Source: Flavobacteriales bacterium
GTDB lineage: Bacteria > Bacteroidota > Bacteroidia > Flavobacteriales_E > Vicingaceae
Direction of reading: 5' to 3'
DNA: 64,000 nucleotides
Assembly: GCA_013359255.1 (NCBI GenBank)
Contig: JABWCF010000002.1
Coordinates: forward strand, 1 to 64,000
Notes under the pieces: model-generated
Seen by the model: the letters and a program-made list of their open reading frames with translations, nothing else
Databases searched by the model: none
Told to the model about the DNA's origin: nothing
Program-made: the position numbers and the translations under genes
Part shown: one piece after another, positions 1-64,000 of the stretch
Position numbering within the stretch: position 1 is the first letter of the stretch
Layout: each line of letters starts with the position of its first letter

Positions 1-153
1 AGCTATCTTCGAGGTGGAACCGCCTCCATTGGCCAATACCGTACTTACTTCTTGTACTACCCCCTCTCGGTTTACTTTCTCTGCATTTCGGGCGGTAAGT
101 GAAATACTAAACAAAACTGAAAGCAAAATGGTTATTAATTTCAATGTTTTCAT
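1..153 (-). CDS. Start of an unidentified secreted protein (cut by window edge)
   Basis: Only the first 51 codons lie in the window; the frame is open to base 1. The N-terminus (MKTLKLITILL...) is a clear signal peptide: a basic start, a hydrophobic run at about residues 5-20 and a likely cut near Ala21. The mature part begins polar (RNAEKVNREG) and then becomes Gly/Ser-rich. The ATG at 153 is the only Met before the signal peptide. It is transcribed away from ispG, so the 157 bases between them should hold promoters for both. No family is recognisable from this stub. Confidence 0.6.
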   Translation of the reverse strand, partial: MKTLKLITILLSVLFSISLTARNAEKVNREGVVQEVSTVLANGGGSTSKIA

Positions 154-310
154 AATGGTAGATTTTATATAAATGATTTTTGCTCTTTTTCAGTGTAATA
201 TTACGAGGGCTAAAGACCTACAAAAAGCTATAATTCACATATGGTATAGTTTACTTAATAAATGGCCACATGAATGCAACAAACGGTAAACACACTTAAA
301 AAGATTATTT

Positions 311-2290
311 TTGAAAACTAAAATTGAATCTGTCGGTAAAAACAATGTACAAAAATTGGATTCTGTTTACTGTCATAATTTAATAGCCTACACCCGTTGG
401 AAAACGCGTGAAGTGAAAGTGGGCGATATTGGTATTGGAGATAAAAATCCCATTCGTATCCAGTCTATGACTACCACCGACACTATGAATACAAAGGCTA
501 CCGTAGAACAAAGCATACGTATGATAGAAGCTGGTTGTGAATTGGTACGCATAACAGCCCCTAGCATAAAAGAAGCCAAAAATTTACTTCAAATAAAAAA
601 CGAATTGAGAAAGAGAGGTTACCACACACCGCTTGTTGCCGATATACATTATACTCCTAACGCTGCTGAACTTGCTGCCCGCATAGTGGAGAAAGTAAGA
701 ATTAACCCCGGAAACTATGTCGATAAAAAAAATTTCGAAAATATTGAGTACACCGAGTCGGCATATCAGGCAGAACTTGAAAGAATACGCGACAAGTTTT
801 TACCTCTGGTACACATTTGCAAACAACATGGAACAGCTATGCGAATTGGCACAAACCATGGTTCTCTCAGCGACCGTATTTTAAGTAGATATGGCGATAC
901 CCCTACAGGGATGGTTGAATCGGCTATGGAGTTCTTAAAAATTTGTGAAGACGAACAATACCATAACATCGTACTTTCTATGAAAGCCAGTAACACACAA
1001 GTAATGGTACAAGCCTACCGTTTGCTGGCACATCGTATGATGCAAGAAAACATGAATTATCCCTTACATTTGGGAGTAACTGAAGCTGGTGATGGTGAAG
1101 ACGGAAGAATAAAATCAGCTGTTGGGATAGGAGCCTTACTGGAAGACGGATTAGGTGATACCATACGCGTATCGCTAACCGAAGACCCCGAATGTGAAAT
1201 ACCGGTAGCTAAAAAACTAGTGGAAAGATATGATGTCAGAAGTTCACAAACGAATCTTTCCGAAATTTCGGAATACCCTATAAATCCGTTCGAATACACT
1301 CGCAGAAAAAGCCATTCGGTTTTTACTATTGGAGGGAATAATGTGCCTCGTGTTATTTCTGATTTTAGTCGACATGAAAACATCAGTCGGGCTTCGTTGT
1401 ACGCTGTTGGTTACCACTATTCTGTTCCAAACGATAAATGGAATCTCAACGAAATGGCCTGCGATTTTATTTTTACAGGAGATTGCCCGGTAACATTTGA
1501 CACACCTGGAACTCTTGGTATTATTTACAATTATCAAACTTGGGTAAAAGAAAAAAATAAAGAGAGGCGTTTTCCGCTTCTTTCTGTTCAAGAATTTATA
1601 AACCTAAACATCTCGGAGGCCGAAATAATTTTTATAGAACTAACGCTTCATAAACTTTCTCCCGAATGTATATATAAGTTAAGGCAAACCAAAAATTGTG
1701 TGATAGTATTAAATACCATGCAAACAGAGGGTATTTACGAACAACGAAAAGCATTTACAGAACTAATGCTTACCGGAATTCCTCATCCGGTAATTATAAA
1801 ACGCAATTACTCCTATTTAAGTAATGATACCCTTACGCTTTATACAGCAAGCGATTTCGGTTCATTGCTAACAGATGGGCTTGGAGATGGCATCTGGATA
1901 AACACTTTGGAATGCGGAGGAACAAAAGAAATAAATTCCGTTGCTTTCGGTGTTCTACAAGCCACCCGAACCCGTATTTCAAAAACAGAATACATTTCAT
2001 GTCCATCGTGTGGCCGAACTTTATTCGATTTACAAGAAACCACAGCAAGAATACGTGCGGTAACCAATCACCTGAAGGGTGTAAAAATTGGAATAATGGG
2101 CTGCATTGTAAATGGCCCTGGCGAAATGGCTGATGCCGATTATGGCTATGTAGGTACCGGAGAAGGCAAAATTACGCTCTACAAACAAAAAAACGTGGTA
2201 GAACGAAACATACCGGAAAAACAAGCGGTAGAGGCTCTCATTGCACTTATTAAAGAAAACGGAGACTGGATAGAACCTCCCACACAATAA
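311..2290 (+). CDS. ispG: 4-hydroxy-3-methylbut-2-enyl diphosphate synthase, long type
   Basis: IspG (GcpE) reductively opens methylerythritol cyclodiphosphate to HMBPP in the MEP isoprenoid pathway, in the cytosol. The protein has an N-terminal TIM-barrel part (motif IRIQSMTTTDT near residue 50), an inserted middle domain at about 300-540 as in IspG of Bacteroidota, Chlamydiae and plants, and a C-terminal iron-sulfur domain. Cluster ligands are visible: Cys564 and Cys567 (CPSCGRT), Cys598 (GIMGCIVNGPGE) and Glu605. The first start in frame is TTG at 311. Relatives usually begin only a few residues before YCHNL, so a second in-frame TTG at 356 is a serious alternative, especially as TATTTTTG at 306-313 looks like a -7 box. 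dxr of the same pathway is at 28.8 kb. Confidence 0.95.
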   Translation: MKTKIESVGKNNVQKLDSVYCHNLIAYTRWKTREVKVGDIGIGDKNPIRIQSMTTTDTMNTKATVEQSIRMIEAGCELVRITAPSIKEAKNLLQIKNELRKRGYHTPLVADIHYTPNAAELAARIVEKVRINPGNYVDKKNFENIEYTESAYQAELERIRDKFLPLVHICKQHGTAMRIGTNHGSLSDRILSRYGDTPTGMVESAMEFLKICEDEQYHNIVLSMKASNTQVMVQAYRLLAHRMMQENMNYPLHLGVTEAGDGEDGRIKSAVGIGALLEDGLGDTIRVSLTEDPECEIPVAKKLVERYDVRSSQTNLSEISEYPINPFEYTRRKSHSVFTIGGNNVPRVISDFSRHENISRASLYAVGYHYSVPNDKWNLNEMACDFIFTGDCPVTFDTPGTLGIIYNYQTWVKEKNKERRFPLLSVQEFINLNISEAEIIFIELTLHKLSPECIYKLRQTKNCVIVLNTMQTEGIYEQRKAFTELMLTGIPHPVIIKRNYSYLSNDTLTLYTASDFGSLLTDGLGDGIWINTLECGGTKEINSVAFGVLQATRTRISKTEYISCPSCGRTLFDLQETTARIRAVTNHLKGVKIGIMGCIVNGPGEMADADYGYVGTGEGKITLYKQKNVVERNIPEKQAVEALIALIKENGDWIEPPTQ

Positions 2291-2294
2291 ATTT

Positions 2295-2879
2295 ATGGAA
2301 ACTATTAAAATTAAAACCCCTAACACCACCTACCCTGTAAATACCTTGCTTTTAAAACGCTGGAGTGCTCTTTCTTTTTCTGAAAAACAAATTGAAGAGA
2401 CTAACCTGCTTTGTATTTTTGAAGCCGCCAGCTGGGCGGCCAGTAGCATGAACGAACAACCTTGGGAATACCATTACGCTTACCGCGGAACCCCAGCTTT
2501 TGAAAAAATGTGGAATTGCCTGTTGGAAGGGAACAAAAACTGGAGCAAAAATGCCTCTGTTTTGATTTTAAGCCTTGCCCGAAAAAACCTTCTGCGCAAC
2601 AACTTGCCCAACCGCCATGCCCTTTACGATACCGGAGCCGCCAATACCAATTTAATGCTTCAGGCAGCTGCACAAGATATTTACGGACATCAAATGGGCG
2701 GGTTTGATGTGGACAAAACCAAAACCGAATTTTCTATTTCTGATGATTATGAAATAGCCTGCTTTATTTGTTTAGGTTATTTAGATACACCCGAAAAACT
2801 CGAAGACAAATTTAAAGCCCGAGAAACCAGCCCCAGAAAAAGAAAAAACCTACAAGAATTTGTAAAGAAATGGGAATAG
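2295..2879 (+). CDS. Nitroreductase family protein
   Basis: A 194-residue protein of the FMN-dependent nitroreductase family, which uses NAD(P)H to reduce nitro compounds, quinones or similar acceptors; the physiological substrate cannot be read from sequence. Family marks are the N-terminal RWSALSF segment (equivalent to the usual RRSxRxF, contacting FMN phosphate), ASSMNEQPWEY near residue 50, and a late GGFD segment followed by the hydrophobic IACFICLGY strand. No signal peptide, so cytosolic. ATG follows the ispG stop by 4 bases, so the two are probably cotranscribed. The length is normal for the family. Confidence 0.85.
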   Translation: METIKIKTPNTTYPVNTLLLKRWSALSFSEKQIEETNLLCIFEAASWAASSMNEQPWEYHYAYRGTPAFEKMWNCLLEGNKNWSKNASVLILSLARKNLLRNNLPNRHALYDTGAANTNLMLQAAAQDIYGHQMGGFDVDKTKTEFSISDDYEIACFICLGYLDTPEKLEDKFKARETSPRKRKNLQEFVKKWE

Positions 2880-2915
2880 AAAAAAGTATTGGGCAACATT
2901 TTGTAATTTTATGCC

Positions 2916-3632
2916 ATGCTTGATAAAATTCTTCTTGATAAAATTTTATTTCTCGATATTGAAACAGTTCCTGCAGCACCCGATTACCATTCGTTACCCC
3001 AGCAAATGCAGGCTCTTTGGAATAAAAAAGCTAAACTAATAGGCAAACCAGAAGAACTTCCGGAAGAAGTATATGAGAAAGCTGGTATTTATGCCGAATT
3101 CGGTAAAATTGTATGCATCTCGGTGGGTTTATTTCGCCCAAAAGAAAAGACCATTGAATTTCGTGTAAAATCATTTTATGGAAACGATGAAAAGGAAATA
3201 TTAAACTCCTTTTTTTCCCTTTTACACAAACATTTTAATACCCCCTACCATTTTCTTTGCGCCCACAACGGAAAAGAATTTGATTTCCCCTACATTTGTC
3301 GCAGAGCCATTATAAACAGCATTCCACTTCCCTCTATTCTTAATATTGCCGGTAAAAAACCTTGGGAGGTCCAACACCTCGATACCATGGAACTTTGGAA
3401 ATTTGGCGATTATAAAAATTTTACCTCGTTGGAATTACTAACAGCTATATTAGATATTCCCAGTCCAAAAGACCAAATGGACGGTAGCGAAGTAAAAATT
3501 TATTACTGGATTAAAAACGATATTGAAAGCATTGTTACCTATTGCCAAAAAGATGTGATTGCCATTGCACAAGTATTGCTTCGTTACCGCAGAGAAGCCT
3601 TACTAGACGAAAACCAAATTTTATACACCTAA
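2916..3632 (+). CDS. Predicted 3'-5' exonuclease (PolB exonuclease-like)
   Basis: A 238-residue DnaQ/RNase H-fold exonuclease of the group related to the proofreading domain of family B DNA polymerases. The three exonuclease motifs are all present: Exo I (FLDIETVP, near residue 14), Exo II (CAHNGKEFDFP, near residue 120) and Exo III (YCQKDVIAIAQ, near residue 210), supplying the acidic residues that bind two metal ions. No polymerase domain is attached. The role is probably DNA repair or RNA/DNA trimming, which is inference. The N-terminus MLDKILLDKIL is encoded by a 15-base near-perfect tandem duplication, so the true start could be downstream, though no other Met precedes motif I. Confidence 0.8.
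   Translation: MLDKILLDKILFLDIETVPAAPDYHSLPQQMQALWNKKAKLIGKPEELPEEVYEKAGIYAEFGKIVCISVGLFRPKEKTIEFRVKSFYGNDEKEILNSFFSLLHKHFNTPYHFLCAHNGKEFDFPYICRRAIINSIPLPSILNIAGKKPWEVQHLDTMELWKFGDYKNFTSLELLTAILDIPSPKDQMDGSEVKIYYWIKNDIESIVTYCQKDVIAIAQVLLRYRREALLDENQILYT
2919..2948 (+). repeat. 15-base tandem duplication at a start codon
   Basis: CTTGATAAAATTCTT is followed directly by CTTGATAAAATTTTA (13 of 15 bases identical). It lies immediately after the ATG of the exonuclease gene and encodes LDKIL twice, lengthening the N-terminus by five codons without changing frame. Confidence 0.8.
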
Positions 3633-3642
3633 AAAATATTTT

Positions 3643-4170
3643 ATGCTTTTAAAAAAAATAAATACTGTTTACATACTCCTTGTTCTTGTTGCAGCGTCTC
3701 TTATTACTTCTTGCGGAGGAAATGCTTCATCGGACCCTGTTTTTCAAACCATTTTACTGAATGAAAACGGACACTTGCGAGGCTCTAAAATTGGAGATCC
3801 TATACAAGACGTTGAGAAACGCGAAGACAGCCGGGGTTTAAAAGAATCAGAAAATGAGTATCTTTATTACGAGTTTTTTTTCAGCGAAGACGAATCGTAC
3901 ACTGTTACCTACAATTTTTACGAAAACCGACTTATAGAAATTATAGTATCTGTTTACATTAACACTGAGTCGGGAGCCAAGCAATTATTTGAAAATTTTA
4001 ACGAACGATTTAATACTCTTTATGGGAGTAGCCATCTTGAAGACGATGGATTTTTAGTATGGAACACCAAAGCCGATAATGGAAATGCAGTAGAAGTAGC
4101 CATGATTAAAGACTATGAAGAGGGAAGCTATGGATATGTAGAAATTCGTTTCAACGATTTAGACTACTAA
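3643..4170 (+). CDS. Unidentified lipoprotein
   Basis: A 175-residue protein with a lipoprotein signal peptide: a Lys-rich start, a hydrophobic core (VYILLVLVAASLI) and the lipobox TSCGG, giving lipidated Cys24 or so. The mature part is acidic and rich in Glu/Asp/Tyr, with alternating strand-like segments (YTVTYNFYENRLIEIIVSVYI; GYVEIRFNDLDY) that suggest a small beta-sandwich anchored to a membrane. It starts 10 bases after the exonuclease gene and so is likely to be cotranscribed with it. I do not recognise a family. Confidence 0.65.
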   Translation: MLLKKINTVYILLVLVAASLITSCGGNASSDPVFQTILLNENGHLRGSKIGDPIQDVEKREDSRGLKESENEYLYYEFFFSEDESYTVTYNFYENRLIEIIVSVYINTESGAKQLFENFNERFNTLYGSSHLEDDGFLVWNTKADNGNAVEVAMIKDYEEGSYGYVEIRFNDLDY

Positions 4171-4223
4171 TCAACACTTTATTTCCAATTAATCTATAAA
4201 TAAGAGTATTTCCTCTAAATTTC

Positions 4224-4254
4224 TTGCATAAATACTCAAATAAAGGTACTTTTA
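4224..4254 (+). promoter_or_regulatory. Possible promoter for the ABC transporter gene
   Basis: TTG at 4224-4226, a 20-base spacer and TACTTTTA at 4247-4254 resemble the Bacteroidota promoter (TTTG, about 20 bases, TAnnTTTG) with the last base of the -7 box changed. The ATG follows 27 bases later at 4281. The match is imperfect. Confidence 0.35.
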
Positions 4255-4280
4255 GCCCCCTTGTTCAATAGAGAATTGTT

Positions 4281-6098
4281 ATGGATAATCGTAAATTACT
4301 GGAAATAAAAAATCTTGTTACCGAGTTCCGCAGTGAAGATGATGTGGTAAAGGCCGTAAACAACATCAGCTTTACCCTTAACAAAGGTGAAACCATTGGA
4401 GTAGTGGGTGAATCTGGTTCGGGGAAATCGGTAACCGCTCTATCCGTGATGCGATTAATACCTAATCCTCCCGGAAAAATAACCGGAGGAGAAATTATCT
4501 TTCAATCGCCAAGTTTAGGAGAAATAGATTTAGTGGGTGCTACCGAAAATCAAATGCGATCCGTGCGTGGAAACGAAATTGCCATGATTTTTCAAGAACC
4601 CATGACTTCTTTAAACCCCGTTTTTACCTGCGGAGATCAAGTGATGGAAGCCCTGCTGTTACACCAAAAACTTACAAAACAAGAAGCAAAAGAAAAAACC
4701 ATTCAACTTTTTAAAGAAGTACAATTACCTCGTCCCGAAAAAATATTTGATACCTACCCACATCAAATTTCCGGAGGGCAAAAACAACGCGTAATGATTG
4801 CTATGGCAATGTCCTGCAATCCCTCTATATTAGTGGCCGATGAACCTACTACCGCATTAGATGTAACCGTTCAGAAAACCATATTAGAACTTATGTTGCA
4901 ATTACAGCAAACCCACAATATGGGAATTATGTTTATTACACACGATTTGGGTGTAATTGCCGAACTAGCCGATAAGGTTATCGTTATGTACAAAGGAAAA
5001 ATTGTAGAGCAAGGTCCTGTACTCGATATATTTACTAACCCTCAACATCCCTACACCAAAGGCTTATTGGCTTGCAGACCTACTCTTGGCAAAAGATTAA
5101 AATGGCTCCCCACGGTTTCCGATTTCTTAAAAGAAAATGAAGACGGTTCTATGCAGGAAATTAATAAATCAGTTGATGATGTACTGTCTAATTTAGTGGT
5201 AACTGCAAACGAAACAGCCGAAAAACACGCCAAACTTTATAAACAAGAACCCCTTATTAAAGTAGAAAATCTAAAAACTTATTTCCCTATAAATAAAGGA
5301 ATGTTTGGCAAAGCCAAAGAATATGTGAAAGCGGTTGACGATGTTACCTTCGATGTATACCCTGGAGAAACACTTGGTTTGGTTGGCGAATCGGGTTGTG
5401 GTAAAACCACTCTGGGACGCACCATTCTAAAACTAGTAGAGCCAAGCTCCGGACAAATTTTTTATAAAGGCAGAAATATTACCGGCCTTACTCCAAAAGA
5501 AATGCGAGAATACCGTAAGGATATGCAAATTATTTTTCAAGACCCGTACTCTTCTCTAAATCCACGCATAACCATTGGAGACGCTATTATGGAACCCATG
5601 CAAGTGCACAAAATTTTAAAAAACGATAAGGCGCGAAAGCACAAAGTAATTGAATTACTAGAAAGGGTAAACATGAATGAATCGCACTTTTATCGTTATC
5701 CGCATGAGTTTTCCGGAGGACAAAGACAACGCATCTGTATTGCTCGCTCCTTGGCCGTTGACCCACAATTTATTATCTGCGATGAATCCGTTTCCGCTCT
5801 CGATGTTTCTGTGCAAGCACAGGTTTTAAATTTACTCAATGAACTTAAACAAGAATTTGGTTTCACTTACATCTTTATTTCACACGATTTGTCGGTAGTT
5901 AAATTTATGAGCGACCGAATGATTGTGATGAATCATGGAAAAATTGAAGAAATGGGAAAATCGGATGAGATATACGCCAACCCAAATACCGAATACACTA
6001 AAAAACTTATTGGGGCCATTCCTAAAGGAGAATTAGATGATATTAAGGCCTCTATTGAAAGAAAAAAGATTTACAGAAATCATACCGCCAATGCATAA
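4281..6098 (+). CDS. Peptide/nickel-type ABC transporter, double ATP-binding protein
   Basis: One chain of 605 residues carries two complete nucleotide-binding domains of the Dpp/Opp type, as in YejF. The first has Walker A GESGSGKS (43-50), signature ISGGQKQR and Walker [13 protein letters not shown]. The second, after a linker at about 280-325, has GESGCGKT (around 371), FSGGQRQR and [12 protein letters not shown]. Both keep the switch His (THDLG; SHDLS). It would power import of oligopeptides or similar solutes at the inner membrane. No permease or binding-protein gene is adjacent, so its partners must lie elsewhere. It is separated by 110 bases from the gene before and may have its own promoter. 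Confidence 0.9.
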
Positions 6099-6110
6099 AA
6101 AATAAAGCTG

Positions 6111-7289
6111 GTGAAAGGTCTATTTTTTCTTGTATTCCCCTTTTTTATTACCTGTAATAGTAAAAAAAACAATATTCCTAACTCTACACACTTTTCCACT
6201 TTCTCCAATACTTTTCAAATGGTTTCTTTTGAACCGGAAGAAAACCTCGGTAACCATAGCACTTTAAAAAAAGGGATTTCTAAAACTGGAGAATGGGCTT
6301 GCGAACTAGATAATACGAGAGAATTCAGCATTCTTTTTTCTAAGAAAGTAAAAGATATAAAACACAAAAATATTCTTATAAACCGGGTACTGGCCCATGC
6401 ATGGTTTTATCCTACACAAACAAAACCAGACGCCCATATTGTGTTGGTAATAAAAAATAAAAACGACAGTACGCTTAGTTGGCAAAGTAAGGGCACCTCT
6501 CCCAATTTTTTCCCTTTAAACCAATGGACCAAACTAAATGCAGCTTTTAAAATAGAGCAAGAGTTAAATGATGATGACGAACTAGTAGTATATATTTGGA
6601 ACAGGGGAAAAACACAAATTCTTGTTGATGATTTAAGTTTTACTTTTGGCGAATACATTATTACAGGAGATACCCCTCCTTTAGCAACCATTAATTACCT
6701 TACCGATTCGGTGGTTTATGCCTATCACAAACGCCCAACTTCACAAGTCTACTTTTCTTTTGTAAAAGATTTTTTACACATTCCCTTCGAACCACAAACT
6801 CGCTTTGCTATCGGAAATTTTTTCAGTAGCAACACCAGCGAATTGCTTGCCATAACAAACGATACTGCTTATTTTTGGCAATATCTCCACAAAAAAAAAA
6901 CATTTACACTTTACGAAAAAATCCACCTGAAAAATTTATCTGTTCCTCAAAAAAATAAATTATTCACCCTAACAGAACCGGAAAACGATTCCCTTCCCTT
7001 TTACCTCTCAAAACATACCCTTTACGTTAATAACTCCGAAAGACCCGAAATCTTTTGGGTATCAGAAAATGAAAAAAAACAGGTTGTTTTTAACAAGTTT
7101 CCGCTAGATATGAACCCCTTATTTTATGAAATGCAGCTTATCTTTCCTTTTTACATCGAAAACGAGGGAGAACACATTCTTTGTATTGTTGCAAATTGCC
7201 AAGAATTTAATTATACAGGAAAAAACTGCCATCAATTAGAAACCCTCCCCAATATGAAAAATTCGATTATATTATTTTCAAAAAAATAA
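6111..7289 (+). CDS. Unidentified lipoprotein with jelly-roll-like N-terminal part
   Basis: A 392-residue protein starting at GTG, 12 bases after the ABC gene. The N-terminus has a hydrophobic run ending in FFITCNSKK, a probable lipobox. Residues of about 30-180 alternate short strands (VSFEPEE..., ILINRVLAHAWFYP, LVVYIWNRGKTQILVDDLSFTF) in the way of galactose-binding or carbohydrate-binding jelly-rolls; this is a judgement from pattern only. The rest is strand-rich without a recognised motif. A run of ten A bases (6891-6900) lies inside the frame. It is followed after 11 bases by a GH16-like lipoprotein, suggesting joint work on an extracellular polymer. Confidence 0.6.
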   Translation: MKGLFFLVFPFFITCNSKKNNIPNSTHFSTFSNTFQMVSFEPEENLGNHSTLKKGISKTGEWACELDNTREFSILFSKKVKDIKHKNILINRVLAHAWFYPTQTKPDAHIVLVIKNKNDSTLSWQSKGTSPNFFPLNQWTKLNAAFKIEQELNDDDELVVYIWNRGKTQILVDDLSFTFGEYIITGDTPPLATINYLTDSVVYAYHKRPTSQVYFSFVKDFLHIPFEPQTRFAIGNFFSSNTSELLAITNDTAYFWQYLHKKKTFTLYEKIHLKNLSVPQKNKLFTLTEPENDSLPFYLSKHTLYVNNSERPEIFWVSENEKKQVVFNKFPLDMNPLFYEMQLIFPFYIENEGEHILCIVANCQEFNYTGKNCHQLETLPNMKNSIILFSKK

Positions 7290-7300
7290 TTTTTACCGCA

Positions 7301-9172
7301 TTGAAACCTAGATTACACATAGTTTTTATTTTTTTATCGCTTCTTCTATTTTCCTGTAAAAAAGAGATTTCTTTACCTTATCAAATCGAAAATTTTAAAG
7401 TACTTACCAACTGGGAAAAAGAAAACTCAGATTCCATAAAAATTCTTTTTTTAGACTATTCCGAAGCATTGCAAGGCTTTCTTATTCCGTCAACAAACCA
7501 AGTGCCGGGAGGGCATTTTTCTTTTTCTTTTCAAATAAAGAATAACGGAAATGCAGAAGAATTTTTTTATAAAATTTACTATCAAAACGAAACATACAAA
7601 TTCGAAGAAGGCGAAATTTTTGATTACGAAAATTTTTATGGAAGTTGGGAAAATACCGATATCGGATTTAAAACCACCGGAAATGTTTTGCAAAACAAAA
7701 CCATTACTATTTCCGATAGTATCAACATTATTGGTAATCCCCGCAACGAAGAAAAATATTTCGAGAACAACATTAACCATCGTTGGAAAAGAAATCCTCG
7801 CACCGGAATATATCGCTTCATGCTGGTGGTGGTTCCCAAATCGGTAATTGAAAAAAAACGCATACCGGAATATATTATAAATATTGCAAAAAGAAAGGAT
7901 TCCTTATTTGTAAATCCTTTTACCTTTTTTCTTAAAGCCCCTCATCCCAACAATTATACGGTTATGTTGGCTAAAGAAAAATTAAAAGTAGTTGCTAAAC
8001 CCGATTTAGGAAAAGGAGTGTATGTAAACCAAGGCCGTTTTTCGGAGGAATACAAAAAATCTTTTTTCAATACCCAATGTAATTCCGACTCACTACTTAA
8101 CCAAAATGCAGCTTTTGAAATTTTTATAAACTACGTAGATCCTTCCACGCGTTTCGAAAATATACCGCTAATAAAAGATATTTTTAAAGAGGGGTACTCA
8201 AAAACAGAATACAATTGGAATAGAGCCTACCATAAAAGAAATGAACTAATTGCCACCTCTGCCTCTACTACTGAATACCCGTGCGAAAATGTTTTTTCCG
8301 ATTCAAAAGAAAACAAAATAATAATTAAAAATCCTGCCGCCAATTACACCGATTGGCGAAAAGAAAGTGTAGGAATTGTAAGCCGACATGGATTTACCTA
8401 TGGCAAAATTCGGGTAAAAGCTAAACTAACCGAACTGCTAAACAAAGACAATATGTGGAATGGTTTAACAAATGCCATTTGGCTAATATACCAAGGCGGA
8501 GAATGGAATCTACGCAGAATATGTAATAAAAAAGGATACATGGCCTCCTATTGGGGTGGCGGAAACGACCAACGTGCGGCCAAAATAGATTATTCCGAAA
8601 TAGATTTTGAAATTCTTAAAACAGCCTCCTATTGCCCCGACCCTCTTTTTCCTCCACTATACCCCACCCCTATTTCAAATTTTAAAAATCACCATGCATG
8701 GAACGTACCTTGGCCCGAAGAAGTTTTACTACACGATGCCGATGTGGTAGTAGCATGCACGAATTGGGATATGGCCTGCCCCGAACCCCACAATTATGGG
8801 GTAGGTTGCCAAGATATTGTTTATCAAAATCAGGTTTTCAGCAACCACCGATGGGATCATAATTATAGGGCATTAACACAAAAATCATATGCTCCCGATA
8901 ACGAGCTATTTGCCTCGCCCTACTATTACTTTGAAATAGAATGGAAACCCACCGAAATTTTTTGGAGAATTGGTCCTGAACCTCATAAAATGAAACTGGT
9001 TGGATATATGAACAATACAGTTACCTCTATCCCTAATAACCAAATGGTATTAATCATTACACAGGAATTTCACAACACCAAATGGTGGCCGGGCACTCCT
9101 TATGAGCAACACTATATTCCTTTTCCTGGAAACGACTACATCGGAGAAATTTACGAAGTAATCATCGAATAG
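7301..9172 (+). CDS. GH16-like lipoprotein
   Basis: A 623-residue predicted lipoprotein (LLLFSCKKE lipobox) with a TTG start. The C-terminal half looks like a glycoside hydrolase family 16 concanavalin-type fold: GIVSRHGFTYGKIRVKAKL is the usual entry strand, SEIDFEIL gives the ExDxE catalytic pattern (Glu433, Asp435, Glu437), and YYYFEIEWKPTEIFWRIG is the typical later strand before a loop. GH16 enzymes cut beta-glucans, agar or related galactans, and the substrate here is unknown. The region between the motif and the late strand holds a Cys-rich insertion (CPEPHNYGVGC). The N-terminal 300 residues are of unknown function. It pairs with the preceding lipoprotein gene. Confidence 0.7.
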   Translation: MKPRLHIVFIFLSLLLFSCKKEISLPYQIENFKVLTNWEKENSDSIKILFLDYSEALQGFLIPSTNQVPGGHFSFSFQIKNNGNAEEFFYKIYYQNETYKFEEGEIFDYENFYGSWENTDIGFKTTGNVLQNKTITISDSINIIGNPRNEEKYFENNINHRWKRNPRTGIYRFMLVVVPKSVIEKKRIPEYIINIAKRKDSLFVNPFTFFLKAPHPNNYTVMLAKEKLKVVAKPDLGKGVYVNQGRFSEEYKKSFFNTQCNSDSLLNQNAAFEIFINYVDPSTRFENIPLIKDIFKEGYSKTEYNWNRAYHKRNELIATSASTTEYPCENVFSDSKENKIIIKNPAANYTDWRKESVGIVSRHGFTYGKIRVKAKLTELLNKDNMWNGLTNAIWLIYQGGEWNLRRICNKKGYMASYWGGGNDQRAAKIDYSEIDFEILKTASYCPDPLFPPLYPTPISNFKNHHAWNVPWPEEVLLHDADVVVACTNWDMACPEPHNYGVGCQDIVYQNQVFSNHRWDHNYRALTQKSYAPDNELFASPYYYFEIEWKPTEIFWRIGPEPHKMKLVGYMNNTVTSIPNNQMVLIITQEFHNTKWWPGTPYEQHYIPFPGNDYIGEIYEVIIE

Positions 9173-9225
9173 TTTTACTTTATCTTTTTCTGTATTAATA
9201 TTTTATCCTGTTTAAAAGTTTTTGA

Positions 9226-9256
9226 TTGACAAGCCCATAAATAGGGCATACATTTG
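9226..9256 (+). promoter_or_regulatory. Promoter of sdhCAB
   Basis: TTG at 9226-9228, exactly 20 bases, then TACATTTG at 9249-9256, matching the Bacteroidota housekeeping promoter. The sdhC ATG is at 9294, leaving a leader of about 30 bases. The spacer contains a short inverted repeat, GCCC (9233-9236) and GGGC (9244-9247), which could be an operator or chance. Confidence 0.65.
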
Positions 9257-9293
9257 TTGCCATAAATTATAGTAAAATAACACCTTTTAATCT

Positions 9294-9980
9294 ATGAGCG
9301 AACAAACAGGGCTATTAAAATCATCGTTGTCAAAAAAATATTTGATGGCTATTTCGGGTTTATTTCTAATCATATTTTTAACCCAACATTTCATAATTAA
9401 TCTTCTTTCTGTTTTTAGTGCCGATGCATTTAACAACACCTCCCATTTTATGGGAACAAACCCCTTAATCCAGTTTGTTATACAACCCATTCTTATTCTC
9501 GGAGTTGTTTTCCATTTTGTAATGGGATTTCTTTTGGAGAAACAAAATCGTGCCGCACGCCCTCAAAAGTACGCATTCAGTAACCCTTCAGCCAACTCAA
9601 CATGGATGAGTCGTTACATGATTTTATCTGGTGCTGTAATTTTTTGGTTTTTAGCGTTGCACTTTTACGATTTTTGGTTTCCCGAGATAAATACAAAGTT
9701 TATTCAAGGCGATATGAGTGGTTTAAACATAGATGGAAATTTCAGATACCACGAAGAACTATTACATAAATTCACAAACCCCATCCGCGTAAGTATTTAT
9801 ATATTAGCATTTATTTTTTTATCACTTCATCTTTTACACGGATTTCAGTCTGCATTTCAATCGTTAGGAGCCCGCCATCCCAAATATACCCCTTGCATAA
9901 AAAATTTAGGAACTCTTTATGCGGTGGCTATACCGCTTGGTTTTGCCATAATAGCCATCTACCATTTTTTTTCACATTAA
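9294..9980 (+). CDS. sdhC: Succinate dehydrogenase cytochrome b558 subunit
   Basis: The 228-residue membrane anchor of a type B succinate:menaquinone oxidoreductase. It has five hydrophobic helices and His residues suited to binding two b hemes: LTQHFII (helix 1), FHFVMGF, LALHFYDF and LHLLHGFQSAFQSLG (the family signature in helix 5). It passes electrons from the SdhAB part to menaquinone in the inner membrane. It is the first gene of sdhCAB, with 17 bases to sdhA and a good promoter in front. Length and gene order are those usual in Bacteroidota. Confidence 0.95.
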   Translation: MSEQTGLLKSSLSKKYLMAISGLFLIIFLTQHFIINLLSVFSADAFNNTSHFMGTNPLIQFVIQPILILGVVFHFVMGFLLEKQNRAARPQKYAFSNPSANSTWMSRYMILSGAVIFWFLALHFYDFWFPEINTKFIQGDMSGLNIDGNFRYHEELLHKFTNPIRVSIYILAFIFLSLHLLHGFQSAFQSLGARHPKYTPCIKNLGTLYAVAIPLGFAIIAIYHFFSH

Positions 9981-9997
9981 ATAAATTTTAAGAAGAT

Positions 9998-12004
9998 ATG
10001 ACAAAAATAGATTCCAAAATACCACAAGGCACTATAGATAAAAAATGGAGCGACTACAAATCGCATGTTAAACTAGTAAACCCCGCCAACAAAAGAGCCA
10101 TCGATATTATAGTGGTTGGATCTGGCTTAGCCGGAGCATCTGCTGCCGCTTCTTTAGCAGAAATGGGGTATAGTGTTAAAGTTTTTTGTTTTCAAGATTC
10201 TCCACGCAGAGCACATTCTATAGCAGCACAAGGCGGAATAAATGCTGCTAAAAATTATAAAAACGATGGAGACAGCGTTTTTAGGCTATTTTATGATACC
10301 ATTAAAGGTGGCGACTACCGTGCCCGTGAAGCCAATGTTCATCGTTTAGCCGAAGTTTCTGCAAATATCATAGACCAATGTGTAGCTCAAGGTGTACCGT
10401 TTGCCCGTGATTACGGAGGTTTACTTGATAACCGCTCGTTTGGAGGAACACAAGTACAACGCACATTTTACGCAGCAGGGCAAACCGGACAACAGCTCCT
10501 TTTAGGTGCTTATTCAGCCCTTTCCAAAGAAATTGCCAAAGGAAGTATACAAATGTACAACCGCCACGAAATGATGGATGTTGTGGTAATAAATGGAAAA
10601 GCCAGAGGAATCATTGCAAGAAATTTAGTAAACGGAAAAATTGAACGCTTTTCAGGGCATGCCGTATTACTATGCACCGGAGGATACGGAAACGTATTCT
10701 TTCTGTCTACCAATGCCATGGGTAGCAACGCAAGTGCTGCTTGGAAAGCCTATAAACGCGGAGCTTTTTTTGGCAATCCTTGTTACACACAAATCCACCC
10801 TACCTGCATTCCGGTTTCGGGCGACCACCAGAGTAAGCTAACCCTCATGTCGGAATCATTACGAAATGACGGAAGAATTTGGGTGCCCAAGAAAAAAGAA
10901 GATGCTATTGCCATACAACAAGGCAAAAAAACAGGAAATGATATACCTGAAGAAGACCGTGATTATTACTTAGAAAGGCGTTATCCTGCATTTGGAAATC
11001 TAGTTCCTAGAGATGTAGCCTCGCGGGCAGCTAAAGAACGTTGCGATGCAGGTTTTGGCGTTAACGCTACCGGACAAGCAGTATTCTTAGATTTTGCATA
11101 CAATCTGAAATATAAATACGGGAAAACCGAGGCCACTAAAAAAGGCATTCATAGTCCTTCCGAACAACAGTTATACGATTTAGGCAAAGAAGTAGTAAAA
11201 GAAAAATACGGAAACTTGTTCGATATGTATATGCAGATAACCGGAGAAAATCCGTATGAAATACCTATGAAAATTTATCCTGCCGTACACTATACCATGG
11301 GTGGTTTATGGGTTGATTATAATTTAATGACTACCGTTCCTGGGCTATACGCTTTAGGCGAAGCAAACTTTAGCGACCACGGAGCAAACCGTTTGGGAGC
11401 CTCTGCTCTAATGCAAGGCTTAGCCGATGGATATTTTGTAATCCCCTACACAATTGGCGATTATTTGGCCGATGAAATACGCACCGGAAAAATACCCACC
11501 AACACTCCCGAATTTGACGAAGCCGAAAAAATAGTAAAAGAACGTATTCACTTTTTTGTTACTAATGAAGGCAGCAAAAGTGTTGACCATTTTCACAAAC
11601 GACTTGGGAAAATAATGTGGGATAAATGCGGAATGGCAAGAAACGAAAAAGGCCTTAAAGAAGCGATAGAAGAAATAAAACAAATTCGTTTGGAGTTTTG
11701 GAAAGAAGTGAAAGTGCCGGGAAGCGATACCGAATTTAACCCTGAATTAGACAAAGCCACACGTGTAGCCGATTTTCTCGAATTGGCCGAACTGATGTGC
11801 ACCGATGCCCTTCACCGTAATGAAAGTTGTGGAGGCCATTTTCGCGAAGAATACCAAACAGAAGAAGGGGAAGCAAAACGTGATGATGAACATTTTGCAT
11901 ACGTTGCTGCTTGGGAGTTTAAAGGAAATGAAATTCAACCCCAATTACATAAAGAGCAATTAGTTTTCGAAAATATTAAATTAGTTCAAAGGAGTTATAA
12001 ATAA
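9998..12004 (+). CDS. sdhA: Succinate dehydrogenase/fumarate reductase flavoprotein subunit
   Basis: The 668-residue flavoprotein that oxidises succinate to fumarate in the TCA cycle, or the reverse. Motifs: the dinucleotide fold [19 protein letters not shown] (about 40-60), [12 protein letters not shown] with the His that carries covalent FAD, the substrate region HPTCIPVSG, the catalytic Arg in [13 protein letters not shown], and YTMGGLWVD with [19 protein letters not shown] near the C-terminal FAD site. It lies between sdhC and sdhB with short gaps, forming one transcript. The length fits the Bacteroidota type B enzyme. Confidence 0.97.
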
Positions 12005-12011
12005 TTTTTAT

Positions 12012-12761
12012 ATGAAACTTTTACTTAAAATTTGGCGACAAAAAAATGCAAACACACAAGGAAAACTTGTAGAATACGTGGTAGATCATGTATCACCCGA
12101 TATGTCGTTTTTGGAAATGCTTGATGTACTTAATGAAAATTTAGTAGACAAGAACGAAGAACCCATTGCCTTTGACCACGATTGCAGAGAAGGAATATGC
12201 GGAATGTGTTCTTTATACATAAACGGCCGTGCCCACGGCCCACAAACTGGAGTAACTACTTGCCAGTTACACATGCGCTCGTTTAAAGATGGCGATACCA
12301 TTTACATTGAGCCGTGGAAAGCTAACGGATTTCCTGTTATTAAAGATTTAGTGGTAGACAGAAGTGCTTTTGACAGAATTATTCAAGCAGGAGGATACGT
12401 TTCGGTAAATACTGGTGCGGCACAAGATGCGAATTGTATTCCTGTATCAAAACAAGATGCTGATAAAGCTTTTTCTGCAGCTACCTGCATAGGCTGTGGA
12501 GCTTGTGTAGCAACTTGTAAAAATGCTTCGGCTATGTTATTTGTTTCAGCAAAAGTTTCTCAACTCTCTCTCTTGCCTCAGGGAAAAATTGAAGCTAAAG
12601 ATCGTGTACTAAATATGGTAAAGCAAATGGATGCTGAAGGATTTGGGAATTGCACAAATACCGGGGCTTGCGAAATAGAATGCCCTAAAGGTATTTCTCT
12701 TGAAAACATTGCCCGCATGAACCGTGAATACTTAGTAGCCACAATCACCTCTGAAAAGTAG
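12012..12761 (+). CDS. sdhB: Succinate dehydrogenase iron-sulfur subunit
   Basis: The 249-residue iron-sulfur protein linking the flavin in SdhA to the hemes in SdhC. It has an N-terminal [2Fe-2S] domain ([16 protein letters not shown], then TCQLHM) and a C-terminal ferredoxin-like domain for the [4Fe-4S] and [3Fe-4S] clusters ([31 protein letters not shown]). It begins 7 bases after sdhA and ends the sdhCAB unit. All expected cluster cysteines are present. Confidence 0.97.
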
Positions 12762-12796
12762 TTTGTTTTTTTATCGTTACAAAGTAAGTTTACTCC

Positions 12797-12804
12797 TACC
12801 TTTG
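12797..12804 (+). promoter_or_regulatory. -7 promoter box before the aminotransferase gene
   Basis: TACCTTTG fits TAnnTTTG exactly and lies 16 bases before the ATG at 12821, in the 59-base gap after sdhB. No convincing -33 TTTG is found at the usual 20-base distance. Confidence 0.4.
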
Positions 12805-12820
12805 TTTCATTCTAAACACT

Positions 12821-13978
12821 ATGCCTGTATTTCCCTTTTCGCTTCATTCAAAACTACCCCGCGTAGGCACTAGTATTTTTACTGTAATGAGCCGTATGGC
12901 GAACGAATACGGAGCAATTAACCTTTCTCAGGGTTTTCCGGATTTTAGGTGTTCGGCCGAACTCGTAGAACTTGTAAACAAAGCCATGAAAGAGGGTCAT
13001 AACCAATACGCTCCCATGGCCGGATTGCCGAAGCTTCGTGAAGAAATAGCAAAAAAAACTGTCGAACTCTATAACGCCAGCTACAACCCCGAAACAGAAA
13101 TTACTATTACGGCCGGAGCTACCCAAGCTATTTACACAGCAATAGCAGCAGTAGTAAATGAAGGAGACGAAGTAATTGTGTTTACTCCCGCCTACGATTG
13201 TTACGAACCCGCCATTGAAATGCAGGGAGGAAAACCAGTTTTTATTCAATTACAACTTCCTAATTATCACATAGACTGGAATACTGTACGAAAAATGATT
13301 AATCAGAAAACACGAATGATTATCATTAATACACCCCACAATCCTACCGGAAGCATTTTAAAAGAAAACGATATAGCCGAACTAGAAAAAATTCTTGCCC
13401 ACAACCATATTATTTTACTCAGCGATGAGGTATATGAACACATTATTTTCGATAATCAACCACACCTCAGCATGGCAAGATACCCGAAGCTTGCCGAAAA
13501 AAGTTTTATTATTTCTTCCTTTGGTAAAACCTATCACACCACTGGTTGGAAAATAGGCTATTGCATAGCCCCGGAAATTCTCATGAATGAATTTAGAAAA
13601 ATACATCAATATATTGTGTTTAGTGCCAATACTGCCATTCAATACGCTTATTCCGAAATATTGAAACATAAAGAATTATACCTGCAACTCCCAATGTTTT
13701 ACCAAAAAAAGAGAGATACCTTTTTAAACCTAATACAACACTCTCGTTTTATACCCCTGCACACAGAAGGTTCCTACTTTCAACTACTCAACTACACAAA
13801 TATTAGCAAAGAAAACGATGTGGCTTTTGCCGAAAAACTTATCAAAGAGCATAAAATTGCTTCTATTCCTGTTTCCGTATTTTACAATCAAAAAACCGAT
13901 AACCACATGCTTCGTTTTTGCTTTGCCAAAGAAGATGAAACTCTTGAAAAGGCAGCCGAAATACTAAAACGAATTTAA
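12821..13978 (+). CDS. Class I aminotransferase (methionine/glutamine transaminase type)
   Basis: A 385-residue fold-type I PLP enzyme. The PLP lysine is Lys236 in SSFGKTYHTTGWKIGY; other marks are NTPHNPTGS (cofactor Asn), LSDEVYEH (Asp that contacts the pyridine nitrogen) and the C-terminal HMLRFCFAK with the carboxylate-binding Arg. It resembles the YbdL/kynurenine aminotransferase group, which transaminates methionine, glutamine and aromatic amino acids. The next gene, one base away, is an omega-amidase-like nitrilase, which supports a glutamine or methionine transaminase: the amidase would hydrolyse alpha-ketoglutaramate formed when glutamine is the donor. Confidence 0.85.
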   Translation: MPVFPFSLHSKLPRVGTSIFTVMSRMANEYGAINLSQGFPDFRCSAELVELVNKAMKEGHNQYAPMAGLPKLREEIAKKTVELYNASYNPETEITITAGATQAIYTAIAAVVNEGDEVIVFTPAYDCYEPAIEMQGGKPVFIQLQLPNYHIDWNTVRKMINQKTRMIIINTPHNPTGSILKENDIAELEKILAHNHIILLSDEVYEHIIFDNQPHLSMARYPKLAEKSFIISSFGKTYHTTGWKIGYCIAPEILMNEFRKIHQYIVFSANTAIQYAYSEILKHKELYLQLPMFYQKKRDTFLNLIQHSRFIPLHTEGSYFQLLNYTNISKENDVAFAEKLIKEHKIASIPVSVFYNQKTDNHMLRFCFAKEDETLEKAAEILKRI

Positions 13979-13979
13979 T

Positions 13980-14783
13980 GTGGCCTTAACTATTACATAT
14001 ATTCAAACCCACCTATTTTGGGAAGATAAAGCAAATAATTTTTTACACTTCGATTCTTTACTCGAACAAATTAAAGAAACCGATTTAATCGTTCTGCCCG
14101 AAATGTTTACTACAGGTTTTACCATGAACTCTGCTTCTATGGCCGAATCTGAAAACAACCTAACTCTTTTATGGATGCAAAACAAAGCAAAACAAAAAAA
14201 TGCAGCCATTGTCGGAAGTTTTATTGTAAGCGATAACCATCAATATTATAATCGTTTAGTATGGGTAAACCCCGATGGAACCCACTACACCTACAATAAA
14301 CGCCATCTTTTCCGTATGGCACAAGAGCATTTGCATTACACGGCAGGAAACGAACGATTAATTGTTCCTTATAAAGGTTGGAAAATTTGCCCCATGATTT
14401 GTTATGATCTTCGTTTTCCAGTTTGGTCAAGAAATATTCATTTTGGTCATTCAAAAAATAACCAAACTCCTATTTACGATTTACTGCTTTTTGTAGCCAA
14501 CTGGCCAGAAGCCAGAGCCCACGCATGGAATATACTTTTGCCGGCAAGGGCCATAGAAAACCAATGTTATGTGTTAGGAGTAAACCGCATTGGCACTGAT
14601 GGAAAAAATATTAACTATTCCGGGAATTCTGCTGTTTTCGGTGCTAAAGGAAATGCCATGCACCTTTCTGAATCACATAAAGAAGACGTTTGCACTCTAC
14701 AAATTTCTTTAAGCGAATTAAATGAATTCAGACAAAAATTTCCTGTAGCTTTAGATTCAGACTGTATAGATATTTCGATTTAA
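13980..14783 (+). CDS. Nitrilase-family amidohydrolase (omega-amidase-like)
   Basis: A 267-residue carbon-nitrogen hydrolase. The catalytic triad is visible: Glu41 (LPEMFTTGFTM), Lys107 (YNKRHLF) and Cys141 (MICYDLRFP). It is closest in pattern to YafV/omega-amidases, which turn alpha-ketoglutaramate into 2-oxoglutarate and ammonia. Translation starts at GTG, one base after the aminotransferase stop; an ATG overlapping that spot runs into a stop after three codons, so GTG is preferred. The tight coupling to the transaminase argues for a joint transamination/deamidation route. Cytosolic; normal length. Confidence 0.85.
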   Translation: MALTITYIQTHLFWEDKANNFLHFDSLLEQIKETDLIVLPEMFTTGFTMNSASMAESENNLTLLWMQNKAKQKNAAIVGSFIVSDNHQYYNRLVWVNPDGTHYTYNKRHLFRMAQEHLHYTAGNERLIVPYKGWKICPMICYDLRFPVWSRNIHFGHSKNNQTPIYDLLLFVANWPEARAHAWNILLPARAIENQCYVLGVNRIGTDGKNINYSGNSAVFGAKGNAMHLSESHKEDVCTLQISLSELNEFRQKFPVALDSDCIDISI

Positions 14784-14811
14784 AAAATACATTGCGTATT
14801 TTTGAAATCCC

Positions 14812-15471
14812 ATGATGCGTTTATTTTTTCACACTTTGCCACTGTTTTTTATTCTTTTTTTTCCCTCATTTTTATTTGCTCAAAAAACTTTTAAATCAGG
14901 GCCTTTATTTGGATTATCAGCCACACAGGTTGATGGAGATGGTTATGGGGGATTTAATAAAGCAGGCCTCATTGCTGGAGGATTTGTATTAACAGAACTT
15001 AAGCCTAAATTAGATATTCAGTTTGAAATTTATTATATTAATAAAGGATCTCGCAGAAATCCCCGACCCGATAAAGGCGACCATGACGCGTTTTTACTGA
15101 AAATAAACTACATAGAAGTTCCGGTTACTTTTTTATATCATTACAAAAAGTTCTCAGCCGAACTGGGTGCTTATATTGGCTACAAGATATACGACTATAT
15201 GGCTGATGAAAACGGAGAACTTCCACAACAAAATATTCTGTTCGAAAGCACAGATATTGGAGGTTCTCTTGGAATATATTATCATTTCAGTGAACACTGG
15301 GCACTAAGCTGGCGTTCTTCTAATTCTTTTTTACCTATAAGGGAATATCCGAGCATTGACACACATTTTGATATATACAACCGTATTTTTAACAGGGGTT
15401 GGTACAATATTGTATCAACCCTTTGTTTTCGTTATACGTTTGGAATAAAAAACCCATCTGAAAATGAATAA
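14812..15471 (+). CDS. Outer-membrane beta-barrel protein
   Basis: A 219-residue protein with a signal peptide (hydrophobic residues 3-22, cut after LFAQ) and about eight amphipathic strands with aromatic ends, typical of the Bacteroidota outer-membrane beta-barrel (PorT/OmpW-like) domain: INYIEVPVTFLYHYKKFSAE is the most typical segment. Its function is not known; such barrels are often found as conserved proteins of unknown role. TATTTTTG at 14797-14804 could be its -7 box. The stop overlaps the next gene (ubiX) by 8 bases, so the two are translationally coupled. Confidence 0.75.
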   Translation: MMRLFFHTLPLFFILFFPSFLFAQKTFKSGPLFGLSATQVDGDGYGGFNKAGLIAGGFVLTELKPKLDIQFEIYYINKGSRRNPRPDKGDHDAFLLKINYIEVPVTFLYHYKKFSAELGAYIGYKIYDYMADENGELPQQNILFESTDIGGSLGIYYHFSEHWALSWRSSNSFLPIREYPSIDTHFDIYNRIFNRGWYNIVSTLCFRYTFGIKNPSENE

Positions 15472-16027
15472 ACAAAAAATAATAATTGGAATTACAGGGG
15501 CATCGGGAGCTATTTATGCTAATGTTCTTTTAAAAAAAATTGCTTCCTTACACACTTTGTTTGAAAAAGTGGCTGTTGTGATGAGCGATAATGCCAAAAC
15601 CGTTTGGAAACAAGAACTAGAAGATGAATCTTATAAAAATTTCCCATTTACCTTTTACGATAAAAACGATTTTAATGCCCCCTTCGCTTCGGGTTCGGCT
15701 CAGTACCAATCTATGATTATTTGCCCTTGTTCTATGGGAACAATGGGAAGAATAGCTGCAGGAATATCAAATGATTTAATAACAAGGGCTGCCGATGTTA
15801 TATTAAAAGAAAGAAGAACGCTTATATTAGCAACACGCGATACCCCACTTAGTCTCATACACATTAATAACATGAAAACTATAACTGAAGCCGGAGGAAT
15901 TATTTGCCCAGCCTGTCCTTCGTTTTACAGTAAGCCTTCCGATTTTTCGCAACTTGCCTCCACTGTTACCGATAGGATGTTAGACCTTTGTGGCATAGAA
16001 ATAAGTACATATCGCTGGAAATCATAG
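15464..16027 (+). CDS. ubiX: UbiX family flavin prenyltransferase
   Basis: A 187-residue flavoprotein that attaches dimethylallyl phosphate to FMN to make the prenylated FMN used by UbiD-type decarboxylases, including the one in menaquinone synthesis. Motifs: GITGASGAIYANVLLKKI at the N-terminus (FMN phosphate loop), CPCSMGTMGRIAAGISNDLITRAADV, and RRTLILATRDTPLSLIHINNM. It overlaps the preceding barrel gene by 8 bases. UbiX fits a menaquinone-using respiratory chain such as the sdhCAB nearby. No ubiD is in the window. Confidence 0.93.
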   Translation: MNKQKIIIGITGASGAIYANVLLKKIASLHTLFEKVAVVMSDNAKTVWKQELEDESYKNFPFTFYDKNDFNAPFASGSAQYQSMIICPCSMGTMGRIAAGISNDLITRAADVILKERRTLILATRDTPLSLIHINNMKTITEAGGIICPACPSFYSKPSDFSQLASTVTDRMLDLCGIEISTYRWKS

Positions 16028-16045
16028 TTGTTAATTTTTTAACAA
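16028..16045 (+). terminator. Hairpin directly after ubiX
   Basis: TTGTTAA, a TTTT loop and TTAACAA form a 7-bp hairpin starting at the base after the ubiX stop. It is AT-only apart from two pairs and lacks a strong U-tract, so it is a weak terminator candidate or a symmetric operator. Confidence 0.3.
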
Positions 16046-16073
16046 GTTATTTTGCATAAATTAACAAGAAAAA

Positions 16074-16105
16074 TTTGCCGTTAATGAGAATTACCCCTAA
16101 ATTCG
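16074..16105 (+). promoter_or_regulatory. Promoter of the small 63-residue protein gene
   Basis: TTTG at 16074-16077, a 20-base spacer and TAAATTCG at 16098-16105 (one base off TAnnTTTG) fit the Bacteroidota promoter. The ATG at 16134 follows 28 bases later, so the small gene probably has its own transcript. Confidence 0.5.
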
Positions 16106-16133
16106 TCTAAGTAAATTTTAAGTTTATCGTACT

Positions 16134-16325
16134 ATGAATATGTTTGAACTAAGTAAACAAGTACTTACTAAAGTAAGTTTCGATAAAACCCTTTTTAAAA
16201 AAGAACTTAAAAAGAGTTTAAAATGGCTAAAAAAGGAGGAAGCTATGCTTTTAAAAATATGGTGTCTTACTACCTTTGTTCAATACAGCGATACTATACG
16301 TGAGGTTTACGAAACCTGGAGGTAG
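16134..16325 (+). CDS. Small conserved-looking protein, 63 residues
   Basis: A short basic protein, MNMFELSKQVLTKVSFDKTL..., predicted to be largely helical, with two charged helices (KKELKKSLKWLKKEEAMLLKI) and a WCLTTF turn. I recall similar short proteins with the SFDKxLFxKEL...WLK...LLKxWC pattern from other Bacteroidota but no function. It has a credible promoter, an ATG start and a reading frame independent of its neighbours. The gene on the other side is convergent. No signal peptide or membrane span, so cytosolic. Confidence 0.65.
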   Translation: MNMFELSKQVLTKVSFDKTLFKKELKKSLKWLKKEEAMLLKIWCLTTFVQYSDTIREVYETWR

Positions 16326-16367
16326 AGAAGTTTATCAATTTCTCTTTTTGGGGGAAGATGGCGTTTT

Positions 16368-16961
16368 TTAATTTTTCGCCAATACTACTTTTCCATTCTT
16401 TACGGTAACTTCTATTCCATCTATAACAAATTTACTGTCCTCTGTCATTGCGGCAAGGTTTTCTATATCACTTTCAACGGTATGAATTGACCCTCCTGTG
16501 TATTGTGCAATTTCATAGTATTGCCAAAAACTAAGCAAATTCAGTGTTTGGCTATTAAATCCACACAGAACTATACGTATTGGACGATTAAGTTCTTTAA
16601 GGAGTTCCATATCTCGCACAGAGCTATTGGCATCTGCCAACAATATTACATCATCATAATTTTTGGCTACTTGCATTGTTTTAAGTACGGCTTCCAAATC
16701 GTTTTCCTCTTCATCATCGTTGCCATAACCCGCAATGCGTACCATTCGCATAATATTTAGTATACGTTCTTTTTTAGGATTTTCTACAACGTACACTCCA
16801 CCTGTTTTACCAATTTTTTTCCTACTGATGGGTCGGCTATCTCCATCATTAAAAAACGTATATGTAACTATATTATGCGGATTATTATTTAGTAAATGCC
16901 AAAGTACAACGTGAGTAGAATAAGGCATCATACTGTACGTGCAATCGGTTATAATCAGCAT
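16368..16961 (-). CDS. C-terminal part of an interrupted vWA-like protein
   Basis: A 197-codon frame resembling a von Willebrand A fold: the strand MLIITD followed by CTYSM gives a DxTxS variant of the metal-binding motif, and later strands are DVILLADANS and RIVLCGF. Taken alone it lacks a signal peptide and starts at the very first strand of the fold, which is odd. The five codons before its ATG (stop, K, W, K, N) are in the same frame as the upstream half at 16974-17558, and the only barrier is one TAA. It is therefore best read as the second half of one gene of about 396 codons. Confidence 0.6.
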   Translation of the reverse strand: MLIITDCTYSMMPYSTHVVLWHLLNNNPHNIVTYTFFNDGDSRPISRKKIGKTGGVYVVENPKKERILNIMRMVRIAGYGNDDEEENDLEAVLKTMQVAKNYDDVILLADANSSVRDMELLKELNRPIRIVLCGFNSQTLNLLSFWQYYEIAQYTGGSIHTVESDIENLAAMTEDSKFVIDGIEVTVKNGKVVLAKN

Positions 16962-16973
16962 GTTTTTCCATTT

Positions 16974-17558
16974 TTAGCTATTACGTAAAAATGTTTTTTC
17001 TAATTTTTGTCCATTTGCTGTAAGCACCTTATCATATTTTCTAAGCTCGTCTAACCTGTTTTTATAGTAACTTACAGAAAGTTCCGAGTCTAAATTTTTG
17101 TATTTAATAACAAAGCCATGGAATTGTTTTTTGGCATCGGATTTATTTTTTGCAAAAGTTTGTAAGTATATGTTCCATTTAATAAGAGTATCCAATATAA
17201 AGCGGTCGTCTATTTCCAAAAGTTCTGCCATACGATTTTTAGTAAGGTCAAAGAAATCCTCATACCATTGCTTTTCATTGCTTGGATAAAGGGTAAACAC
17301 TAAATCTATTTCATAAACTCCTTTTGTAAAATCTTCTTTGTTCCATGCCCTAGAATTTTTAATTTTTTCGCTTCCAAAATCGGTTTTAAAAACCACTGTA
17401 TTGTTTTCAGGAAAAAGGTATTTATCTGTTTTATACGCTTTATACTTTCCTTCCGGGAATAGTTTTTTTATACGAAAGGGTTCTATTTGAACTGCTTTAT
17501 TTTGAGTAAAACTGCTTAAGGCAAATAGTAATAAGATAAGTAATTGGAAGATTTTCAT
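16974..17558 (-). CDS. N-terminal part of an interrupted vWA-like secreted protein
   Basis: A 194-residue frame with a signal peptide (MKIFQLLILLLFALSSFTQ, cut before NKAVQ) and a region of mixed strands and helices (KTDFGSEKIKNSRAWNKEDF; YPSNEKQWYEDFFDLTKNRM). It ends ...KLEKTFLRNS then TAA, after which the same frame continues KWKNMLIITDCTYSM into the vWA-like half. Family members that I recall read straight through at this junction. Either the TAA is a nonsense change (or sequence error), or the two pieces are now separate products. It is downstream of frr and its terminator. Confidence 0.6.
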   Translation of the reverse strand: MKIFQLLILLLFALSSFTQNKAVQIEPFRIKKLFPEGKYKAYKTDKYLFPENNTVVFKTDFGSEKIKNSRAWNKEDFTKGVYEIDLVFTLYPSNEKQWYEDFFDLTKNRMAELLEIDDRFILDTLIKWNIYLQTFAKNKSDAKKQFHGFVIKYKNLDSELSVSYYKNRLDELRKYDKVLTANGQKLEKTFLRNS

Positions 17559-17664
17559 AGTTGGGCTGTTTTAGATTATTATATCATCAAAAACATATTA
17601 TTTAATATTTTATTGTTTTATTTATTGTTTTTTTAGTTTTTTGTTTCTTTAAAAAGAAATAAAA

Positions 17665-17695
17665 AGAAATAAAAAAACCCTCTATTAGGGAGGGC
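17665..17695 (-). terminator. Terminator after frr
   Basis: On the minus strand CCCTC (17694-17690) and GAGGG (17682-17678) form a stem with a 7-base loop, followed by a long T-rich run read from 17677 downward. It lies 31 bases beyond the frr stop and would end the translation-gene transcript. Confidence 0.6.
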
Positions 17696-17725
17696 GTAGA
17701 AAAAGCCGAGACTAAATATTCTTTT

Positions 17726-18286
17726 TTAAACTGTAAGAATTTCTTTTTCTTTTGTTGTTACAATAGCATCTATTTTTTCGATGTAGCTATCGGTAAGTTT
17801 TTGTATTTTGTTTTCTGCATCTTTGCATACATCTTCGGGAATGCCCTCTTTTTGTAATTTTTTTATTTCATCATTGCCTTCTTTCCGGGCACTTCGTACG
17901 CTTACTTTTGCATCTTCTCCTACGTTTTTAGCTTGTTTTACCAATTGCTTTCTTCTTTCTTCGGTAAGAGGGGGAACATTAATCATAATCAATTCGCCAT
18001 TATTTTGCGGATTAAGACCTAAATTGGCATTAGTAATAGCTTTTTGTATGGGTTCTAACATAGATTTCTCCCAGGGTTGTATAGATAGCGTTCTTGGGTC
18101 GGGAGTATTTATATTTGAAATTTGACTGAGTGGAGTTGAAGATCCGTAATAATCTACTCTTACTCCTTCCAGCATCATAGGGTTGGCCTTTCCTGCTCTT
18201 ATTTTTAATACCTCCGCATTAAGACGAGAGATGGCTTTTTCCATTTGTTCTTTGGATTCATCTAATACAAATTGAACTTCTTCCAT
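17726..18286 (-). CDS. frr: Ribosome recycling factor
   Basis: The 186-residue factor that splits post-termination ribosomes together with EF-G. Clear family sequence: RAGKANPMMLEGVRVDYYGS, LSQISNINTPDPRTLSIQPW, INVPPLTEERRKQLVKQAK and VSVRSARKEGNDEIKKL. Three-helix bundle plus a small beta domain, full length. It follows pyrH by 38 bases in the rplM-rpsI-rpsB-tsf-pyrH-frr order and is followed by a hairpin terminator. Confidence 0.98.
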   Translation of the reverse strand: MEEVQFVLDESKEQMEKAISRLNAEVLKIRAGKANPMMLEGVRVDYYGSSTPLSQISNINTPDPRTLSIQPWEKSMLEPIQKAITNANLGLNPQNNGELIMINVPPLTEERRKQLVKQAKNVGEDAKVSVRSARKEGNDEIKKLQKEGIPEDVCKDAENKIQKLTDSYIEKIDAIVTTKEKEILTV

Positions 18287-18324
18287 ATAAGGTATCTTTT
18301 ATTTACAAATAAACTATTTTAGAA

Positions 18325-19032
18325 TTAAATTCTTACGAGGGTTCCGATATTTTCGCCTTGTAACAACCTCATTAGATTGCCTTTTTTATTCATATCAAAC
18401 ACAATGATTGGTAATTTATTTTCGTTACACAAGGTAAATGCGGTCATATCCATTACGTTTAGTCCTTTTTCGTAAACTTCGCTAAAGGTTATGGTTTCGA
18501 ATCGTTTTGCATTTTTATCTTTTTCCGGATCGGCAGAATAAATTCCATCTACGCGTGTTCCTTTTAAAATTACATCAGCTTCTATTTCTATAGCACGAAG
18601 TGAGGCGGCTGTATCTGTTGTAAAATAAGGATTTCCTGTGCCAGCACCAAAAATTACAACCCTGCCTTTTTCCAAGTGCCTTACTGCTCTTCTGCGTATA
18701 AAAGGCTCTGCAATTTCTTCCATTTTAATTGCCGATTGCAGTCGAGTATTTACATGTAATGACTCTAAAACAGATTGTAATGCCATACTATTAATAACGG
18801 TTGCCAGCATTCCCATATAATCTCCCTGGACTCTGTCCATGCCCCCTTCTTTTGCTTGTATGCCTCTAAAAATATTTCCTCCTCCAATAACTATAGCAAC
18901 TTGTACCCCAGAATTTACCACATCTTTTATTTCTGTAGCGTATTGGTATAAGCGACTATGGTCTATACCAAATTGTTTTTCGCCCATTAATGATTCACCG
19001 CTTAGTTTAAGAAGTATCCTTTTATATTTCAT
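18325..19032 (-). CDS. pyrH: UMP kinase
   Basis: The 235-residue bacterial UMP kinase of the amino-acid kinase family, which phosphorylates UMP to UDP. Motifs: [13 protein letters not shown] (ATP phosphate loop), [26 protein letters not shown] and [20 protein letters not shown]. Full length. It lies between tsf and frr as usual. A terminator separates it from tsf, so pyrH-frr probably also has its own promoter in the 66 bases before it. Confidence 0.98.
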
Positions 19033-19054
19033 ACTGCAAATATTTGAAAAAGTA

Positions 19055-19084
19055 TAAAAAAAAAAGAGAAGCCTTGCTTCTCTC
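19055..19084 (-). terminator. Rho-independent terminator after tsf
   Basis: On the minus strand AGAGAAGC, an AAG loop and GCTTCTCT form a perfect 8-bp hairpin (bases 19083-19065), followed by about ten Ts (19064-19055). It is 15 bases beyond the tsf stop. It would end, or attenuate, the ribosomal-protein transcript before pyrH. Confidence 0.8.
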
Positions 19085-19098
19085 TTTTTAGTTAGTTA

Positions 19099-19932
19099 TT
19101 AACCGAGTGCTACTCGTTTAAATGCGGTAACGGTAAGATCCGGATCTATTTGTTTTAAAAATTGCTCTACGGTTATATTATTATCTCTTATAAATTGTTG
19201 GCTTAAAAGGGTGCTTTCTTTAAAAAATTTATTAAGTTTTCCTTCCGCAATTTTATCTACCATATTTTCAGGCTTTCCTTCTTGACGAACTTGTTCTTTG
19301 GCAATTTCCAATTCTCTATCGATAATTTCTTTTGATACAGAGTTTTTATCTATTGAAACAGGGTTCATGGCTGCAACCTGCATAGCTACTTGTTTTCCCG
19401 CATCTACCACTTTGTTGCCTGTTTTATTTAAACCTACAACGGTTGCCAACTTATTTCCAGGATGTATGTAAGTTACCACGGTTTGAGCTTTTACCACTTC
19501 ATAGGCCGATAAATCTATCTTCTCTCCAATTTTGCCTACCATTTCTATTATTTTATCGCCAATGGTAATATCATTGTTAAAACTTTGATTTTTTAATTCT
19601 TCTGAATTAGCAGGCATTTTATCTATGGCAATATTTAAAAAAGTTTGAGTAACATCAATAAACTCTTGATTTTTTGCCACAAAATCAGTTTCACAGTTTA
19701 AGCACACTAATGCAGCTGCTGTTTTATCGTTATTTTCTTTAGCTAATACTACGCCTTCTTTTGCATCTCGGTCGCTGCGATTAGCTGCAACCTTTTGTCC
19801 TTTTTTACGCAATTCGTCTATTGCTTTTTCAAAATCGCCATCGGTTTCCTGAAGTGCTTTTTTGCAATCCATCATACCCGCACCTGTAATTTGTCTTAAT
19901 TTATTTACATCGGATGCTGTTATTGTTGCCAT
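19099..19932 (-). CDS. tsf: Elongation factor Ts
   Basis: The 277-residue nucleotide exchange factor for EF-Tu. N-terminal UBA-like domain with DVNKLRQITGAGMMDCKKAL and the core TDFVAKNQEF, AYEVVKAQTVVTYIHPGNKLATVVGL and the dimerisation region with VAMQVAAMNP. The C-terminal LLSQQFIRDNNITVEQFL is typical. Translated right after rpsB with a 25-base gap; a strong hairpin terminator follows. Confidence 0.98.
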   Translation of the reverse strand: MATITASDVNKLRQITGAGMMDCKKALQETDGDFEKAIDELRKKGQKVAANRSDRDAKEGVVLAKENNDKTAAALVCLNCETDFVAKNQEFIDVTQTFLNIAIDKMPANSEELKNQSFNNDITIGDKIIEMVGKIGEKIDLSAYEVVKAQTVVTYIHPGNKLATVVGLNKTGNKVVDAGKQVAMQVAAMNPVSIDKNSVSKEIIDRELEIAKEQVRQEGKPENMVDKIAEGKLNKFFKESTLLSQQFIRDNNITVEQFLKQIDPDLTVTAFKRVALG

Positions 19933-19957
19933 AGTGTAAATGATTGGAAAAGTGTGT

Positions 19958-20764
19958 TTAATCGTTTGTATTAGATTCAGCAGAAGACGAAACTTTTTCT
20001 GTTTGGGCAGATTTTTTCTTTGCTGGTTTCTCGTTTTCTGTTTTTTCGTTTTCGTCTTTATCTTTTGTTTTGTCTTGCTTTCTTTCTGCTAATCCTTCAG
20101 AAACGGCTTTACACATAATATCTAAAATCTTTTCGATAGATTTTGTGGCATCATCGTTTGCAGGAATTACATAGTCTACTCCGCTTGGATCTGAATTGGT
20201 ATCAACAATAGCAAAGGTTGGAATATTTAATTTTCTAGCTTCGGCTAACGCAATGTGCTCCTTCATAATATCCACAATAAATAGAGCGGAAGGAAGGCGT
20301 GTTAAGTCAGCAATACTGCCTAAGTTTTTTTCTAATTTAGCTCTTTGACGTGTAATTTGTAAACGTTCGCGTTTAGATAAAGTTTCTATGGTACCATCTT
20401 TATGCATTTTATCTATCGAATCCATTTTTTTAATGGCTTTACGAATAGTGGCAAAGTTGGTTAACATGCCTCCCGGCCAACGCTCTGTAACATAAGGCAT
20501 ATTAAGGTTTTTTACCTTTTCTGCCACCATATCCTTGGCTTGTTTTTTTGTAGCTACAAAAAGTATTCTTTTGCCCGATTTGGCAATTTGATGAATGGCA
20601 TCAGCGGCTTCATCTATTTTTGCAACGGTTTTATGTAAATCGATAATATGAATTCCGTTTTTTTCCATAAAAATATATGGGGCCATTTTCGGATTCCATT
20701 TTCTTTTAAGGTGACCAAAGTGTACACCTGCTTCTAATAATTCTTGGAAGTTTGTTCTTGCCAT
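19958..20764 (-). CDS. rpsB: 30S ribosomal protein S2
   Basis: 268 residues. Core S2 sequence from FQELLEAGVHFGHLKRKWNPKMAPYIF through RWPGGMLTNFATIRK and PSALFIVDIMKEHIALAEARKLNIPTFAIVDTNSDP to the usual end near LAERKQ. A C-terminal tail of about 40 residues, rich in Lys, Glu, Asp and Ser, extends beyond the core, as is common in Bacteroidota. The 121-base leader between rpsI and rpsB holds a compound hairpin that may regulate rpsB-tsf. Confidence 0.98.
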   Translation of the reverse strand: MARTNFQELLEAGVHFGHLKRKWNPKMAPYIFMEKNGIHIIDLHKTVAKIDEAADAIHQIAKSGKRILFVATKKQAKDMVAEKVKNLNMPYVTERWPGGMLTNFATIRKAIKKMDSIDKMHKDGTIETLSKRERLQITRQRAKLEKNLGSIADLTRLPSALFIVDIMKEHIALAEARKLNIPTFAIVDTNSDPSGVDYVIPANDDATKSIEKILDIMCKAVSEGLAERKQDKTKDKDENEKTENEKPAKKKSAQTEKVSSSAESNTND

Positions 20765-20824
20765 TTCTTTGTTTTTTTAATTGTTTACTTTCCTTTTACT
20801 TTATAATAAATCCGTGTTTAAAGC

Positions 20825-20859
20825 AATTATACAGTAGTGCTATAGCAGTCTGTATAATT
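20825..20859 (-). promoter_or_regulatory. Compound hairpin in the rpsB leader
   Basis: AATTATACAG (20825-20834) pairs perfectly with CTGTATAATT (20850-20859), a 10-bp stem; inside it TGC-TATA-GCA (20838-20847) forms a second short stem, separated by an unpaired TAG/GT. It lies 61 bases upstream of the rpsB ATG and 27 bases after the rpsI stop. There is no clear U-tract, so a leader control element is favoured over a terminator. S2 autoregulation through the rpsB leader is known in gammaproteobacteria; a parallel here is inference. Confidence 0.5.
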
Positions 20860-20885
20860 TAGATACTAAACGATCGGCAAATAAA

Positions 20886-21272
20886 TTAACGTTTGCTGAA
20901 TTGGAAGCGTTTACGAGCCTTTTTCTGTCCAGGCTTTTTGCGTTCTACCATTCGAGGGTCACGAGTTAATAAACTCTCTGCTTTTAATTTTGGTTTATTT
21001 TCTTCGCTTATTTTTACTAATGCACGTGAAATCCCTAGTCGCAAGGCTTCTGCCTGACCTGTGATTCCGCCCCCTTCAATGGTTGCCACCACATCGTACT
21101 GTTTTTCCGAACCTATTATCGCAAAAGGCTGATTTACCTTAAATTGCAAAGGCATGGTTGGAAAATATACTTTATAGTCTTTTTGATTTACTGTAATTTT
21201 CCCTTTTCCTGGCTTAATATATACGCGGGCTACAGATGTTTTTCTTCTTCCTAGTGCATTAATCATTTCCAT
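20886..21272 (-). CDS. rpsI: 30S ribosomal protein S9
   Basis: 128 residues with the complete S9 pattern: [26 protein letters not shown] at the start, [20 protein letters not shown] in the middle and the conserved basic tail [12 protein letters not shown] whose last residues reach the ribosomal P site. It follows rplM by 5 bases, the universal rplM-rpsI pair. Confidence 0.98.
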
Positions 21273-21277
21273 AAAAA

Positions 21278-21733
21278 TTATTTAACGTCTTTTAATGATA
21301 TTTTTTTTGGTTGCTGTGCTTCATGTGGGTGTTCCGAGCCTGCATAAACAAAAAGTTTACGATACATGGCATTCCCTAAGCGATTTTTAGGTAACATCCC
21401 TTTTACAGCGTGTTCTACTACACGTTCCGGCTTTGTTTGCAATACCTGACGAGGTGTAGCAAAACGCTGTCCTCCAGGATATCCTGTATAGTGTATGTAT
21501 TCTTTTGCATCTATTTTTTTTCCGGTAAATCGCACCTTTGATGCATTTATTACAATTACGTTATCTCCGCAGTCGATATGAGGAGTAAAATTAATTTTGT
21601 TTTTGCCTCGCAATAGGTAAGCAATATTGGAGCATAAACGACCAACTGTTTCGTTCTCTGCATCAATAATAATCCAGTTTCTTTTTATTTCTTCGTTTTT
21701 GGCCGAAACGGTTTTGTAGCTTAAAGTATCCAC
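21278..21733 (-). CDS. rplM: 50S ribosomal protein L13
   Basis: 151 residues with the L13 pattern: [58 protein letters not shown] and [27 protein letters not shown]. First gene of the minus-strand ribosomal transcript, reading into rpsI. A promoter-like TAACTTCG lies 54 bases upstream of its ATG. Confidence 0.98.
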
Positions 21734-21787
21734 GTTTATTTGCTTTTATTCTGTTTAATAATTGGTTTTATCTCTTTAAAGGGGTTG

Positions 21788-21795
21788 CGAAGTTA
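21788..21795 (-). promoter_or_regulatory. -7 promoter box before rplM
   Basis: On the minus strand TAACTTCG, one base off TAnnTTTG, is followed by CAACCCCTTTAAAG in the 149-base gap before rplM. A TTTA about 20 bases further upstream could stand for the -33 box. This is the only plausible spot for the ribosomal operon promoter. Confidence 0.4.
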
Positions 21796-21882
21796 GGATA
21801 TTTTTTTTATTCTGCTAAATTTTTCATTTTTTTTCAACAACACATTCTTTCTCTTTGCTTTGATTTATTAGAGAATAATACA

Positions 21883-23121
21883 CTATTCTTCTACTATGAT
21901 TTTGGAAACCAAATTTTTATGATATAAAAAATAAATTCCAGAAGGTAGTTGAGAAAAGTCTAATTCTATTCTTTCATTTTCACCTATTTCGATAAGTGGA
22001 AACACCTTGCTTCCAACAAGGTTGGTAATATATATCTCTTTGGGTAAAATTTTAGAAAGTGATTGTATAAATACTTTTTGGTTAGTAGGATTAGGATAGA
22101 GAATTATATTATGTTGATGGGTATTGTTTTTTTGCACCTGAGACATCTGTGGGTCAATGTAAATCTTCATAAAAACAGGAAGGTGGTCGCTCATGTTGTA
22201 CATTGCTTTTAGAACAGAATCGGGGAGAGAATTATTTTGCGGAATAATGAGTTCTGCGTTGAACCGGTTTCCATCTTGTCCGTAAGCCCAATAAGAATTT
22301 TGCACATACTTAATTTTGTTTAAACCGACTAACATATCACCCGAAACTAAAATATGGTCAAAACGGTCATCCATACCTCCTCCAGATCCCCCTAAATAGG
22401 AGTTTATTCTTACACTTTGTGTATGCAAAGTTGCAAATTGTGCGTTTCCACCCCAAATTCCAGGGCTATTAAGAGGGTCGTACAATGGAGTACCGCCTGA
22501 GGTAAGGGTAATATAGGCAGGCTCTGCACTGGTATAAAGGTTTAGATCTCCTCCGGCAATAATGTTTTTATTAAGGTTGTTTTGTTGTAAATAATTTTTA
22601 AGTACAGCAGCTTCTTGCTGTCGTTGTTGTTCATTAGCTTGCCCGGCACTTGCTTTTAAGTGCATACTGTAAAAACGTAAAAAGATAGTGTCTCCGTTTC
22701 CTACTGAAGGTTTATAATACACAACATATTCGCTAATATCTCGCAGTGGCGTAGCTAATTGTTGTTGCGATATAAAACCAAATAAATTAGTGTTGTAGTA
22801 GAACATATTATCGGTATCGGGGCCATTTATAAAATTAGCTTTTTGATAATGTGTTACTCCAAACACGTTGAGTGATTGGTTTAATATAAGGTTTGCCCCA
22901 TATAGCGACTGTAACTCGTTTACAACAAAAACATCGGGTTTGGCATGCTGCAGTATTTTACGAAGTGTATCGCAACGAGAAGGTGTAACATCTGGAAAAT
23001 TTAGAAGATTATAATACATTACACGCACGGTATCTTGTGATTGCACTTGTGGAACAAACAAGAAACAAAAAACAAAAAACAAGGTGTAAAGAAGTTTATT
23101 ATTCATTTTAGTTGTTTTCAT
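21883..23121 (-). CDS. T9SS-exported endonuclease/exonuclease/phosphatase-family protein
   Basis: A 412-residue secreted protein. After a signal peptide (cut near VQSQD) comes an EEP-fold domain: VMYYNLLNFP (first Asn), FVVNELQS (metal-binding Glu), IIAGGDLNLY (GDxN motif) and NMSDHLPVFMKI (catalytic SDH). This fold covers nucleases, phosphodiesterases and sphingomyelinases, and the substrate is not clear. The C-terminus (ILYPNPTNQKVFIQS ... GIYFLYHKNLVSKIIVEE) is a type A T9SS sorting domain, so the enzyme is exported across the outer membrane. ATG 23121 abuts the T-run of the upstream terminator; ATG 23106 (MNNKLL) is an equally good start. Confidence 0.85.
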   Translation of the reverse strand: MKTTKMNNKLLYTLFFVFCFLFVPQVQSQDTVRVMYYNLLNFPDVTPSRCDTLRKILQHAKPDVFVVNELQSLYGANLILNQSLNVFGVTHYQKANFINGPDTDNMFYYNTNLFGFISQQQLATPLRDISEYVVYYKPSVGNGDTIFLRFYSMHLKASAGQANEQQRQQEAAVLKNYLQQNNLNKNIIAGGDLNLYTSAEPAYITLTSGGTPLYDPLNSPGIWGGNAQFATLHTQSVRINSYLGGSGGGMDDRFDHILVSGDMLVGLNKIKYVQNSYWAYGQDGNRFNAELIIPQNNSLPDSVLKAMYNMSDHLPVFMKIYIDPQMSQVQKNNTHQHNIILYPNPTNQKVFIQSLSKILPKEIYITNLVGSKVFPLIEIGENERIELDFSQLPSGIYFLYHKNLVSKIIVEE

Positions 23122-23160
23122 AAAAAAACTCCCAAAAGATTTCTCTTGCGGGAGTTTTTT
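23122..23160 (-). terminator. Terminator after the DUF3127 gene
   Basis: A perfect 11-bp stem of AAAAAACTCCC (23123-23133) with GGGAGTTTTTT (23150-23160), capped by a smaller AAGA/TCTT stem. On the minus strand it ends in a run of seven Ts that touches the next ATG (23121). The A/T flanks make it usable in both directions. Confidence 0.75.
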
Positions 23161-23184
23161 GTGTTGCCGTTTTATATAGAGCTT

Positions 23185-23562
23185 TTAAAACGGCAAATCG
23201 TCTTCTGTGCTATTTTCCGGGGCACTATTAAATGAAGATTCAACCGCTTGCTTTGGAAGAGGAGTATTGTTGGCATTTCCGCTGGAAAGGGTATGATTTG
23301 CCAATTCTATTTTCCAAGCTTTTACATCGGTGTACCAACGACCATTATATTCTCGGCTTTCTACATCGAAAGATACATTTAGTTCGTTTCCTTCTTTTAA
23401 AATGCTTTCGTTTATTTTATCGCCCCAAACCGATATACATATTTTTTTGGGATATTGGGATCCTAGTGTTTCAACAATAAATTCTTGTTTTTTCCACTCT
23501 CCGTTTTTTCCCATTCCGGTTTGGAGGGGTAATAATTGAATCAGTTTTACTGCTATTTCCAT
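23185..23562 (-). CDS. DUF3127 OB-fold protein with SSB-like tail
   Basis: 125 residues: an N-terminal OB-fold-like domain (KLIQLLPLQTGMGKNGEWKKQEFIVET; KICISVWGDKI; LNVSFDVESREYNGRWYTDVKAWKIE) of the Bacteroidota DUF3127 family, then a polar disordered linker, ending in EDDLPF. This end mimics the acidic tip of single-stranded DNA-binding protein (DDDIPF), through which SSB recruits repair proteins. A role in ssDNA or RNA binding is therefore likely but inferred. It stands alone between the carboxynorspermidine synthase gene and a terminator. Confidence 0.8.
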   Translation of the reverse strand: MEIAVKLIQLLPLQTGMGKNGEWKKQEFIVETLGSQYPKKICISVWGDKINESILKEGNELNVSFDVESREYNGRWYTDVKAWKIELANHTLSSGNANNTPLPKQAVESSFNSAPENSTEDDLPF

Positions 23563-23634
23563 ACGTTGCTTTTTTTCAAAGGTAAGGAGATTTAGTAAAA
23601 AGTGAAGAAAATTCTGTGCATTGTTAGTAAAATT

Positions 23635-24840
23635 TTAATCTAATTCTAAATCTACATTATGTAATTCGTGCCATGGTAGTCCTTGAATATTAAGCTGCTC
23701 CATAAAAGGATCAGGGTTAAATTCTTCTACATTAAATACTCCTGGTTTTTTCCACAACCCTTTTAAAAACATCATAGCTCCTATCATGGCCGGAACTCCT
23801 GTTGTATAAGATACCGCTTGGGTTCCGGTTTCTTTAAACGCTACCTCATGGCTGCAATTATTGTATATGTAGTAGGTTTTTTCTTTCCCATCTTTTAATC
23901 CTTTTATTCGGCAACCAATAGAGGTTTCGCCTTTATAATTTTCGCCTAAATCTCCTGGATTAGGTAGTACTTCTTTCAAAAACTGAATGGGAACAATTTC
24001 TACCCCTTTGTAAATAATAGGGTCTATACGTGCCATTCCTATATTTTGTATAACTCTAAGGTGAGTGAGATATTCTTGCCCAAATGTCATCCAAAAACGA
24101 GCACGTTTTAATGAAGGAAAATTTTTAACCAAAGACTCTAACTCTTCATGATAAATCAGGTACGATTCTTTAGGACCAATATTTGGATAATTTAGTGGTT
24201 GGTGTATCTGATGTGGTTCCGTTTCTACCCACATCCCATTTTCCCAATATTTACCCTTTTGGGTTACTTCACGGATGTTTATTTCGGGATTAAAGTTGGT
24301 GGCGAATGCTTTGCCATGGTCTCCGGCATTGCAATCTACAATATCTAAATAATGAATTTCATCGAAATGGTGTTTGGCTGCATAGGCCGTAAAAACACTG
24401 GTAACACCCGGATCGAAACCACAACCTAAAATAGCTGTTAAACCGGCCTTTTTAAATTTTTCTTGATATGCCCATTGCCATTTGTATTCAAACTTTGCTT
24501 CTTCCTTTGGTTCGTAGTTGGCTGTATCCATATAGTGTACACCTGCTTGCAGACATGCATCCATAATGGCTAAATCTTGGTAAGGTAATGCCAGATTTAC
24601 AACCAATTCGGGGTTATGTCTTTTTATAAGGGCTACCGTTTGCTCTACATAATCAGCATCTACTTGGTCGGTTTTAATAGTAACTCCTAGTTTGGCTTTA
24701 ATTTCTTCGGCTATTTTATCACATTTGCTTTGAGTTCTGCTTGCTAATGTAATTTCTGTAAAAACATCTGTATTCATGGCACATTTAAAAGTTGCCACCT
24801 GCCCCACTCCACCTGCTCCTATAATTAATACTTTTCCCAT
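23635..24840 (-). CDS. Carboxynorspermidine synthase (saccharopine dehydrogenase family)
   Basis: A 401-residue NAD(P)-dependent dehydrogenase that condenses a diamine with aspartate semialdehyde in the alternative spermidine/norspermidine pathway. Motifs: the Rossmann start KVLIIGAGGVGQVATFKCA, NLALPYQDLAIMDACLQAGVHYMDTANYE, AILGCGFDPGVTSVFTAYAAKH and the C-terminal SYTTGVPAMIGAMMFLKGLW. It is longer than lysine-forming saccharopine dehydrogenase relatives in the same way as CASDH. No carboxynorspermidine decarboxylase gene is in the window. Its 5' side is a 218-base divergent region shared with the M23 peptidase gene. Confidence 0.85.
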   Translation of the reverse strand: MGKVLIIGAGGVGQVATFKCAMNTDVFTEITLASRTQSKCDKIAEEIKAKLGVTIKTDQVDADYVEQTVALIKRHNPELVVNLALPYQDLAIMDACLQAGVHYMDTANYEPKEEAKFEYKWQWAYQEKFKKAGLTAILGCGFDPGVTSVFTAYAAKHHFDEIHYLDIVDCNAGDHGKAFATNFNPEINIREVTQKGKYWENGMWVETEPHQIHQPLNYPNIGPKESYLIYHEELESLVKNFPSLKRARFWMTFGQEYLTHLRVIQNIGMARIDPIIYKGVEIVPIQFLKEVLPNPGDLGENYKGETSIGCRIKGLKDGKEKTYYIYNNCSHEVAFKETGTQAVSYTTGVPAMIGAMMFLKGLWKKPGVFNVEEFNPDPFMEQLNIQGLPWHELHNVDLELD

Positions 24841-25058
24841 TTTTATTTTAATTTAAATTTTACACGCAAGATTATGTAAAAATAGCGAAACCTAAAAGAT
24901 GTAAAAGTTTTATATCCATTAATCAATTAAAAACAATGCTACAAAAGATGTTTTTAACCGCTTTTATAACTTCTCCTAAATCTATTTTGAGCTTTGAATT
25001 CTAATTTTTTAACAGCTCATTGATTCCAATCTTTCCATAATATATGGATATTTGCAAC

Positions 25059-25934
25059 ATGAGTGAGCCCAAACAAAAAAAACGCTTAATTAAGAAGTTT
25101 AGGCACAAGTTCAGGCTTGTATTATTAAATGATGAAACTTTTGAGGAAAAAATCTCTTTAAAACTTACTCCCCTAGGGGTGTTTACATTAATGGGGGTGT
25201 TGTTTATTATTTCTATTGTTATTACCTCGCTGGTTATTGCATTTACTCCCCTTCGCAAATTTATTCCGGGATATACTGATGTGAATCTTCGTAAAAATTT
25301 AGTGCAAATGGTTTTTAGAGTAGATTCATTAGAAAGAGAAATTATGATAAACGAAAAATACCTGAATAATATACACTTGTTATTAAGCGGAAATCCTCCG
25401 CTTGGCTTGGAAGAATCAAAGAAGGATACTTCACAAAATTATAAAAACATTACCTATACCAAATCTATCCAAGATTCAGCTCTCAGGCAATTCGTAGAAT
25501 CAGAAGAAAAATTTAATATCTTTTTTAAACCGGCAAATGCCCGTAAAGGTGATATTTCTAGCTTTGTTTTTTTTACTCCCTTAAAAGGCCAAATTACCAA
25601 TGTTTTTAATGCCGAAAAATCGCATTTTGGAGTAGATATTGTGGCTCCCGAAAACGAGGCTATTAAAGCCACCTTAGATGGTACCGTTATTTTTACCGGT
25701 TGGACCAGCGAAACAGGTTATGTTATTCATTTGCAACACGCTTCTAATATTGTTTCTATTTACAAGCATAATTCGGTTTTACTTAAAAAAACAGGCGATT
25801 ACGTAAAAGCAGGAAACCCCATTGCCATCATCGGTAATTCGGGTGAATACACATCGGGGGCACATTTGCATTTTGAACTTTGGTACAACGGACTACCCAT
25901 TAACCCCGAAACTTATATGATGTTTAACAAATGA
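25059..25934 (+). CDS. Membrane-anchored M23 (LytM-type) peptidase
   Basis: 291 residues from ATG 25059 (MSEPKQ); an ATG at 25044 is possible but the family usually starts basic and polar. A basic cytoplasmic part is followed by one membrane span (LTPLGVFTLMGVLFIISIVITSLVIAF region), a helical stalk and a C-terminal LytM domain: HFGVDIVAPENEAIKATLDGTVI (HxxxD zinc ligands), GYVIHLQHASN and GAHLHFELWYNGLPINP (HLHFE). It should cut or bind peptidoglycan cross-links in the periplasm, or regulate a hydrolase. Its stop overlaps the next start by 4 bases (ATGA), coupling it to the GH3 gene. Confidence 0.88.
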   Translation: MSEPKQKKRLIKKFRHKFRLVLLNDETFEEKISLKLTPLGVFTLMGVLFIISIVITSLVIAFTPLRKFIPGYTDVNLRKNLVQMVFRVDSLEREIMINEKYLNNIHLLLSGNPPLGLEESKKDTSQNYKNITYTKSIQDSALRQFVESEEKFNIFFKPANARKGDISSFVFFTPLKGQITNVFNAEKSHFGVDIVAPENEAIKATLDGTVIFTGWTSETGYVIHLQHASNIVSIYKHNSVLLKKTGDYVKAGNPIAIIGNSGEYTSGAHLHFELWYNGLPINPETYMMFNK

Positions 25935-27427
25935 GTTTAAAATCCTATTTAAGCAGATTGTATGCCGGAAGCGTTTATCGGAAAATTCAGCAATGGAGTA
26001 AAAACCCTTTTGAAACCCAGCAAAAGGTATTTGAAAATCTAATAAAATCTGCAAAAAATACTCAATTTGGAAAAACTCACTGTTTCAGCCAAATAAAAAC
26101 ATACCACGATTTTAAAAAAAATGTACCTATTCGCGATTACGAAGGATTAAAGGAATACATCGACTTTATAAAACAAGGACAAGCAGATGTGCTATGGCCC
26201 GGAAAACCTCTATATCTAAGCAAAACTTCGGGTACCACTTCGGGTACAAAATACATTCCCATTTCAAAAGAATCAATACACAACCACATTGATTGTGCCC
26301 GAAATGCCCTTCTTTGTTATATTGCCCAAACAGGAAATACCAACTTTGTAAACGGTAAAATGATTTTTTTACAAGGCAGCCCAGAATTATCTGAAATAAA
26401 TGGTATTCGCGTGGGCAGATTATCGGGTATTGTAGCACATCATGTGCCCTCCTACCTAACCAAAAACCGCATGCCCACGTACCAAACAAATTGTATTGAC
26501 GACTGGGAAAAAAAGGTAGAGGCCATTGTAGAAGAAACCCATAAGGAAAACATGACACTTATAAGCGGAATACCTCCATGGGTTCAAATGTATTTCGATA
26601 AATTAATAGAAAAAACTAGGCGAAAAAATATTGCCGAAATTTTTCCAAATTTTTCATTGTTTGTTTACGGAGGAGTAAATTACGAACCCTACCGAGCTCG
26701 TTTCGAACAAAGTATTGGGAAAAAAATAGATTCTATTGAAGTGTATCCAGCTTCGGAAGGATTTATTGCCTTTCAAGATTCGCAAAAACACCATGGATTA
26801 CTGCTAGTGTTAAACAAAGGTATTTTCTACGAATTTATTCCGGCCGAAGAATACTTCAACTCTAATCCAACCCGTATTTCTTTGCAAGATGTGGAATTAA
26901 ACAAAAACTATGCTCTGATTTTAAACACTAACGCAGGTTTATGGGGATACAGCATTGGAGATACTATAAAATTTATTTCAAAAAATCCTTATCGCATCAT
27001 AGTTACCGGAAGAATAAAACATTTTACCTCAGCATTCGGAGAACACGTTATAGCCGAAGAAGTAGAATATGCATTACAACAAACTTTAATAGGTTACCTG
27101 GCCGAAATTACTGAGTTTCATGTTGCTCCTCAGGTTCAACCTAAGGAGGGGCTTCCCTACCACGAGTGGTTTGTAGAATTCACCAAAGAACCCGAAAATA
27201 TTTCTTCTTTTTGCACAAAAATTGATATAGAACTCCAAAACAAAAATGCTTATTACAAAGATTTAAGGCAAGGAAACATGTTGTGCGAACTAAAAATAAC
27301 TCCCTTAAAAAAGAATGCATTTATTGAATACATGAAAGGATTGGGAAAATTAGGCGGACAAAATAAGGTACCCCGCTTAGCCAACGACAGAAATATTGCA
27401 AAAGAACTTCAGAACTATATTGCCTGA
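25931..27427 (+). CDS. GH3 auxin-responsive promoter family protein (adenylating ligase)
   Basis: 498 residues of the GH3 acyl-adenylate family, first known from plants where it conjugates amino acids to jasmonate or auxin. The ATP-binding motif LSKTSGTTSGTKYIPIS is clear, as are the second motif YPASEGFIAFQ and the late motif YSIGDTIKFI with TGRIKHFTSAFGEHV. Bacterial members are widespread in Bacteroidota; their substrates are unknown, with carboxylic acid to amino acid ligation the expected chemistry. Coupled to the M23 gene before it and one base from the next ATG, so part of an operon ending in dxr. Confidence 0.9.
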   Translation: MSLKSYLSRLYAGSVYRKIQQWSKNPFETQQKVFENLIKSAKNTQFGKTHCFSQIKTYHDFKKNVPIRDYEGLKEYIDFIKQGQADVLWPGKPLYLSKTSGTTSGTKYIPISKESIHNHIDCARNALLCYIAQTGNTNFVNGKMIFLQGSPELSEINGIRVGRLSGIVAHHVPSYLTKNRMPTYQTNCIDDWEKKVEAIVEETHKENMTLISGIPPWVQMYFDKLIEKTRRKNIAEIFPNFSLFVYGGVNYEPYRARFEQSIGKKIDSIEVYPASEGFIAFQDSQKHHGLLLVLNKGIFYEFIPAEEYFNSNPTRISLQDVELNKNYALILNTNAGLWGYSIGDTIKFISKNPYRIIVTGRIKHFTSAFGEHVIAEEVEYALQQTLIGYLAEITEFHVAPQVQPKEGLPYHEWFVEFTKEPENISSFCTKIDIELQNKNAYYKDLRQGNMLCELKITPLKKNAFIEYMKGLGKLGGQNKVPRLANDRNIAKELQNYIA

Positions 27428-27428
27428 T

Positions 27429-28793
27429 ATGAAAAAATCTCCGCATACACACACCTTACATGTTGTTAAAACAACCGTACTCTTAACTCTATTTTTATTT
27501 CAACTATTTCCGGTTTTTTCACAAATTATTTTCGATAAATCTTTTCACGATTTCGGCCAACTGAAACAAGGAAACAAATTATTTGTAGACTTTAAATTAA
27601 CCAATGCAGGTAATAAAACCGCCAACATTATCCGAATAGAAGAGCCTTATGGAATTAGTTATCGTATTTCAAAAAAAATGATAGAACCCGATAGTACAGT
27701 TACCATTCGCTTCAAATACATTCCAAAACGCAAAGAAGTTTTTGAAAGAAATATCTTAGTATATATCAGTACCCTTAGCGAACCTCTTATATTTACCCTA
27801 AAAGGCGAAGCCTTGTATGCCAATCCCAAAGAAAATTTGGAAGTGACTGAATTTGAAACAGAAAAAAAAACCGATATTCCTCTTCACCAATTAACCATTA
27901 ATGTGGTAGATGCAAACACTAAAGAGCCTATAAATAATGCCATCTTAGAAATATTGTGGGATGGACTCCAATACAAAAAAGTAAGCACAAACGCACAAGG
28001 AAAAATAATGCAGCAACTCTATTCCGATAATTACTACTTTTTAGCTTATGCCCCGGGTTACAGTATGCAAGAAACAGCCGTAATGCTTGAAACCGATAAC
28101 CAGTCTATTACCATAGAATTAGGAGAAAAGAAACAAAACCAAATACTAGTAGAAAATAAAAAAGATAGCCTGATTTTACCGGAAGAAAAAGAAACCTCTA
28201 CCGAAAAAAACAACGAACTAGATATAAACCGTTATGCCCCAAACAATGTTGTTTTTTTGCTCGATATTTCCGTTTCTATGAAACAAAAAGGCCGGTTAGA
28301 CCTAATGAAGGTAGCTATGATAGAACTGGTACAAATGCTTCGCCCTATCGACAAACTTTCAATTGTTACTTACTCTTCTACCACAGAAGTAGTAATGGAA
28401 TCGATAGCCGTAACCGATAAAGCCTCCATTATAAAAGTTATTCAGAATTTAGAAGCAGGGGGCTTAACTGCTGGCGGAAAGGGATTGAAAAAAGCTTATC
28501 AGGTAGCTGAAAAATCGCAAATTAAAGAAGGAAATAACCAGATACTTATTGCCACCGATGGAGCTTTTAATTTAGAGAAAGGCGATAAAGACATGCTTTC
28601 GCAAGCCAAAAATGCAGCAGAGAAAAAAAATATTACACTTACCGTGGTAGGTGTTATAAACGAAAAGTGGACAGAAAAATCAATGAAATCTCTTGCTACT
28701 GAAGGAAAAGGAAACTACATCAGCATAAAAAACTACAACGATGCTAAATCTGTTTTAGTTGAAGAAATAAAAAGAAACTCCTTTAAACTTTAG
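27429..28793 (+). CDS. Secreted DUF1573 / CarboxypepD-like / vWA domain protein
   Basis: 454 residues from ATG 27429, one base after the GH3 gene stop. Signal-anchor or signal peptide at residues of about 12-32 (ending VFSQ), then a DUF1573 immunoglobulin-like domain (FDKSFHDFGQLKQGNKLFVDFKLTN ... IRFKYIPKRK), a carboxypeptidase-regulatory-like domain (NVVDANTKEPINNAILEILWDG) and a C-terminal von Willebrand A domain with a perfect MIDAS start, FLLDISVSM (DxSxS), plus YSSTTEV and ATDGAFN. Such proteins bind partners at the cell surface or in the periplasm; no specific role is known. The combination of three extracellular modules is unusual. Confidence 0.8.
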   Translation: MKKSPHTHTLHVVKTTVLLTLFLFQLFPVFSQIIFDKSFHDFGQLKQGNKLFVDFKLTNAGNKTANIIRIEEPYGISYRISKKMIEPDSTVTIRFKYIPKRKEVFERNILVYISTLSEPLIFTLKGEALYANPKENLEVTEFETEKKTDIPLHQLTINVVDANTKEPINNAILEILWDGLQYKKVSTNAQGKIMQQLYSDNYYFLAYAPGYSMQETAVMLETDNQSITIELGEKKQNQILVENKKDSLILPEEKETSTEKNNELDINRYAPNNVVFLLDISVSMKQKGRLDLMKVAMIELVQMLRPIDKLSIVTYSSTTEVVMESIAVTDKASIIKVIQNLEAGGLTAGGKGLKKAYQVAEKSQIKEGNNQILIATDGAFNLEKGDKDMLSQAKNAAEKKNITLTVVGVINEKWTEKSMKSLATEGKGNYISIKNYNDAKSVLVEEIKRNSFKL

Positions 28794-28798
28794 TTCCT

Positions 28799-29962
28799 TT
28801 GAAAGATTTGAAAGAAAAAAAACATATTGCCATTCTTGGCTCTACAGGTTCTATTGGCACACAAGCCCTACAGGTAATTGATGAGCACTCCGATATATTT
28901 TGTGCAGAAGTTCTTACAAGCAATAACAACAGCACCCTTTTAATTGAACAAGCCAAAAAATTTAAACCAAATGCTGTTGTTATAGTAAATGATAAAAAAT
29001 ATACTGAAGTAAAAGAAGCCCTGAAAAACGAAGATATTAAAGTTTTTGCCGGGAAAAAAGCATTAGCCCAAATCGTAGAGAACAACGAAATTGATTTAGT
29101 GCTAACTGCATTGGTAGGCTTTTCGGGTTTAGAACCCACCATAAATGCAATTAAATCAAAAAAGCATATTGCTCTTGCTAACAAAGAAACACTGGTTGTT
29201 GCCGGAGAATTGGTAACAAAATTGGCGAAGGAAAATGCAGTAAATATTTATCCGGTAGATTCCGAACATTCCGCTATTTTTCAATGTATGGCAGGCGAAT
29301 GGCAAAACCCCATAGAAAAAATTTATCTTACCGCTTCGGGAGGCCCCTTTCGTGGAATGAAAAAAGAACAATTGGAAAAAGTAACTCGCGAAAAGGCATT
29401 AAAACACCCCAACTGGAATATGGGGGCAAAAATTACCATCGATTCGGCAACCCTTATGAATAAAGGGTTTGAAGTTATTGAAGCAAAATGGCTTTTTAAT
29501 TTACAAGCCGAACAGATTGATATTCTCGTTCATCCACAATCTATTATTCATTCTATGGTACAATTTGCCGATGGCAGTATAAAAGCTCAAATGGGAATGC
29601 CCGATATGAAATTGCCCATTCAATATGCATTTAGTTATCCCCTGCGTTTATCTTCTACTTCACCTCGTTTTAATTTCTTAAACTCCTCTGCGTTTACCTT
29701 TGAAAAAGCAGATGCCGAGAATTTCCCAAATTTACGACTGGCGTATGAAGCTATGGAAAAAAAGGGGAATATGCCCTGTATTCTCAATGCGGCTAATGAA
29801 ATTACAGTAGCCGCATTTTTAAAAAATAAAATCTCGTTTTTAGATATTGCGCGTATTAACGAAAAAACCATGCAAAAGGCTCCTTTTATAAAAAACCCTA
29901 CATATACAAATTATGCGGAAACGGATATTTTGAGCCGAAAAATAGCCCTAAGTCTTTTATAA
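28799..29962 (+). CDS. dxr: 1-deoxy-D-xylulose 5-phosphate reductoisomerase
   Basis: 387 residues. Converts DXP to methylerythritol phosphate, the committed step of the MEP pathway, using NADPH. Motifs: the NADPH loop AILGSTGSIGTQAL, ALANKETLVVAGELV, the metal-binding region PVDSEHSAIFQCM, TASGGPFRG, and HPNWNMGAKITIDSATLMNKGFEVIEA. Starts at TTG (28799, or 28808), since no ATG precedes the conserved Rossmann strand. It follows the vWA gene by 5 bases. IspG of the same pathway is 26 kb away. Confidence 0.96.
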   Translation: MKDLKEKKHIAILGSTGSIGTQALQVIDEHSDIFCAEVLTSNNNSTLLIEQAKKFKPNAVVIVNDKKYTEVKEALKNEDIKVFAGKKALAQIVENNEIDLVLTALVGFSGLEPTINAIKSKKHIALANKETLVVAGELVTKLAKENAVNIYPVDSEHSAIFQCMAGEWQNPIEKIYLTASGGPFRGMKKEQLEKVTREKALKHPNWNMGAKITIDSATLMNKGFEVIEAKWLFNLQAEQIDILVHPQSIIHSMVQFADGSIKAQMGMPDMKLPIQYAFSYPLRLSSTSPRFNFLNSSAFTFEKADAENFPNLRLAYEAMEKKGNMPCILNAANEITVAAFLKNKISFLDIARINEKTMQKAPFIKNPTYTNYAETDILSRKIALSLL

Positions 29963-29968
29963 TTTTTT

Positions 29969-30571
29969 TTAAAACGCAACGCCTACTCCAATAAATCCAT
30001 CAAAATAAGAACCGGGGCCTGTGGTATAATAAACTGCATTAGTTAACGCTCCTGTTACAACATAATAATCGTCAAAAATATACCTAGCAGGAGTCATAAA
30101 TTTTACTCCCATCGAAAAATCAACTGCTACGCTTTTATTTTTTCCAGAAAGAACCTGCACACCCAATCCGGTACCCAATCCGGTACTTTCAAAAGGATTG
30201 GTAATTCTTAGTACGGAATGCTGATAGGGGTCTGATATTTGATAGATGGGAGAATGATTACCATATACTCCTTTTACGTAGAGGTATAAACCATTTAATC
30301 CCTCTCCCGTAGGATAAACCCGTAGAAAAGGAGAAATTTGATACCCCGGAAAAACTCCATAATAGTATGAACCAATAACTCCTACCGAGAAATAATTTCC
30401 GATACCTCTTTCAACTTTCATACGGGCTTTATTAATAAATCCAAGCGGAGAAATGGTAATTATATTTTTAGGAGATTTTTCTACCTGTACATCCGAAACA
30501 TCGTTTGTGTATTGAGAAAAAGCCGATATCCAAATAGAAAAAAGAGCAATAAGAATTATGAGTTTTTTCAT
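29969..30571 (-). CDS. Secreted outer-membrane-like protein of unknown function
   Basis: 200 residues with a signal peptide (MKKLIILIALFSIWISAFSQ). The mature part has alternating strands rich in Gly, Tyr and Phe (FSVGVIGSYYYGVFPGYQISPFLRVYP; GLYLYVKGVYGN; VAVDFSMGVKFMTPA) and ends in a hydrophobic aromatic strand (GVGVAF), fitting a small outer-membrane beta-barrel. The gene is convergent with dxr, 6 bases apart, and downstream of the radical SAM gene. No family name recognised. Confidence 0.65.
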   Translation of the reverse strand: MKKLIILIALFSIWISAFSQYTNDVSDVQVEKSPKNIITISPLGFINKARMKVERGIGNYFSVGVIGSYYYGVFPGYQISPFLRVYPTGEGLNGLYLYVKGVYGNHSPIYQISDPYQHSVLRITNPFESTGLGTGLGVQVLSGKNKSVAVDFSMGVKFMTPARYIFDDYYVVTGALTNAVYYTTGPGSYFDGFIGVGVAF

Positions 30572-30602
30572 ACCAAATTTATTTTTGTTAAATGTACAAT
30601 AT

Positions 30603-31625
30603 TTATGCCCAAATACTTGTGCCTTCTGAACAGTTTTTGCAAATATCTATTTCTTTTCTAGAATGCAGCAATTGGTTTCTAAACCTATTGTACGTATGGC
30701 TTTGCCATATTTTTTCTAAAGTGCCATTGGCAATGCTCCCCATTACATGTGTTGCATCTTTATCGAAACAGCAGGGCACTACATTTCCATCCCAAGTAAT
30801 AACGCAACTGTGCCAAAGTTTCCAGCAATGGTTGCTTAATTTGTTTTTGAGTTGATATGTGCCTTGGATTGTTTTTTGGTATCGGGAAAACTTCTCGTTT
30901 TCTGGCATTAGTGGGTTACCGTTTTGAAACTGATATAGCTGGGCTGTTTTGAAAAGTATTTTATTAACCCCTATTTTTTGTGCTATTTTTTTTATTTCGT
31001 CTATTTGGTGTTCATTGGGTTTTACAACTAAAAACTGAAAATAAACCAAAGGATAAATGCGGTTCATTTTTTTTTTCCAATAGAGGATATTTTTAGTGCC
31101 CTCTAACACTTTTTCTAAACTTCCACCCTTACGGTATTGCTCATACACCTCCTGCGTAGTTCCATCAATAGAAATAATAATACGATGAAGACCTGATAAA
31201 ACAGTTTTTTTTGCTGTTTCACTATCTATAAAATGTGCATTGGTTGAGGTGGTTGTATAAATGTTCTTAGAAGCAGCATAAGATACCATCTCTAAAAATT
31301 GTGGATGAATGTATGGTTCGCCTTGAAAATAAAAAGTTAAATAAAGACTCTGTTTATATACTTCATCTACTACTTTTTTAAATATTTCGGGTTTAATATT
31401 CCCCGTATTTCTTGTAAACTTTTTCAATCCGCTAGGGCATTCGGGGCATTGCAAATTACAAGCTGTAGTAGGTTCTACGGCTACCGCTAGAGGAAAACCC
31501 CATTGCAAGTTTCTTCCAAACCATTTTGAAAAAAGATAACTTGTCAATATTTTAATAATATTGCTTAGGCGTTTAGGGGTAACAATTTTTAAAAAGAAAA
31601 AACTGTTTTTTAAGTAAAAAAGCAT
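30603..31625 (-). CDS. Radical SAM / SPASM domain protein
   Basis: 340 residues. The radical SAM cluster motif is CxxxCxxC with Cys56, Cys60 and Cys63 (TTACNLQCPECPSG), followed by family strands (YFQGEPYIHPQFLEM, TSTNAHF, IISIDGTTQEVYEQYRKGGSLEKV). The C-terminal SPASM domain (CWKLWHSCVITWDGNVVPCCFDKD ... ICKNCSEG) carries cysteines for auxiliary iron-sulfur clusters. SPASM enzymes often modify peptides or proteins, but no precursor-like gene is seen nearby. Its start is 12 bases from the divergent DUF5686 gene, and its -7 box overlaps that gene's ATG. Confidence 0.88.
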   Translation of the reverse strand: MLFYLKNSFFFLKIVTPKRLSNIIKILTSYLFSKWFGRNLQWGFPLAVAVEPTTACNLQCPECPSGLKKFTRNTGNIKPEIFKKVVDEVYKQSLYLTFYFQGEPYIHPQFLEMVSYAASKNIYTTTSTNAHFIDSETAKKTVLSGLHRIIISIDGTTQEVYEQYRKGGSLEKVLEGTKNILYWKKKMNRIYPLVYFQFLVVKPNEHQIDEIKKIAQKIGVNKILFKTAQLYQFQNGNPLMPENEKFSRYQKTIQGTYQLKNKLSNHCWKLWHSCVITWDGNVVPCCFDKDATHVMGSIANGTLEKIWQSHTYNRFRNQLLHSRKEIDICKNCSEGTSIWA

Positions 31626-31630
31626 CGTTC

Positions 31631-31638
31631 CAAAGGTA
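31631..31638 (-). promoter_or_regulatory. -7 promoter box of the radical SAM gene
   Basis: On the minus strand TACCTTTG, an exact TAnnTTTG, sits 5 bases before the radical SAM ATG, so the message would begin at or almost at the start codon. The box overlaps the first base of the DUF5686 start codon on the other strand. Confidence 0.45.
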
Positions 31639-34076
31639 TGATTTCGAATTTAAAATTGATATACCGATTTATTGCAGGAATATTCTTTTTAATAAATTCC
31701 TACGCTCTTTTTGCCCAAACTCAAATAAAAGGAAGGGTGTTTGATAAACATACAAAAGAGCCTCTCTCTTTTGTTACGGTTGCAGTAAAAGATGCTCCGA
31801 TTGGTGTGTATACCGATGTAGAAGGCCGTTTTTTAATTAAAAGTAATACGGCTTTTAACACCATTATTTTATCGTACATAGGTTATGAAAAGCAAGAAAT
31901 ACAAGTTTCAGACAAACAAGAAATGATTATTTACTTAGCACCAACTAGTTACCTGTTAAAAGAATTAGTGGTACTTCCGGGCGAAAATCCTGCCCATCGT
32001 ATTATAAACAAAGTAATAGAAAACCGTAAAATAAATAACCCCGAAAAAGCCTGCTCCTTCTCTTACACTAGTTATAATAAACTCATTTTTACCGGCAACA
32101 CAGACAGCACCTTGTTGAATAACCCCGAAAAATTAGCACAATTAGATTCTTCGAGCCAAAAAGAAATCGCTTTTTTTGAAAAACAACACTTGTTTTTAAC
32201 CGAATCGGTAAGTGAGAGAAAGTTTATGCCTCCTGCAAAAAACTACGAAAAAATTATCGCTAATAGGGTTTCTGGATTTACAAATCCGGTATTCTCCTTA
32301 TTGGGTACACAGTTACAATCTTTCTCTTTCTACAACGATTATATTTCTCTTCTCGACTATAAATATTTAAGCCCTATTACTCCCGGCAGCACAAGTAAAT
32401 ATCTTTTTATTTTGGAAGATACTTTGTATGATAGCAACGACAGCATTTTTATCATTTCCTTTCAGCCAAAAAAAAATAAAAACATAGATGGAATGAAAGG
32501 TTTATTATACATACACACCGATGGATACGCCTTGAAAAATGTGATGGCAGAGCCTTCTGAAAAAAAAGGAGGAATACAAATTTCTATACGGCAACAATAT
32601 CAGAAAATTGATAACGCTCAGTGGTTCCCCGTTCAGTTGAATACCAGCATGAATTTTGATTTTTTAAAAGTAAATAATACCAGTTTAGTGGGTATGGGTT
32701 GGGCATATCTTACCAACATAAAGATTAATCCAGATATTTCTAAAAAAGAAATTAAAAACGTAGAGCTTGAAGTTTCATCAAATGCCCATAAAGTTGATGA
32801 ATCTTTTTGGAATCAATATCGCCCAGATAGTTTAAGCGAAAAAGAAACAAAAACCTACCATGTAATAGATAGCATTGGTAAAGCAGAAAAATTAGATTTA
32901 AAACTTAAAACCTACACCTCTTTGGTAAACGGACAAATTCCTTTCGGTCCATTAAATATAGATATAGATAAAATAATAAACTATAACGGTTACGAGGGTA
33001 CACGCCTTGGAATTGGTATCCATACCAACGAAAAAATTACCCAAGCTGCCACTTTAGGCGGATACGTTGCTTACGGGTTTAAAGACAAAGAATGGAAGTT
33101 TGGTTGCGATGCTTCTATTTTTATTGCCAAATCGATAGATATGAATCTTCGTATTTCGTACCAAGAAGATGTTGTAGAAAGCGGAGGAATATCTTTCTAT
33201 AATTTTAAAATACCCCTAAATTCTAGTGAATCATACAGAACATTATTTGTAAACCGCATGGATAGAAACATAAAAACAGAGGCTGTATATTCTTTCCGTT
33301 TTTTACGCTATTGGAAAATAAACCTATTTGCAAATGAGCAATACAGAGAGATAACCAACGCTTATTTTTACGATATCCATTTAAATCCAGATGTAAATTA
33401 TCTTAATTACCTCTACCATTTTTACGAAACCGGAATAGACGTTCGCTTTGCATTTAAAGAGAAGTTGGCAAAAACCCCATTGGGAATATTTCCTATACCC
33501 GGAAAATTTCCCGTAATAAGAGTACGTTACGGGTACGGACTTAGAAACGATTTAAAATCCAATTATTATCAACGAGTTGACCTTAGAGCCGACAAAGGTT
33601 TTTTTATAAAAAATGTGGGCCGAAGTAATTTTACGTTCCTTGCAGGTTATACAAACTCCGATGTGCCATATACACTGCTTTACAATGCTAGGGGAACCTT
33701 TGAAAATTTTTCGGTTTCTACTGCCAATACTTTTGAAACCATGCACCCAAACGAATTTTTAAGTAATCGTTATGCTTCGTTACATTACCGACATAGCTTT
33801 GGGAGTTTGCTCCTAAAAACAAAACATTTTGAACCTAAATTTACAAGCAGTATTTCGGCCGGGTGGGGCACTTTAAATGGCATGAACAATCATAAAAACA
33901 TTTCTTTTAATACCATGGAAAAGGGGTACTACGAAGGGGGAATTATTGTAGATAATATCTTAAAAATAGGGTTCAGTGGGTTTGGCATCTCCGGTTTTTA
34001 TCGTTTTGGCCCCTACACAAAACAAAAAACAGCCGAAAATACGGCTGTTAAATTATCGCTCACTCTAAGTCTATAG
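31638..34076 (+). CDS. DUF5686 outer-membrane protein with carboxypeptidase-like domain
   Basis: 812 residues. A signal peptide (ending LFAQT) is followed by a carboxypeptidase-regulatory-like domain (QIKGRVFDKHTKEPLSFVTVAVKDAPIGVYTDVEGRF ... ILSYIGYEKQEI), then the DUF5686 region (PAHRIINKVIENRKINNPEKACSFSYTSYNKLIF) and a C-terminal half of amphipathic strands ending in VKLSLTLSL, typical of an outer-membrane barrel. The family is common in Bacteroidota; function unknown, but it resembles a TonB-receptor-like barrel without a plug. Its last codons contain the hairpin that ends the convergent lipoprotein gene. Confidence 0.85.
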   Translation: MISNLKLIYRFIAGIFFLINSYALFAQTQIKGRVFDKHTKEPLSFVTVAVKDAPIGVYTDVEGRFLIKSNTAFNTIILSYIGYEKQEIQVSDKQEMIIYLAPTSYLLKELVVLPGENPAHRIINKVIENRKINNPEKACSFSYTSYNKLIFTGNTDSTLLNNPEKLAQLDSSSQKEIAFFEKQHLFLTESVSERKFMPPAKNYEKIIANRVSGFTNPVFSLLGTQLQSFSFYNDYISLLDYKYLSPITPGSTSKYLFILEDTLYDSNDSIFIISFQPKKNKNIDGMKGLLYIHTDGYALKNVMAEPSEKKGGIQISIRQQYQKIDNAQWFPVQLNTSMNFDFLKVNNTSLVGMGWAYLTNIKINPDISKKEIKNVELEVSSNAHKVDESFWNQYRPDSLSEKETKTYHVIDSIGKAEKLDLKLKTYTSLVNGQIPFGPLNIDIDKIINYNGYEGTRLGIGIHTNEKITQAATLGGYVAYGFKDKEWKFGCDASIFIAKSIDMNLRISYQEDVVESGGISFYNFKIPLNSSESYRTLFVNRMDRNIKTEAVYSFRFLRYWKINLFANEQYREITNAYFYDIHLNPDVNYLNYLYHFYETGIDVRFAFKEKLAKTPLGIFPIPGKFPVIRVRYGYGLRNDLKSNYYQRVDLRADKGFFIKNVGRSNFTFLAGYTNSDVPYTLLYNARGTFENFSVSTANTFETMHPNEFLSNRYASLHYRHSFGSLLLKTKHFEPKFTSSISAGWGTLNGMNNHKNISFNTMEKGYYEGGIIVDNILKIGFSGFGISGFYRFGPYTKQKTAENTAVKLSLTLSL
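34028..34049 (-). terminator. Terminator of the minus-strand lipoprotein gene, inside the DUF5686 coding end
   Basis: AACAGCCG (34028-34035) and CGGCTGTT (34042-34049) form a perfect 8-bp stem with loop AAAATA. On the minus strand it is followed by TTTTTTGTTTTG. It lies 29 bases beyond the stop of the lipoprotein gene (34078) and inside the last 16 codons of the convergent gene. Confidence 0.65.
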
Positions 34077-34077
34077 C

Positions 34078-35232
34078 TTATTTCAAAATAGCTTTATTAT
34101 TCCAAATAATATTTTTACTTATGTCCTTTACCGTAGTGGCAGAGCGTAAAATCATATCAGGGTCGGGAGGAAAAGGCATGGGCTGACCTCCCAATCTTTT
34201 GGCTGTTTCTGGTTTTAAAGCAGCTGCATCTCCGGCAACAATTTTTGAAACCACATTATCAAAAAAAGTATCTGACATTACATTTTCGCTTTTTATAAGC
34301 TGGTTATCAGAATTTGAAATATAATCAAGTGTTCCTGCTACTTTCGCAGCTTTTTTCTGAGCTACCTCTAAAACAGTACAGGTAATGGTTTTGTATTTTG
34401 GCTTTTTAATATCATTTCCAAGTGAATCTTTTTTAACATTTCCCTTTCCGTCTAAAACATATTCGAAACCATCTTGCACTTGTTTGCTTTCGGTAAAAGT
34501 ATTTTCTTTTACGAGTTCGGGACCCACATCAATAATTTTAATGTTTAAGATGATGTAGTAATCGTAGTATTTACTGGTATCCTGCACATTATCGTAGTTA
34601 ATCCATTGTGTATTTAATTCTTTAATGGTAATTTTTTTCATTTCTTCCCAAAAGCCCGGAGGTAAAATAGCTCCCGAATTGTTTCGCATCATAAATAATG
34701 CATTACTTGTACCTAACCATTGAGCATGCTTTATTTTTTCGTCAACGTCTTTATAATTTGAAATTAATCCTTTAACCTTAATAAATTCTCCATAGGCTTC
34801 TCTGGCGTTCATACGGTCACCTTTTTGAAGGAGTTGTTCGCCTCTGGCATAAGAATATTCTGCGGCTTTGTTTTTAGATTCTATCAATTCATTATCAATA
34901 TCTTCGAATTGAAAATTAATTCCAATAGCAGGAAGGCTTTTTGCCAACTCTTGCCTGGATTTTATCATTGAAAGTTGATTATAAATTTCGTTGTTGTTAG
35001 CTGGATTTCCTTCTTTTCTTAAAAACTCTACCCGCTCGCGAGATTGTTTATTGGCTGTTGTATACGCCTCATAGAAAACATCTATTTCCTTTATTTTGGT
35101 AGGTTTCTTTTTTATTTTTCTCGCTGATTTCTGCATAGCAGCATCATACCGTCCTTTCATTAGCATTTTTTTGGACGATGTACAAGAACTTAATAAAACA
35201 GTAACTAAAAGCAGAGTAATTAATTTATTCAT
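34078..35232 (-). CDS. Lipoprotein of unknown function
   Basis: 384 residues from ATG 35232 (MNKLITLLL); the longer frame back to 35283 is not needed. Signal peptide with lipobox VLLSSC gives a lipidated Cys. The mature protein starts basic (SSKKMLMKGRYDAAMQKSARKIKKKP), has a helical repeat-like region (AEYSYARGEQLLQKGDRMNAREAYGEFIKV, close to a TPR motif) and a beta-rich end (YYDYYIILNIKIIDVGPELV; YKTITCTVLEVAQKKAAKVAGTLDY). It is probably an outer-membrane-anchored periplasmic protein. Followed by a terminator buried in the convergent gene. No family recognised with certainty. Confidence 0.7.
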   Translation of the reverse strand: MNKLITLLLVTVLLSSCTSSKKMLMKGRYDAAMQKSARKIKKKPTKIKEIDVFYEAYTTANKQSRERVEFLRKEGNPANNNEIYNQLSMIKSRQELAKSLPAIGINFQFEDIDNELIESKNKAAEYSYARGEQLLQKGDRMNAREAYGEFIKVKGLISNYKDVDEKIKHAQWLGTSNALFMMRNNSGAILPPGFWEEMKKITIKELNTQWINYDNVQDTSKYYDYYIILNIKIIDVGPELVKENTFTESKQVQDGFEYVLDGKGNVKKDSLGNDIKKPKYKTITCTVLEVAQKKAAKVAGTLDYISNSDNQLIKSENVMSDTFFDNVVSKIVAGDAAALKPETAKRLGGQPMPFPPDPDMILRSATTVKDISKNIIWNNKAILK

Positions 35233-35302
35233 ACGTTTTGATTTATTAATATAAGGACAAATCCAGTGCCAAATATAAAACAAAAACGTAAGTTAAAAAA
35301 TA

Positions 35303-37573
35303 TTAATTAGCAAGTAATTTGAATGTTTTTGCTTCACTTTCGTTCGAAACAGATATAAAATAGAGTTGATTTGGTTGTAAAAGCAAATTACTTAAAACCA
35401 CTGTCTTTTCTGGATTTTGAAGTTTAGTGGAAAAGAGAAGTTTTCCGTGTACATCAAATACATTGATATGGTAAAATATGTTTTCAGTATTTGATTCCAA
35501 AGACAAACAAACCTGATTATTTAAAATAAATGCATGAGTGTTAGATATGGTACCTAGGTTTACACTAATCCAATCTGAAAAAGATGTTTTGCCATCAAAA
35601 TCAACTTGTTTAAGGCGATAGTAAGAATTACCGTTTAACGGGTTTTTATCAGTGTAATTATAGTTTACCAAAGTACGAGAATTTCCCGATGCTGAAACTG
35701 TTCCGGCATCGTACACTTTTTCAAAATCAGCTGTTTTTTGTACAATAAAATGACTGGAATTATTTTCGCTTTGTGTAGCCCAGTACAATTTAACGAAAGG
35801 AGATTCTGCTATCGCTTCAAACGAAACCAACTCAATGGGTAAAGGAGATAAAATACTGGCTATAGCCCATGGATAATTAACAAGTTGACCCGATGCTACA
35901 TTAGGCACAGTTACACTATTTGCCCCGGTGGTTTGTCCGGCTAATGGTAGCTGCCATTTATTGGTAGGGGCATTCTGATAACGCTGTGCACGCATATCGG
36001 TAGGTACATTATAAGGAGGAATAGGTAATTCGGCAGAGGCATAAGTAAAAGTTAATGTTACAGAACAAGGAGTTCCTGCTCCTATAGATTTTCCTATTTG
36101 CCAAAAACGATCAACGGTTGCATCTCGGTTATCTGGCAATAACCCTATTAAACTATTTAGGTTATTTACGTTAGATGGTGTGGTGGGCCAAGGTAAATTG
36201 GTGGGGGGTGTTCCATAAGTAGATATGGTTACAGTATCTACATCTCCACTAACCAAGTTATAGGTTAAAGGGATATAAATGGAATTATTTACCCCAAAAG
36301 GAAAAATATGTGCTCCAGGAGTGTTGTTAACATACCACCTCAATTTACTGGAGTTATTTGTTAACTCACTTTTTACATAACCCCCTGTTCGGGTTATCCC
36401 GGTAGTAAGTGGAGATAGAATGGTTAATTTATGCCCATTTAAATTTAGTTCTCCATTTGTTAAAATTAATTGGTTTGCTGTTGTATTACCATCTAAACTC
36501 CTAATCCCGGTATTGGAAATTTTTAATTTTTGATAGGCGATTGATTTTTCAACTGTTTGGGTTCCACTTCCGGAGTACTCAATTTGAGAGTTGACGTTGG
36601 GCAAATTATATGTAGTAGTCCCTACGTTTGTATTTAAAAAAGCTCCTGTTCCGCCTATTCCCATAATGTTAAGTCTTCCATTGGTAGCACCTCCATTAAT
36701 AGTCATTTGGGCACATTGGTTAGCATTATCAGTACCATAATCTATGATACCAACATTCATAACTCCGGTATTCCCTATTACAATCGTTGGCTTATTAAAT
36801 GTGTTGTTTGAGCCAAGCCACAGTTTTCCGTTTATAGTAAATACCCCATTAACTGTCCATATACCACCTCTGTGTGATGCGACATAAGTACCTGTACCTG
36901 AGCCATCAACGCCAGCACCTGCGGTTGGTTCAACAATGGTTAGGGTACACCCATCATTAATCATAACATCGAATGTGGAAATTGCATCCCTATCGCTGTA
37001 CAAAGCATTTATCCCACTCCCGCCTAATGTCCCTGTCCATCTTAAATTCACATTCATAGCAATGGTAGTTGTGGTGTTTCCTCTCGTTGCTCCATCATTA
37101 GTTTCATCACTATTTCGTATTCTAAGTGCATTAAACTTTCCGGTGCCTGAAATGGTGTGTGGTTTATTGGCTTGTATGTTTACTCCTATGGCATCTAAAA
37201 TACCATCATTCCCAAAATCGCCATTGCAAATAATACTTCCGCACAAATTAATGTAATGCAAGGCGGCTTCGCTGGTATTATTTCTAAAAAACTTTGCTCC
37301 AGTTTGAATAATTAAGCTGTCTAAAGTTACAGGAGAACCGTTTAGAGTAACTATATGTCCTGTTTGAATTACAAAAGTACTATTGTTATCGAACACAGCC
37401 GGTCCGGGTGTGCCTACAGGAACAACATCCCAAATGTTGGCATTGTGATTTCCACTCATTTGTGAGTAATAGCGGGTTTGTGCTCCAAGTTTTGCAAACG
37501 CAAGAAGCGATAAAAAGATTAAGAATAGGTTTGCTTTACGCACTTTTTTAAATAATAGCCGACTAATATACAA
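35303..37573 (-). CDS. T9SS cargo protein with beta-helix-like body
   Basis: 756 residues. Signal peptide ends LGAQT; GTG at 37543 (MRKANLF) may be the true start rather than ATG 37573. The body is rich in Asn, Gly and Thr with short repeated strands (TFVIQTGHIVTLNGSPVTLDSLIIQTGAKFF; GELNLNGHKLTI), suggesting a right-handed beta-helix or filamentous-haemagglutinin-like fold. A fibronectin-like segment precedes the end (LPIELVSFEAIAESPFVKLYWATQSENNSSHFIVQKT). The last 75 residues (INVFDVHGKLLFSTKL ... FISVSNESEAKTFKLLAN) form a T9SS sorting domain. It should be displayed on, or released from, the cell surface. Confidence 0.75.
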   Translation of the reverse strand: MYISRLLFKKVRKANLFLIFLSLLAFAKLGAQTRYYSQMSGNHNANIWDVVPVGTPGPAVFDNNSTFVIQTGHIVTLNGSPVTLDSLIIQTGAKFFRNNTSEAALHYINLCGSIICNGDFGNDGILDAIGVNIQANKPHTISGTGKFNALRIRNSDETNDGATRGNTTTTIAMNVNLRWTGTLGGSGINALYSDRDAISTFDVMINDGCTLTIVEPTAGAGVDGSGTGTYVASHRGGIWTVNGVFTINGKLWLGSNNTFNKPTIVIGNTGVMNVGIIDYGTDNANQCAQMTINGGATNGRLNIMGIGGTGAFLNTNVGTTTYNLPNVNSQIEYSGSGTQTVEKSIAYQKLKISNTGIRSLDGNTTANQLILTNGELNLNGHKLTILSPLTTGITRTGGYVKSELTNNSSKLRWYVNNTPGAHIFPFGVNNSIYIPLTYNLVSGDVDTVTISTYGTPPTNLPWPTTPSNVNNLNSLIGLLPDNRDATVDRFWQIGKSIGAGTPCSVTLTFTYASAELPIPPYNVPTDMRAQRYQNAPTNKWQLPLAGQTTGANSVTVPNVASGQLVNYPWAIASILSPLPIELVSFEAIAESPFVKLYWATQSENNSSHFIVQKTADFEKVYDAGTVSASGNSRTLVNYNYTDKNPLNGNSYYRLKQVDFDGKTSFSDWISVNLGTISNTHAFILNNQVCLSLESNTENIFYHINVFDVHGKLLFSTKLQNPEKTVVLSNLLLQPNQLYFISVSNESEAKTFKLLAN

Positions 37574-37672
37574 ACTTTTACACTAAATTGTTCAAAAATA
37601 ATTTTCTTTACGATAAAATAATCTTAACGGAATATAGCGAGTACTAGGTAAAAAATATGCTTTTCTGATTAA

Positions 37673-38491
37673 TTAAATCCAGATGTTTTGTTCACTTAAG
37701 CTTATTTTGCTGCCGAAAAACATGGAGGCACTGTTGCCGAAAGAAGGGGTATAATCAGAAATATAAAAATGGTGTTTACCTACATTATTCTTATTCAGCA
37801 GTTTTTTTTGCGTAAGTATATTTTTTACCTGTAAAGCCACAATTTCTGCTGAGTCTATGATCTCAAACTGCTTTTTATAAATATCAGTAATTTCCTTTTT
37901 AATTAATGGATAATGAGTACAGGCTAGTATAAGACAGTCTATTTTTTTTAGGCGCGGTTTAGATAAGTACGATTGTATAATGGTTTTGCTTATGTTGTTA
38001 TTGAAAAACCCTTCTTCAATCATTGGAGCCAATAAAGGCGTGGCCAAAGAAACCACTTCAATGTTTTTGGATATTTGTTTTATTTTATTTTCGTAAACAT
38101 TTGATTTTATTGTGCCTTTTGTACCAATTACCCCTATGCGTTTATATTCTTTTTTTGTAGAAACGTAGTTTACTATAGGATCAATTACATTGATTACTTC
38201 AACTTTATTTTCGGCAAATTCTTTTACAACATTGTATGCATGAGCAGATGCTGTATTGCAAGCAATTACAATGGCTTTACAGTTTTTTTGTAAAAGAAAA
38301 CGGGCAATTTTTATAGCATAGAATTTTATAGAATCCTCCGATTTTTCTCCGTACGGAAAATGTGCTGTATCTCCAAAATAAACAATATTTTCGTTGGGAA
38401 GGATTTTTTTAATGGCAGAGGCTACAGTTAAACCTCCAATACCACTATCGAAAATGCCTATGGGTTGCGAAGGATTGATGATTTGTTTCAA
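37673..38491 (-). CDS. murI: Glutamate racemase
   Basis: 272 residues. Makes D-glutamate for peptidoglycan. The two catalytic Cys regions are present: IVIACNTASAHAYN and LILACTHYPLIKKEI, with the start PIGIFDSGIGGLTVASAI and VIDPIVNYV. The order skp-skp-murI on this strand is the usual Bacteroidota arrangement. A strong terminator separates it from the skp gene upstream, so readthrough or a separate promoter is needed. Confidence 0.95.
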   Translation of the reverse strand: MKQIINPSQPIGIFDSGIGGLTVASAIKKILPNENIVYFGDTAHFPYGEKSEDSIKFYAIKIARFLLQKNCKAIVIACNTASAHAYNVVKEFAENKVEVINVIDPIVNYVSTKKEYKRIGVIGTKGTIKSNVYENKIKQISKNIEVVSLATPLLAPMIEEGFFNNNISKTIIQSYLSKPRLKKIDCLILACTHYPLIKKEITDIYKKQFEIIDSAEIVALQVKNILTQKKLLNKNNVGKHHFYISDYTPSFGNSASMFFGSKISLSEQNIWI

Positions 38492-38505
38492 CGGAAAACC
38501 TGTGT

Positions 38506-38537
38506 AAAAAAACGAGCCGGATTACCGGCTCGTTTTA
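38506..38537 (-). terminator. Rho-independent terminator after the second skp gene
   Basis: AAAACGAGCCGG (38509-38520), loop ATTA, and CCGGCTCGTTTT (38525-38536) form a perfect 12-bp hairpin, the strongest in the window. It starts 5 bases beyond the stop at 38542. A/T flanks make it potentially bidirectional. Confidence 0.85.
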
Positions 38538-38541
38538 AAAA

Positions 38542-39048
38542 TTATAATTTCAAATTTTTCTTTACTAACGGAAGAATATCTTCACCTGCAGTGTAAAGTA
38601 AAACGCCTACACTAGAATCGAGGATATAAGTAAACCCATTTTCTTTGGCAACATCTTCAATGGCTTTTTTAGCTTTATCGATAAGGGGTTGAAGTAACTC
38701 GCCTTCTTTGTTTTGCAAGTCTTTTTGGGCAGTTTCTTGAAAATCCTGAATGCGTTGTTCCAAATCTGTAATTTCCTTAACCTTGGTATTACGAATCAAC
38801 TCCGTCATTTGCCCTTCTTTTGCCTTAAAATCCTGCACTTTGCCTTGCCATTCTGCTTCCATAGTTTGTAACTGAGATTGTAATTGCTTAGCATATTCTT
38901 CTAAATCTTTCTGAATTTTAGTACGCTCTGGCATGGCCATTAATAATTCGTTTGAGTTAATATGCCCTAATTTTTGCGTTTTCTGAGCAAATGATGCAAC
39001 ACTAAATAACATCAGTCCTGCAAATAAAATTTTCTTAATCATAGTCAT
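38542..39048 (-). CDS. OmpH/Skp family periplasmic chaperone (second copy)
   Basis: 168 residues: signal peptide (KKILFAGLMLFSVASFAQ) followed by the OmpH/Skp pattern of a short strand (KLGHINSNELLMAMPE), two long charged coiled-coil arms (about 45-130) and a C-terminal strand (GFTYILDSSVGVLLYTAGEDI). Skp trimers hold unfolded outer-membrane proteins in the periplasm. The ATG may be at 39048 or two codons later. Follows its paralogue by 17 bases, in the order skp-skp-terminator-murI. Confidence 0.9.
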   Translation of the reverse strand: MTMIKKILFAGLMLFSVASFAQKTQKLGHINSNELLMAMPERTKIQKDLEEYAKQLQSQLQTMEAEWQGKVQDFKAKEGQMTELIRNTKVKEITDLEQRIQDFQETAQKDLQNKEGELLQPLIDKAKKAIEDVAKENGFTYILDSSVGVLLYTAGEDILPLVKKNLKL

Positions 39049-39065
39049 AATTTTTGTTTGTAAAT

Positions 39066-39605
39066 TTAGTTGTCTCGATTTTGGCCTGGAGTATGACCCA
39101 GTTTTTTCAATACATCATCACTCTTATCATATTTTGAATTTGTATAAAGCATGGTTAAACCACTTGATTTATCAAAAATAATAGCGTATTGACCAACCGT
39201 TGCAATATCTTTAATAGCATTATAAACCTTATCTTGAATAGGTTTTACTAATTCCTGACGTTTTTGAAAAAGTTCACCATCTACTCCAAATTTTTGTTTT
39301 TGGAATTCTTTCGCTTCTTTTTCCTTTTTCATTATATCATCTTCCCTTTTTCTTTTCATTTCATCGGTAAGTAAAATTTGCTCTGCCTGATAGTCTTTGT
39401 ACATTTTATCTATTTCGGCATATTTTTTTTCTATTTGCTTTTGCCATTCTATCGAAATTTTATCTAGTTGTTCCTGAGCTTCTTTATAATCAGGAATTTG
39501 ATTTAGAATATAATCTGTATCTACAAAGGCAAACTTTTGAGAGTATGCCGAAAAAGAAAGTAGTACAAATACAAGGGGCAATAAGGATTTCATAATTGTT
39601 TTCAT
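39066..39605 (-). CDS. OmpH/Skp family periplasmic chaperone (first copy)
   Basis: 179 residues: signal peptide (LLPLVFVLLSFSAYSQ), strand KFAFVDTDYILNQIPDYKEAQ, then a long Lys/Glu-rich coiled coil (about 45-135) and C-terminal strands (YAIIFDKSSGLTMLYTNSKYDKSDDVLKKLG). Same family as the next gene and about as long, from an old duplication usual in Bacteroidota. Elsewhere this pair normally follows bamA; here the upstream neighbour is the divergent mnmG, so bamA must be elsewhere. Region 39606-39752 holds both promoters. Confidence 0.9.
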   Translation of the reverse strand: MKTIMKSLLPLVFVLLSFSAYSQKFAFVDTDYILNQIPDYKEAQEQLDKISIEWQKQIEKKYAEIDKMYKDYQAEQILLTDEMKRKREDDIMKKEKEAKEFQKQKFGVDGELFQKRQELVKPIQDKVYNAIKDIATVGQYAIIFDKSSGLTMLYTNSKYDKSDDVLKKLGHTPGQNRDN

Positions 39606-39711
39606 AACGCTTTGTTTTATGGTTTACCAATTCTTTTCAAAAAGTATGCCCTAATTTTAGCGGAGGCGAAAATAAGAAAAATAAATAAACCAAGACTTAA
39701 CGCAATTGATT

Positions 39712-39719
39712 TAACTTTG
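39712..39719 (+). promoter_or_regulatory. -7 promoter box of mnmG
   Basis: TAACTTTG matches TAnnTTTG and lies 33 bases before the ATG at 39753. No TTTG at the standard 20-base distance was found upstream. Confidence 0.4.
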
Positions 39720-39752
39720 CCACTTCAAAAATTTGTTTAACTCTTTGCACTT

Positions 39753-41615
39753 ATGCAGTTTGATTATGATATTATAGTAGTTGGGGCCGGACATGCCGGT
39801 TGTGAAGCTGCTGCAGCTTCGGCAAATTTAGGGTCAAGGGTTTTGTTAATTACCATGAATATGGGAACCATAGCCCAAATGTCTTGCAATCCGGCAATGG
39901 GAGGTGTAGCAAAAGGGCAAATTGTAAGAGAAATTGATGCTCTTGGCGGATATTCCGGAATAATAAGCGATAAGTCGGCCATACAATTTCGTATGCTCAA
40001 TTTATCTAAGGGTCCGGCTATGTGGAGCCCAAGAACACAAAACGATAGGATATTGTTTTCGATTTTTTGGAGAGAATTTTTAGAAAAAACGCCTCTGCTA
40101 GATTTTTGGCAAGATACCGTTTGTGGACTAATAACTGAGAAAAATAGGATTGTTGGGGTTAAAACCAGTTTAGGAATTTCTTTTAAAAGTAAAGCCGTAA
40201 TACTAACCAACGGAACTTTTTTAAACGGAGTAATACATATTGGAGAAAAACAATTTGGCGGAGGAAGAATAGCAGAAAAAGAAAGTTTTGGTATTACCGA
40301 ACAATTGCGTGAATTGGGGTTTAAAAGCGGAAGAATGAAAACGGGAACTCCTCCAAGAATAGATGGTCGTTCGCTTGATTTTTCAAAAATGGAAGAGCAA
40401 AAAGGAGACGAAAACCCTCAAAAATTTTCATTCCTCCAAGAAATTAAACCATTAGCCAAACAAAGAAGTTGTTTTATTACGTATACAAATCCAACTGTTC
40501 ATGAAATACTTAAAACGGGATTTGAAAAATCCCCTATGTATAGTGGAAGAATTAAAGGAACAGGACCCAGGTATTGCCCATCAATTGAAGATAAAATAAA
40601 TCGCTTTTCCGAAAGAGAAAGACATCAATTATTTATAGAGCCTGAGGGGTGGAATACTGTAGAAATATACGTAAACGGATTTTCAACTTCACTACCTGAA
40701 GAGGTGCAAATGAAAGCACTTAACAATGTACCCGGCTTTGAAAATGCCAAAATGTTTCGTCCAGGCTATGCTATAGAGTACGACTATTTTCCTCCTACAC
40801 AACTTAAGAATACACTGGAAACAAAATTAATAGAAAATCTTTTTTTTGCGGGGCAAATAAATGGAACTACTGGTTATGAGGAAGCTGCTGGGCAAGGTTT
40901 AGTAGCAGGCATAAATGCACATTTAAAAACAAAGGAGAAAGATTGTTTTGTATTAAAACGAGATCAGGCATACATAGGTGTTTTAATAGACGACCTTATT
41001 ACAAAAGGAACAGAAGAGCCTTACAGAATGTTTACTTCAAGAGCTGAGTTTAGAATTTTATTAAGACAAGACAATGCTGATTTAAGACTAACCGAGTTAT
41101 CTTATAAATTAGGTTTGGCTAAAGAAGAGAGAATGAATAATGTTTTTGAAAAAACAAAACAGACTAAATCAATTATAAATTATTTTAAAAAAGAATCTAT
41201 AAGCCCAGAAGAAATAAATCCACTTTTGGTTGAAAAAAACACTCCTAAAATAAATAAAAAAACCAAAATTTTCAGTATTCTATCTAGACCTCAATTAAAT
41301 ATTCAACATTTTATTTCTATGCAAAAAATAAGATTTGAGTTAGAAAAATATAATCAAGAAAGTATTATACAAGCTGAAATAAACATGAAATACGAAGGTT
41401 ATATAGAAAAAGAAAAAGAGGTTGCTTTAAAAATGCAAAGGTTAGATGAGCTCAAAATTAGCAAAGCAATAGAATATAACCAAATCGAATCATTGTCTTC
41501 GGAAGCAAAGGAAAAACTTATAAAAATTAAACCAGAAACACTGGGGCAAGCATCTAGAATAAGCGGTATTTCACCATCCGATATTTCTGTTTTAATGGTC
41601 TATATCGGACGTTAA
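39753..41615 (+). CDS. mnmG: tRNA uridine-5-carboxymethylaminomethyl modification enzyme
   Basis: 620 residues. With MnmE it modifies the wobble uridine (cmnm5U) of several tRNAs, using FAD and NADH. Marks: FAD loop DIIVVGAGHAGCEAAAASANLG, MSCNPAMGGVAKGQIVREIDALGG, PAMWSPRTQNDR, GTPPRIDGRSLDFSKM, GRIKGTGPRYCPSIEDKINRF and GQINGTTGYEEAAGQGLVAGI, plus the C-terminal MnmE-binding helical domain. Its last 24 bases overlap the convergent hypothetical gene. In many bacteria mnmG (gidA) is near oriC; a parS-like site lies 10 bases beyond its stop. Confidence 0.97.
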   Translation: MQFDYDIIVVGAGHAGCEAAAASANLGSRVLLITMNMGTIAQMSCNPAMGGVAKGQIVREIDALGGYSGIISDKSAIQFRMLNLSKGPAMWSPRTQNDRILFSIFWREFLEKTPLLDFWQDTVCGLITEKNRIVGVKTSLGISFKSKAVILTNGTFLNGVIHIGEKQFGGGRIAEKESFGITEQLRELGFKSGRMKTGTPPRIDGRSLDFSKMEEQKGDENPQKFSFLQEIKPLAKQRSCFITYTNPTVHEILKTGFEKSPMYSGRIKGTGPRYCPSIEDKINRFSERERHQLFIEPEGWNTVEIYVNGFSTSLPEEVQMKALNNVPGFENAKMFRPGYAIEYDYFPPTQLKNTLETKLIENLFFAGQINGTTGYEEAAGQGLVAGINAHLKTKEKDCFVLKRDQAYIGVLIDDLITKGTEEPYRMFTSRAEFRILLRQDNADLRLTELSYKLGLAKEERMNNVFEKTKQTKSIINYFKKESISPEEINPLLVEKNTPKINKKTKIFSILSRPQLNIQHFISMQKIRFELEKYNQESIIQAEINMKYEGYIEKEKEVALKMQRLDELKISKAIEYNQIESLSSEAKEKLIKIKPETLGQASRISGISPSDISVLMVYIGR

Positions 41616-42422
41616 TTTATTAATTGTTTCACGTGAAACATATGTTTTTATTTTCGGACAAGAAATAAATAATTTTTCTTTTTGCGGATTCCAAATAAAA
41701 AGATTTATAGAATCGATGTTTTCTGCTTTTTTAAGTATAAAATACTTATCCTCGCTTATGCCTTGTGTTAAAACCATTTCCTCTCTAAAATCTTTACTAT
41801 TTTTGGTTTTGTAAGAAGCTACCATTTTAATATTCTTTTTATTAAAATTGGCTTCTTTTATTTCTATGCTTACCACATTGATGTATTGCTTTTGTGGCAA
41901 AAAAGAAAAATTAAAAAAATATTCATTGTCTTCTTTGATTAAAAATTGATTCGAATCTCTTTGTAAATTATAATCTTCTATACTAAATATGTTTACTGGT
42001 ATTGATGGGGTATAATTTTTAAACAATATCATTTTATAATGTTCATTTATTATTATTTCAAAATCTAAAAAAAATAATCCGAAAACATTTATCGCTTTAT
42101 CATACCAATCATCTTTTACTCCTAAAAAAATGGCAAAATCTGGTTTGTTTTGTTCTAAAGTAAAAAATAAATCAGAAAGGTCCTGATTTGTTTTTATGTA
42201 AAAGTTATTGGTTTTTTGAATCAATGCATCAGAAAACTCAGTATTAGTAATGGCCACAATGCATTGTGTGTGTTTTTTTGTTTTAAGAGTACTTTTAAGC
42301 TCTTGCAATGGTTTTATGTGTTTTTGGTTATATATGCTCTTAAAAAGCTTTAAAAACAAAAAAACGCCTAAAATTAGTAATGGAGGGATTAAATATGGCC
42401 ATAAACGAGATTGTGTATTCAT
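41592..42422 (-). CDS. Membrane-anchored protein of unknown function
   Basis: 276 residues with one N-terminal membrane span (LWPYLIPPLLILGVFLFLKLF) and a soluble mixed alpha/beta part of about 240 residues. No family recognised. Its ATG shares a base with the YfhO gene stop (TAATG), so it is translationally coupled and likely works with the glycosyltransferase/YfhO pair. The codons for YVSRETI near the C-terminus contain the parS-like 16-mer. Its stop lies inside mnmG on the other strand. Note that the predicted C-terminus is set by the parS site rather than obviously by protein function. Confidence 0.65.
   Translation of the reverse strand: MNTQSRLWPYLIPPLLILGVFLFLKLFKSIYNQKHIKPLQELKSTLKTKKHTQCIVAITNTEFSDALIQKTNNFYIKTNQDLSDLFFTLEQNKPDFAIFLGVKDDWYDKAINVFGLFFLDFEIIINEHYKMILFKNYTPSIPVNIFSIEDYNLQRDSNQFLIKEDNEYFFNFSFLPQKQYINVVSIEIKEANFNKKNIKMVASYKTKNSKDFREEMVLTQGISEDKYFILKKAENIDSINLFIWNPQKEKLFISCPKIKTYVSRETINKLTSDIDH
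41625..41640. other. parS-like centromere site
   Basis: TGTTTCACGTGAAACA is a perfect 16-base palindrome identical to the Bacillus parS consensus bound by ParB (Spo0J), used for chromosome origin segregation. It lies inside the 3' end of the gene at 41592-42422, 10 bases past the mnmG stop. A perfect palindrome of this sequence is very unlikely by chance in 64 kb. ParA and ParB genes are not in the window. It suggests that this region is near the replication origin or a ParB loading centre. Confidence 0.85.
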
Positions 42423-44560
42423 TATTTTTCAAAAAAACTTCTAATGGTAAAATAAAAAAGCAGAACGAAAAATATCAGGCTGATACTTACAGAATACTTT
42501 AATTTTTTATTTTCAAAGCGAAATTCAACTTGATTAAACCCAGATTTTAGAAACACCGATGTAAAAAGTAAATTTGATTTGATAATTTCTTCAGGCTTTT
42601 TGTTCACATAACATTTCCAACCCTTGTAGTAAGACTGTAGTATATTTAGTAAAACATTATTTTTTGATACCGTAGAAAAACCCCAACGATTGGGAGAGAA
42701 AAAATTCATTTCTACTTGATCGCTCTCTAATACCTTCAAGTTTAAGTTATTTTTAAAAATAGAATCCTCAATAAATACTGTCTTTGTGCTGTAAATACTG
42801 TCTTTCGAAAGTGTAGAAACCGGTAATATATGGTCTGATAAATAAAACCAAGGATTTTGTAGCAGAGAATCGCTTAACCGCTTGTAATCATTAAATAAAA
42901 GCTCATGCTTTTTAAAAATAAAAGAAGTCATACAATCGCACGAAATGCGTTTTTCAAAAATGTTTGTATTATGCCACAAAGGGAAAAAGGCAGCAGAAAA
43001 ATCGCTCGTATTTATTAAAGGTTTATAAATAGGAGCAGGAAATCCTTTTAACTTTTTATCTAAGTGGGCATATATTTCCATAGGCTCTCCTGCATTTATG
43101 CCCGTTCCCCATATACAAAACTGAACGGCTACAAGCAAATCTACCAATGCCAATGCGAAAACAAAAACAGTATTTTTTAGTTTACAGAAAATTTGAAATA
43201 TTAAAAATGCCACGTATAGGATAATCTGTAAAACCAACTGAAGCAAAATGCGTTGTTTTAAAGTAGAATTTAGCACATTTTGTTTAAAATCTGCCGAATG
43301 AAAACTTTCTGCCCAATATAGAAAATCTGCTTGTGAATATAGAATTCCAAAAACCAAAAAATATCCAAACAACACTGTAAGCAAAATCACTATTTCTAAA
43401 CGATATTTAAAAGATTTAAAAGAAAACCCCTTAAGCAAATGAGCAGAAAGCAATGCTATTCCAAAAATACTAAACAACCGGAATATAGCCGGAAAACGAA
43501 AGGTTCCCATAAGGGGGAGTTTACTAATCCACAACCTTAAAGGCAAATCGTTCCCAAGCGATATTAAAAAACAAGAAATTGCAAAAAAGGCGATAATCTT
43601 TAATTCTGGGCTCCGTTTTGTAAAAAAAGAAGATATAAATAAAAGTAGTGGAAAAATACCGGTATATATGTTTGCCATACTTATATCGGTACCTAAGTCA
43701 AAATCGTTTGCAACTGTTCCAAAAGGTAAAAAAAATGATAAAAAAGATTTTAATGTAAAACTCCCTTTTATAAGATTTTCAGGAGATACTTCTCCCATAC
43801 GGGTTACATAAGGGTAGGAATCTATAATTCCAACCAAAATAGGTAACATACAAAGCAAAATAATAAATGCTGAAAAAACCATTAATCCAAACCATTTTTT
43901 AAAATGAATAAGGTTTTTATTTTTATAGTCTTGTGCAAGATAGTAGAAAACAAATACCAACAGTAAATAAAGTAATATAAAAGAGATGGGTTGATATCCA
44001 CTAGATGCCATCAAAAAGCCAAAAAAGGTAAATTTTACCCAATTTTTCCAAAATAGAAAAGAGCGTAATTTAAGAAAATAGTAAATCACAAACGGAAGCC
44101 AAGCTCCGGCAATAATTAATGTTAAAGAAGAGGCATGGCCTACAAAAAATCCCGATAAGCAATAAACCACTCCGGCAAATCCTGCCGAAAATTTATCTTG
44201 GAGCAAAAAATATGATAATTTAAACATGCCTACCCCAGCCATAGCAATGTAAAAAAGTAATAAATAATGCAGGGTAATATTAGAATATCCAATAGTTGGA
44301 GCTAAAAGTAATACTTCGGGGGTAAAAATAGGGTATTGGGGGTCGGCATAAATGGGGTAACCACATTGCTGATAAGGGTTCCATAAAGGCCACTCCCCAT
44401 TCATAAAACACTCTGTAACAAAATATCGCCAAGGCAACACTACATCAATTAAATCGTATTGCACACTATTTTGCAAAAAGGCAATTTGCCAATAAGCGAC
44501 CATTATGAGCAAGAAAAAAAGTAAATACGTTAGTGATTGTTTTTTAAACGCCTTTCTCAT
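42422..44560 (-). CDS. YfhO family membrane protein
   Basis: 712 residues with about a dozen membrane spans in the first 480 residues and a soluble C-terminal region ending with one more span near residue 695. The early periplasmic loop motif VQYDLIDVVLPWRYFVTECFMNGEWPLWNPYQQCGYPIYADPQ matches YfhO-type proteins, proposed lipid-linked sugar transferases in surface polymer glycosylation. It follows a polyprenyl-phosphate-sugar synthase-like gene by 5 bases and overlaps the next gene by one base, so all three are likely one unit for surface glycosylation (inference). Lengths are normal for the family. Confidence 0.85.
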   Translation of the reverse strand: MRKAFKKQSLTYLLFFLLIMVAYWQIAFLQNSVQYDLIDVVLPWRYFVTECFMNGEWPLWNPYQQCGYPIYADPQYPIFTPEVLLLAPTIGYSNITLHYLLLFYIAMAGVGMFKLSYFLLQDKFSAGFAGVVYCLSGFFVGHASSLTLIIAGAWLPFVIYYFLKLRSFLFWKNWVKFTFFGFLMASSGYQPISFILLYLLLVFVFYYLAQDYKNKNLIHFKKWFGLMVFSAFIILLCMLPILVGIIDSYPYVTRMGEVSPENLIKGSFTLKSFLSFFLPFGTVANDFDLGTDISMANIYTGIFPLLLFISSFFTKRSPELKIIAFFAISCFLISLGNDLPLRLWISKLPLMGTFRFPAIFRLFSIFGIALLSAHLLKGFSFKSFKYRLEIVILLTVLFGYFLVFGILYSQADFLYWAESFHSADFKQNVLNSTLKQRILLQLVLQIILYVAFLIFQIFCKLKNTVFVFALALVDLLVAVQFCIWGTGINAGEPMEIYAHLDKKLKGFPAPIYKPLINTSDFSAAFFPLWHNTNIFEKRISCDCMTSFIFKKHELLFNDYKRLSDSLLQNPWFYLSDHILPVSTLSKDSIYSTKTVFIEDSIFKNNLNLKVLESDQVEMNFFSPNRWGFSTVSKNNVLLNILQSYYKGWKCYVNKKPEEIIKSNLLFTSVFLKSGFNQVEFRFENKKLKYSVSISLIFFVLLFYFTIRSFFEK

Positions 44561-44565
44561 TCGCT

Positions 44566-45279
44566 CTATCTTAAACGAAAAATAGCATATTTAATAATCA
44601 CCCACATAATTAAAAAGGCATCTGCGTTTCGTATTTTTTTACCCTCGCCTTCGTTTCGGGGGTAATAGTGTACAGGAACCTCAGCAATATTATTTTTTTT
44701 TACTCTTAAGGCTTTTATTAGTAATTCCGCTTCAAATCCAAAGCGATTCTCTTTTAAGTTTATTTTTTCTAGCAAACTTTTTTTTATCAACTTATACCCG
44801 CAAGCCATATCAGTAATTCTTACATTTATAAAAAAAGAGGTTAAAAAACTAAAAAATTTATTCGCTAAATAGCGTTTATAAGAATAGAGCGGCCTTACTA
44901 TTCCTGGCATGAAACGAGAGCCATTTACAAATTCTACTCCTGTTTCGTGCATCGCATTTATTAGCACAGGTATATCGGCCGGATTTAGTTCTAAATCGGC
45001 ATCTTGAATCAACATTATGTCTCCTTCGGCTTTGGAAAAACCTAATCGAACAGCAGCCCCTTTTCCTCTATTTTTGGTTTGTTTTAATATTTTTATAGCA
45101 GGGTGCTGATTCGCCATTTTTTCAACTTCAAGCAGAGAGTGGTCGGTAGAACCATCGTCTATTACCAGTATTTCAAAGGCATTTATAAAAGAAGGTATTT
45201 GTACATTGTTTAATTCACTAATCACTTTTTTTATAGTAAATTCTTCATTGTATAATGGTATGATTACGCTTAATTTCAT
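44566..45279 (-). CDS. Family 2 glycosyltransferase (polyprenyl-phosphate sugar synthase-like)
   Basis: 237 residues from ATG 45279 (MKLSVIIPLYNEE); an upstream extension to 45315 is out of keeping with the family. GT-A motifs: VIIPLYNEEFTIKKVI, VIDDGSTDHSLLEVE and QDADLELNPADIP (catalytic DxD). Resembles dolichol-phosphate mannose synthase/GtrB, which loads a sugar on a polyprenyl phosphate. A TACATTTG box lies 18 bases upstream. It heads the YfhO operon. Confidence 0.9.
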   Translation of the reverse strand: MKLSVIIPLYNEEFTIKKVISELNNVQIPSFINAFEILVIDDGSTDHSLLEVEKMANQHPAIKILKQTKNRGKGAAVRLGFSKAEGDIMLIQDADLELNPADIPVLINAMHETGVEFVNGSRFMPGIVRPLYSYKRYLANKFFSFLTSFFINVRITDMACGYKLIKKSLLEKINLKENRFGFEAELLIKALRVKKNNIAEVPVHYYPRNEGEGKKIRNADAFLIMWVIIKYAIFRLR

Positions 45280-45297
45280 TAAAACACTGATATTTGT

Positions 45298-45305
45298 CAA
45301 ATGTA
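45298..45305 (-). promoter_or_regulatory. -7 promoter box before the glycosyltransferase gene
   Basis: On the minus strand TACATTTG, an exact TAnnTTTG, lies 18 bases before ATG 45279, in the 93-base divergent gap with porZ. No TTG at the usual 20-base distance. Confidence 0.4.
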
Positions 45306-45372
45306 AGAATTGCATTAATTTTATATGCTTCTCAATATTTTTTTATATTCATCGTTTTTGCTTTGATTGTTT

Positions 45373-47709
45373 ATGTATAAATCTCTTTTTAATAAATTCT
45401 TTTTTATACTCTTTCTTGTGTTCTATTGCAACACTTCTTCAGCCCAGGTTCCCATAGGGCAGTGGAGGGAGCATTACCCATATTTTAAAACTCTTTTTAC
45501 CCAATCGTCCGAACAAAAAACTTACTGTGCCACCCCAAAAGTTCTCCTAATTTATAACAAGTCTGACCACGATTTAAGGAGAATATCCACTATTAATGGG
45601 CTTTCGGATGTGGAAATCTCTGCCATGATTTACGATACTGATAATGAGCAGCTGATTATTGGTTATAAAAGTGGAAATATAGATTTTATAGATCGCTTTG
45701 ACAAAATATACAATTTGCCCTCGCTTAAAAATAGCAATATAATAGGCAGCAAAGAAATAAAGCAAATTACATTTCAAAGTGGGTTAGCCTATGTTTCTTC
45801 CGGAATAGGAGTTATTGTACTAAACACACAAAAAAGAGAAATTAAAGATACTTACTTGTACGGTCCTATGGGTATTCAAATGGCTACTGTTTCGGTGGCT
45901 TTGCATAATGGATATATTTATGCTGCTACAGAATTACAAGGCGTTTACAGAGCTCCTCTTACTGCACCTAATTTAGCCGACTTTAATAACTGGAGTAAAA
46001 TACCCGATTTGCCCAATGTAAATTACTCTCACCTATTTACTCATGTCGGAAATTTGTATGCCAATATTAAAGACCCCGATTATTGGAAATCTGACTCCAT
46101 CTTTGTTTTTAACGGTAGTAACTGGCAGATAAGCTCTTTTTTAGCAGGAGAAAAAAATTATTCATTCCGAAATTCAGAAAATAAACTAATCGTTTCTCAT
46201 CGCGATATTGTGCGTGTATATAATGAAAATTTACAGGAAATAGATTTTTTCTACACCTTTTCGGGTATTCAACCTCAACCAAATGATGCTGTTTTAGACA
46301 ATAGCCAATACCTTTGGGTAGCCGACCGAAACAAAGGTTTTATAAAAATAGACCCTAACAAGAACGCTGAAGTATTGACTCCAAATGGCCCTTTAGGTGA
46401 AAATAATTTTTCTCTCTCTTCAAAAAAAGGAAAGGTATGGATGCTACCCGGAGCTTGGACTATTTCTTTAGGGGGTATGTTTCGCATTGAAGGAATACAC
46501 CTTTTCGAAAACAACGAATGGAAAACTTTTTCTCGAGAAGGTAGTGCTGCACTCGATTCGGTGTACGATTTGGTTCGTACTGCCATAGACCCATCAAACT
46601 CAAATAAAGCCTATTTTTCATCGTGGGGGCGTGGGTTGATTGAATGGGAAAACGATAAAGAAATAATGGTTTACAACAACATCAACAGCACTCTAAAACC
46701 CCGCCCCGAATATTATTGGATTGGGGTAGGAGATATTAAATTCGATAAAAAAAATAACCTTTGGATTACCAATGCCCACGTAAACGAATGTCTTCAATTA
46801 AAAACATCAAACAATCAATGGAAATCGTTTAACCTTTTTCCTTATTGCAACTCGTCCAAAGGTTTTGTGCATTTAATTATTGACGATAATAATCAGAAAT
46901 GGCTTTTTAACCAAAGAGGAAACGAAATTTTAGTAGTTGATGATAAAGCCTCCTACGATGATGTTTCAGACGACAATATAAAACTGCTCACAAAATCGGA
47001 AGGAAATTTGCCTGCTGGCGAAGAAATTTACTGTGCCGAAATTGATAAAGACGGAAAAATTTGGGTTGGAACCGACCAAGGAGTTTATGTTTTCTTTTCG
47101 CCCGGTAGTATTTTTAGCGAAAACAACGACAAAGGGCAGCAAATATACATTACCCAAGACGGGATAGTTCAGTTGCTATTAGAAACCGAAGCGGTTACAG
47201 CCATTGCTGTTGACGGAGGAAACAGAAAATGGTTCGGAACAGCTAAATCGGGGGTTTTCCTAATGTCGGAAAATGGTACGGAACTTATAGAACACTTTAC
47301 CCGCGAAAACAGCCCACTGCCATCTAACGCCATTTTAAGTATTGCCATAAACGATGCTACCGGTGAAGTATTTTTTTCTACCGACAAGGGTCTTGTAGCG
47401 TATATGGGAACCGCTACCGAAGCCAAACAAGATTGCAACGATTTAATTGCTTTCCCAAATCCCGTAAAAGAAGATTATACCGGGCTGATTGCCATACGTG
47501 GACTGATCGGAAATTCTGAAGTAAAAATTACCGATACAGCCGGAAATTTAGTTTATAAAACCACTTCTTTCGGTGGGCAAGTTGTGTGGGATGGAAAATG
47601 GCCCAACGGAGAAAAGGTAGCCACAGGAATTTACATTGCCCACTGTGCTGCACCCGATGGAAGCAAATCCTGTCCGGTAAAAATTTTAATTGCTGCTCAG
47701 AATCAATAA
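45373..47709 (+). CDS. porZ: PorZ, T9SS attachment component (beta-propeller)
   Basis: 778 residues from ATG 45373. Signal peptide (ending SSAQV) followed by the typical mature start GQWREHYPYFKT, then two seven-bladed propellers made of two-component-regulator-type repeats (ISTINGLSDVEISAMIYDTDNEQLIIGYKSGNIDFID; WVGTDQGVYVF; KWFGTAKSGVFLMSENG) and a C-terminal sorting-like domain (CNDLIAFPNPVKEDYTGLI ... GIYIAHCAAPDG). PorZ is part of the T9SS attachment complex that joins anionic lipopolysaccharide to exported proteins. recO starts at the next base. Confidence 0.85.
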   Translation: MYKSLFNKFFFILFLVFYCNTSSAQVPIGQWREHYPYFKTLFTQSSEQKTYCATPKVLLIYNKSDHDLRRISTINGLSDVEISAMIYDTDNEQLIIGYKSGNIDFIDRFDKIYNLPSLKNSNIIGSKEIKQITFQSGLAYVSSGIGVIVLNTQKREIKDTYLYGPMGIQMATVSVALHNGYIYAATELQGVYRAPLTAPNLADFNNWSKIPDLPNVNYSHLFTHVGNLYANIKDPDYWKSDSIFVFNGSNWQISSFLAGEKNYSFRNSENKLIVSHRDIVRVYNENLQEIDFFYTFSGIQPQPNDAVLDNSQYLWVADRNKGFIKIDPNKNAEVLTPNGPLGENNFSLSSKKGKVWMLPGAWTISLGGMFRIEGIHLFENNEWKTFSREGSAALDSVYDLVRTAIDPSNSNKAYFSSWGRGLIEWENDKEIMVYNNINSTLKPRPEYYWIGVGDIKFDKKNNLWITNAHVNECLQLKTSNNQWKSFNLFPYCNSSKGFVHLIIDDNNQKWLFNQRGNEILVVDDKASYDDVSDDNIKLLTKSEGNLPAGEEIYCAEIDKDGKIWVGTDQGVYVFFSPGSIFSENNDKGQQIYITQDGIVQLLLETEAVTAIAVDGGNRKWFGTAKSGVFLMSENGTELIEHFTRENSPLPSNAILSIAINDATGEVFFSTDKGLVAYMGTATEAKQDCNDLIAFPNPVKEDYTGLIAIRGLIGNSEVKITDTAGNLVYKTTSFGGQVVWDGKWPNGEKVATGIYIAHCAAPDGSKSCPVKILIAAQNQ

Positions 47710-48372
47710 ATGCTTACCTCCACTAAAGCCATATTCTTACAAACTATTCCGCTAAACGAAAAAAGAAGCCTTGTTAAACTATTTACCGAAACCAATGGGG
47801 CTCTTTCATTTGCAGTAAACGGTATGAGCCGAACCAAAAAAGGAAAAAAATCGGCATTTTTTCAACCCCTTTCTTTGCTCGAAATTGTTTTTGAAAACAA
47901 AGAAAAAAATAACATCCAATTTCTAAAAGAAGTTCGGTTTGATTATGCTTATGTAAATGCAGGTAACAACATTTATAAAATCTCTGTTCTGTTTTTTTTA
48001 AACGAAGTGCTTATCACTACGCTCCGTGAACAAGAAGCAAACCCTGCATTATTTTCCTTTTTGCACAGTGCTCTGCAATATTTAGATATTAGCGATGAAA
48101 ACATCAGCAACTTTCCTCTTCTTTTTCTGCTTAAACTAAGTGCTTATATGGGTTTTGCTCCCGGCTATTCTTCTATTCACAACGAACCGATTTTCCTACC
48201 CGAAAAATTACTCACTCTTTACCGCTGCAATTTTGCCGAAATGAACCGTATTTCCTTTACGAACCAAGAAAGAAGAGAAGCCTTAAAAAATCTAATCAAC
48301 TACTTTAAATTTTACTTACCCGGTTTCAAAGAAATAAAATCAACGGCCATACTCGAAGAAGTATTGGTTTAA
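47710..48372 (+). CDS. recO: DNA repair protein RecO
   Basis: 220 residues. RecO loads RecA with RecF and RecR. Marks: an N-terminal OB-fold (STKAIFLQTIPLNEKRSLVKLFTETNGALSFAVNGMSRTKKGKKSAFFQPLSLLEIVF), the central helical domain with FLNEVLITTLREQEANPALFSFL and KLSAYMGFAPGY. Shorter than the 240-odd residues usual, and missing the zinc cysteines, as in other Bacteroidota RecO. Its ATG follows the porZ stop with no gap. The last bases before the next gene carry a TACCTTTG box. Confidence 0.9.
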   Translation: MLTSTKAIFLQTIPLNEKRSLVKLFTETNGALSFAVNGMSRTKKGKKSAFFQPLSLLEIVFENKEKNNIQFLKEVRFDYAYVNAGNNIYKISVLFFLNEVLITTLREQEANPALFSFLHSALQYLDISDENISNFPLLFLLKLSAYMGFAPGYSSIHNEPIFLPEKLLTLYRCNFAEMNRISFTNQERREALKNLINYFKFYLPGFKEIKSTAILEEVLV

Positions 48373-48388
48373 TGCTACCTTTGCTATC

Positions 48389-48943
48389 GTGAAACAGTTT
48401 ATACTAATCCCTATATCTGTACTGCTATTATTTTCAATCTTTCATACTTTGGTGGGTGGTTTTATTGCTTTCGAACTATCTAAAAAACAAGTTAAACAAT
48501 CCATTAAATTAAAACTCAAAGCCGGTGTACCCAAAAACGAGCTAATTACTTTTAATATTACCAGTAAACAATATAAAAGCCTGCAGTGGGTAAAAAAAGA
48601 CAAAGAATTTAAACTGGGAAACGATATGTTTGATGTAGTAACCAGAACTGAAGAAAAGGGGCAAATAACCATAGTTTGCATAAACGACAAGCAGGAAACA
48701 GAGCTTTTTAAACAATTAGACCAGTTAGTAAATCTGAACATGGGAAATGCTAAAAATATACCTAAAAGTAAAAAGGGAAATAGTTTATCGCTTTTTGCAT
48801 CTTCTTTGTTTTGTGAATCATTTGCCCAATTGAACTTTAGCAGATTTTTTAATCCATTCAATTATTTTATTGCCAATGAATGGAATAATTACACCTCTTA
48901 TCTTACTCCACCTTATTCTCCTCCCGATTCGTCTATTTCGTAA
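48389..48943 (+). CDS. Membrane-anchored small protein upstream of a TonB receptor gene
   Basis: 184 residues starting at GTG, 16 bases after recO. One N-terminal span (FILIPISVLLLFSIFHTLVGGFIAFEL), a polar domain of about 100 residues (LQWVKKDKEFKLGNDMFDVVTRTEEKGQITIVCINDKQETEL) and a Pro/Ser/Asn-rich tail (YSPPDSSIS). I recall similar short proteins beside TonB-dependent receptor genes but no function. A TACCTTTG box at 48376-48383 is only 5 bases before the GTG, so the message may be leaderless. Clearly ahead of the TonB receptor gene, with 63 bases between. Confidence 0.6.
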   Translation: MKQFILIPISVLLLFSIFHTLVGGFIAFELSKKQVKQSIKLKLKAGVPKNELITFNITSKQYKSLQWVKKDKEFKLGNDMFDVVTRTEEKGQITIVCINDKQETELFKQLDQLVNLNMGNAKNIPKSKKGNSLSLFASSLFCESFAQLNFSRFFNPFNYFIANEWNNYTSYLTPPYSPPDSSIS

Positions 48944-48953
48944 AAATCATATT

Positions 48954-48966
48954 CACACTGAGTGTG
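48954..48966. promoter_or_regulatory. Palindrome before the TonB receptor gene
   Basis: CACACTGAGTGTG, a 13-base palindrome, followed by more TG repeats, lies 40 bases upstream of the receptor ATG at 49007, within a 63-base gap. It is a candidate repressor site (iron or heme control is common for such genes) or a weak hairpin. Confidence 0.35.
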
Positions 48967-49006
48967 TGTGATAAAGCAATTTTATTTAAAAACATAAAAA
49001 TCACAT

Positions 49007-51412
49007 ATGAAAAAAATAATTTTTATGTGGTGTATGGTTATGTGGTACATAAATGTATCGGCACAAACAATTACCGTAAAAGATAAGGTAACCCTTTTAC
49101 CATTAGAAAAGGCTGTTATTTATGATAAAACGCAACAAATAGCCACTACCACTAATGCAAAAGGCAAAGCAGATATCGGTGCTTTTAAAAACATAGATAC
49201 TGTTTACATTCGATTTATGGGGTATAAAACCAAGATTCTTAGTTATTTTCAACTAAAAGAAAAAGGAGAGATTTTACTTACCGAAGATTTGGTTTCCTTA
49301 GATGCATTAGTAGTTTCTGCTTCCAGAAACGAGCAAACAAAAAAAGAAGTGCCTATTAAAATTACCGCTATTCAGCCTAAAGAGGTGATGTTGCATAATC
49401 CGCAAACAGCAGCCGATATGTTAGCACTTTCAGGTGATGTATACATTCAAAAAAGCCAAACAGGAGGAGGAAGCCCTATGATTAGAGGTTTTGCAACGAA
49501 TAGAGTATTGCTTACTATTGATGGAGTTAGAATGAATACTGCTATTTTTAGAGGAGGTAATGTTCAAAATGTAATCTCTTTAGATCCTTTTACCATTGCA
49601 AAAACTGAAATCCTTTTTGGACCCGGGTCGGTAATGTACGGAAGCGATGCTATTGGAGGTGTTATGAATTTTTTTACACTTTCTCCTACGCTTTCCGATA
49701 CGAATAAAGCCCTGTTAAATGGTAGTTTTAGCACCCGTTATGCCTCGGCAAACTTCGAAAAAACCAATCATCTTCATTTAAATCTTGGTTTTAACAAATG
49801 GGCATTTACAACCAGTGCTACATTTTCCGATTACGATAATTTACGTATGGGGCAATACGGTCCTAACGAATACTTAAGACCTCGCTACGTTAAAACCATT
49901 AATGGGGTAGATAGTGTTTTTTCTAATTCTAATCCGCTCCTTCAAATCCCTACAGGTTACAGTCAATACAATCTGATGCAGAAAATTCGTTTTAAACCAA
50001 CCCATCATTGGGATGTGGTTTATGGGTTTCACTACTCTGCCACTTCCGAATATTCGCGTTACGACAGGCTTATTCGCCCCAAAGGAAATACCTTACGTTC
50101 TGCCGAATGGAATTACGGACCCCAAATTTGGATGATGAATAACCTGCAGGTAACCCACTATGCCGATTCCTTTTTTTACGACCATTTGCGGCTCACATTG
50201 GCTCATCAGTTTTTTGAAGAAAGCCGTATAGACCGCGATTTAAACAAAAGCACCCGCAGAATACGAAAAGAACAAGTGAATGCTCTTTCTGCTAATATAG
50301 ATTTCGATAAAAGCATTGGCAAAATTCACAGAATTTTCTACGGAGCAGAATTGGTGCTGAACCAAGTAGGTTCTTTTGGAGAAGATGTAAATATTAAAAA
50401 GAATGAAAGCGTTCCCGGACCCACACGTTACCCTAATGGCTCGGAATGGAACTCGTATGCAGCCTACCTCAATTATCGGCTCAATTTCTCCGATAAATTT
50501 TATATGCAAAGCGGAGTAAGGTACAACACGGTAAACCTAAACGCAACATTCGATACCACCTTTTACCCTTTTCCGTTTACAACAGCCAACATGAGCAACA
50601 ATGCCCTTACAGGCAATTTGGGTTTTGTTTACAATCCCTTTAAAACATGGTTGTTTAGCATTAATGCTTCCAGCGGATTTCGTTCTCCCAACATTGATGA
50701 TGTTGGAAAAGTGTTCGATTCTTCACCCGGTTCGGTTATTGTTCCTAATCTAGACTTAAGCCCTGAATATGCCTACAATTTGGAATTGGGTATTGCCAAA
50801 ACCATTGCAGATTTTGTAAAATTAGATGCTACCGGATTCTACACCCTACTTCAAGATGCCTTAGTTCGCAGAGATTTTACACTCAACGGAAAAGATAGTA
50901 CTCTATACGAAGGGCAATTAAGCAAAGTAGAAGCCATTCAAAACGCTGCTTTCGCTTATGTTTATGGCATTCAGGCAGGCTTAGAAGTTTCTTTACCCGA
51001 AGGTATTGGCATTTCTTCTCGATTTAATTACCAGTTAGGCATGGAAGAATTAGATAATGGCAATATGGAACCGCTACGCCATGCGGCTCCTTGGTTTTTA
51101 ACCACACACATTACTTACACCAACAACAAGGTAAAAGCCGATTTGTACGGAATTTATAACACCTATGTAAGTAATAGTTGGCTTGCACCGGAAGAAAAAG
51201 CAAAGGATTACATGTACGCCATAGATGTAAATGGAAAACCCTATTCGCCCGAATGGTTTACATTAAATTTTAAACTAATTTATCAACTTACAAACTATTT
51301 TTCTGTTTCGGGTGGGGTAGAAAACATTACCGATTTAAGATATAGACCTTACTCATCGGGAATTATAGCACCCGGGCGAAATTTAATTATTGCCTTAAAA
51401 GCTACTTTTTAG
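49007..51412 (+). CDS. TonB-dependent receptor (heme/siderophore type)
   Basis: 801 residues. Signal peptide (ending NVSAQT), an N-terminal carboxypeptidase-like domain (KDKVTLLPLEKAVIYDKTQQIATTTNAKGKAD), the plug (ALVVSASRNEQTKKEVPIKITAI ... SGDVYIQKSQTGGGSPMIRGFATNRVLLTIDGVRMNTAIFRGG) and a 22-strand barrel ending ENITDLRYRPYSSGIIAPGRNLIIALKATF with a C-terminal aromatic Phe. The plug and start of barrel are most like heme/hemoglobin or cobalamin receptors; the ligand is not certain. It imports a scarce nutrient across the outer membrane with TonB energy. Followed by a long hairpin terminator. Confidence 0.9.
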   Translation: MKKIIFMWCMVMWYINVSAQTITVKDKVTLLPLEKAVIYDKTQQIATTTNAKGKADIGAFKNIDTVYIRFMGYKTKILSYFQLKEKGEILLTEDLVSLDALVVSASRNEQTKKEVPIKITAIQPKEVMLHNPQTAADMLALSGDVYIQKSQTGGGSPMIRGFATNRVLLTIDGVRMNTAIFRGGNVQNVISLDPFTIAKTEILFGPGSVMYGSDAIGGVMNFFTLSPTLSDTNKALLNGSFSTRYASANFEKTNHLHLNLGFNKWAFTTSATFSDYDNLRMGQYGPNEYLRPRYVKTINGVDSVFSNSNPLLQIPTGYSQYNLMQKIRFKPTHHWDVVYGFHYSATSEYSRYDRLIRPKGNTLRSAEWNYGPQIWMMNNLQVTHYADSFFYDHLRLTLAHQFFEESRIDRDLNKSTRRIRKEQVNALSANIDFDKSIGKIHRIFYGAELVLNQVGSFGEDVNIKKNESVPGPTRYPNGSEWNSYAAYLNYRLNFSDKFYMQSGVRYNTVNLNATFDTTFYPFPFTTANMSNNALTGNLGFVYNPFKTWLFSINASSGFRSPNIDDVGKVFDSSPGSVIVPNLDLSPEYAYNLELGIAKTIADFVKLDATGFYTLLQDALVRRDFTLNGKDSTLYEGQLSKVEAIQNAAFAYVYGIQAGLEVSLPEGIGISSRFNYQLGMEELDNGNMEPLRHAAPWFLTTHITYTNNKVKADLYGIYNTYVSNSWLAPEEKAKDYMYAIDVNGKPYSPEWFTLNFKLIYQLTNYFSVSGGVENITDLRYRPYSSGIIAPGRNLIIALKATF

Positions 51413-51430
51413 TTACTGTTCTTAATAAAT

Positions 51431-51478
51431 AATTTAAAGCAAAATGCGGCTTGCTCGAGCCGTATTTTGCTTTAAATT
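51431..51478 (+). terminator. Long hairpin after the TonB receptor gene
   Basis: Bases 51431-51451 pair with 51458-51478 over 21 bp with one G-U wobble and a loop TGCTCG. The arms contain AAAGCAAAATGCGGCT and AGCCGTATTTTGCTTT. It lies 18 bases past the receptor stop. There is no extra U-tract, but the T-rich descending arm is typical of terminators in such genomes. Confidence 0.7.
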
Positions 51479-51486
51479 TACCTTTG
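51479..51486 (+). promoter_or_regulatory. -7 promoter box before the DUF4256 gene
   Basis: TACCTTTG begins right after the long hairpin and 36 bases before the ATG at 51515. The -33 region would fall inside the hairpin and is not well matched. Confidence 0.4.
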
Positions 51487-51514
51487 TATTCTCTTTTATT
51501 AAACTAAAATAGTA

Positions 51515-52075
51515 ATGGCCACATCAAATAAAAAAGAATTATTACAGAACGAATTATTAAACACTTTAAAAATTCGATTCGAAAAAAATATGAATCGACA
51601 TGAAGGAGTGAGGTGGAATGAGGTAGAAACTAAGTTAAAATCAAACCAAAAAAAATTAGAAGCACTTTATAAAATGGAAGAAACTGGAGGCGAACCCGAT
51701 GTAATAGATTATGATAAAAATACAAACGAATTTATTTTTTGCGATTGCTCCGAAGAAAGCCCTAAAGACCGCAGAAGTCTGTGTTACGACAAGGAAGCTC
51801 TTGCATCGAGGAAAGAACATAAACCCAAAAGCAGTGCCATGAGCATGGCCTCAGAAATGGGAATAGAACTGCTTACAGAAGAACAATATCGCAAACTACA
51901 ACAACTCGGAAAATTTGACACTAAAACATCTAGTTGGTTAAAAACTCCCGCAGAAATACGAAAACTAGGTGGAGCCCTATTTGGAGATTATCGCTACGGC
52001 AACGTATTTATTTACCATAATGGAGCTGAATCCTACTACTCTTTCAGAGGCTTTAGAGGCTTATTAATAGTATAA
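51515..52075 (+). CDS. DUF4256 family protein
   Basis: 186 residues, cytosolic, matching the DUF4256 pattern: ELLNTLKIRFEKNMNRHEGVRW, LYKMEETGGEPDVIDYDKNTNEFIFCDCSEESPKDRRSLCYDKEAL and the late WLKTPAEIRKLGGALFGDYRYGNVFIYHNGAESYYSFRGFRG. The family is annotated as unknown function; the spaced Cys and acidic residues in FCDCSEESPKDRRSLCYDKEAL might bind metal, a guess. It stands alone between the receptor hairpin and the surface-protein genes. Confidence 0.85.
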   Translation: MATSNKKELLQNELLNTLKIRFEKNMNRHEGVRWNEVETKLKSNQKKLEALYKMEETGGEPDVIDYDKNTNEFIFCDCSEESPKDRRSLCYDKEALASRKEHKPKSSAMSMASEMGIELLTEEQYRKLQQLGKFDTKTSSWLKTPAEIRKLGGALFGDYRYGNVFIYHNGAESYYSFRGFRGLLIV

Positions 52076-52229
52076 TCTAAGCATTATTGGTTTTGATTCT
52101 ATAACCAATTCATAAAAAAAATAGAAAACAATTTAATGCTCTTGAGTAAAAGCTGCTGAAAGATAGAATATATACCGGCAAAGAGTAAATAAAAACATCT
52201 TATATTTACTATGAGAAGAACGCATAATC

Positions 52230-53750
52230 ATGCTTTCAAAAAAAGTATTTTTAAATTCCATACTCCTTGGCACTAGCAGCTTGCTGTTTAACTTAGGGTT
52301 TATTTTTGCACAAAACACACAAATTAACCGTACAAATAATTGGTATTTTGGTGGTGGGGCAGGTATTAACTTTAATGGGGGCTCAGCTACTGCCGTTACA
52401 GACGGACAAATGTATGTATATGCAGGCTGTGCAACGATGAGTGATACACTGGGAAATTTACTAATGTACACAGACGGGCAAACGGTGTGGAATAAAAACC
52501 ACCAGATTATGCCTAACGGAACAGGTTTACTGGGTGATGGAACACCAGTTCAAAGTAGTATTATAATTCCAAAACCTTTAGATGATAATCATTATTACAT
52601 TTTTACATGTGCTGGATACGATGGCAACCCAAATGGTATTAGGTACTCTATTGTTGACATGACATTAAATAATGGATTGGGTGATATTTCTATAAAAAAT
52701 GAATTGCTGTTTCAACCAAGCAGCGAACAGCTTGGTGCTACCATGCATGCAAATTGCACCGATGTTTGGATTACGAGCCATGAACTAAATAGCAATAAAT
52801 ATAGAGCATACTTATTAACATCCAATGGAATTGATACTAATAATGTAGTAATAAATGAAATTGGAAACTTTGGAATATTTGGGCAACACCTAAAATTTTC
52901 ACCTAATGGCAAAAAAATGGCAGCAGTAAATTACTGGGATAATATCAATTTACCCAACAATCTCGACACACTCGAACTTTTTGACTTTAATTCTACTTCA
53001 GGAATTCTGACTAATTTAACGAAATTACCAGATACTTCCATTGTCACTTTTGAATTCTCTCATGACAGTAAATTTTTATATGTTTCTAATTTCAACACAG
53101 AACGAGCTAATTTATATATTATACCAGGCTTCGAAGAAATTTTTCAATATGATTTGTCTTCAAATAACGGAACTTTAATAAAACTCTCGAAAACATTAGT
53201 CTATGAACCTTTGAGTACGCCTATAAACAATTACAATACCTGCTTCTGTGATTTTCAACTAAGCCCAGATAACAAAATTTATGTTTCGTCAATGTATGAC
53301 AGTCTTTCGGTTATTAACTATCCAAATTTGGCAGGAGTAGCATGTAATATAGAGGAATTAATCTTTTCATTAAATGGCAAAACATCGTTTACTAAATTAC
53401 CTAATTTCGTATCTTCTTATTTTGATCAGGACAGTACGGGTTGTTTTTATTCTGCAGGTGCAAAAGAAATTAATGAGGAGCAAGTAAGTATCCATGTTTA
53501 CCCTAACCCTTTTAGTTTTTCTACAACTATAGCACTAAATTTCCTTCACGATAACAACGATGAATTTGAAATTGCTCTATACGATATCTTCGGCAGAAAC
53601 ATAATTACCCATGCTATGATTGGTAGTACTGAACAATTCAGTAAAGAAAGCGTTTTTACGCTGCATAAAAAAAACCTAAATACCGGGATATATTTTCTGA
53701 ATATCCGCATCAATCATAAAACTTACACTCAAAAAGTAATTATTAACTAA
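52230..53750 (+). CDS. T9SS cargo protein with WD40-like propeller
   Basis: 506 residues. Signal peptide (residues of about 10-27, cut near FAQN), start NNWYFGGGAGINFNGGSATAVTDGQM typical of Bacteroidota surface propellers, repeats such as DTLGNLLMYTDGQTVWNKNHQIMPNG and HLKFSPNGKKMAAVNYW, then a C-terminal type A T9SS sorting domain (VYPNPFSFSTTIALNF ... GIYFLNIRINHKTYTQKVIIN). It is cell-surface or secreted; no specific activity is known. The next gene (adhesin) follows after 11 bases, so the two are probably expressed together. Confidence 0.75.
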   Translation: MLSKKVFLNSILLGTSSLLFNLGFIFAQNTQINRTNNWYFGGGAGINFNGGSATAVTDGQMYVYAGCATMSDTLGNLLMYTDGQTVWNKNHQIMPNGTGLLGDGTPVQSSIIIPKPLDDNHYYIFTCAGYDGNPNGIRYSIVDMTLNNGLGDISIKNELLFQPSSEQLGATMHANCTDVWITSHELNSNKYRAYLLTSNGIDTNNVVINEIGNFGIFGQHLKFSPNGKKMAAVNYWDNINLPNNLDTLELFDFNSTSGILTNLTKLPDTSIVTFEFSHDSKFLYVSNFNTERANLYIIPGFEEIFQYDLSSNNGTLIKLSKTLVYEPLSTPINNYNTCFCDFQLSPDNKIYVSSMYDSLSVINYPNLAGVACNIEELIFSLNGKTSFTKLPNFVSSYFDQDSTGCFYSAGAKEINEEQVSIHVYPNPFSFSTTIALNFLHDNNDEFEIALYDIFGRNIITHAMIGSTEQFSKESVFTLHKKNLNTGIYFLNIRINHKTYTQKVIIN

Positions 53751-53761
53751 GCATTTACAAC

Positions 53762-55135
53762 ATGAAAAAAACAATCAAACAAGTAATTATAGCGACTATA
53801 GTCTCTACTTGCACAACTAATAATATGTGTTTTGCACAATTTAATATTGGTGGCATGGGACTTGGCGACCGTTGGGGACAAACAAATGATCCGGGGGGAA
53901 CAAACAATGATATTCGCAGGGTAGGAATTGGGCATTTTAATAATTTTAATAGTGCACCTGCAGCGGCTTTACATATTAATGCAAATTATTTAACTGCCGT
54001 CAATCCACTTGCTCCTAACACATTTCTTCCAGGCGAAGTATTCCACACTTCCGGCCCATCAGCTAATGTGAACGCTTGGCGTTTTTTTACCGGGACCGGA
54101 AATGGCACCGAAAAGTTCAATATTAATGTTCCTGCCGGCAGTAGTGATGTAAATATTGTAACATACCAAAACGGATTTATGGCATTCCACACCAACGTTA
54201 CCGAAAGGCTGCGTATTACCGCAGCAGGCAGCTTGCAAGGATGGCCGGGCAGTATTGCCGGTGGATTACGCAGCATTGCCTTTGGATTCAATACAACCGC
54301 CTCTGGTGATAACAGCCAAGCCTTTGGACAAACTACCACTGTTTCGGGTGCTAATGCCACTGCCTTCGGAAGCAGCAATATCGTTAACGGTGGTGCTTCC
54401 TTTGCTTCAGGCTCGGGTAATGTAATTAACGGAGGTAGTACAGCCATTTTTGGAAACAGCAATTCTGAATTAAATGCTCTAAGTGTAGGAAATTTGGTAG
54501 CAGGTGCCAATAATCAATTAAACAACTGTGCTTACAATTTTGTGGGAGGATATTCAAATTCCCTGCAGTTGAGCAGCAACAATATGGTGATGGGGACTAA
54601 TAACACCATATTAAACAGCACGGATTGTGGCATAATTGGTAGTAATAATTCTATGGCCGGACAAAGGTCGTTTTGTTTGGGAATAAACTCAGCCATTACC
54701 ACTAATGCTTCCAATACTTTTGCAGGAGGCTCTAATTCTACAGCTAACGGAAACGATTGTTTTGCTTATGGAAGTACCGCTACTTCCAATGCCCAAACCG
54801 CTTTTGCTTTTGGCGAAAATGTTACTTCCAATGGCGTTCTCTCTTTTACGCTTGGCACTGGTAATGTAGCCAATGGAGGGGTTTCTTTTGCTATAGGAAC
54901 TTTTACCGAAACAAAAGGCTTTCAAAACTATTCCATAGGAACAGGTTTAAGTCTTGGACAAAAAATGAACAATAGCATTGATAATTCTTTTGCCGTAGGC
55001 TTTCTAAGCACTATCCCTACTTTTTTTATTGAACCTCCTGTTGTTCAGGGACTACAGGCAATCGGACGTGTGGGTATTGCTACTACAGCACCACAAACTA
55101 TGCTGCATGTTGCCAACTCTCCGGGGGGGGCTTAG
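53762..55135 (+). CDS. N-terminal part of a frameshifted YadA-head/S74 adhesin
   Basis: 457 codons, ending in TAG just after a run of eight Gs. Signal peptide (ending CFAQ), about 140 residues of N-terminal stalk, then roughly 240 residues of 14-residue repeats with SxAxG patterns (SIAFGFNTTASGDNSQAFG; ATAFGSSNIVNGGASFASGSG), the head repeats of YadA-like trimeric adhesins, and RVGIATTAPQTMLHV, the phrase that precedes the tail-fibre part in such proteins. If the G-run had seven Gs the frame would continue without break into the gene part at 55131-56444, giving an 893-residue protein. Confidence 0.7.
   Translation: MKKTIKQVIIATIVSTCTTNNMCFAQFNIGGMGLGDRWGQTNDPGGTNNDIRRVGIGHFNNFNSAPAAALHINANYLTAVNPLAPNTFLPGEVFHTSGPSANVNAWRFFTGTGNGTEKFNINVPAGSSDVNIVTYQNGFMAFHTNVTERLRITAAGSLQGWPGSIAGGLRSIAFGFNTTASGDNSQAFGQTTTVSGANATAFGSSNIVNGGASFASGSGNVINGGSTAIFGNSNSELNALSVGNLVAGANNQLNNCAYNFVGGYSNSLQLSSNNMVMGTNNTILNSTDCGIIGSNNSMAGQRSFCLGINSAITTNASNTFAGGSNSTANGNDCFAYGSTATSNAQTAFAFGENVTSNGVLSFTLGTGNVANGGVSFAIGTFTETKGFQNYSIGTGLSLGQKMNNSIDNSFAVGFLSTIPTFFIEPPVVQGLQAIGRVGIATTAPQTMLHVANSPGGA
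55123..55130 (+). repeat. G8 homopolymer in the adhesin gene
   Basis: Eight consecutive Gs after CTCC and followed by CTTAG. Frame 1 meets TAG two codons later; removing one G restores a frame of 894 codons to the end of the gene. G8 is rare in AT-rich DNA, and only one other exists here (60975-60982). It is a candidate slippage (phase-variation) site or a sequence error. Confidence 0.8.
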
Positions 55136-56444
55136 TAACGATGGTTTTATACGTACCGACCCTTTAGCTACTGCCAGCCTTACGCCATATACCATTACCA
55201 CAGACGATGGCTTGGTTATAGCCGATATAGATGGTACACTGATTACAAAACTGCAATTTACCGGCAACAACACCGATGTATTACTGGGTGATGGTACATG
55301 GGGAGCAGGAGGTGGCGGTTTTAGCACTTGCGTTTCGCCTACTACTTTTGGCGGTAGCGGTGGGGCTGTCAACTTAAACAATACCGATAATTTTCATTTC
55401 CTTGGCAACAACTCTGGCAGTTTAATGGTAGATAATGTAATGATTGGGGCTACTTTCTGCGTTACGCCCTCAGCTAAATTACATGTGCTGCAAAACGTAA
55501 ACGCTCCTTCTTCTATTGGTATTTTAGCTGAAAATAATGACCTATCTTCTACCACCAATCCTACTGTTGGTTTAAAAAGTATTCTTCCTACAGATTCCTC
55601 ATGTTCTGCTATTGCTGCTTGGCTCGAAGCTCCTTCAGCAAACATAGCGGTTTGCCAACCTTATGCTTTATTTGTTCCGCATAACGGAGGCAGAATAAGT
55701 ATTAACCACCCTTACAACGACCCGGCTGCTATTCCATGGATGTTTGCTTTGAATGGGGCAGCCAACAGTCCTGTTGGCTGGTTTACTGTTTCAGACCAAA
55801 CCTTTAAAATGAATTTGAATGCCATTAGCAATCCGCTGGAAAAAATAAAGAACATCAATGGAGTTTATTTTGAATTCGATACCTTAAATTATCCTAATTA
55901 CAATTTTCCTGCGGGCAAACAAGTTGGTTTTATTGCTCAAAATGTAGATACCATATTGCCAGAAGCGGTTTCTGATAACGGAGGACCTTTGAGTTTAGAT
56001 TATGCTAAAATAACGCCTTTGCTTTTGGAAGCCGTTAAATCTCTAACTAAAAAGGTGGAAACATTAGAAACACAATTAAACCAATGCTGTCAAAACAACA
56101 ATCAAAATAACAGTGGAAATTCTAATAATCCACAAATGAATGAATTGGGCAATTCTATTAATGCAGCACTTAGCAATGGCGATACTATTGTGTTAGAGCA
56201 AAATGTACCCAATCCTTTTGCCGAAAATACTAGCATAAACTACTTCATTCCCGAAAACATTGGCTACGCCCAAATTATTTTTACCGATATGCAGGGACCT
56301 ATCATCAAAACCCTTGATATTAAACAAAGCGGAAAAGGGCAATTAAAAGTATATGCCGCCCATCTTTCTCAGGGCATTTACCAATACAGCATTGTGGTTG
56401 ATGGTAAAATGATTGACACTAAAAAAATGTTGGTGGAGAAATAG
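55131..56444 (+). CDS. C-terminal part of the frameshifted adhesin: S74 chaperone and T9SS domain
   Basis: 438 codons in the +1 frame beginning just past the G8 tract. It carries a variable region (LSNDGFIRTDP...), a peptidase S74/intramolecular chaperone domain (SDQTFKMNLNAISNPLEKIKNINGVYFEF ... VGFIAQNVDTILPEAV ... LDYAKITPLLLEAVKSLTKKVETLE, with the coiled coil at the end), an Asn-rich linker and a T9SS sorting domain (VLEQNVPNPFAENTSINYFIPENIGYAQIIF ... GIYQYSIVVDGKMIDTKKMLVEK). Alone it lacks a start and a signal peptide. It makes sense only as the second half of the upstream frame. No other lesion is seen. Confidence 0.7.
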   Translation, partial: LSNDGFIRTDPLATASLTPYTITTDDGLVIADIDGTLITKLQFTGNNTDVLLGDGTWGAGGGGFSTCVSPTTFGGSGGAVNLNNTDNFHFLGNNSGSLMVDNVMIGATFCVTPSAKLHVLQNVNAPSSIGILAENNDLSSTTNPTVGLKSILPTDSSCSAIAAWLEAPSANIAVCQPYALFVPHNGGRISINHPYNDPAAIPWMFALNGAANSPVGWFTVSDQTFKMNLNAISNPLEKIKNINGVYFEFDTLNYPNYNFPAGKQVGFIAQNVDTILPEAVSDNGGPLSLDYAKITPLLLEAVKSLTKKVETLETQLNQCCQNNNQNNSGNSNNPQMNELGNSINAALSNGDTIVLEQNVPNPFAENTSINYFIPENIGYAQIIFTDMQGPIIKTLDIKQSGKGQLKVYAAHLSQGIYQYSIVVDGKMIDTKKMLVEK

Positions 56445-56451
56445 CGTTTTT

Positions 56452-57258
56452 TTAACTCAGCCACTTTTTATAATATCCCTTTTGCATCAGAATAAGCGAG
56501 ATTATTCCCAAAATAATCATAGGTACGCTTAGTAATTGTGTATTACTCAATCCTTCGATATTGATTAACCCGGGCTCTCTTTCTTTAAAAAATTCCAATA
56601 ATAAACGAATGGAAAAAATAAAAATAAAAAAGATAGTAAGATACAAGCCGGGCATATTGTTTTTTACACGCTTATAAGTGTAAAGTAAATAAGCAAATAC
56701 CCCCCAACACATTAAGGCTTCATAAATCTGAACAGGGTGGCGAGGTAAATCATCTACGCTATAAAAAATAAAAGCCCAAGGTACATCGGTAGGAATACCA
56801 TATAATTCGGAATTGCACAAATTGCCAATACGTACAAGTCCTAAGCCAATTAAAGAAATAATAGCAAGCCTATCTAACAACCAAACCAACTTAAATTCTT
56901 TATTGAATTTTGTGAAAAGCCAGGCTCCAATAATTACTCCAGGTACCCCGCCATGACTGGCTAATCCGCCTTTCCAAATCATTCCAATTTCGGAAGGGTT
57001 TTCTATAAAATAATCGAGGTTATAAAAAACAATATCGGCTAACCTTGCTCCCACAATACCGCCAATGCCGGTATAAAAAAGCATATTGGTAATTTTATCT
57101 TTGTTATAGCCTTCTTGTTTAAAAATATAGGCTGCCACATAATAACCGGCAACAAACCCTGCCGACCACATTAATCCGTACCAGTTAAAACCCCCATCAC
57201 CAATGGGAATAGCAACAGGGTCAATATCCCAAACAATATACAATGGCAAAAAATTCAT
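56452..57258 (-). CDS. lgt: Prolipoprotein diacylglyceryl transferase
   Basis: 268 residues from ATG 57258 (MNFLPLYIVWD). The longer frame to 57330 would add an unusual segment, so the internal ATG is preferred. An inner-membrane enzyme that attaches diacylglycerol to the lipobox cysteine, needed by the many lipoproteins here. Marks: seven spans, GGLASHGGVPG with the essential His, and GLVRIGNLCNSELYG (Lgt signature with Arg). The N-terminal FNWYGLMWSAGFVAGY is also typical. It converges with the adhesin gene, 7 bases apart. Confidence 0.93.
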   Translation of the reverse strand: MNFLPLYIVWDIDPVAIPIGDGGFNWYGLMWSAGFVAGYYVAAYIFKQEGYNKDKITNMLFYTGIGGIVGARLADIVFYNLDYFIENPSEIGMIWKGGLASHGGVPGVIIGAWLFTKFNKEFKLVWLLDRLAIISLIGLGLVRIGNLCNSELYGIPTDVPWAFIFYSVDDLPRHPVQIYEALMCWGVFAYLLYTYKRVKNNMPGLYLTIFFIFIFSIRLLLEFFKEREPGLINIEGLSNTQLLSVPMIILGIISLILMQKGYYKKWLS

Positions 57259-57319
57259 GTAAACAAATATGCACTTTTTTGCCGAATAAAAATAGTGGAG
57301 CAAAAAAGAAAGCGGGAAT

Positions 57320-57811
57320 TTAAAACCCATTGCAATAAAGTCGAGATTGTATCAACTCCATTTGCTCGTTAAACACGGTTTCGCTAGTATTTCGTTTTTC
57401 GCCTTTTTCTTTACTACTAATTAAAACATGATTACTAAAATAAAAATGCCCGCAATAGTTTTGCTCTTTCGAAGAATAATCTAAGTCTCCGTTTTCGTTT
57501 ACCAAATGTGTTTCTTCAATATCTTCTATAAGAATTAGCTTTCCGTTTTGGTAGTAATAAGTAGTTTGCCAAATGCCGTAAGGTAATTGAAGATTCCGTG
57601 CCACTTTTACAACTTCTTTTTTGTAGCTATAAGGTGTAGCTATACCTGCTGCAGTAGAAAATTCTATAAACAAACTTTCTTCTTTTTTGAGAGGTAGGGC
57701 ATTAATCTCTGCTACAATGGAATCTGTACTTACTATTATTTCAGCTTCTTGCGATTTTACATTTTGAAAAAAAATGCAAGCAAAAAGGGTAAGCAAAATT
57801 TTTGGTATCAT
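57320..57811 (-). CDS. Secreted protein of unknown function
   Basis: 163 residues. Signal peptide MIPKILLTLFACIFFQNVKS, cut before QEAEI. The mature part is about 140 residues of polar and beta-strand-like sequence (GIWQTTYYYQNGKLILIEDIEE; GHFYFSNHVLIS) with a single pair of Cys near the end (YCGHF, LYCNGF) that could form a disulfide. No family recognised. It precedes lgt on the same strand, with 61 bases to the preferred lgt start. Confidence 0.55.
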   Translation of the reverse strand: MIPKILLTLFACIFFQNVKSQEAEIIVSTDSIVAEINALPLKKEESLFIEFSTAAGIATPYSYKKEVVKVARNLQLPYGIWQTTYYYQNGKLILIEDIEETHLVNENGDLDYSSKEQNYCGHFYFSNHVLISSKEKGEKRNTSETVFNEQMELIQSRLYCNGF

Positions 57812-57892
57812 GTTGTTTTTACTGGCAAGTTGCGTACCAATGTTTATTAAATACGTTTATTTTTGGTTAATTTGTTTTATCTTCTTTTTATT

Positions 57893-58414
57893 TTGAAAAA
57901 ATTAGCACTATACTGTTTCTTTATTTTTTTAGTCTGTTTACTTTTAAACTGCAAAATCAATAAAAGCGTAATTTCAGATTCTTTTTTAACTAAACGAAAA
58001 TACACAAAAGGTTGGTATTTAAACCCGTCTATAAAAATTTCGAGAAATAGAAACACGGTAAAGGAAGAAACAGAAAAATCCACTCAAGAAGATGTTACTG
58101 AAAATACCATTCAGATTCACGCAGAAATGTATTCTTCGTTAAATGCCAATGCTTTGTGCGAAAAGAAAAGAAGTGAATTTAACGAATATGATTACGATAT
58201 TAATTTAGAAAAAGACAGCAGTAAAAAGCAAAATATTAAAACCAACTCCAATAATAAATTCAACGATTTTCAAACACAAGATTCTTCTCAAAAAATAACG
58301 AACACTCACGCCAAACATTCTTTTTTTATGATGTTAGCACATATGACTTCGGTTGGAATATTTTTAATTGCAATGCATAACAATAATTTACTATTCTCTA
58401 TATTGGTGGTATAG
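57893..58414 (+). CDS. Lipoprotein N-terminal part, possibly of a frameshifted DUF4190-like gene
   Basis: 173 residues from TTG 57893 (MKKLALYCFFIFL). Lipobox LLLNCKINKS, then TKRKYTKGWYL, a motif I associate with N-termini of Bacteroidota lipoproteins that carry multi-span DUF4190-like domains. A polar middle follows, ending in one span (FFMMLAHMTSVGIFLIAMHNNN). The frame stops at 58414, but the -1 frame from 58387 (YIGGIGINYLWMPTLFLSIMAFR) runs straight into the next gene with a second span. So the two are probably one gene broken by a single-base change between 58387 and 58412. TATTTTTG at 57858-57865 may be a -7 box. Confidence 0.5.
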   Translation: MKKLALYCFFIFLVCLLLNCKINKSVISDSFLTKRKYTKGWYLNPSIKISRNRNTVKEETEKSTQEDVTENTIQIHAEMYSSLNANALCEKKRSEFNEYDYDINLEKDSSKKQNIKTNSNNKFNDFQTQDSSQKITNTHAKHSFFMMLAHMTSVGIFLIAMHNNNLLFSILVV

Positions 58415-58425
58415 GTATAAATTAT

Positions 58426-59016
58426 TTGTGGATGCCTACGCTATTTTTATCGATTATGGCATTTCGGAATCATAAAAAATGGCCATTCAAATACAAAAAC
58501 ACTAATCTAGCTATGCCAGCCCTAATATATGGTTTTCTTTGTTTGGCTGCTTATGTTTTTTATTTATTTTATCTGTTGTTTGAGAAGATAGGACTTATTA
58601 TCGCTTCTTTGTTTTTTCCATTGTTAATTATAGCAACATTGGTATATATTTCGAAAGGATTCAACAATAAAAAGAAAGAAAAAACAATTACCCTAAACAG
58701 TCGGGGGGAGAAAAGAGCAAACATCTATGCTGTTGTTTCTTTTATGGTTTTTGCTTTTGCGTTACTCTTCTTAATCTTTCAGTATTTTTTTGATTACTAT
58801 TTAGATGTACTCCCTTACAGTTTGGGGTTAGAAGGTTCTCTTTTAATTTTCACATTACTCCTTTTTATTTCTCTTATTCTGAGTATTACTGCTTACGAAA
58901 GAAACAAAAAAAATCCAGCTATTTTTAAATATAACAAACTCTTTTATCCGGGTTTGTTTATTGGTCCATTTATTATCCTTTTAATTCTAATTTATTTTCG
59001 TTTGTATCCTAGATAA
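58426..59016 (+). CDS. Multi-span membrane protein, possibly C-terminal part of the preceding gene
   Basis: 196 codons starting at TTG (58426) or ATG (58432). Six or so spans, with an internal repeat: FLSIMAFRNHKKWPFKYKNTNLAMPALIYG near the start matches ILSITAYERNKKNPAIFKYNKLFYPGLFIG near the end, so two similar units are present. The first unit lacks its own first span if started at 58426; that span lies upstream in the same frame (YIGGIGINYL) and in the preceding gene, which supports a frameshift. Function unknown. Confidence 0.5.
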   Translation: MWMPTLFLSIMAFRNHKKWPFKYKNTNLAMPALIYGFLCLAAYVFYLFYLLFEKIGLIIASLFFPLLIIATLVYISKGFNNKKKEKTITLNSRGEKRANIYAVVSFMVFAFALLFLIFQYFFDYYLDVLPYSLGLEGSLLIFTLLLFISLILSITAYERNKKNPAIFKYNKLFYPGLFIGPFIILLILIYFRLYPR

Positions 59017-59079
59017 GCCCATTATATATGCTAACGAAATCTAAAAAATCTATATTTTTGAAAACCAAATCGTAAATAA

Positions 59080-59859
59080 ATGCCTTACAAAAACATTACC
59101 CTACAAAGCGAGAATAATATTACTCTTGTTACCATTAACCGCCCCGATAAACTAAATGCACTAAATATTGAAACCATTGATGAGTTGCATCGTGCATTTT
59201 TAGAAACCGAAAACGATCAAAATTGTAAAGTAATTATTCTTACCGGTTCAGGAAATAAAGCCTTTGTTGCCGGTGCTGATATTTCGGAGTTTTATAAATT
59301 TACTGTAGAGCAAGGCAAACAACTGAGTGCCGATGGGCATACTAAACTTTTTAATTTGATTGAAGATTTATCAAAACCAGTTATTGCAGCCATCAACGGT
59401 TTTGCATTGGGGGGAGGATTAGAACTGGCCATGAGTTGTCACATTCGAGTGGCTTCCAACAATGCCAAAATGGGGTTACCCGAGGTATCTTTAGGAGTAA
59501 TTCCAGGTTACGGAGGTACTCAACGCCTTCCACAATTGGTAGGCAAGGGCAAAGCCATGGAAATGATTTTTACTGCACAAATGATTACTGCACAAGATGC
59601 CCTAAATTGCAAATTGGTAAACTACGTAACCTCTTCCGAAGAACTATTAAACCAATGCAAAGAAATAGCCACACAAATATGTAAAAATTCACCTACTGCT
59701 ATTAGTGCAGCCGTACGCTCTATTAACGCAGGTTTTGCCGGCAACAATGGTTTAAACACAGAAATAGAAGAGTTTGGAAAATGCTTTGGCACTGCCGATT
59801 TTAAAGAAGGAACCTTAGCCTTTTTAGAAAAAAGAAAACCGCAGTTTACAGGGTGTTAA
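59080..59859 (+). CDS. Enoyl-CoA hydratase (crotonase) family protein
   Basis: 259 residues. Hydrates trans-2-enoyl-CoA in fatty-acid oxidation or related pathways. Marks: NRPDKLNALNIETIDEL, the oxyanion hole in KAFVAGADISEF and AINGFALGGGLELAMSCHIRVAS, and both catalytic acidic residues (Glu in GGGLELAMSC and Glu in MGLPEVSLGVIPGYGGTQRL). Complete length. TATTTTTG at 59053-59060 is a possible -7 box. No other beta-oxidation gene adjoins it. Confidence 0.92.
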   Translation: MPYKNITLQSENNITLVTINRPDKLNALNIETIDELHRAFLETENDQNCKVIILTGSGNKAFVAGADISEFYKFTVEQGKQLSADGHTKLFNLIEDLSKPVIAAINGFALGGGLELAMSCHIRVASNNAKMGLPEVSLGVIPGYGGTQRLPQLVGKGKAMEMIFTAQMITAQDALNCKLVNYVTSSEELLNQCKEIATQICKNSPTAISAAVRSINAGFAGNNGLNTEIEEFGKCFGTADFKEGTLAFLEKRKPQFTGC

Positions 59860-59875
59860 TTGTATCGTGGATAAT

Positions 59876-59892
59876 TGATTTATCATAAATCA
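59876..59892. promoter_or_regulatory. AT-rich palindrome before the flippase gene
   Basis: TGATTTATCATAAATCA, a perfect 17-base palindrome with a single central C, in the 78-base gap between the crotonase and flippase genes. It could be a repressor site for the flippase-dut operon. Confidence 0.3.
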
Positions 59893-59910
59893 TTGTTTCT
59901 ATAAAATTTC

Positions 59911-59930
59911 AACAACTTTACCAAGTTGTT
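59911..59930 (+). promoter_or_regulatory. Hairpin just before the flippase start codon
   Basis: AACAACTT, loop TACC, AAGTTGTT: a perfect 8-bp stem ending 7 bases before ATG 59938. It occupies the position of a ribosome-binding region and might limit translation or terminate the transcript from upstream. Confidence 0.4.
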
Positions 59931-59937
59931 TATATCA

Positions 59938-61428
59938 ATGAATCCACTTAAAAAACTAGCCGGACAAACAGCTGTTTATGGTTTAAGCAGTATTGTTGGC
60001 CGTTTGCTTAATTACCTGCTGGTACCTATTTACACTTACCGCTTTGCTACAGGCGAATATGGCGTGGTAACCGAAATGTATTCCTACGTTGCCATACTGG
60101 TAGTGCTTCTTACCTATGGAATGGAAACGGCTTATTTTCGATTTACCAAAAGCGAAAACCCCGAAAAAGTGTATGGCACTTCGTTAATTTCATTGTTTGT
60201 TTCTTCTGTAATATTTATTTTTTTGGTTTACTTGTTCAAAAACGAGATAGCCGGTTTACTCAAAGGAAACACTTCAGAGCAAATTCCTTACGAAACCTAT
60301 ATACTATGGTTTGCCTTTATTATTTCTGCCGATGCTTTTACTTCTATTCCCTTTGCTTACTTACGTGAACAAGGAAAAGCCCTACGATTTGCCCTTCTGA
60401 AACTGGCCGGAATAGGAATAAACATTGGACTGAACTTATTTTTCATTGTATTGTGCATGGATGTGTATAAGCATGGAGAAACACATTCTTTATTTTCCTT
60501 TGTAAATTCTATTTATTCGCCCAACCTAGGAGTAGGCTATATTTTTATCGCCAATCTGGCAGCCTCACTCTTTTCTCTTGTATTACTTTTTCCGGAATTA
60601 TTTTCGGTTAAACTTGTTTTCGAAAAAGCTATTTGGAAAAAAATGATGCTATACGCGTTGCCTTTGTTGGTTATGGGTTTAGCCGGAAATATAAACGAAA
60701 CATTAGACCGCATTTTGCTGAAATATCTTTTACCGGGGAATATCAGCGAAAACCTTCAGCAATTGGGTATTTACGGAGCCTGTTATAAACTTTCTATCTT
60801 AATGACCATTTTTATACAAGCCTTTCGTTATGCTGCCGAACCATTCTTTTTTACACACCACAAAGAAAAAAATGCCCCAGAAATCTATGCTAGGGTAATG
60901 CTTTATTTTATTATTGTGTGCAACCTCATTTTTTTGGGCGTAATGCTCAACATTTCGTGGATACAATACTTTTTGGGGGGGGCATTTCGCGAAGGATTAC
61001 ACGTTGTTCCGGTTTTATTAATGGCCAATTTAATGCTCGGTGTATTTTTTAATCTTTCCATTTGGTATAAACTAACGGACAAAACACATTATGGTGCATG
61101 GTTATCTATAATAGGTGCCACGCTTACTGTTGTGTTAAATGTTTGGTGGATTCCTATTTGGGGATATACCGGTTCGGCATGGGCCACCTTAATTTGCTAC
61201 AGCATAATGTGTGTTTTATCATATTTTATCGGGCAAAAATATTTTCCAATTCAATATCCGGTACTCAAAATACTATTATATCTAGCATTATCCGTAATTC
61301 TCTATTTTGCCACATCGTTTATTTCTATTGACCATAATGTAGTTTCGGTGCTTCTAAACAATCTGTTTATCTTATTGTACCTTGTGCTTGTTTGGAAAAT
61401 AGAAAGACCTAAAAAAATGGTAATTTAG
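59938..61428 (+). CDS. Polysaccharide/lipopolysaccharide flippase (Wzx-type)
   Basis: 496 residues from ATG 59938 (MNPLKKLAGQ); an in-frame TTG at 59926 lies inside the hairpin and is less likely. Polysaccharide biosynthesis protein family with about 14 spans: AGQTAVYGLSSIVGRLLNYLLVPIYTYRF is the typical first pair of helices. It should move lipid-linked sugar units across the inner membrane. It contains a G8 tract (60975-60982, coding LGGA) that is in frame here; gaining or losing one G would truncate the protein before its last third of spans. First gene of the flippase-dut-nucleotidyltransferase-TPR operon. Confidence 0.9.
   Translation: MNPLKKLAGQTAVYGLSSIVGRLLNYLLVPIYTYRFATGEYGVVTEMYSYVAILVVLLTYGMETAYFRFTKSENPEKVYGTSLISLFVSSVIFIFLVYLFKNEIAGLLKGNTSEQIPYETYILWFAFIISADAFTSIPFAYLREQGKALRFALLKLAGIGINIGLNLFFIVLCMDVYKHGETHSLFSFVNSIYSPNLGVGYIFIANLAASLFSLVLLFPELFSVKLVFEKAIWKKMMLYALPLLVMGLAGNINETLDRILLKYLLPGNISENLQQLGIYGACYKLSILMTIFIQAFRYAAEPFFFTHHKEKNAPEIYARVMLYFIIVCNLIFLGVMLNISWIQYFLGGAFREGLHVVPVLLMANLMLGVFFNLSIWYKLTDKTHYGAWLSIIGATLTVVLNVWWIPIWGYTGSAWATLICYSIMCVLSYFIGQKYFPIQYPVLKILLYLALSVILYFATSFISIDHNVVSVLLNNLFILLYLVLVWKIERPKKMVI
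60975..60982 (+). repeat. G8 homopolymer in the flippase gene
   Basis: Eight Gs between TTTT and CATTTCGC, in frame as TTG GGG GGG GCA. It is the same length as the tract in the adhesin gene but in the functional phase. Confidence 0.8.
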
Positions 61429-61458
61429 TCGGCTAAAAGAGAAAAACCTGTTTACTTC

Positions 61459-61893
61459 ATGAAAATAAAAATTGTAAATAAATCGCAACATGAGTTGCCT
61501 CAGTACGCCACCCCATTATCTGCCGGATTAGATTTACGTGCCAATTTAGATGAGCCTATTACATTATTACCTTTACACAGAACTCTTGTTAAAACAGGTC
61601 TTTTTATAGAATTGCCAGCCGGCTATGAAGCACAAGTTCGTCCTCGTAGTGGTTTAGCACTAAAAAAAGGAATTACCGTTTTAAACAGCCCGGGCACTAT
61701 TGATGCTGACTACCGCGGAGAAATTGGAGTAATATTGGTAAACCTCTCACAAGAAACATTTGTGATAGAAAACGGAGAACGAATAGCACAGCTTGTATTA
61801 GCAAAACATGAACAAGCCCAGTGGGAAGAAACAGAAGAATTGCAAGAAACAAACCGAGGAATAGGAGGATTTGGTAGCACCGGGCTTAAATAA
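61459..61893 (+). CDS. dut: dUTP diphosphatase
   Basis: 144 residues. Hydrolyses dUTP to dUMP, keeping uracil out of DNA and supplying dTMP synthesis. All five dUTPase motifs are present: SAGLDLRAN (1), [12 protein letters not shown] (2), [20 protein letters not shown] (3, with the catalytic Asp), [11 protein letters not shown] (4) and GIGGFGSTG (5). Trimeric enzyme, full length. It sits between the flippase and sugar nucleotidyltransferase genes in the operon typical of Bacteroidota. Confidence 0.97.
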
Positions 61894-61911
61894 TTTTTTT
61901 AAATTATATAC

Positions 61912-62925
61912 ATGAAAATTATCATACCAATGGCCGGAATGGGTAAGCGAATGCGGCCACACACACTTACAACCCCAAAACCTCTTTTACCAATTGCCGG
62001 AAAACCCATAGTACAAAGATTGGCCGAAGACATTACTGCCGTTTGCGAAGAAAAAGTAGAAGAAATAGCCTTTATCATAGGTCGCTTTGGAGAAGAAACC
62101 GAAAAAAACCTGCTTGCTATCGCCTCTAGTCTTGGAGCAAAAGGTAAAATCTTTTATCAGGACGAGGCTTTAGGTACAGCACACGCCATTCTTTGTGCAA
62201 AAGAAAGCCTAAATGGAAAAGTAATTATTGCGTTTGCCGATACCCTTTTTAGAGCCGATTTTAAACTGAACGAAAACGAAGATGGTATTGTGTGGGTTCA
62301 GCAAATTAAAGACCCTAGTGCTTTTGGCGTTGTAAAACTCGATGCCGAAGGAAAAATTACCGATTTTATTGAAAAACCTAAAGACTTTATTTCTGACCTC
62401 GCCATTATTGGCATTTATTATTTCCACGATGGAGATAATTTAAAAAGCGAACTGCAATACCTCCTCGATAATAACATAAAAGAAAAAGGGGAATACCAAC
62501 TTACCAACGCCCTCGAAAACATGAAAAATAAAGGCCTTCGCTTTGCTGCCGGCAAAGTAACCGAATGGCTCGATTGCGGAAACAAAGATGTAACAGTTTA
62601 TACCAATCAGCGCATTTTAGAGTTTATTAAACAAAAAGAAAATCTTATAAATCCAAAATCCATTATACAAAACAGCAAAATAATAGAGCCCTGCTTTATC
62701 GGAGAAAATGCAGAAATAATAAACTCTACCGTTGGCCCCCACGTATCGGTAGGGAAGGGAACCATTATTACAAACAGCACCATTACAAACAGTATCATTA
62801 GTGAAAACACACGTATAACCAATGCCACCCTAACGAACTCTATGCTAGGTAATTTTGTAGAATACGTTGGCTTTAACGGTACAGAAAAACAGGTAAGTAT
62901 TGGGGATTATACCACCATAAAATAA
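61912..62925 (+). CDS. Sugar-phosphate nucleotidyltransferase
   Basis: 337 residues. Nucleotide-loop MKIIIPMAGMGKRMRPHTLTTPKPLLPIAGKPI (GxGxRxxPxTxxxPKPxxP), the sugar-binding DEALGTAHAIL and FADTLFRADF regions, and a C-terminal left-handed beta-helix built of hexapeptide repeats (ISENTRITNATLTNSM). It activates a sugar phosphate (dTDP-glucose, GDP-mannose or UDP-sugar; not distinguishable here) for surface glycan synthesis, consistent with the upstream flippase. Follows dut by 18 bases. Confidence 0.9.
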   Translation: MKIIIPMAGMGKRMRPHTLTTPKPLLPIAGKPIVQRLAEDITAVCEEKVEEIAFIIGRFGEETEKNLLAIASSLGAKGKIFYQDEALGTAHAILCAKESLNGKVIIAFADTLFRADFKLNENEDGIVWVQQIKDPSAFGVVKLDAEGKITDFIEKPKDFISDLAIIGIYYFHDGDNLKSELQYLLDNNIKEKGEYQLTNALENMKNKGLRFAAGKVTEWLDCGNKDVTVYTNQRILEFIKQKENLINPKSIIQNSKIIEPCFIGENAEIINSTVGPHVSVGKGTIITNSTITNSIISENTRITNATLTNSMLGNFVEYVGFNGTEKQVSIGDYTTIK

Positions 62926-62930
62926 ATGCA

Positions 62931-64000
62931 TTGATAAAATCGCTTTTAAAATATTTTCTAATTACCTCTCTTTTTTTTGTTTCCTGCAAAACATCTAAAC
63001 ACTCCGGAAACAAAAATGCAGCCGACCGTGATTTTTCTGAAAAAGACCAAGTTAAATTCGAACATTACTTTTTTAATGCATCAAAAGAAAAAATACTTGG
63101 TAATTATGAGTTGGCACTTAACCTATTTCTGCAATGTGCCAAAATAAACCCAAAAGAACCCACTCCGCTTTACGAAATAGCCCTTATTTACGAACAAAAC
63201 AATGATGCAACATCTGCTTTACCTTTTGCAGAAAAAGCAAGCCAATTAGATCCGGATAATTATTGGTTTCAACTGTTATACGGCCAGGTTTTATATAAAA
63301 ATAATCAGGTAGCCAAATCCATCAAAGTATTCGAAAAATTGTTAGAAAGAAACCCAAAAGAACTGGAATTGGCCTTCAATTTAGCCGGTATTTATACTTA
63401 CGAAAAACTTCGGGAAGCGATAAGCCTTTATGATCGTATTGAATCGCAAATAGGAATTTCTGAAGATATTTCTTATCAAAAACAACAACTCTACCTCAAG
63501 CTCAACGATGTGGAAGGGGCTGCAAGTGAAATAAAAAAATTGATTCTGGCTTTTCCTACCGAAACAAAATACTATGGAGTATTGGGCGATATTTATTTTA
63601 CCAACGGACAAGAAGAAAACGCATTGGAAATATATCAGAAAGTATTAAAAATAGACCCTGAAGCACCTTTTGTACATCTCTCGCTTGCCGATTACTACCG
63701 TAAAAAAGGCCAAAAAGCCTTATCGTACGAGCATCTGATGCTCGCCTTTAAAAATCCCGAATTAGACATTGATACCAAAATGAAAATTTTGCTTTCGTAC
63801 TATTCCCTAAGTAATAACAACGATGAATTAAAAAAACAAGCCTTTGAACTTTGCGATATACTTACAGGGGTTCACCCCAATGATGCCAAATCATATTCTA
63901 TTTACGGAGACTTTTTATACCGAGATGGGCAACTTAAAGAATCAAGAGAAGCCTTTAAAAAATCTGTTTCATTAGATCAAAGTAGGTTTCCTGTATGGAA
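62931..64000 (+). CDS. TPR lipoprotein (3' end beyond window)
   Basis: At least 356 codons, open to the end of the window. Starts at TTG (62931), 5 bases after the nucleotidyltransferase stop. Signal peptide with lipobox FFVSCKTSKH, then degenerate 34-residue tetratricopeptide repeats (YELALNLFLQCAKINPKEPTPLYEIALIYEQ; VAKSIKVFEKLLERNPKELELAFNLAGIY; ALEIYQKVLKIDPEAPFVHLSLADYYRKKG). Such repeats bind partner proteins in the periplasm or at a membrane. In related genomes this gene is commonly followed by DUF4292 and EnvC-like peptidase genes, so an envelope role is likely (from memory of synteny). Confidence 0.8.
   Translation, partial: MIKSLLKYFLITSLFFVSCKTSKHSGNKNAADRDFSEKDQVKFEHYFFNASKEKILGNYELALNLFLQCAKINPKEPTPLYEIALIYEQNNDATSALPFAEKASQLDPDNYWFQLLYGQVLYKNNQVAKSIKVFEKLLERNPKELELAFNLAGIYTYEKLREAISLYDRIESQIGISEDISYQKQQLYLKLNDVEGAASEIKKLILAFPTETKYYGVLGDIYFTNGQEENALEIYQKVLKIDPEAPFVHLSLADYYRKKGQKALSYEHLMLAFKNPELDIDTKMKILLSYYSLSNNNDELKKQAFELCDILTGVHPNDAKSYSIYGDFLYRDGQLKESREAFKKSVSLDQSRFPVW

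Follow-up and report, generated by a model that had tools for sequence, protein, structure and literature searches.

Pathogens such as Neisseria and Campylobacter provide well-documented cases of slippage-driven phase variation, and phase variation in the Bacteroidota is known mainly as DNA inversion. At the homopolymer contingency loci of Neisseria, Campylobacter and Helicobacter, G or C runs lie in surface-protein genes and the length of the run sets the reading frame. The invertible promoters of Bacteroides also give phase variation of surface components in a member of the Bacteroidota, but through recombinase-driven inversion and not through the slippage proposed here. Deep sequencing has shown that runs of at least 8 bases are mostly variable in Neisseria (PMC5084427). 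In group A streptococci, a C8/C7 change in mga reverts during infection (PMC11868660). A search of one collection of open-access papers revealed no description of homopolymer phase variation in flavobacterial genes or in genes of the type IX secretion system (T9SS).

The window analyzed here is a 64,000-nucleotide stretch (positions 1 to 64,000 of contig JABWCF010000002.1) from the 2.92 Mb genome of an uncultured Flavobacteriales bacterium, hereafter G000. It contains an adhesin-like gene (53762-56444) whose reading frame is interrupted at a run of eight G residues (G8). The features used in this analysis are as follows:

52230-53750, + strand: upstream gene whose match to the T9SS type A sorting domain is clear (TIGR04183, 46.8 bits)
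53762-55135, + strand: first half of the adhesin gene, a 457-aa open reading frame with a signal peptide, an N-terminal domain and left-handed beta-roll/YadA-like head repeats
55123-55130, + strand: G8 run and site of the frame break, read directly from the sequence; the genome holds 11 isolated G8 runs, this one included
55128-56444, + strand: second half of the adhesin gene, read in the +1 frame and open for 438 codons
55791-55970, + strand: Peptidase_S74 (chaperone of endosialidase) domain (PF13884, 43.8 bits, cut-off 22)
56208-56435, + strand: probable T9SS type A sorting domain (TIGR04183, 21.3 bits, cut-off 23)
60975-60982, + strand: second G8 run of the window, an internal control within an intact flippase-like open reading frame (59926-61428)

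The frame break at G8 is real in the assembly. The open frame 53762-55135 ends at a TAG stop directly after the codon that uses the last G of the run, and with one G removed the downstream half joins it without any other lesion to give a combined product of 893 residues, the latter as proposed in an earlier sequence-only reading of this stretch. A one-base change in the length of the run therefore switches the frame of a predicted surface protein, as it does at a contingency locus. The domain labels given in that reading stood to different degrees. Membership of the S74 family is firm, with a PF13884 score well above its cut-off, whereas a YadA head and a sorting domain are plausible but weakly supported, since their scores fall just below the cut-offs; in the first half, YadA_head reached 22.3 bits against a cut-off of 25 (residues 166-189) and LbR_Ice_bind 28 bits against 30 (residues 246-338). 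Its S74 chaperone domain and putative beta-roll head repeats liken the gene to S74 tail-fibre-like proteins and YadA-like trimeric adhesins; where the latter have a trimeric autotransporter anchor, it probably carries a T9SS sorting domain. Copies of the protein's C-terminal end occur elsewhere in G000 with 71-95% identity (at the starts of contigs C25, C33 and C10, and at C4:196000, C2:195351 and C16:151770), and some contigs of this genome break at the recurring copies.

Runs were counted across the genome by pattern search, and expected counts were obtained by extrapolating the G/C run-length tail of the window itself to the whole genome. This analysis revealed 11 G/C runs of exactly 8 bases where about 8.7 were expected, so that the G8 tract in the adhesin gene does not exceed chance in length or frequency. 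Runs of exactly 9 bases numbered 11 (1.7 expected) and runs of at least 10 bases numbered 8 (about 0.4 expected), counts that take in all G/C runs of the genome and not only those of the 5' C-run families described below. The excess of G/C runs thus starts at 9 bases, because exact-8 runs are near expectation and the longer ones lie above it. Most of the other G8 runs of the genome lie within intact frames, and in a recA-like and a hisF-like gene an 8-base run is kept in both species of the genus compared here with the frame unbroken. A G8 run is not in itself the sign of a switch, and the adhesin site carries the caution that a frame interrupted at such a run is, taken alone, no evidence of one.

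One further genome of the genus came to light, that of Flavobacteriales bacterium CAJPFH01 (G001). At the adhesin locus it has the same upstream gene order, and the second half of the gene shares approximately 86% DNA identity with that of the window. The head is different and contains no G run; the frame passes through the position of the junction and ends at a TAA stop just 5' of the sorting domain. The expectation that relatives would carry a G run at this site was thus not borne out in the sole same-genus relative, and no tract of varying length was found there at the same position. Among 46 genomes of the family, no homologue of the first half spans the junction at full length, and a scan of genome contigs with the first half as query found no relative. 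Comparison of the second half with G001 gave a dN/dS of 0.11 over 325 codons, indicating purifying selection; the break is therefore recent or reversible. When window positions 53762-56444 were compared with contigs C9 and C50 of G001, the S74/sorting half proved conserved and the heads very different at this shared locus, which suggests that the head module may have been exchanged.

We consider it probable, with considerable room for doubt, that G8 is a mutable tract of accidental origin, in a gene disrupted only recently, and not a dedicated switch. The intact gene would encode a secreted YadA-head/S74 adhesin, exported and anchored by the T9SS. The G8 run would have arisen by chance in glycine codons, and a one-base change in its length, probably through slippage, would have broken the gene in the sequenced population. 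The predicted product of the broken gene is a 457-residue head that lacks both the S74 chaperone part and the sorting signal, and which is therefore probably not anchored at the surface. Such a run would be prone to mutation and may occasionally revert. The dN/dS of the second half is compatible with recent loss; as a counterpoint, a fully open and conserved second half is also expected of a reversible switch, and selection on a gene that is off but elsewhere undamaged fits both histories. The closest parallels to an accidental tract are mga and the meningococcal capsule (PMC11868660), where a short mutable run likewise breaks a surface-related gene and reversal is only occasional or occurs under strong selection, whereas reversal at G8 is a prediction.

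The strongest competitor, which we judge unlikely but well worth weighing, is that G8 is a true contingency site at which slippage alternately permits and prevents the secretion and anchoring of the adhesin. The frame breaks exactly at the run, and other surface genes of the genus very probably contain G/C-run switches. A dedicated switch also keeps some of its probability because purifying selection acts on the downstream half, which is otherwise intact, and because 8-base runs can vary in other bacteria (PMC5084427). However, G8 runs occur at background frequency and mostly in intact frames; the site lies mid-gene and not near the start, the run is absent from the relative, and the relative's copy is ended by an irreversible stop. 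Compared with the contingency loci of pathogens, the site differs in this mid-gene position and background frequency, and also in its flavobacterial host and T9SS-secreted cargo.

G9 runs interrupt two more T9SS cargo genes, and this could favor switching at G8. In the window's species, a G9 run cuts an RCC1-like gene whose sorting domain is of T9SS type B (G000:C9 near 36930); the copy in the relative is intact and has no long run. In the relative, a G9 run breaks a gene for T9SS type A cargo; in the window's species this gene has no run there and a TGA stop lies farther upstream. All three mid-gene breaks at G8 or G9 thus fall in T9SS-type cargo, which could exceed coincidence. On the other side, two of the three genes carry irreversible lesions, which points to ordinary turnover, and irreversible lesions are also present in surface genes of both species. 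Ordinary turnover accounts for the three mid-gene breaks at least as well as switching.

An error of assembly or polishing, or a mixture of strains, with a true sequence that is in frame, is a less probable explanation still. It would agree with the perfectly open downstream frame of the adhesin, but the contig ends of G000 share exactly 99 bases, an overlap that makes a short-read de Bruijn assembly likely and hence a miscount of G8 in the consensus unlikely, as assemblies of this type handle a G8 run well; moreover, other G8 runs of the same assembly stand in frame. Programmed ribosomal or transcriptional slippage at the run, yielding the full-length protein, was rejected as very improbable, since the run offers possible slippery codons but neither it nor its surroundings are conserved and the relative has no such site.

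The probable dedicated switches of the genus lie elsewhere: in other surface-protein genes, the start codon is closely followed by a C run of 8-15 bases. Two families of such genes were identified. In family A, the leader M..HKNNKGTF is followed by the C run and then by NYLKISLLCFFMSIFTLSAISQNLPNTLPDTGFVGVGT, with the run placed between the start codon and the signal peptide; run lengths are 8-15 bases and the products are YadA-like or coiled-coil proteins (weak domain matches). In family B, the leader MKHL (MKH/YL) is followed by the C run and IFGTLKTLVFAVF, with the run just after the start codon; the products are T9SS type A cargo proteins, 1300-1400 residues long in complete genes, and glycine-rich proteins at G000 C4 and G001 C72. 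A search of the window revealed no family B leader. The copies lie at the following positions:

Family A, window's species (G000): C3, C7, C22, C24, C27, C26:40051, C18:301474, C16:84608
Family A, relative (G001): C3, C8, C32, C45, C51, C55, C105
Family B, window's species (G000): C18:200650, C6:211, C4:231015
Family B, relative (G001): C31:71802, C28:58495, C45:102587, C65:34390, C72:3943

Of 15 readable family A copies, 11 are out of frame; the 4 in-frame copies all belong to the window's species. The tract is degenerate in the copy at G000 C16:84608, and copies L186 and L187 apparently have extra lesions near the signal peptide. An orthologous pair that is out of frame in both species (L188/L182) gave a dN of 0.05 and a dS of 0.56 (dN/dS 0.09). 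In family B the start is in frame with C9, except at G000 C4, and out of frame with C8. The C9/C8 frame state differs between the two species at the hemL and atpD loci, although the comparison of run lengths at atpD is not clean because the copy of the window's species, whose leader is in frame, has frame breaks downstream. Some out-of-frame family B genes retain open frames of 1314 and 1385 codons, and one family B gene body gave a dN of 0.07 and a dS of 0.50 (dN/dS 0.13). L194, which has lost its ATG, was left out of the counts.

Across the genome, long tracts go beyond chance; in these families they keep their position and differ in length in a way that switches the frame, and out-of-frame copies are under purifying selection. 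Such conservation of out-of-frame genes is hard to explain unless the frame is regained. In both families, surface proteins look subject to true slipped-strand phase variation, in which slippage at the 5' run would bring the protein, signal peptide included, in and out of frame. They are alike to the homopolymer contingency loci of pathogens in run length, near-start position and on/off states. The proposal of the sequence-only reading, that T9SS cargo varies in phase by slippage, therefore finds its support at the 5' C-run genes of the genus and little at G8, where the run is of background length, lies mid-gene and has no counterpart in the relative. These observations suggest that a flavobacterial lineage may vary its output of T9SS-exported and adhesin-like proteins by homopolymer slippage. 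A broader version, in which the genus uses multi-gene slippage phase variation of T9SS cargo and adhesins, combining C-run leaders in the two families with mid-gene G8/G9 runs that cut off the sorting domain, is possible but doubtful.

Long runs are also numerous in the relative, with 11 distinct runs of at least 10 bases in G001, and few or none in other genomes of the family, where those examined lie mostly inside open frames or outside genes. At G000:C18:60803 and G001:C7:9011, a G9/G8 run follows soon after a tRNA gene and precedes a possible secreted-protein frame, and its length differs between the two species.
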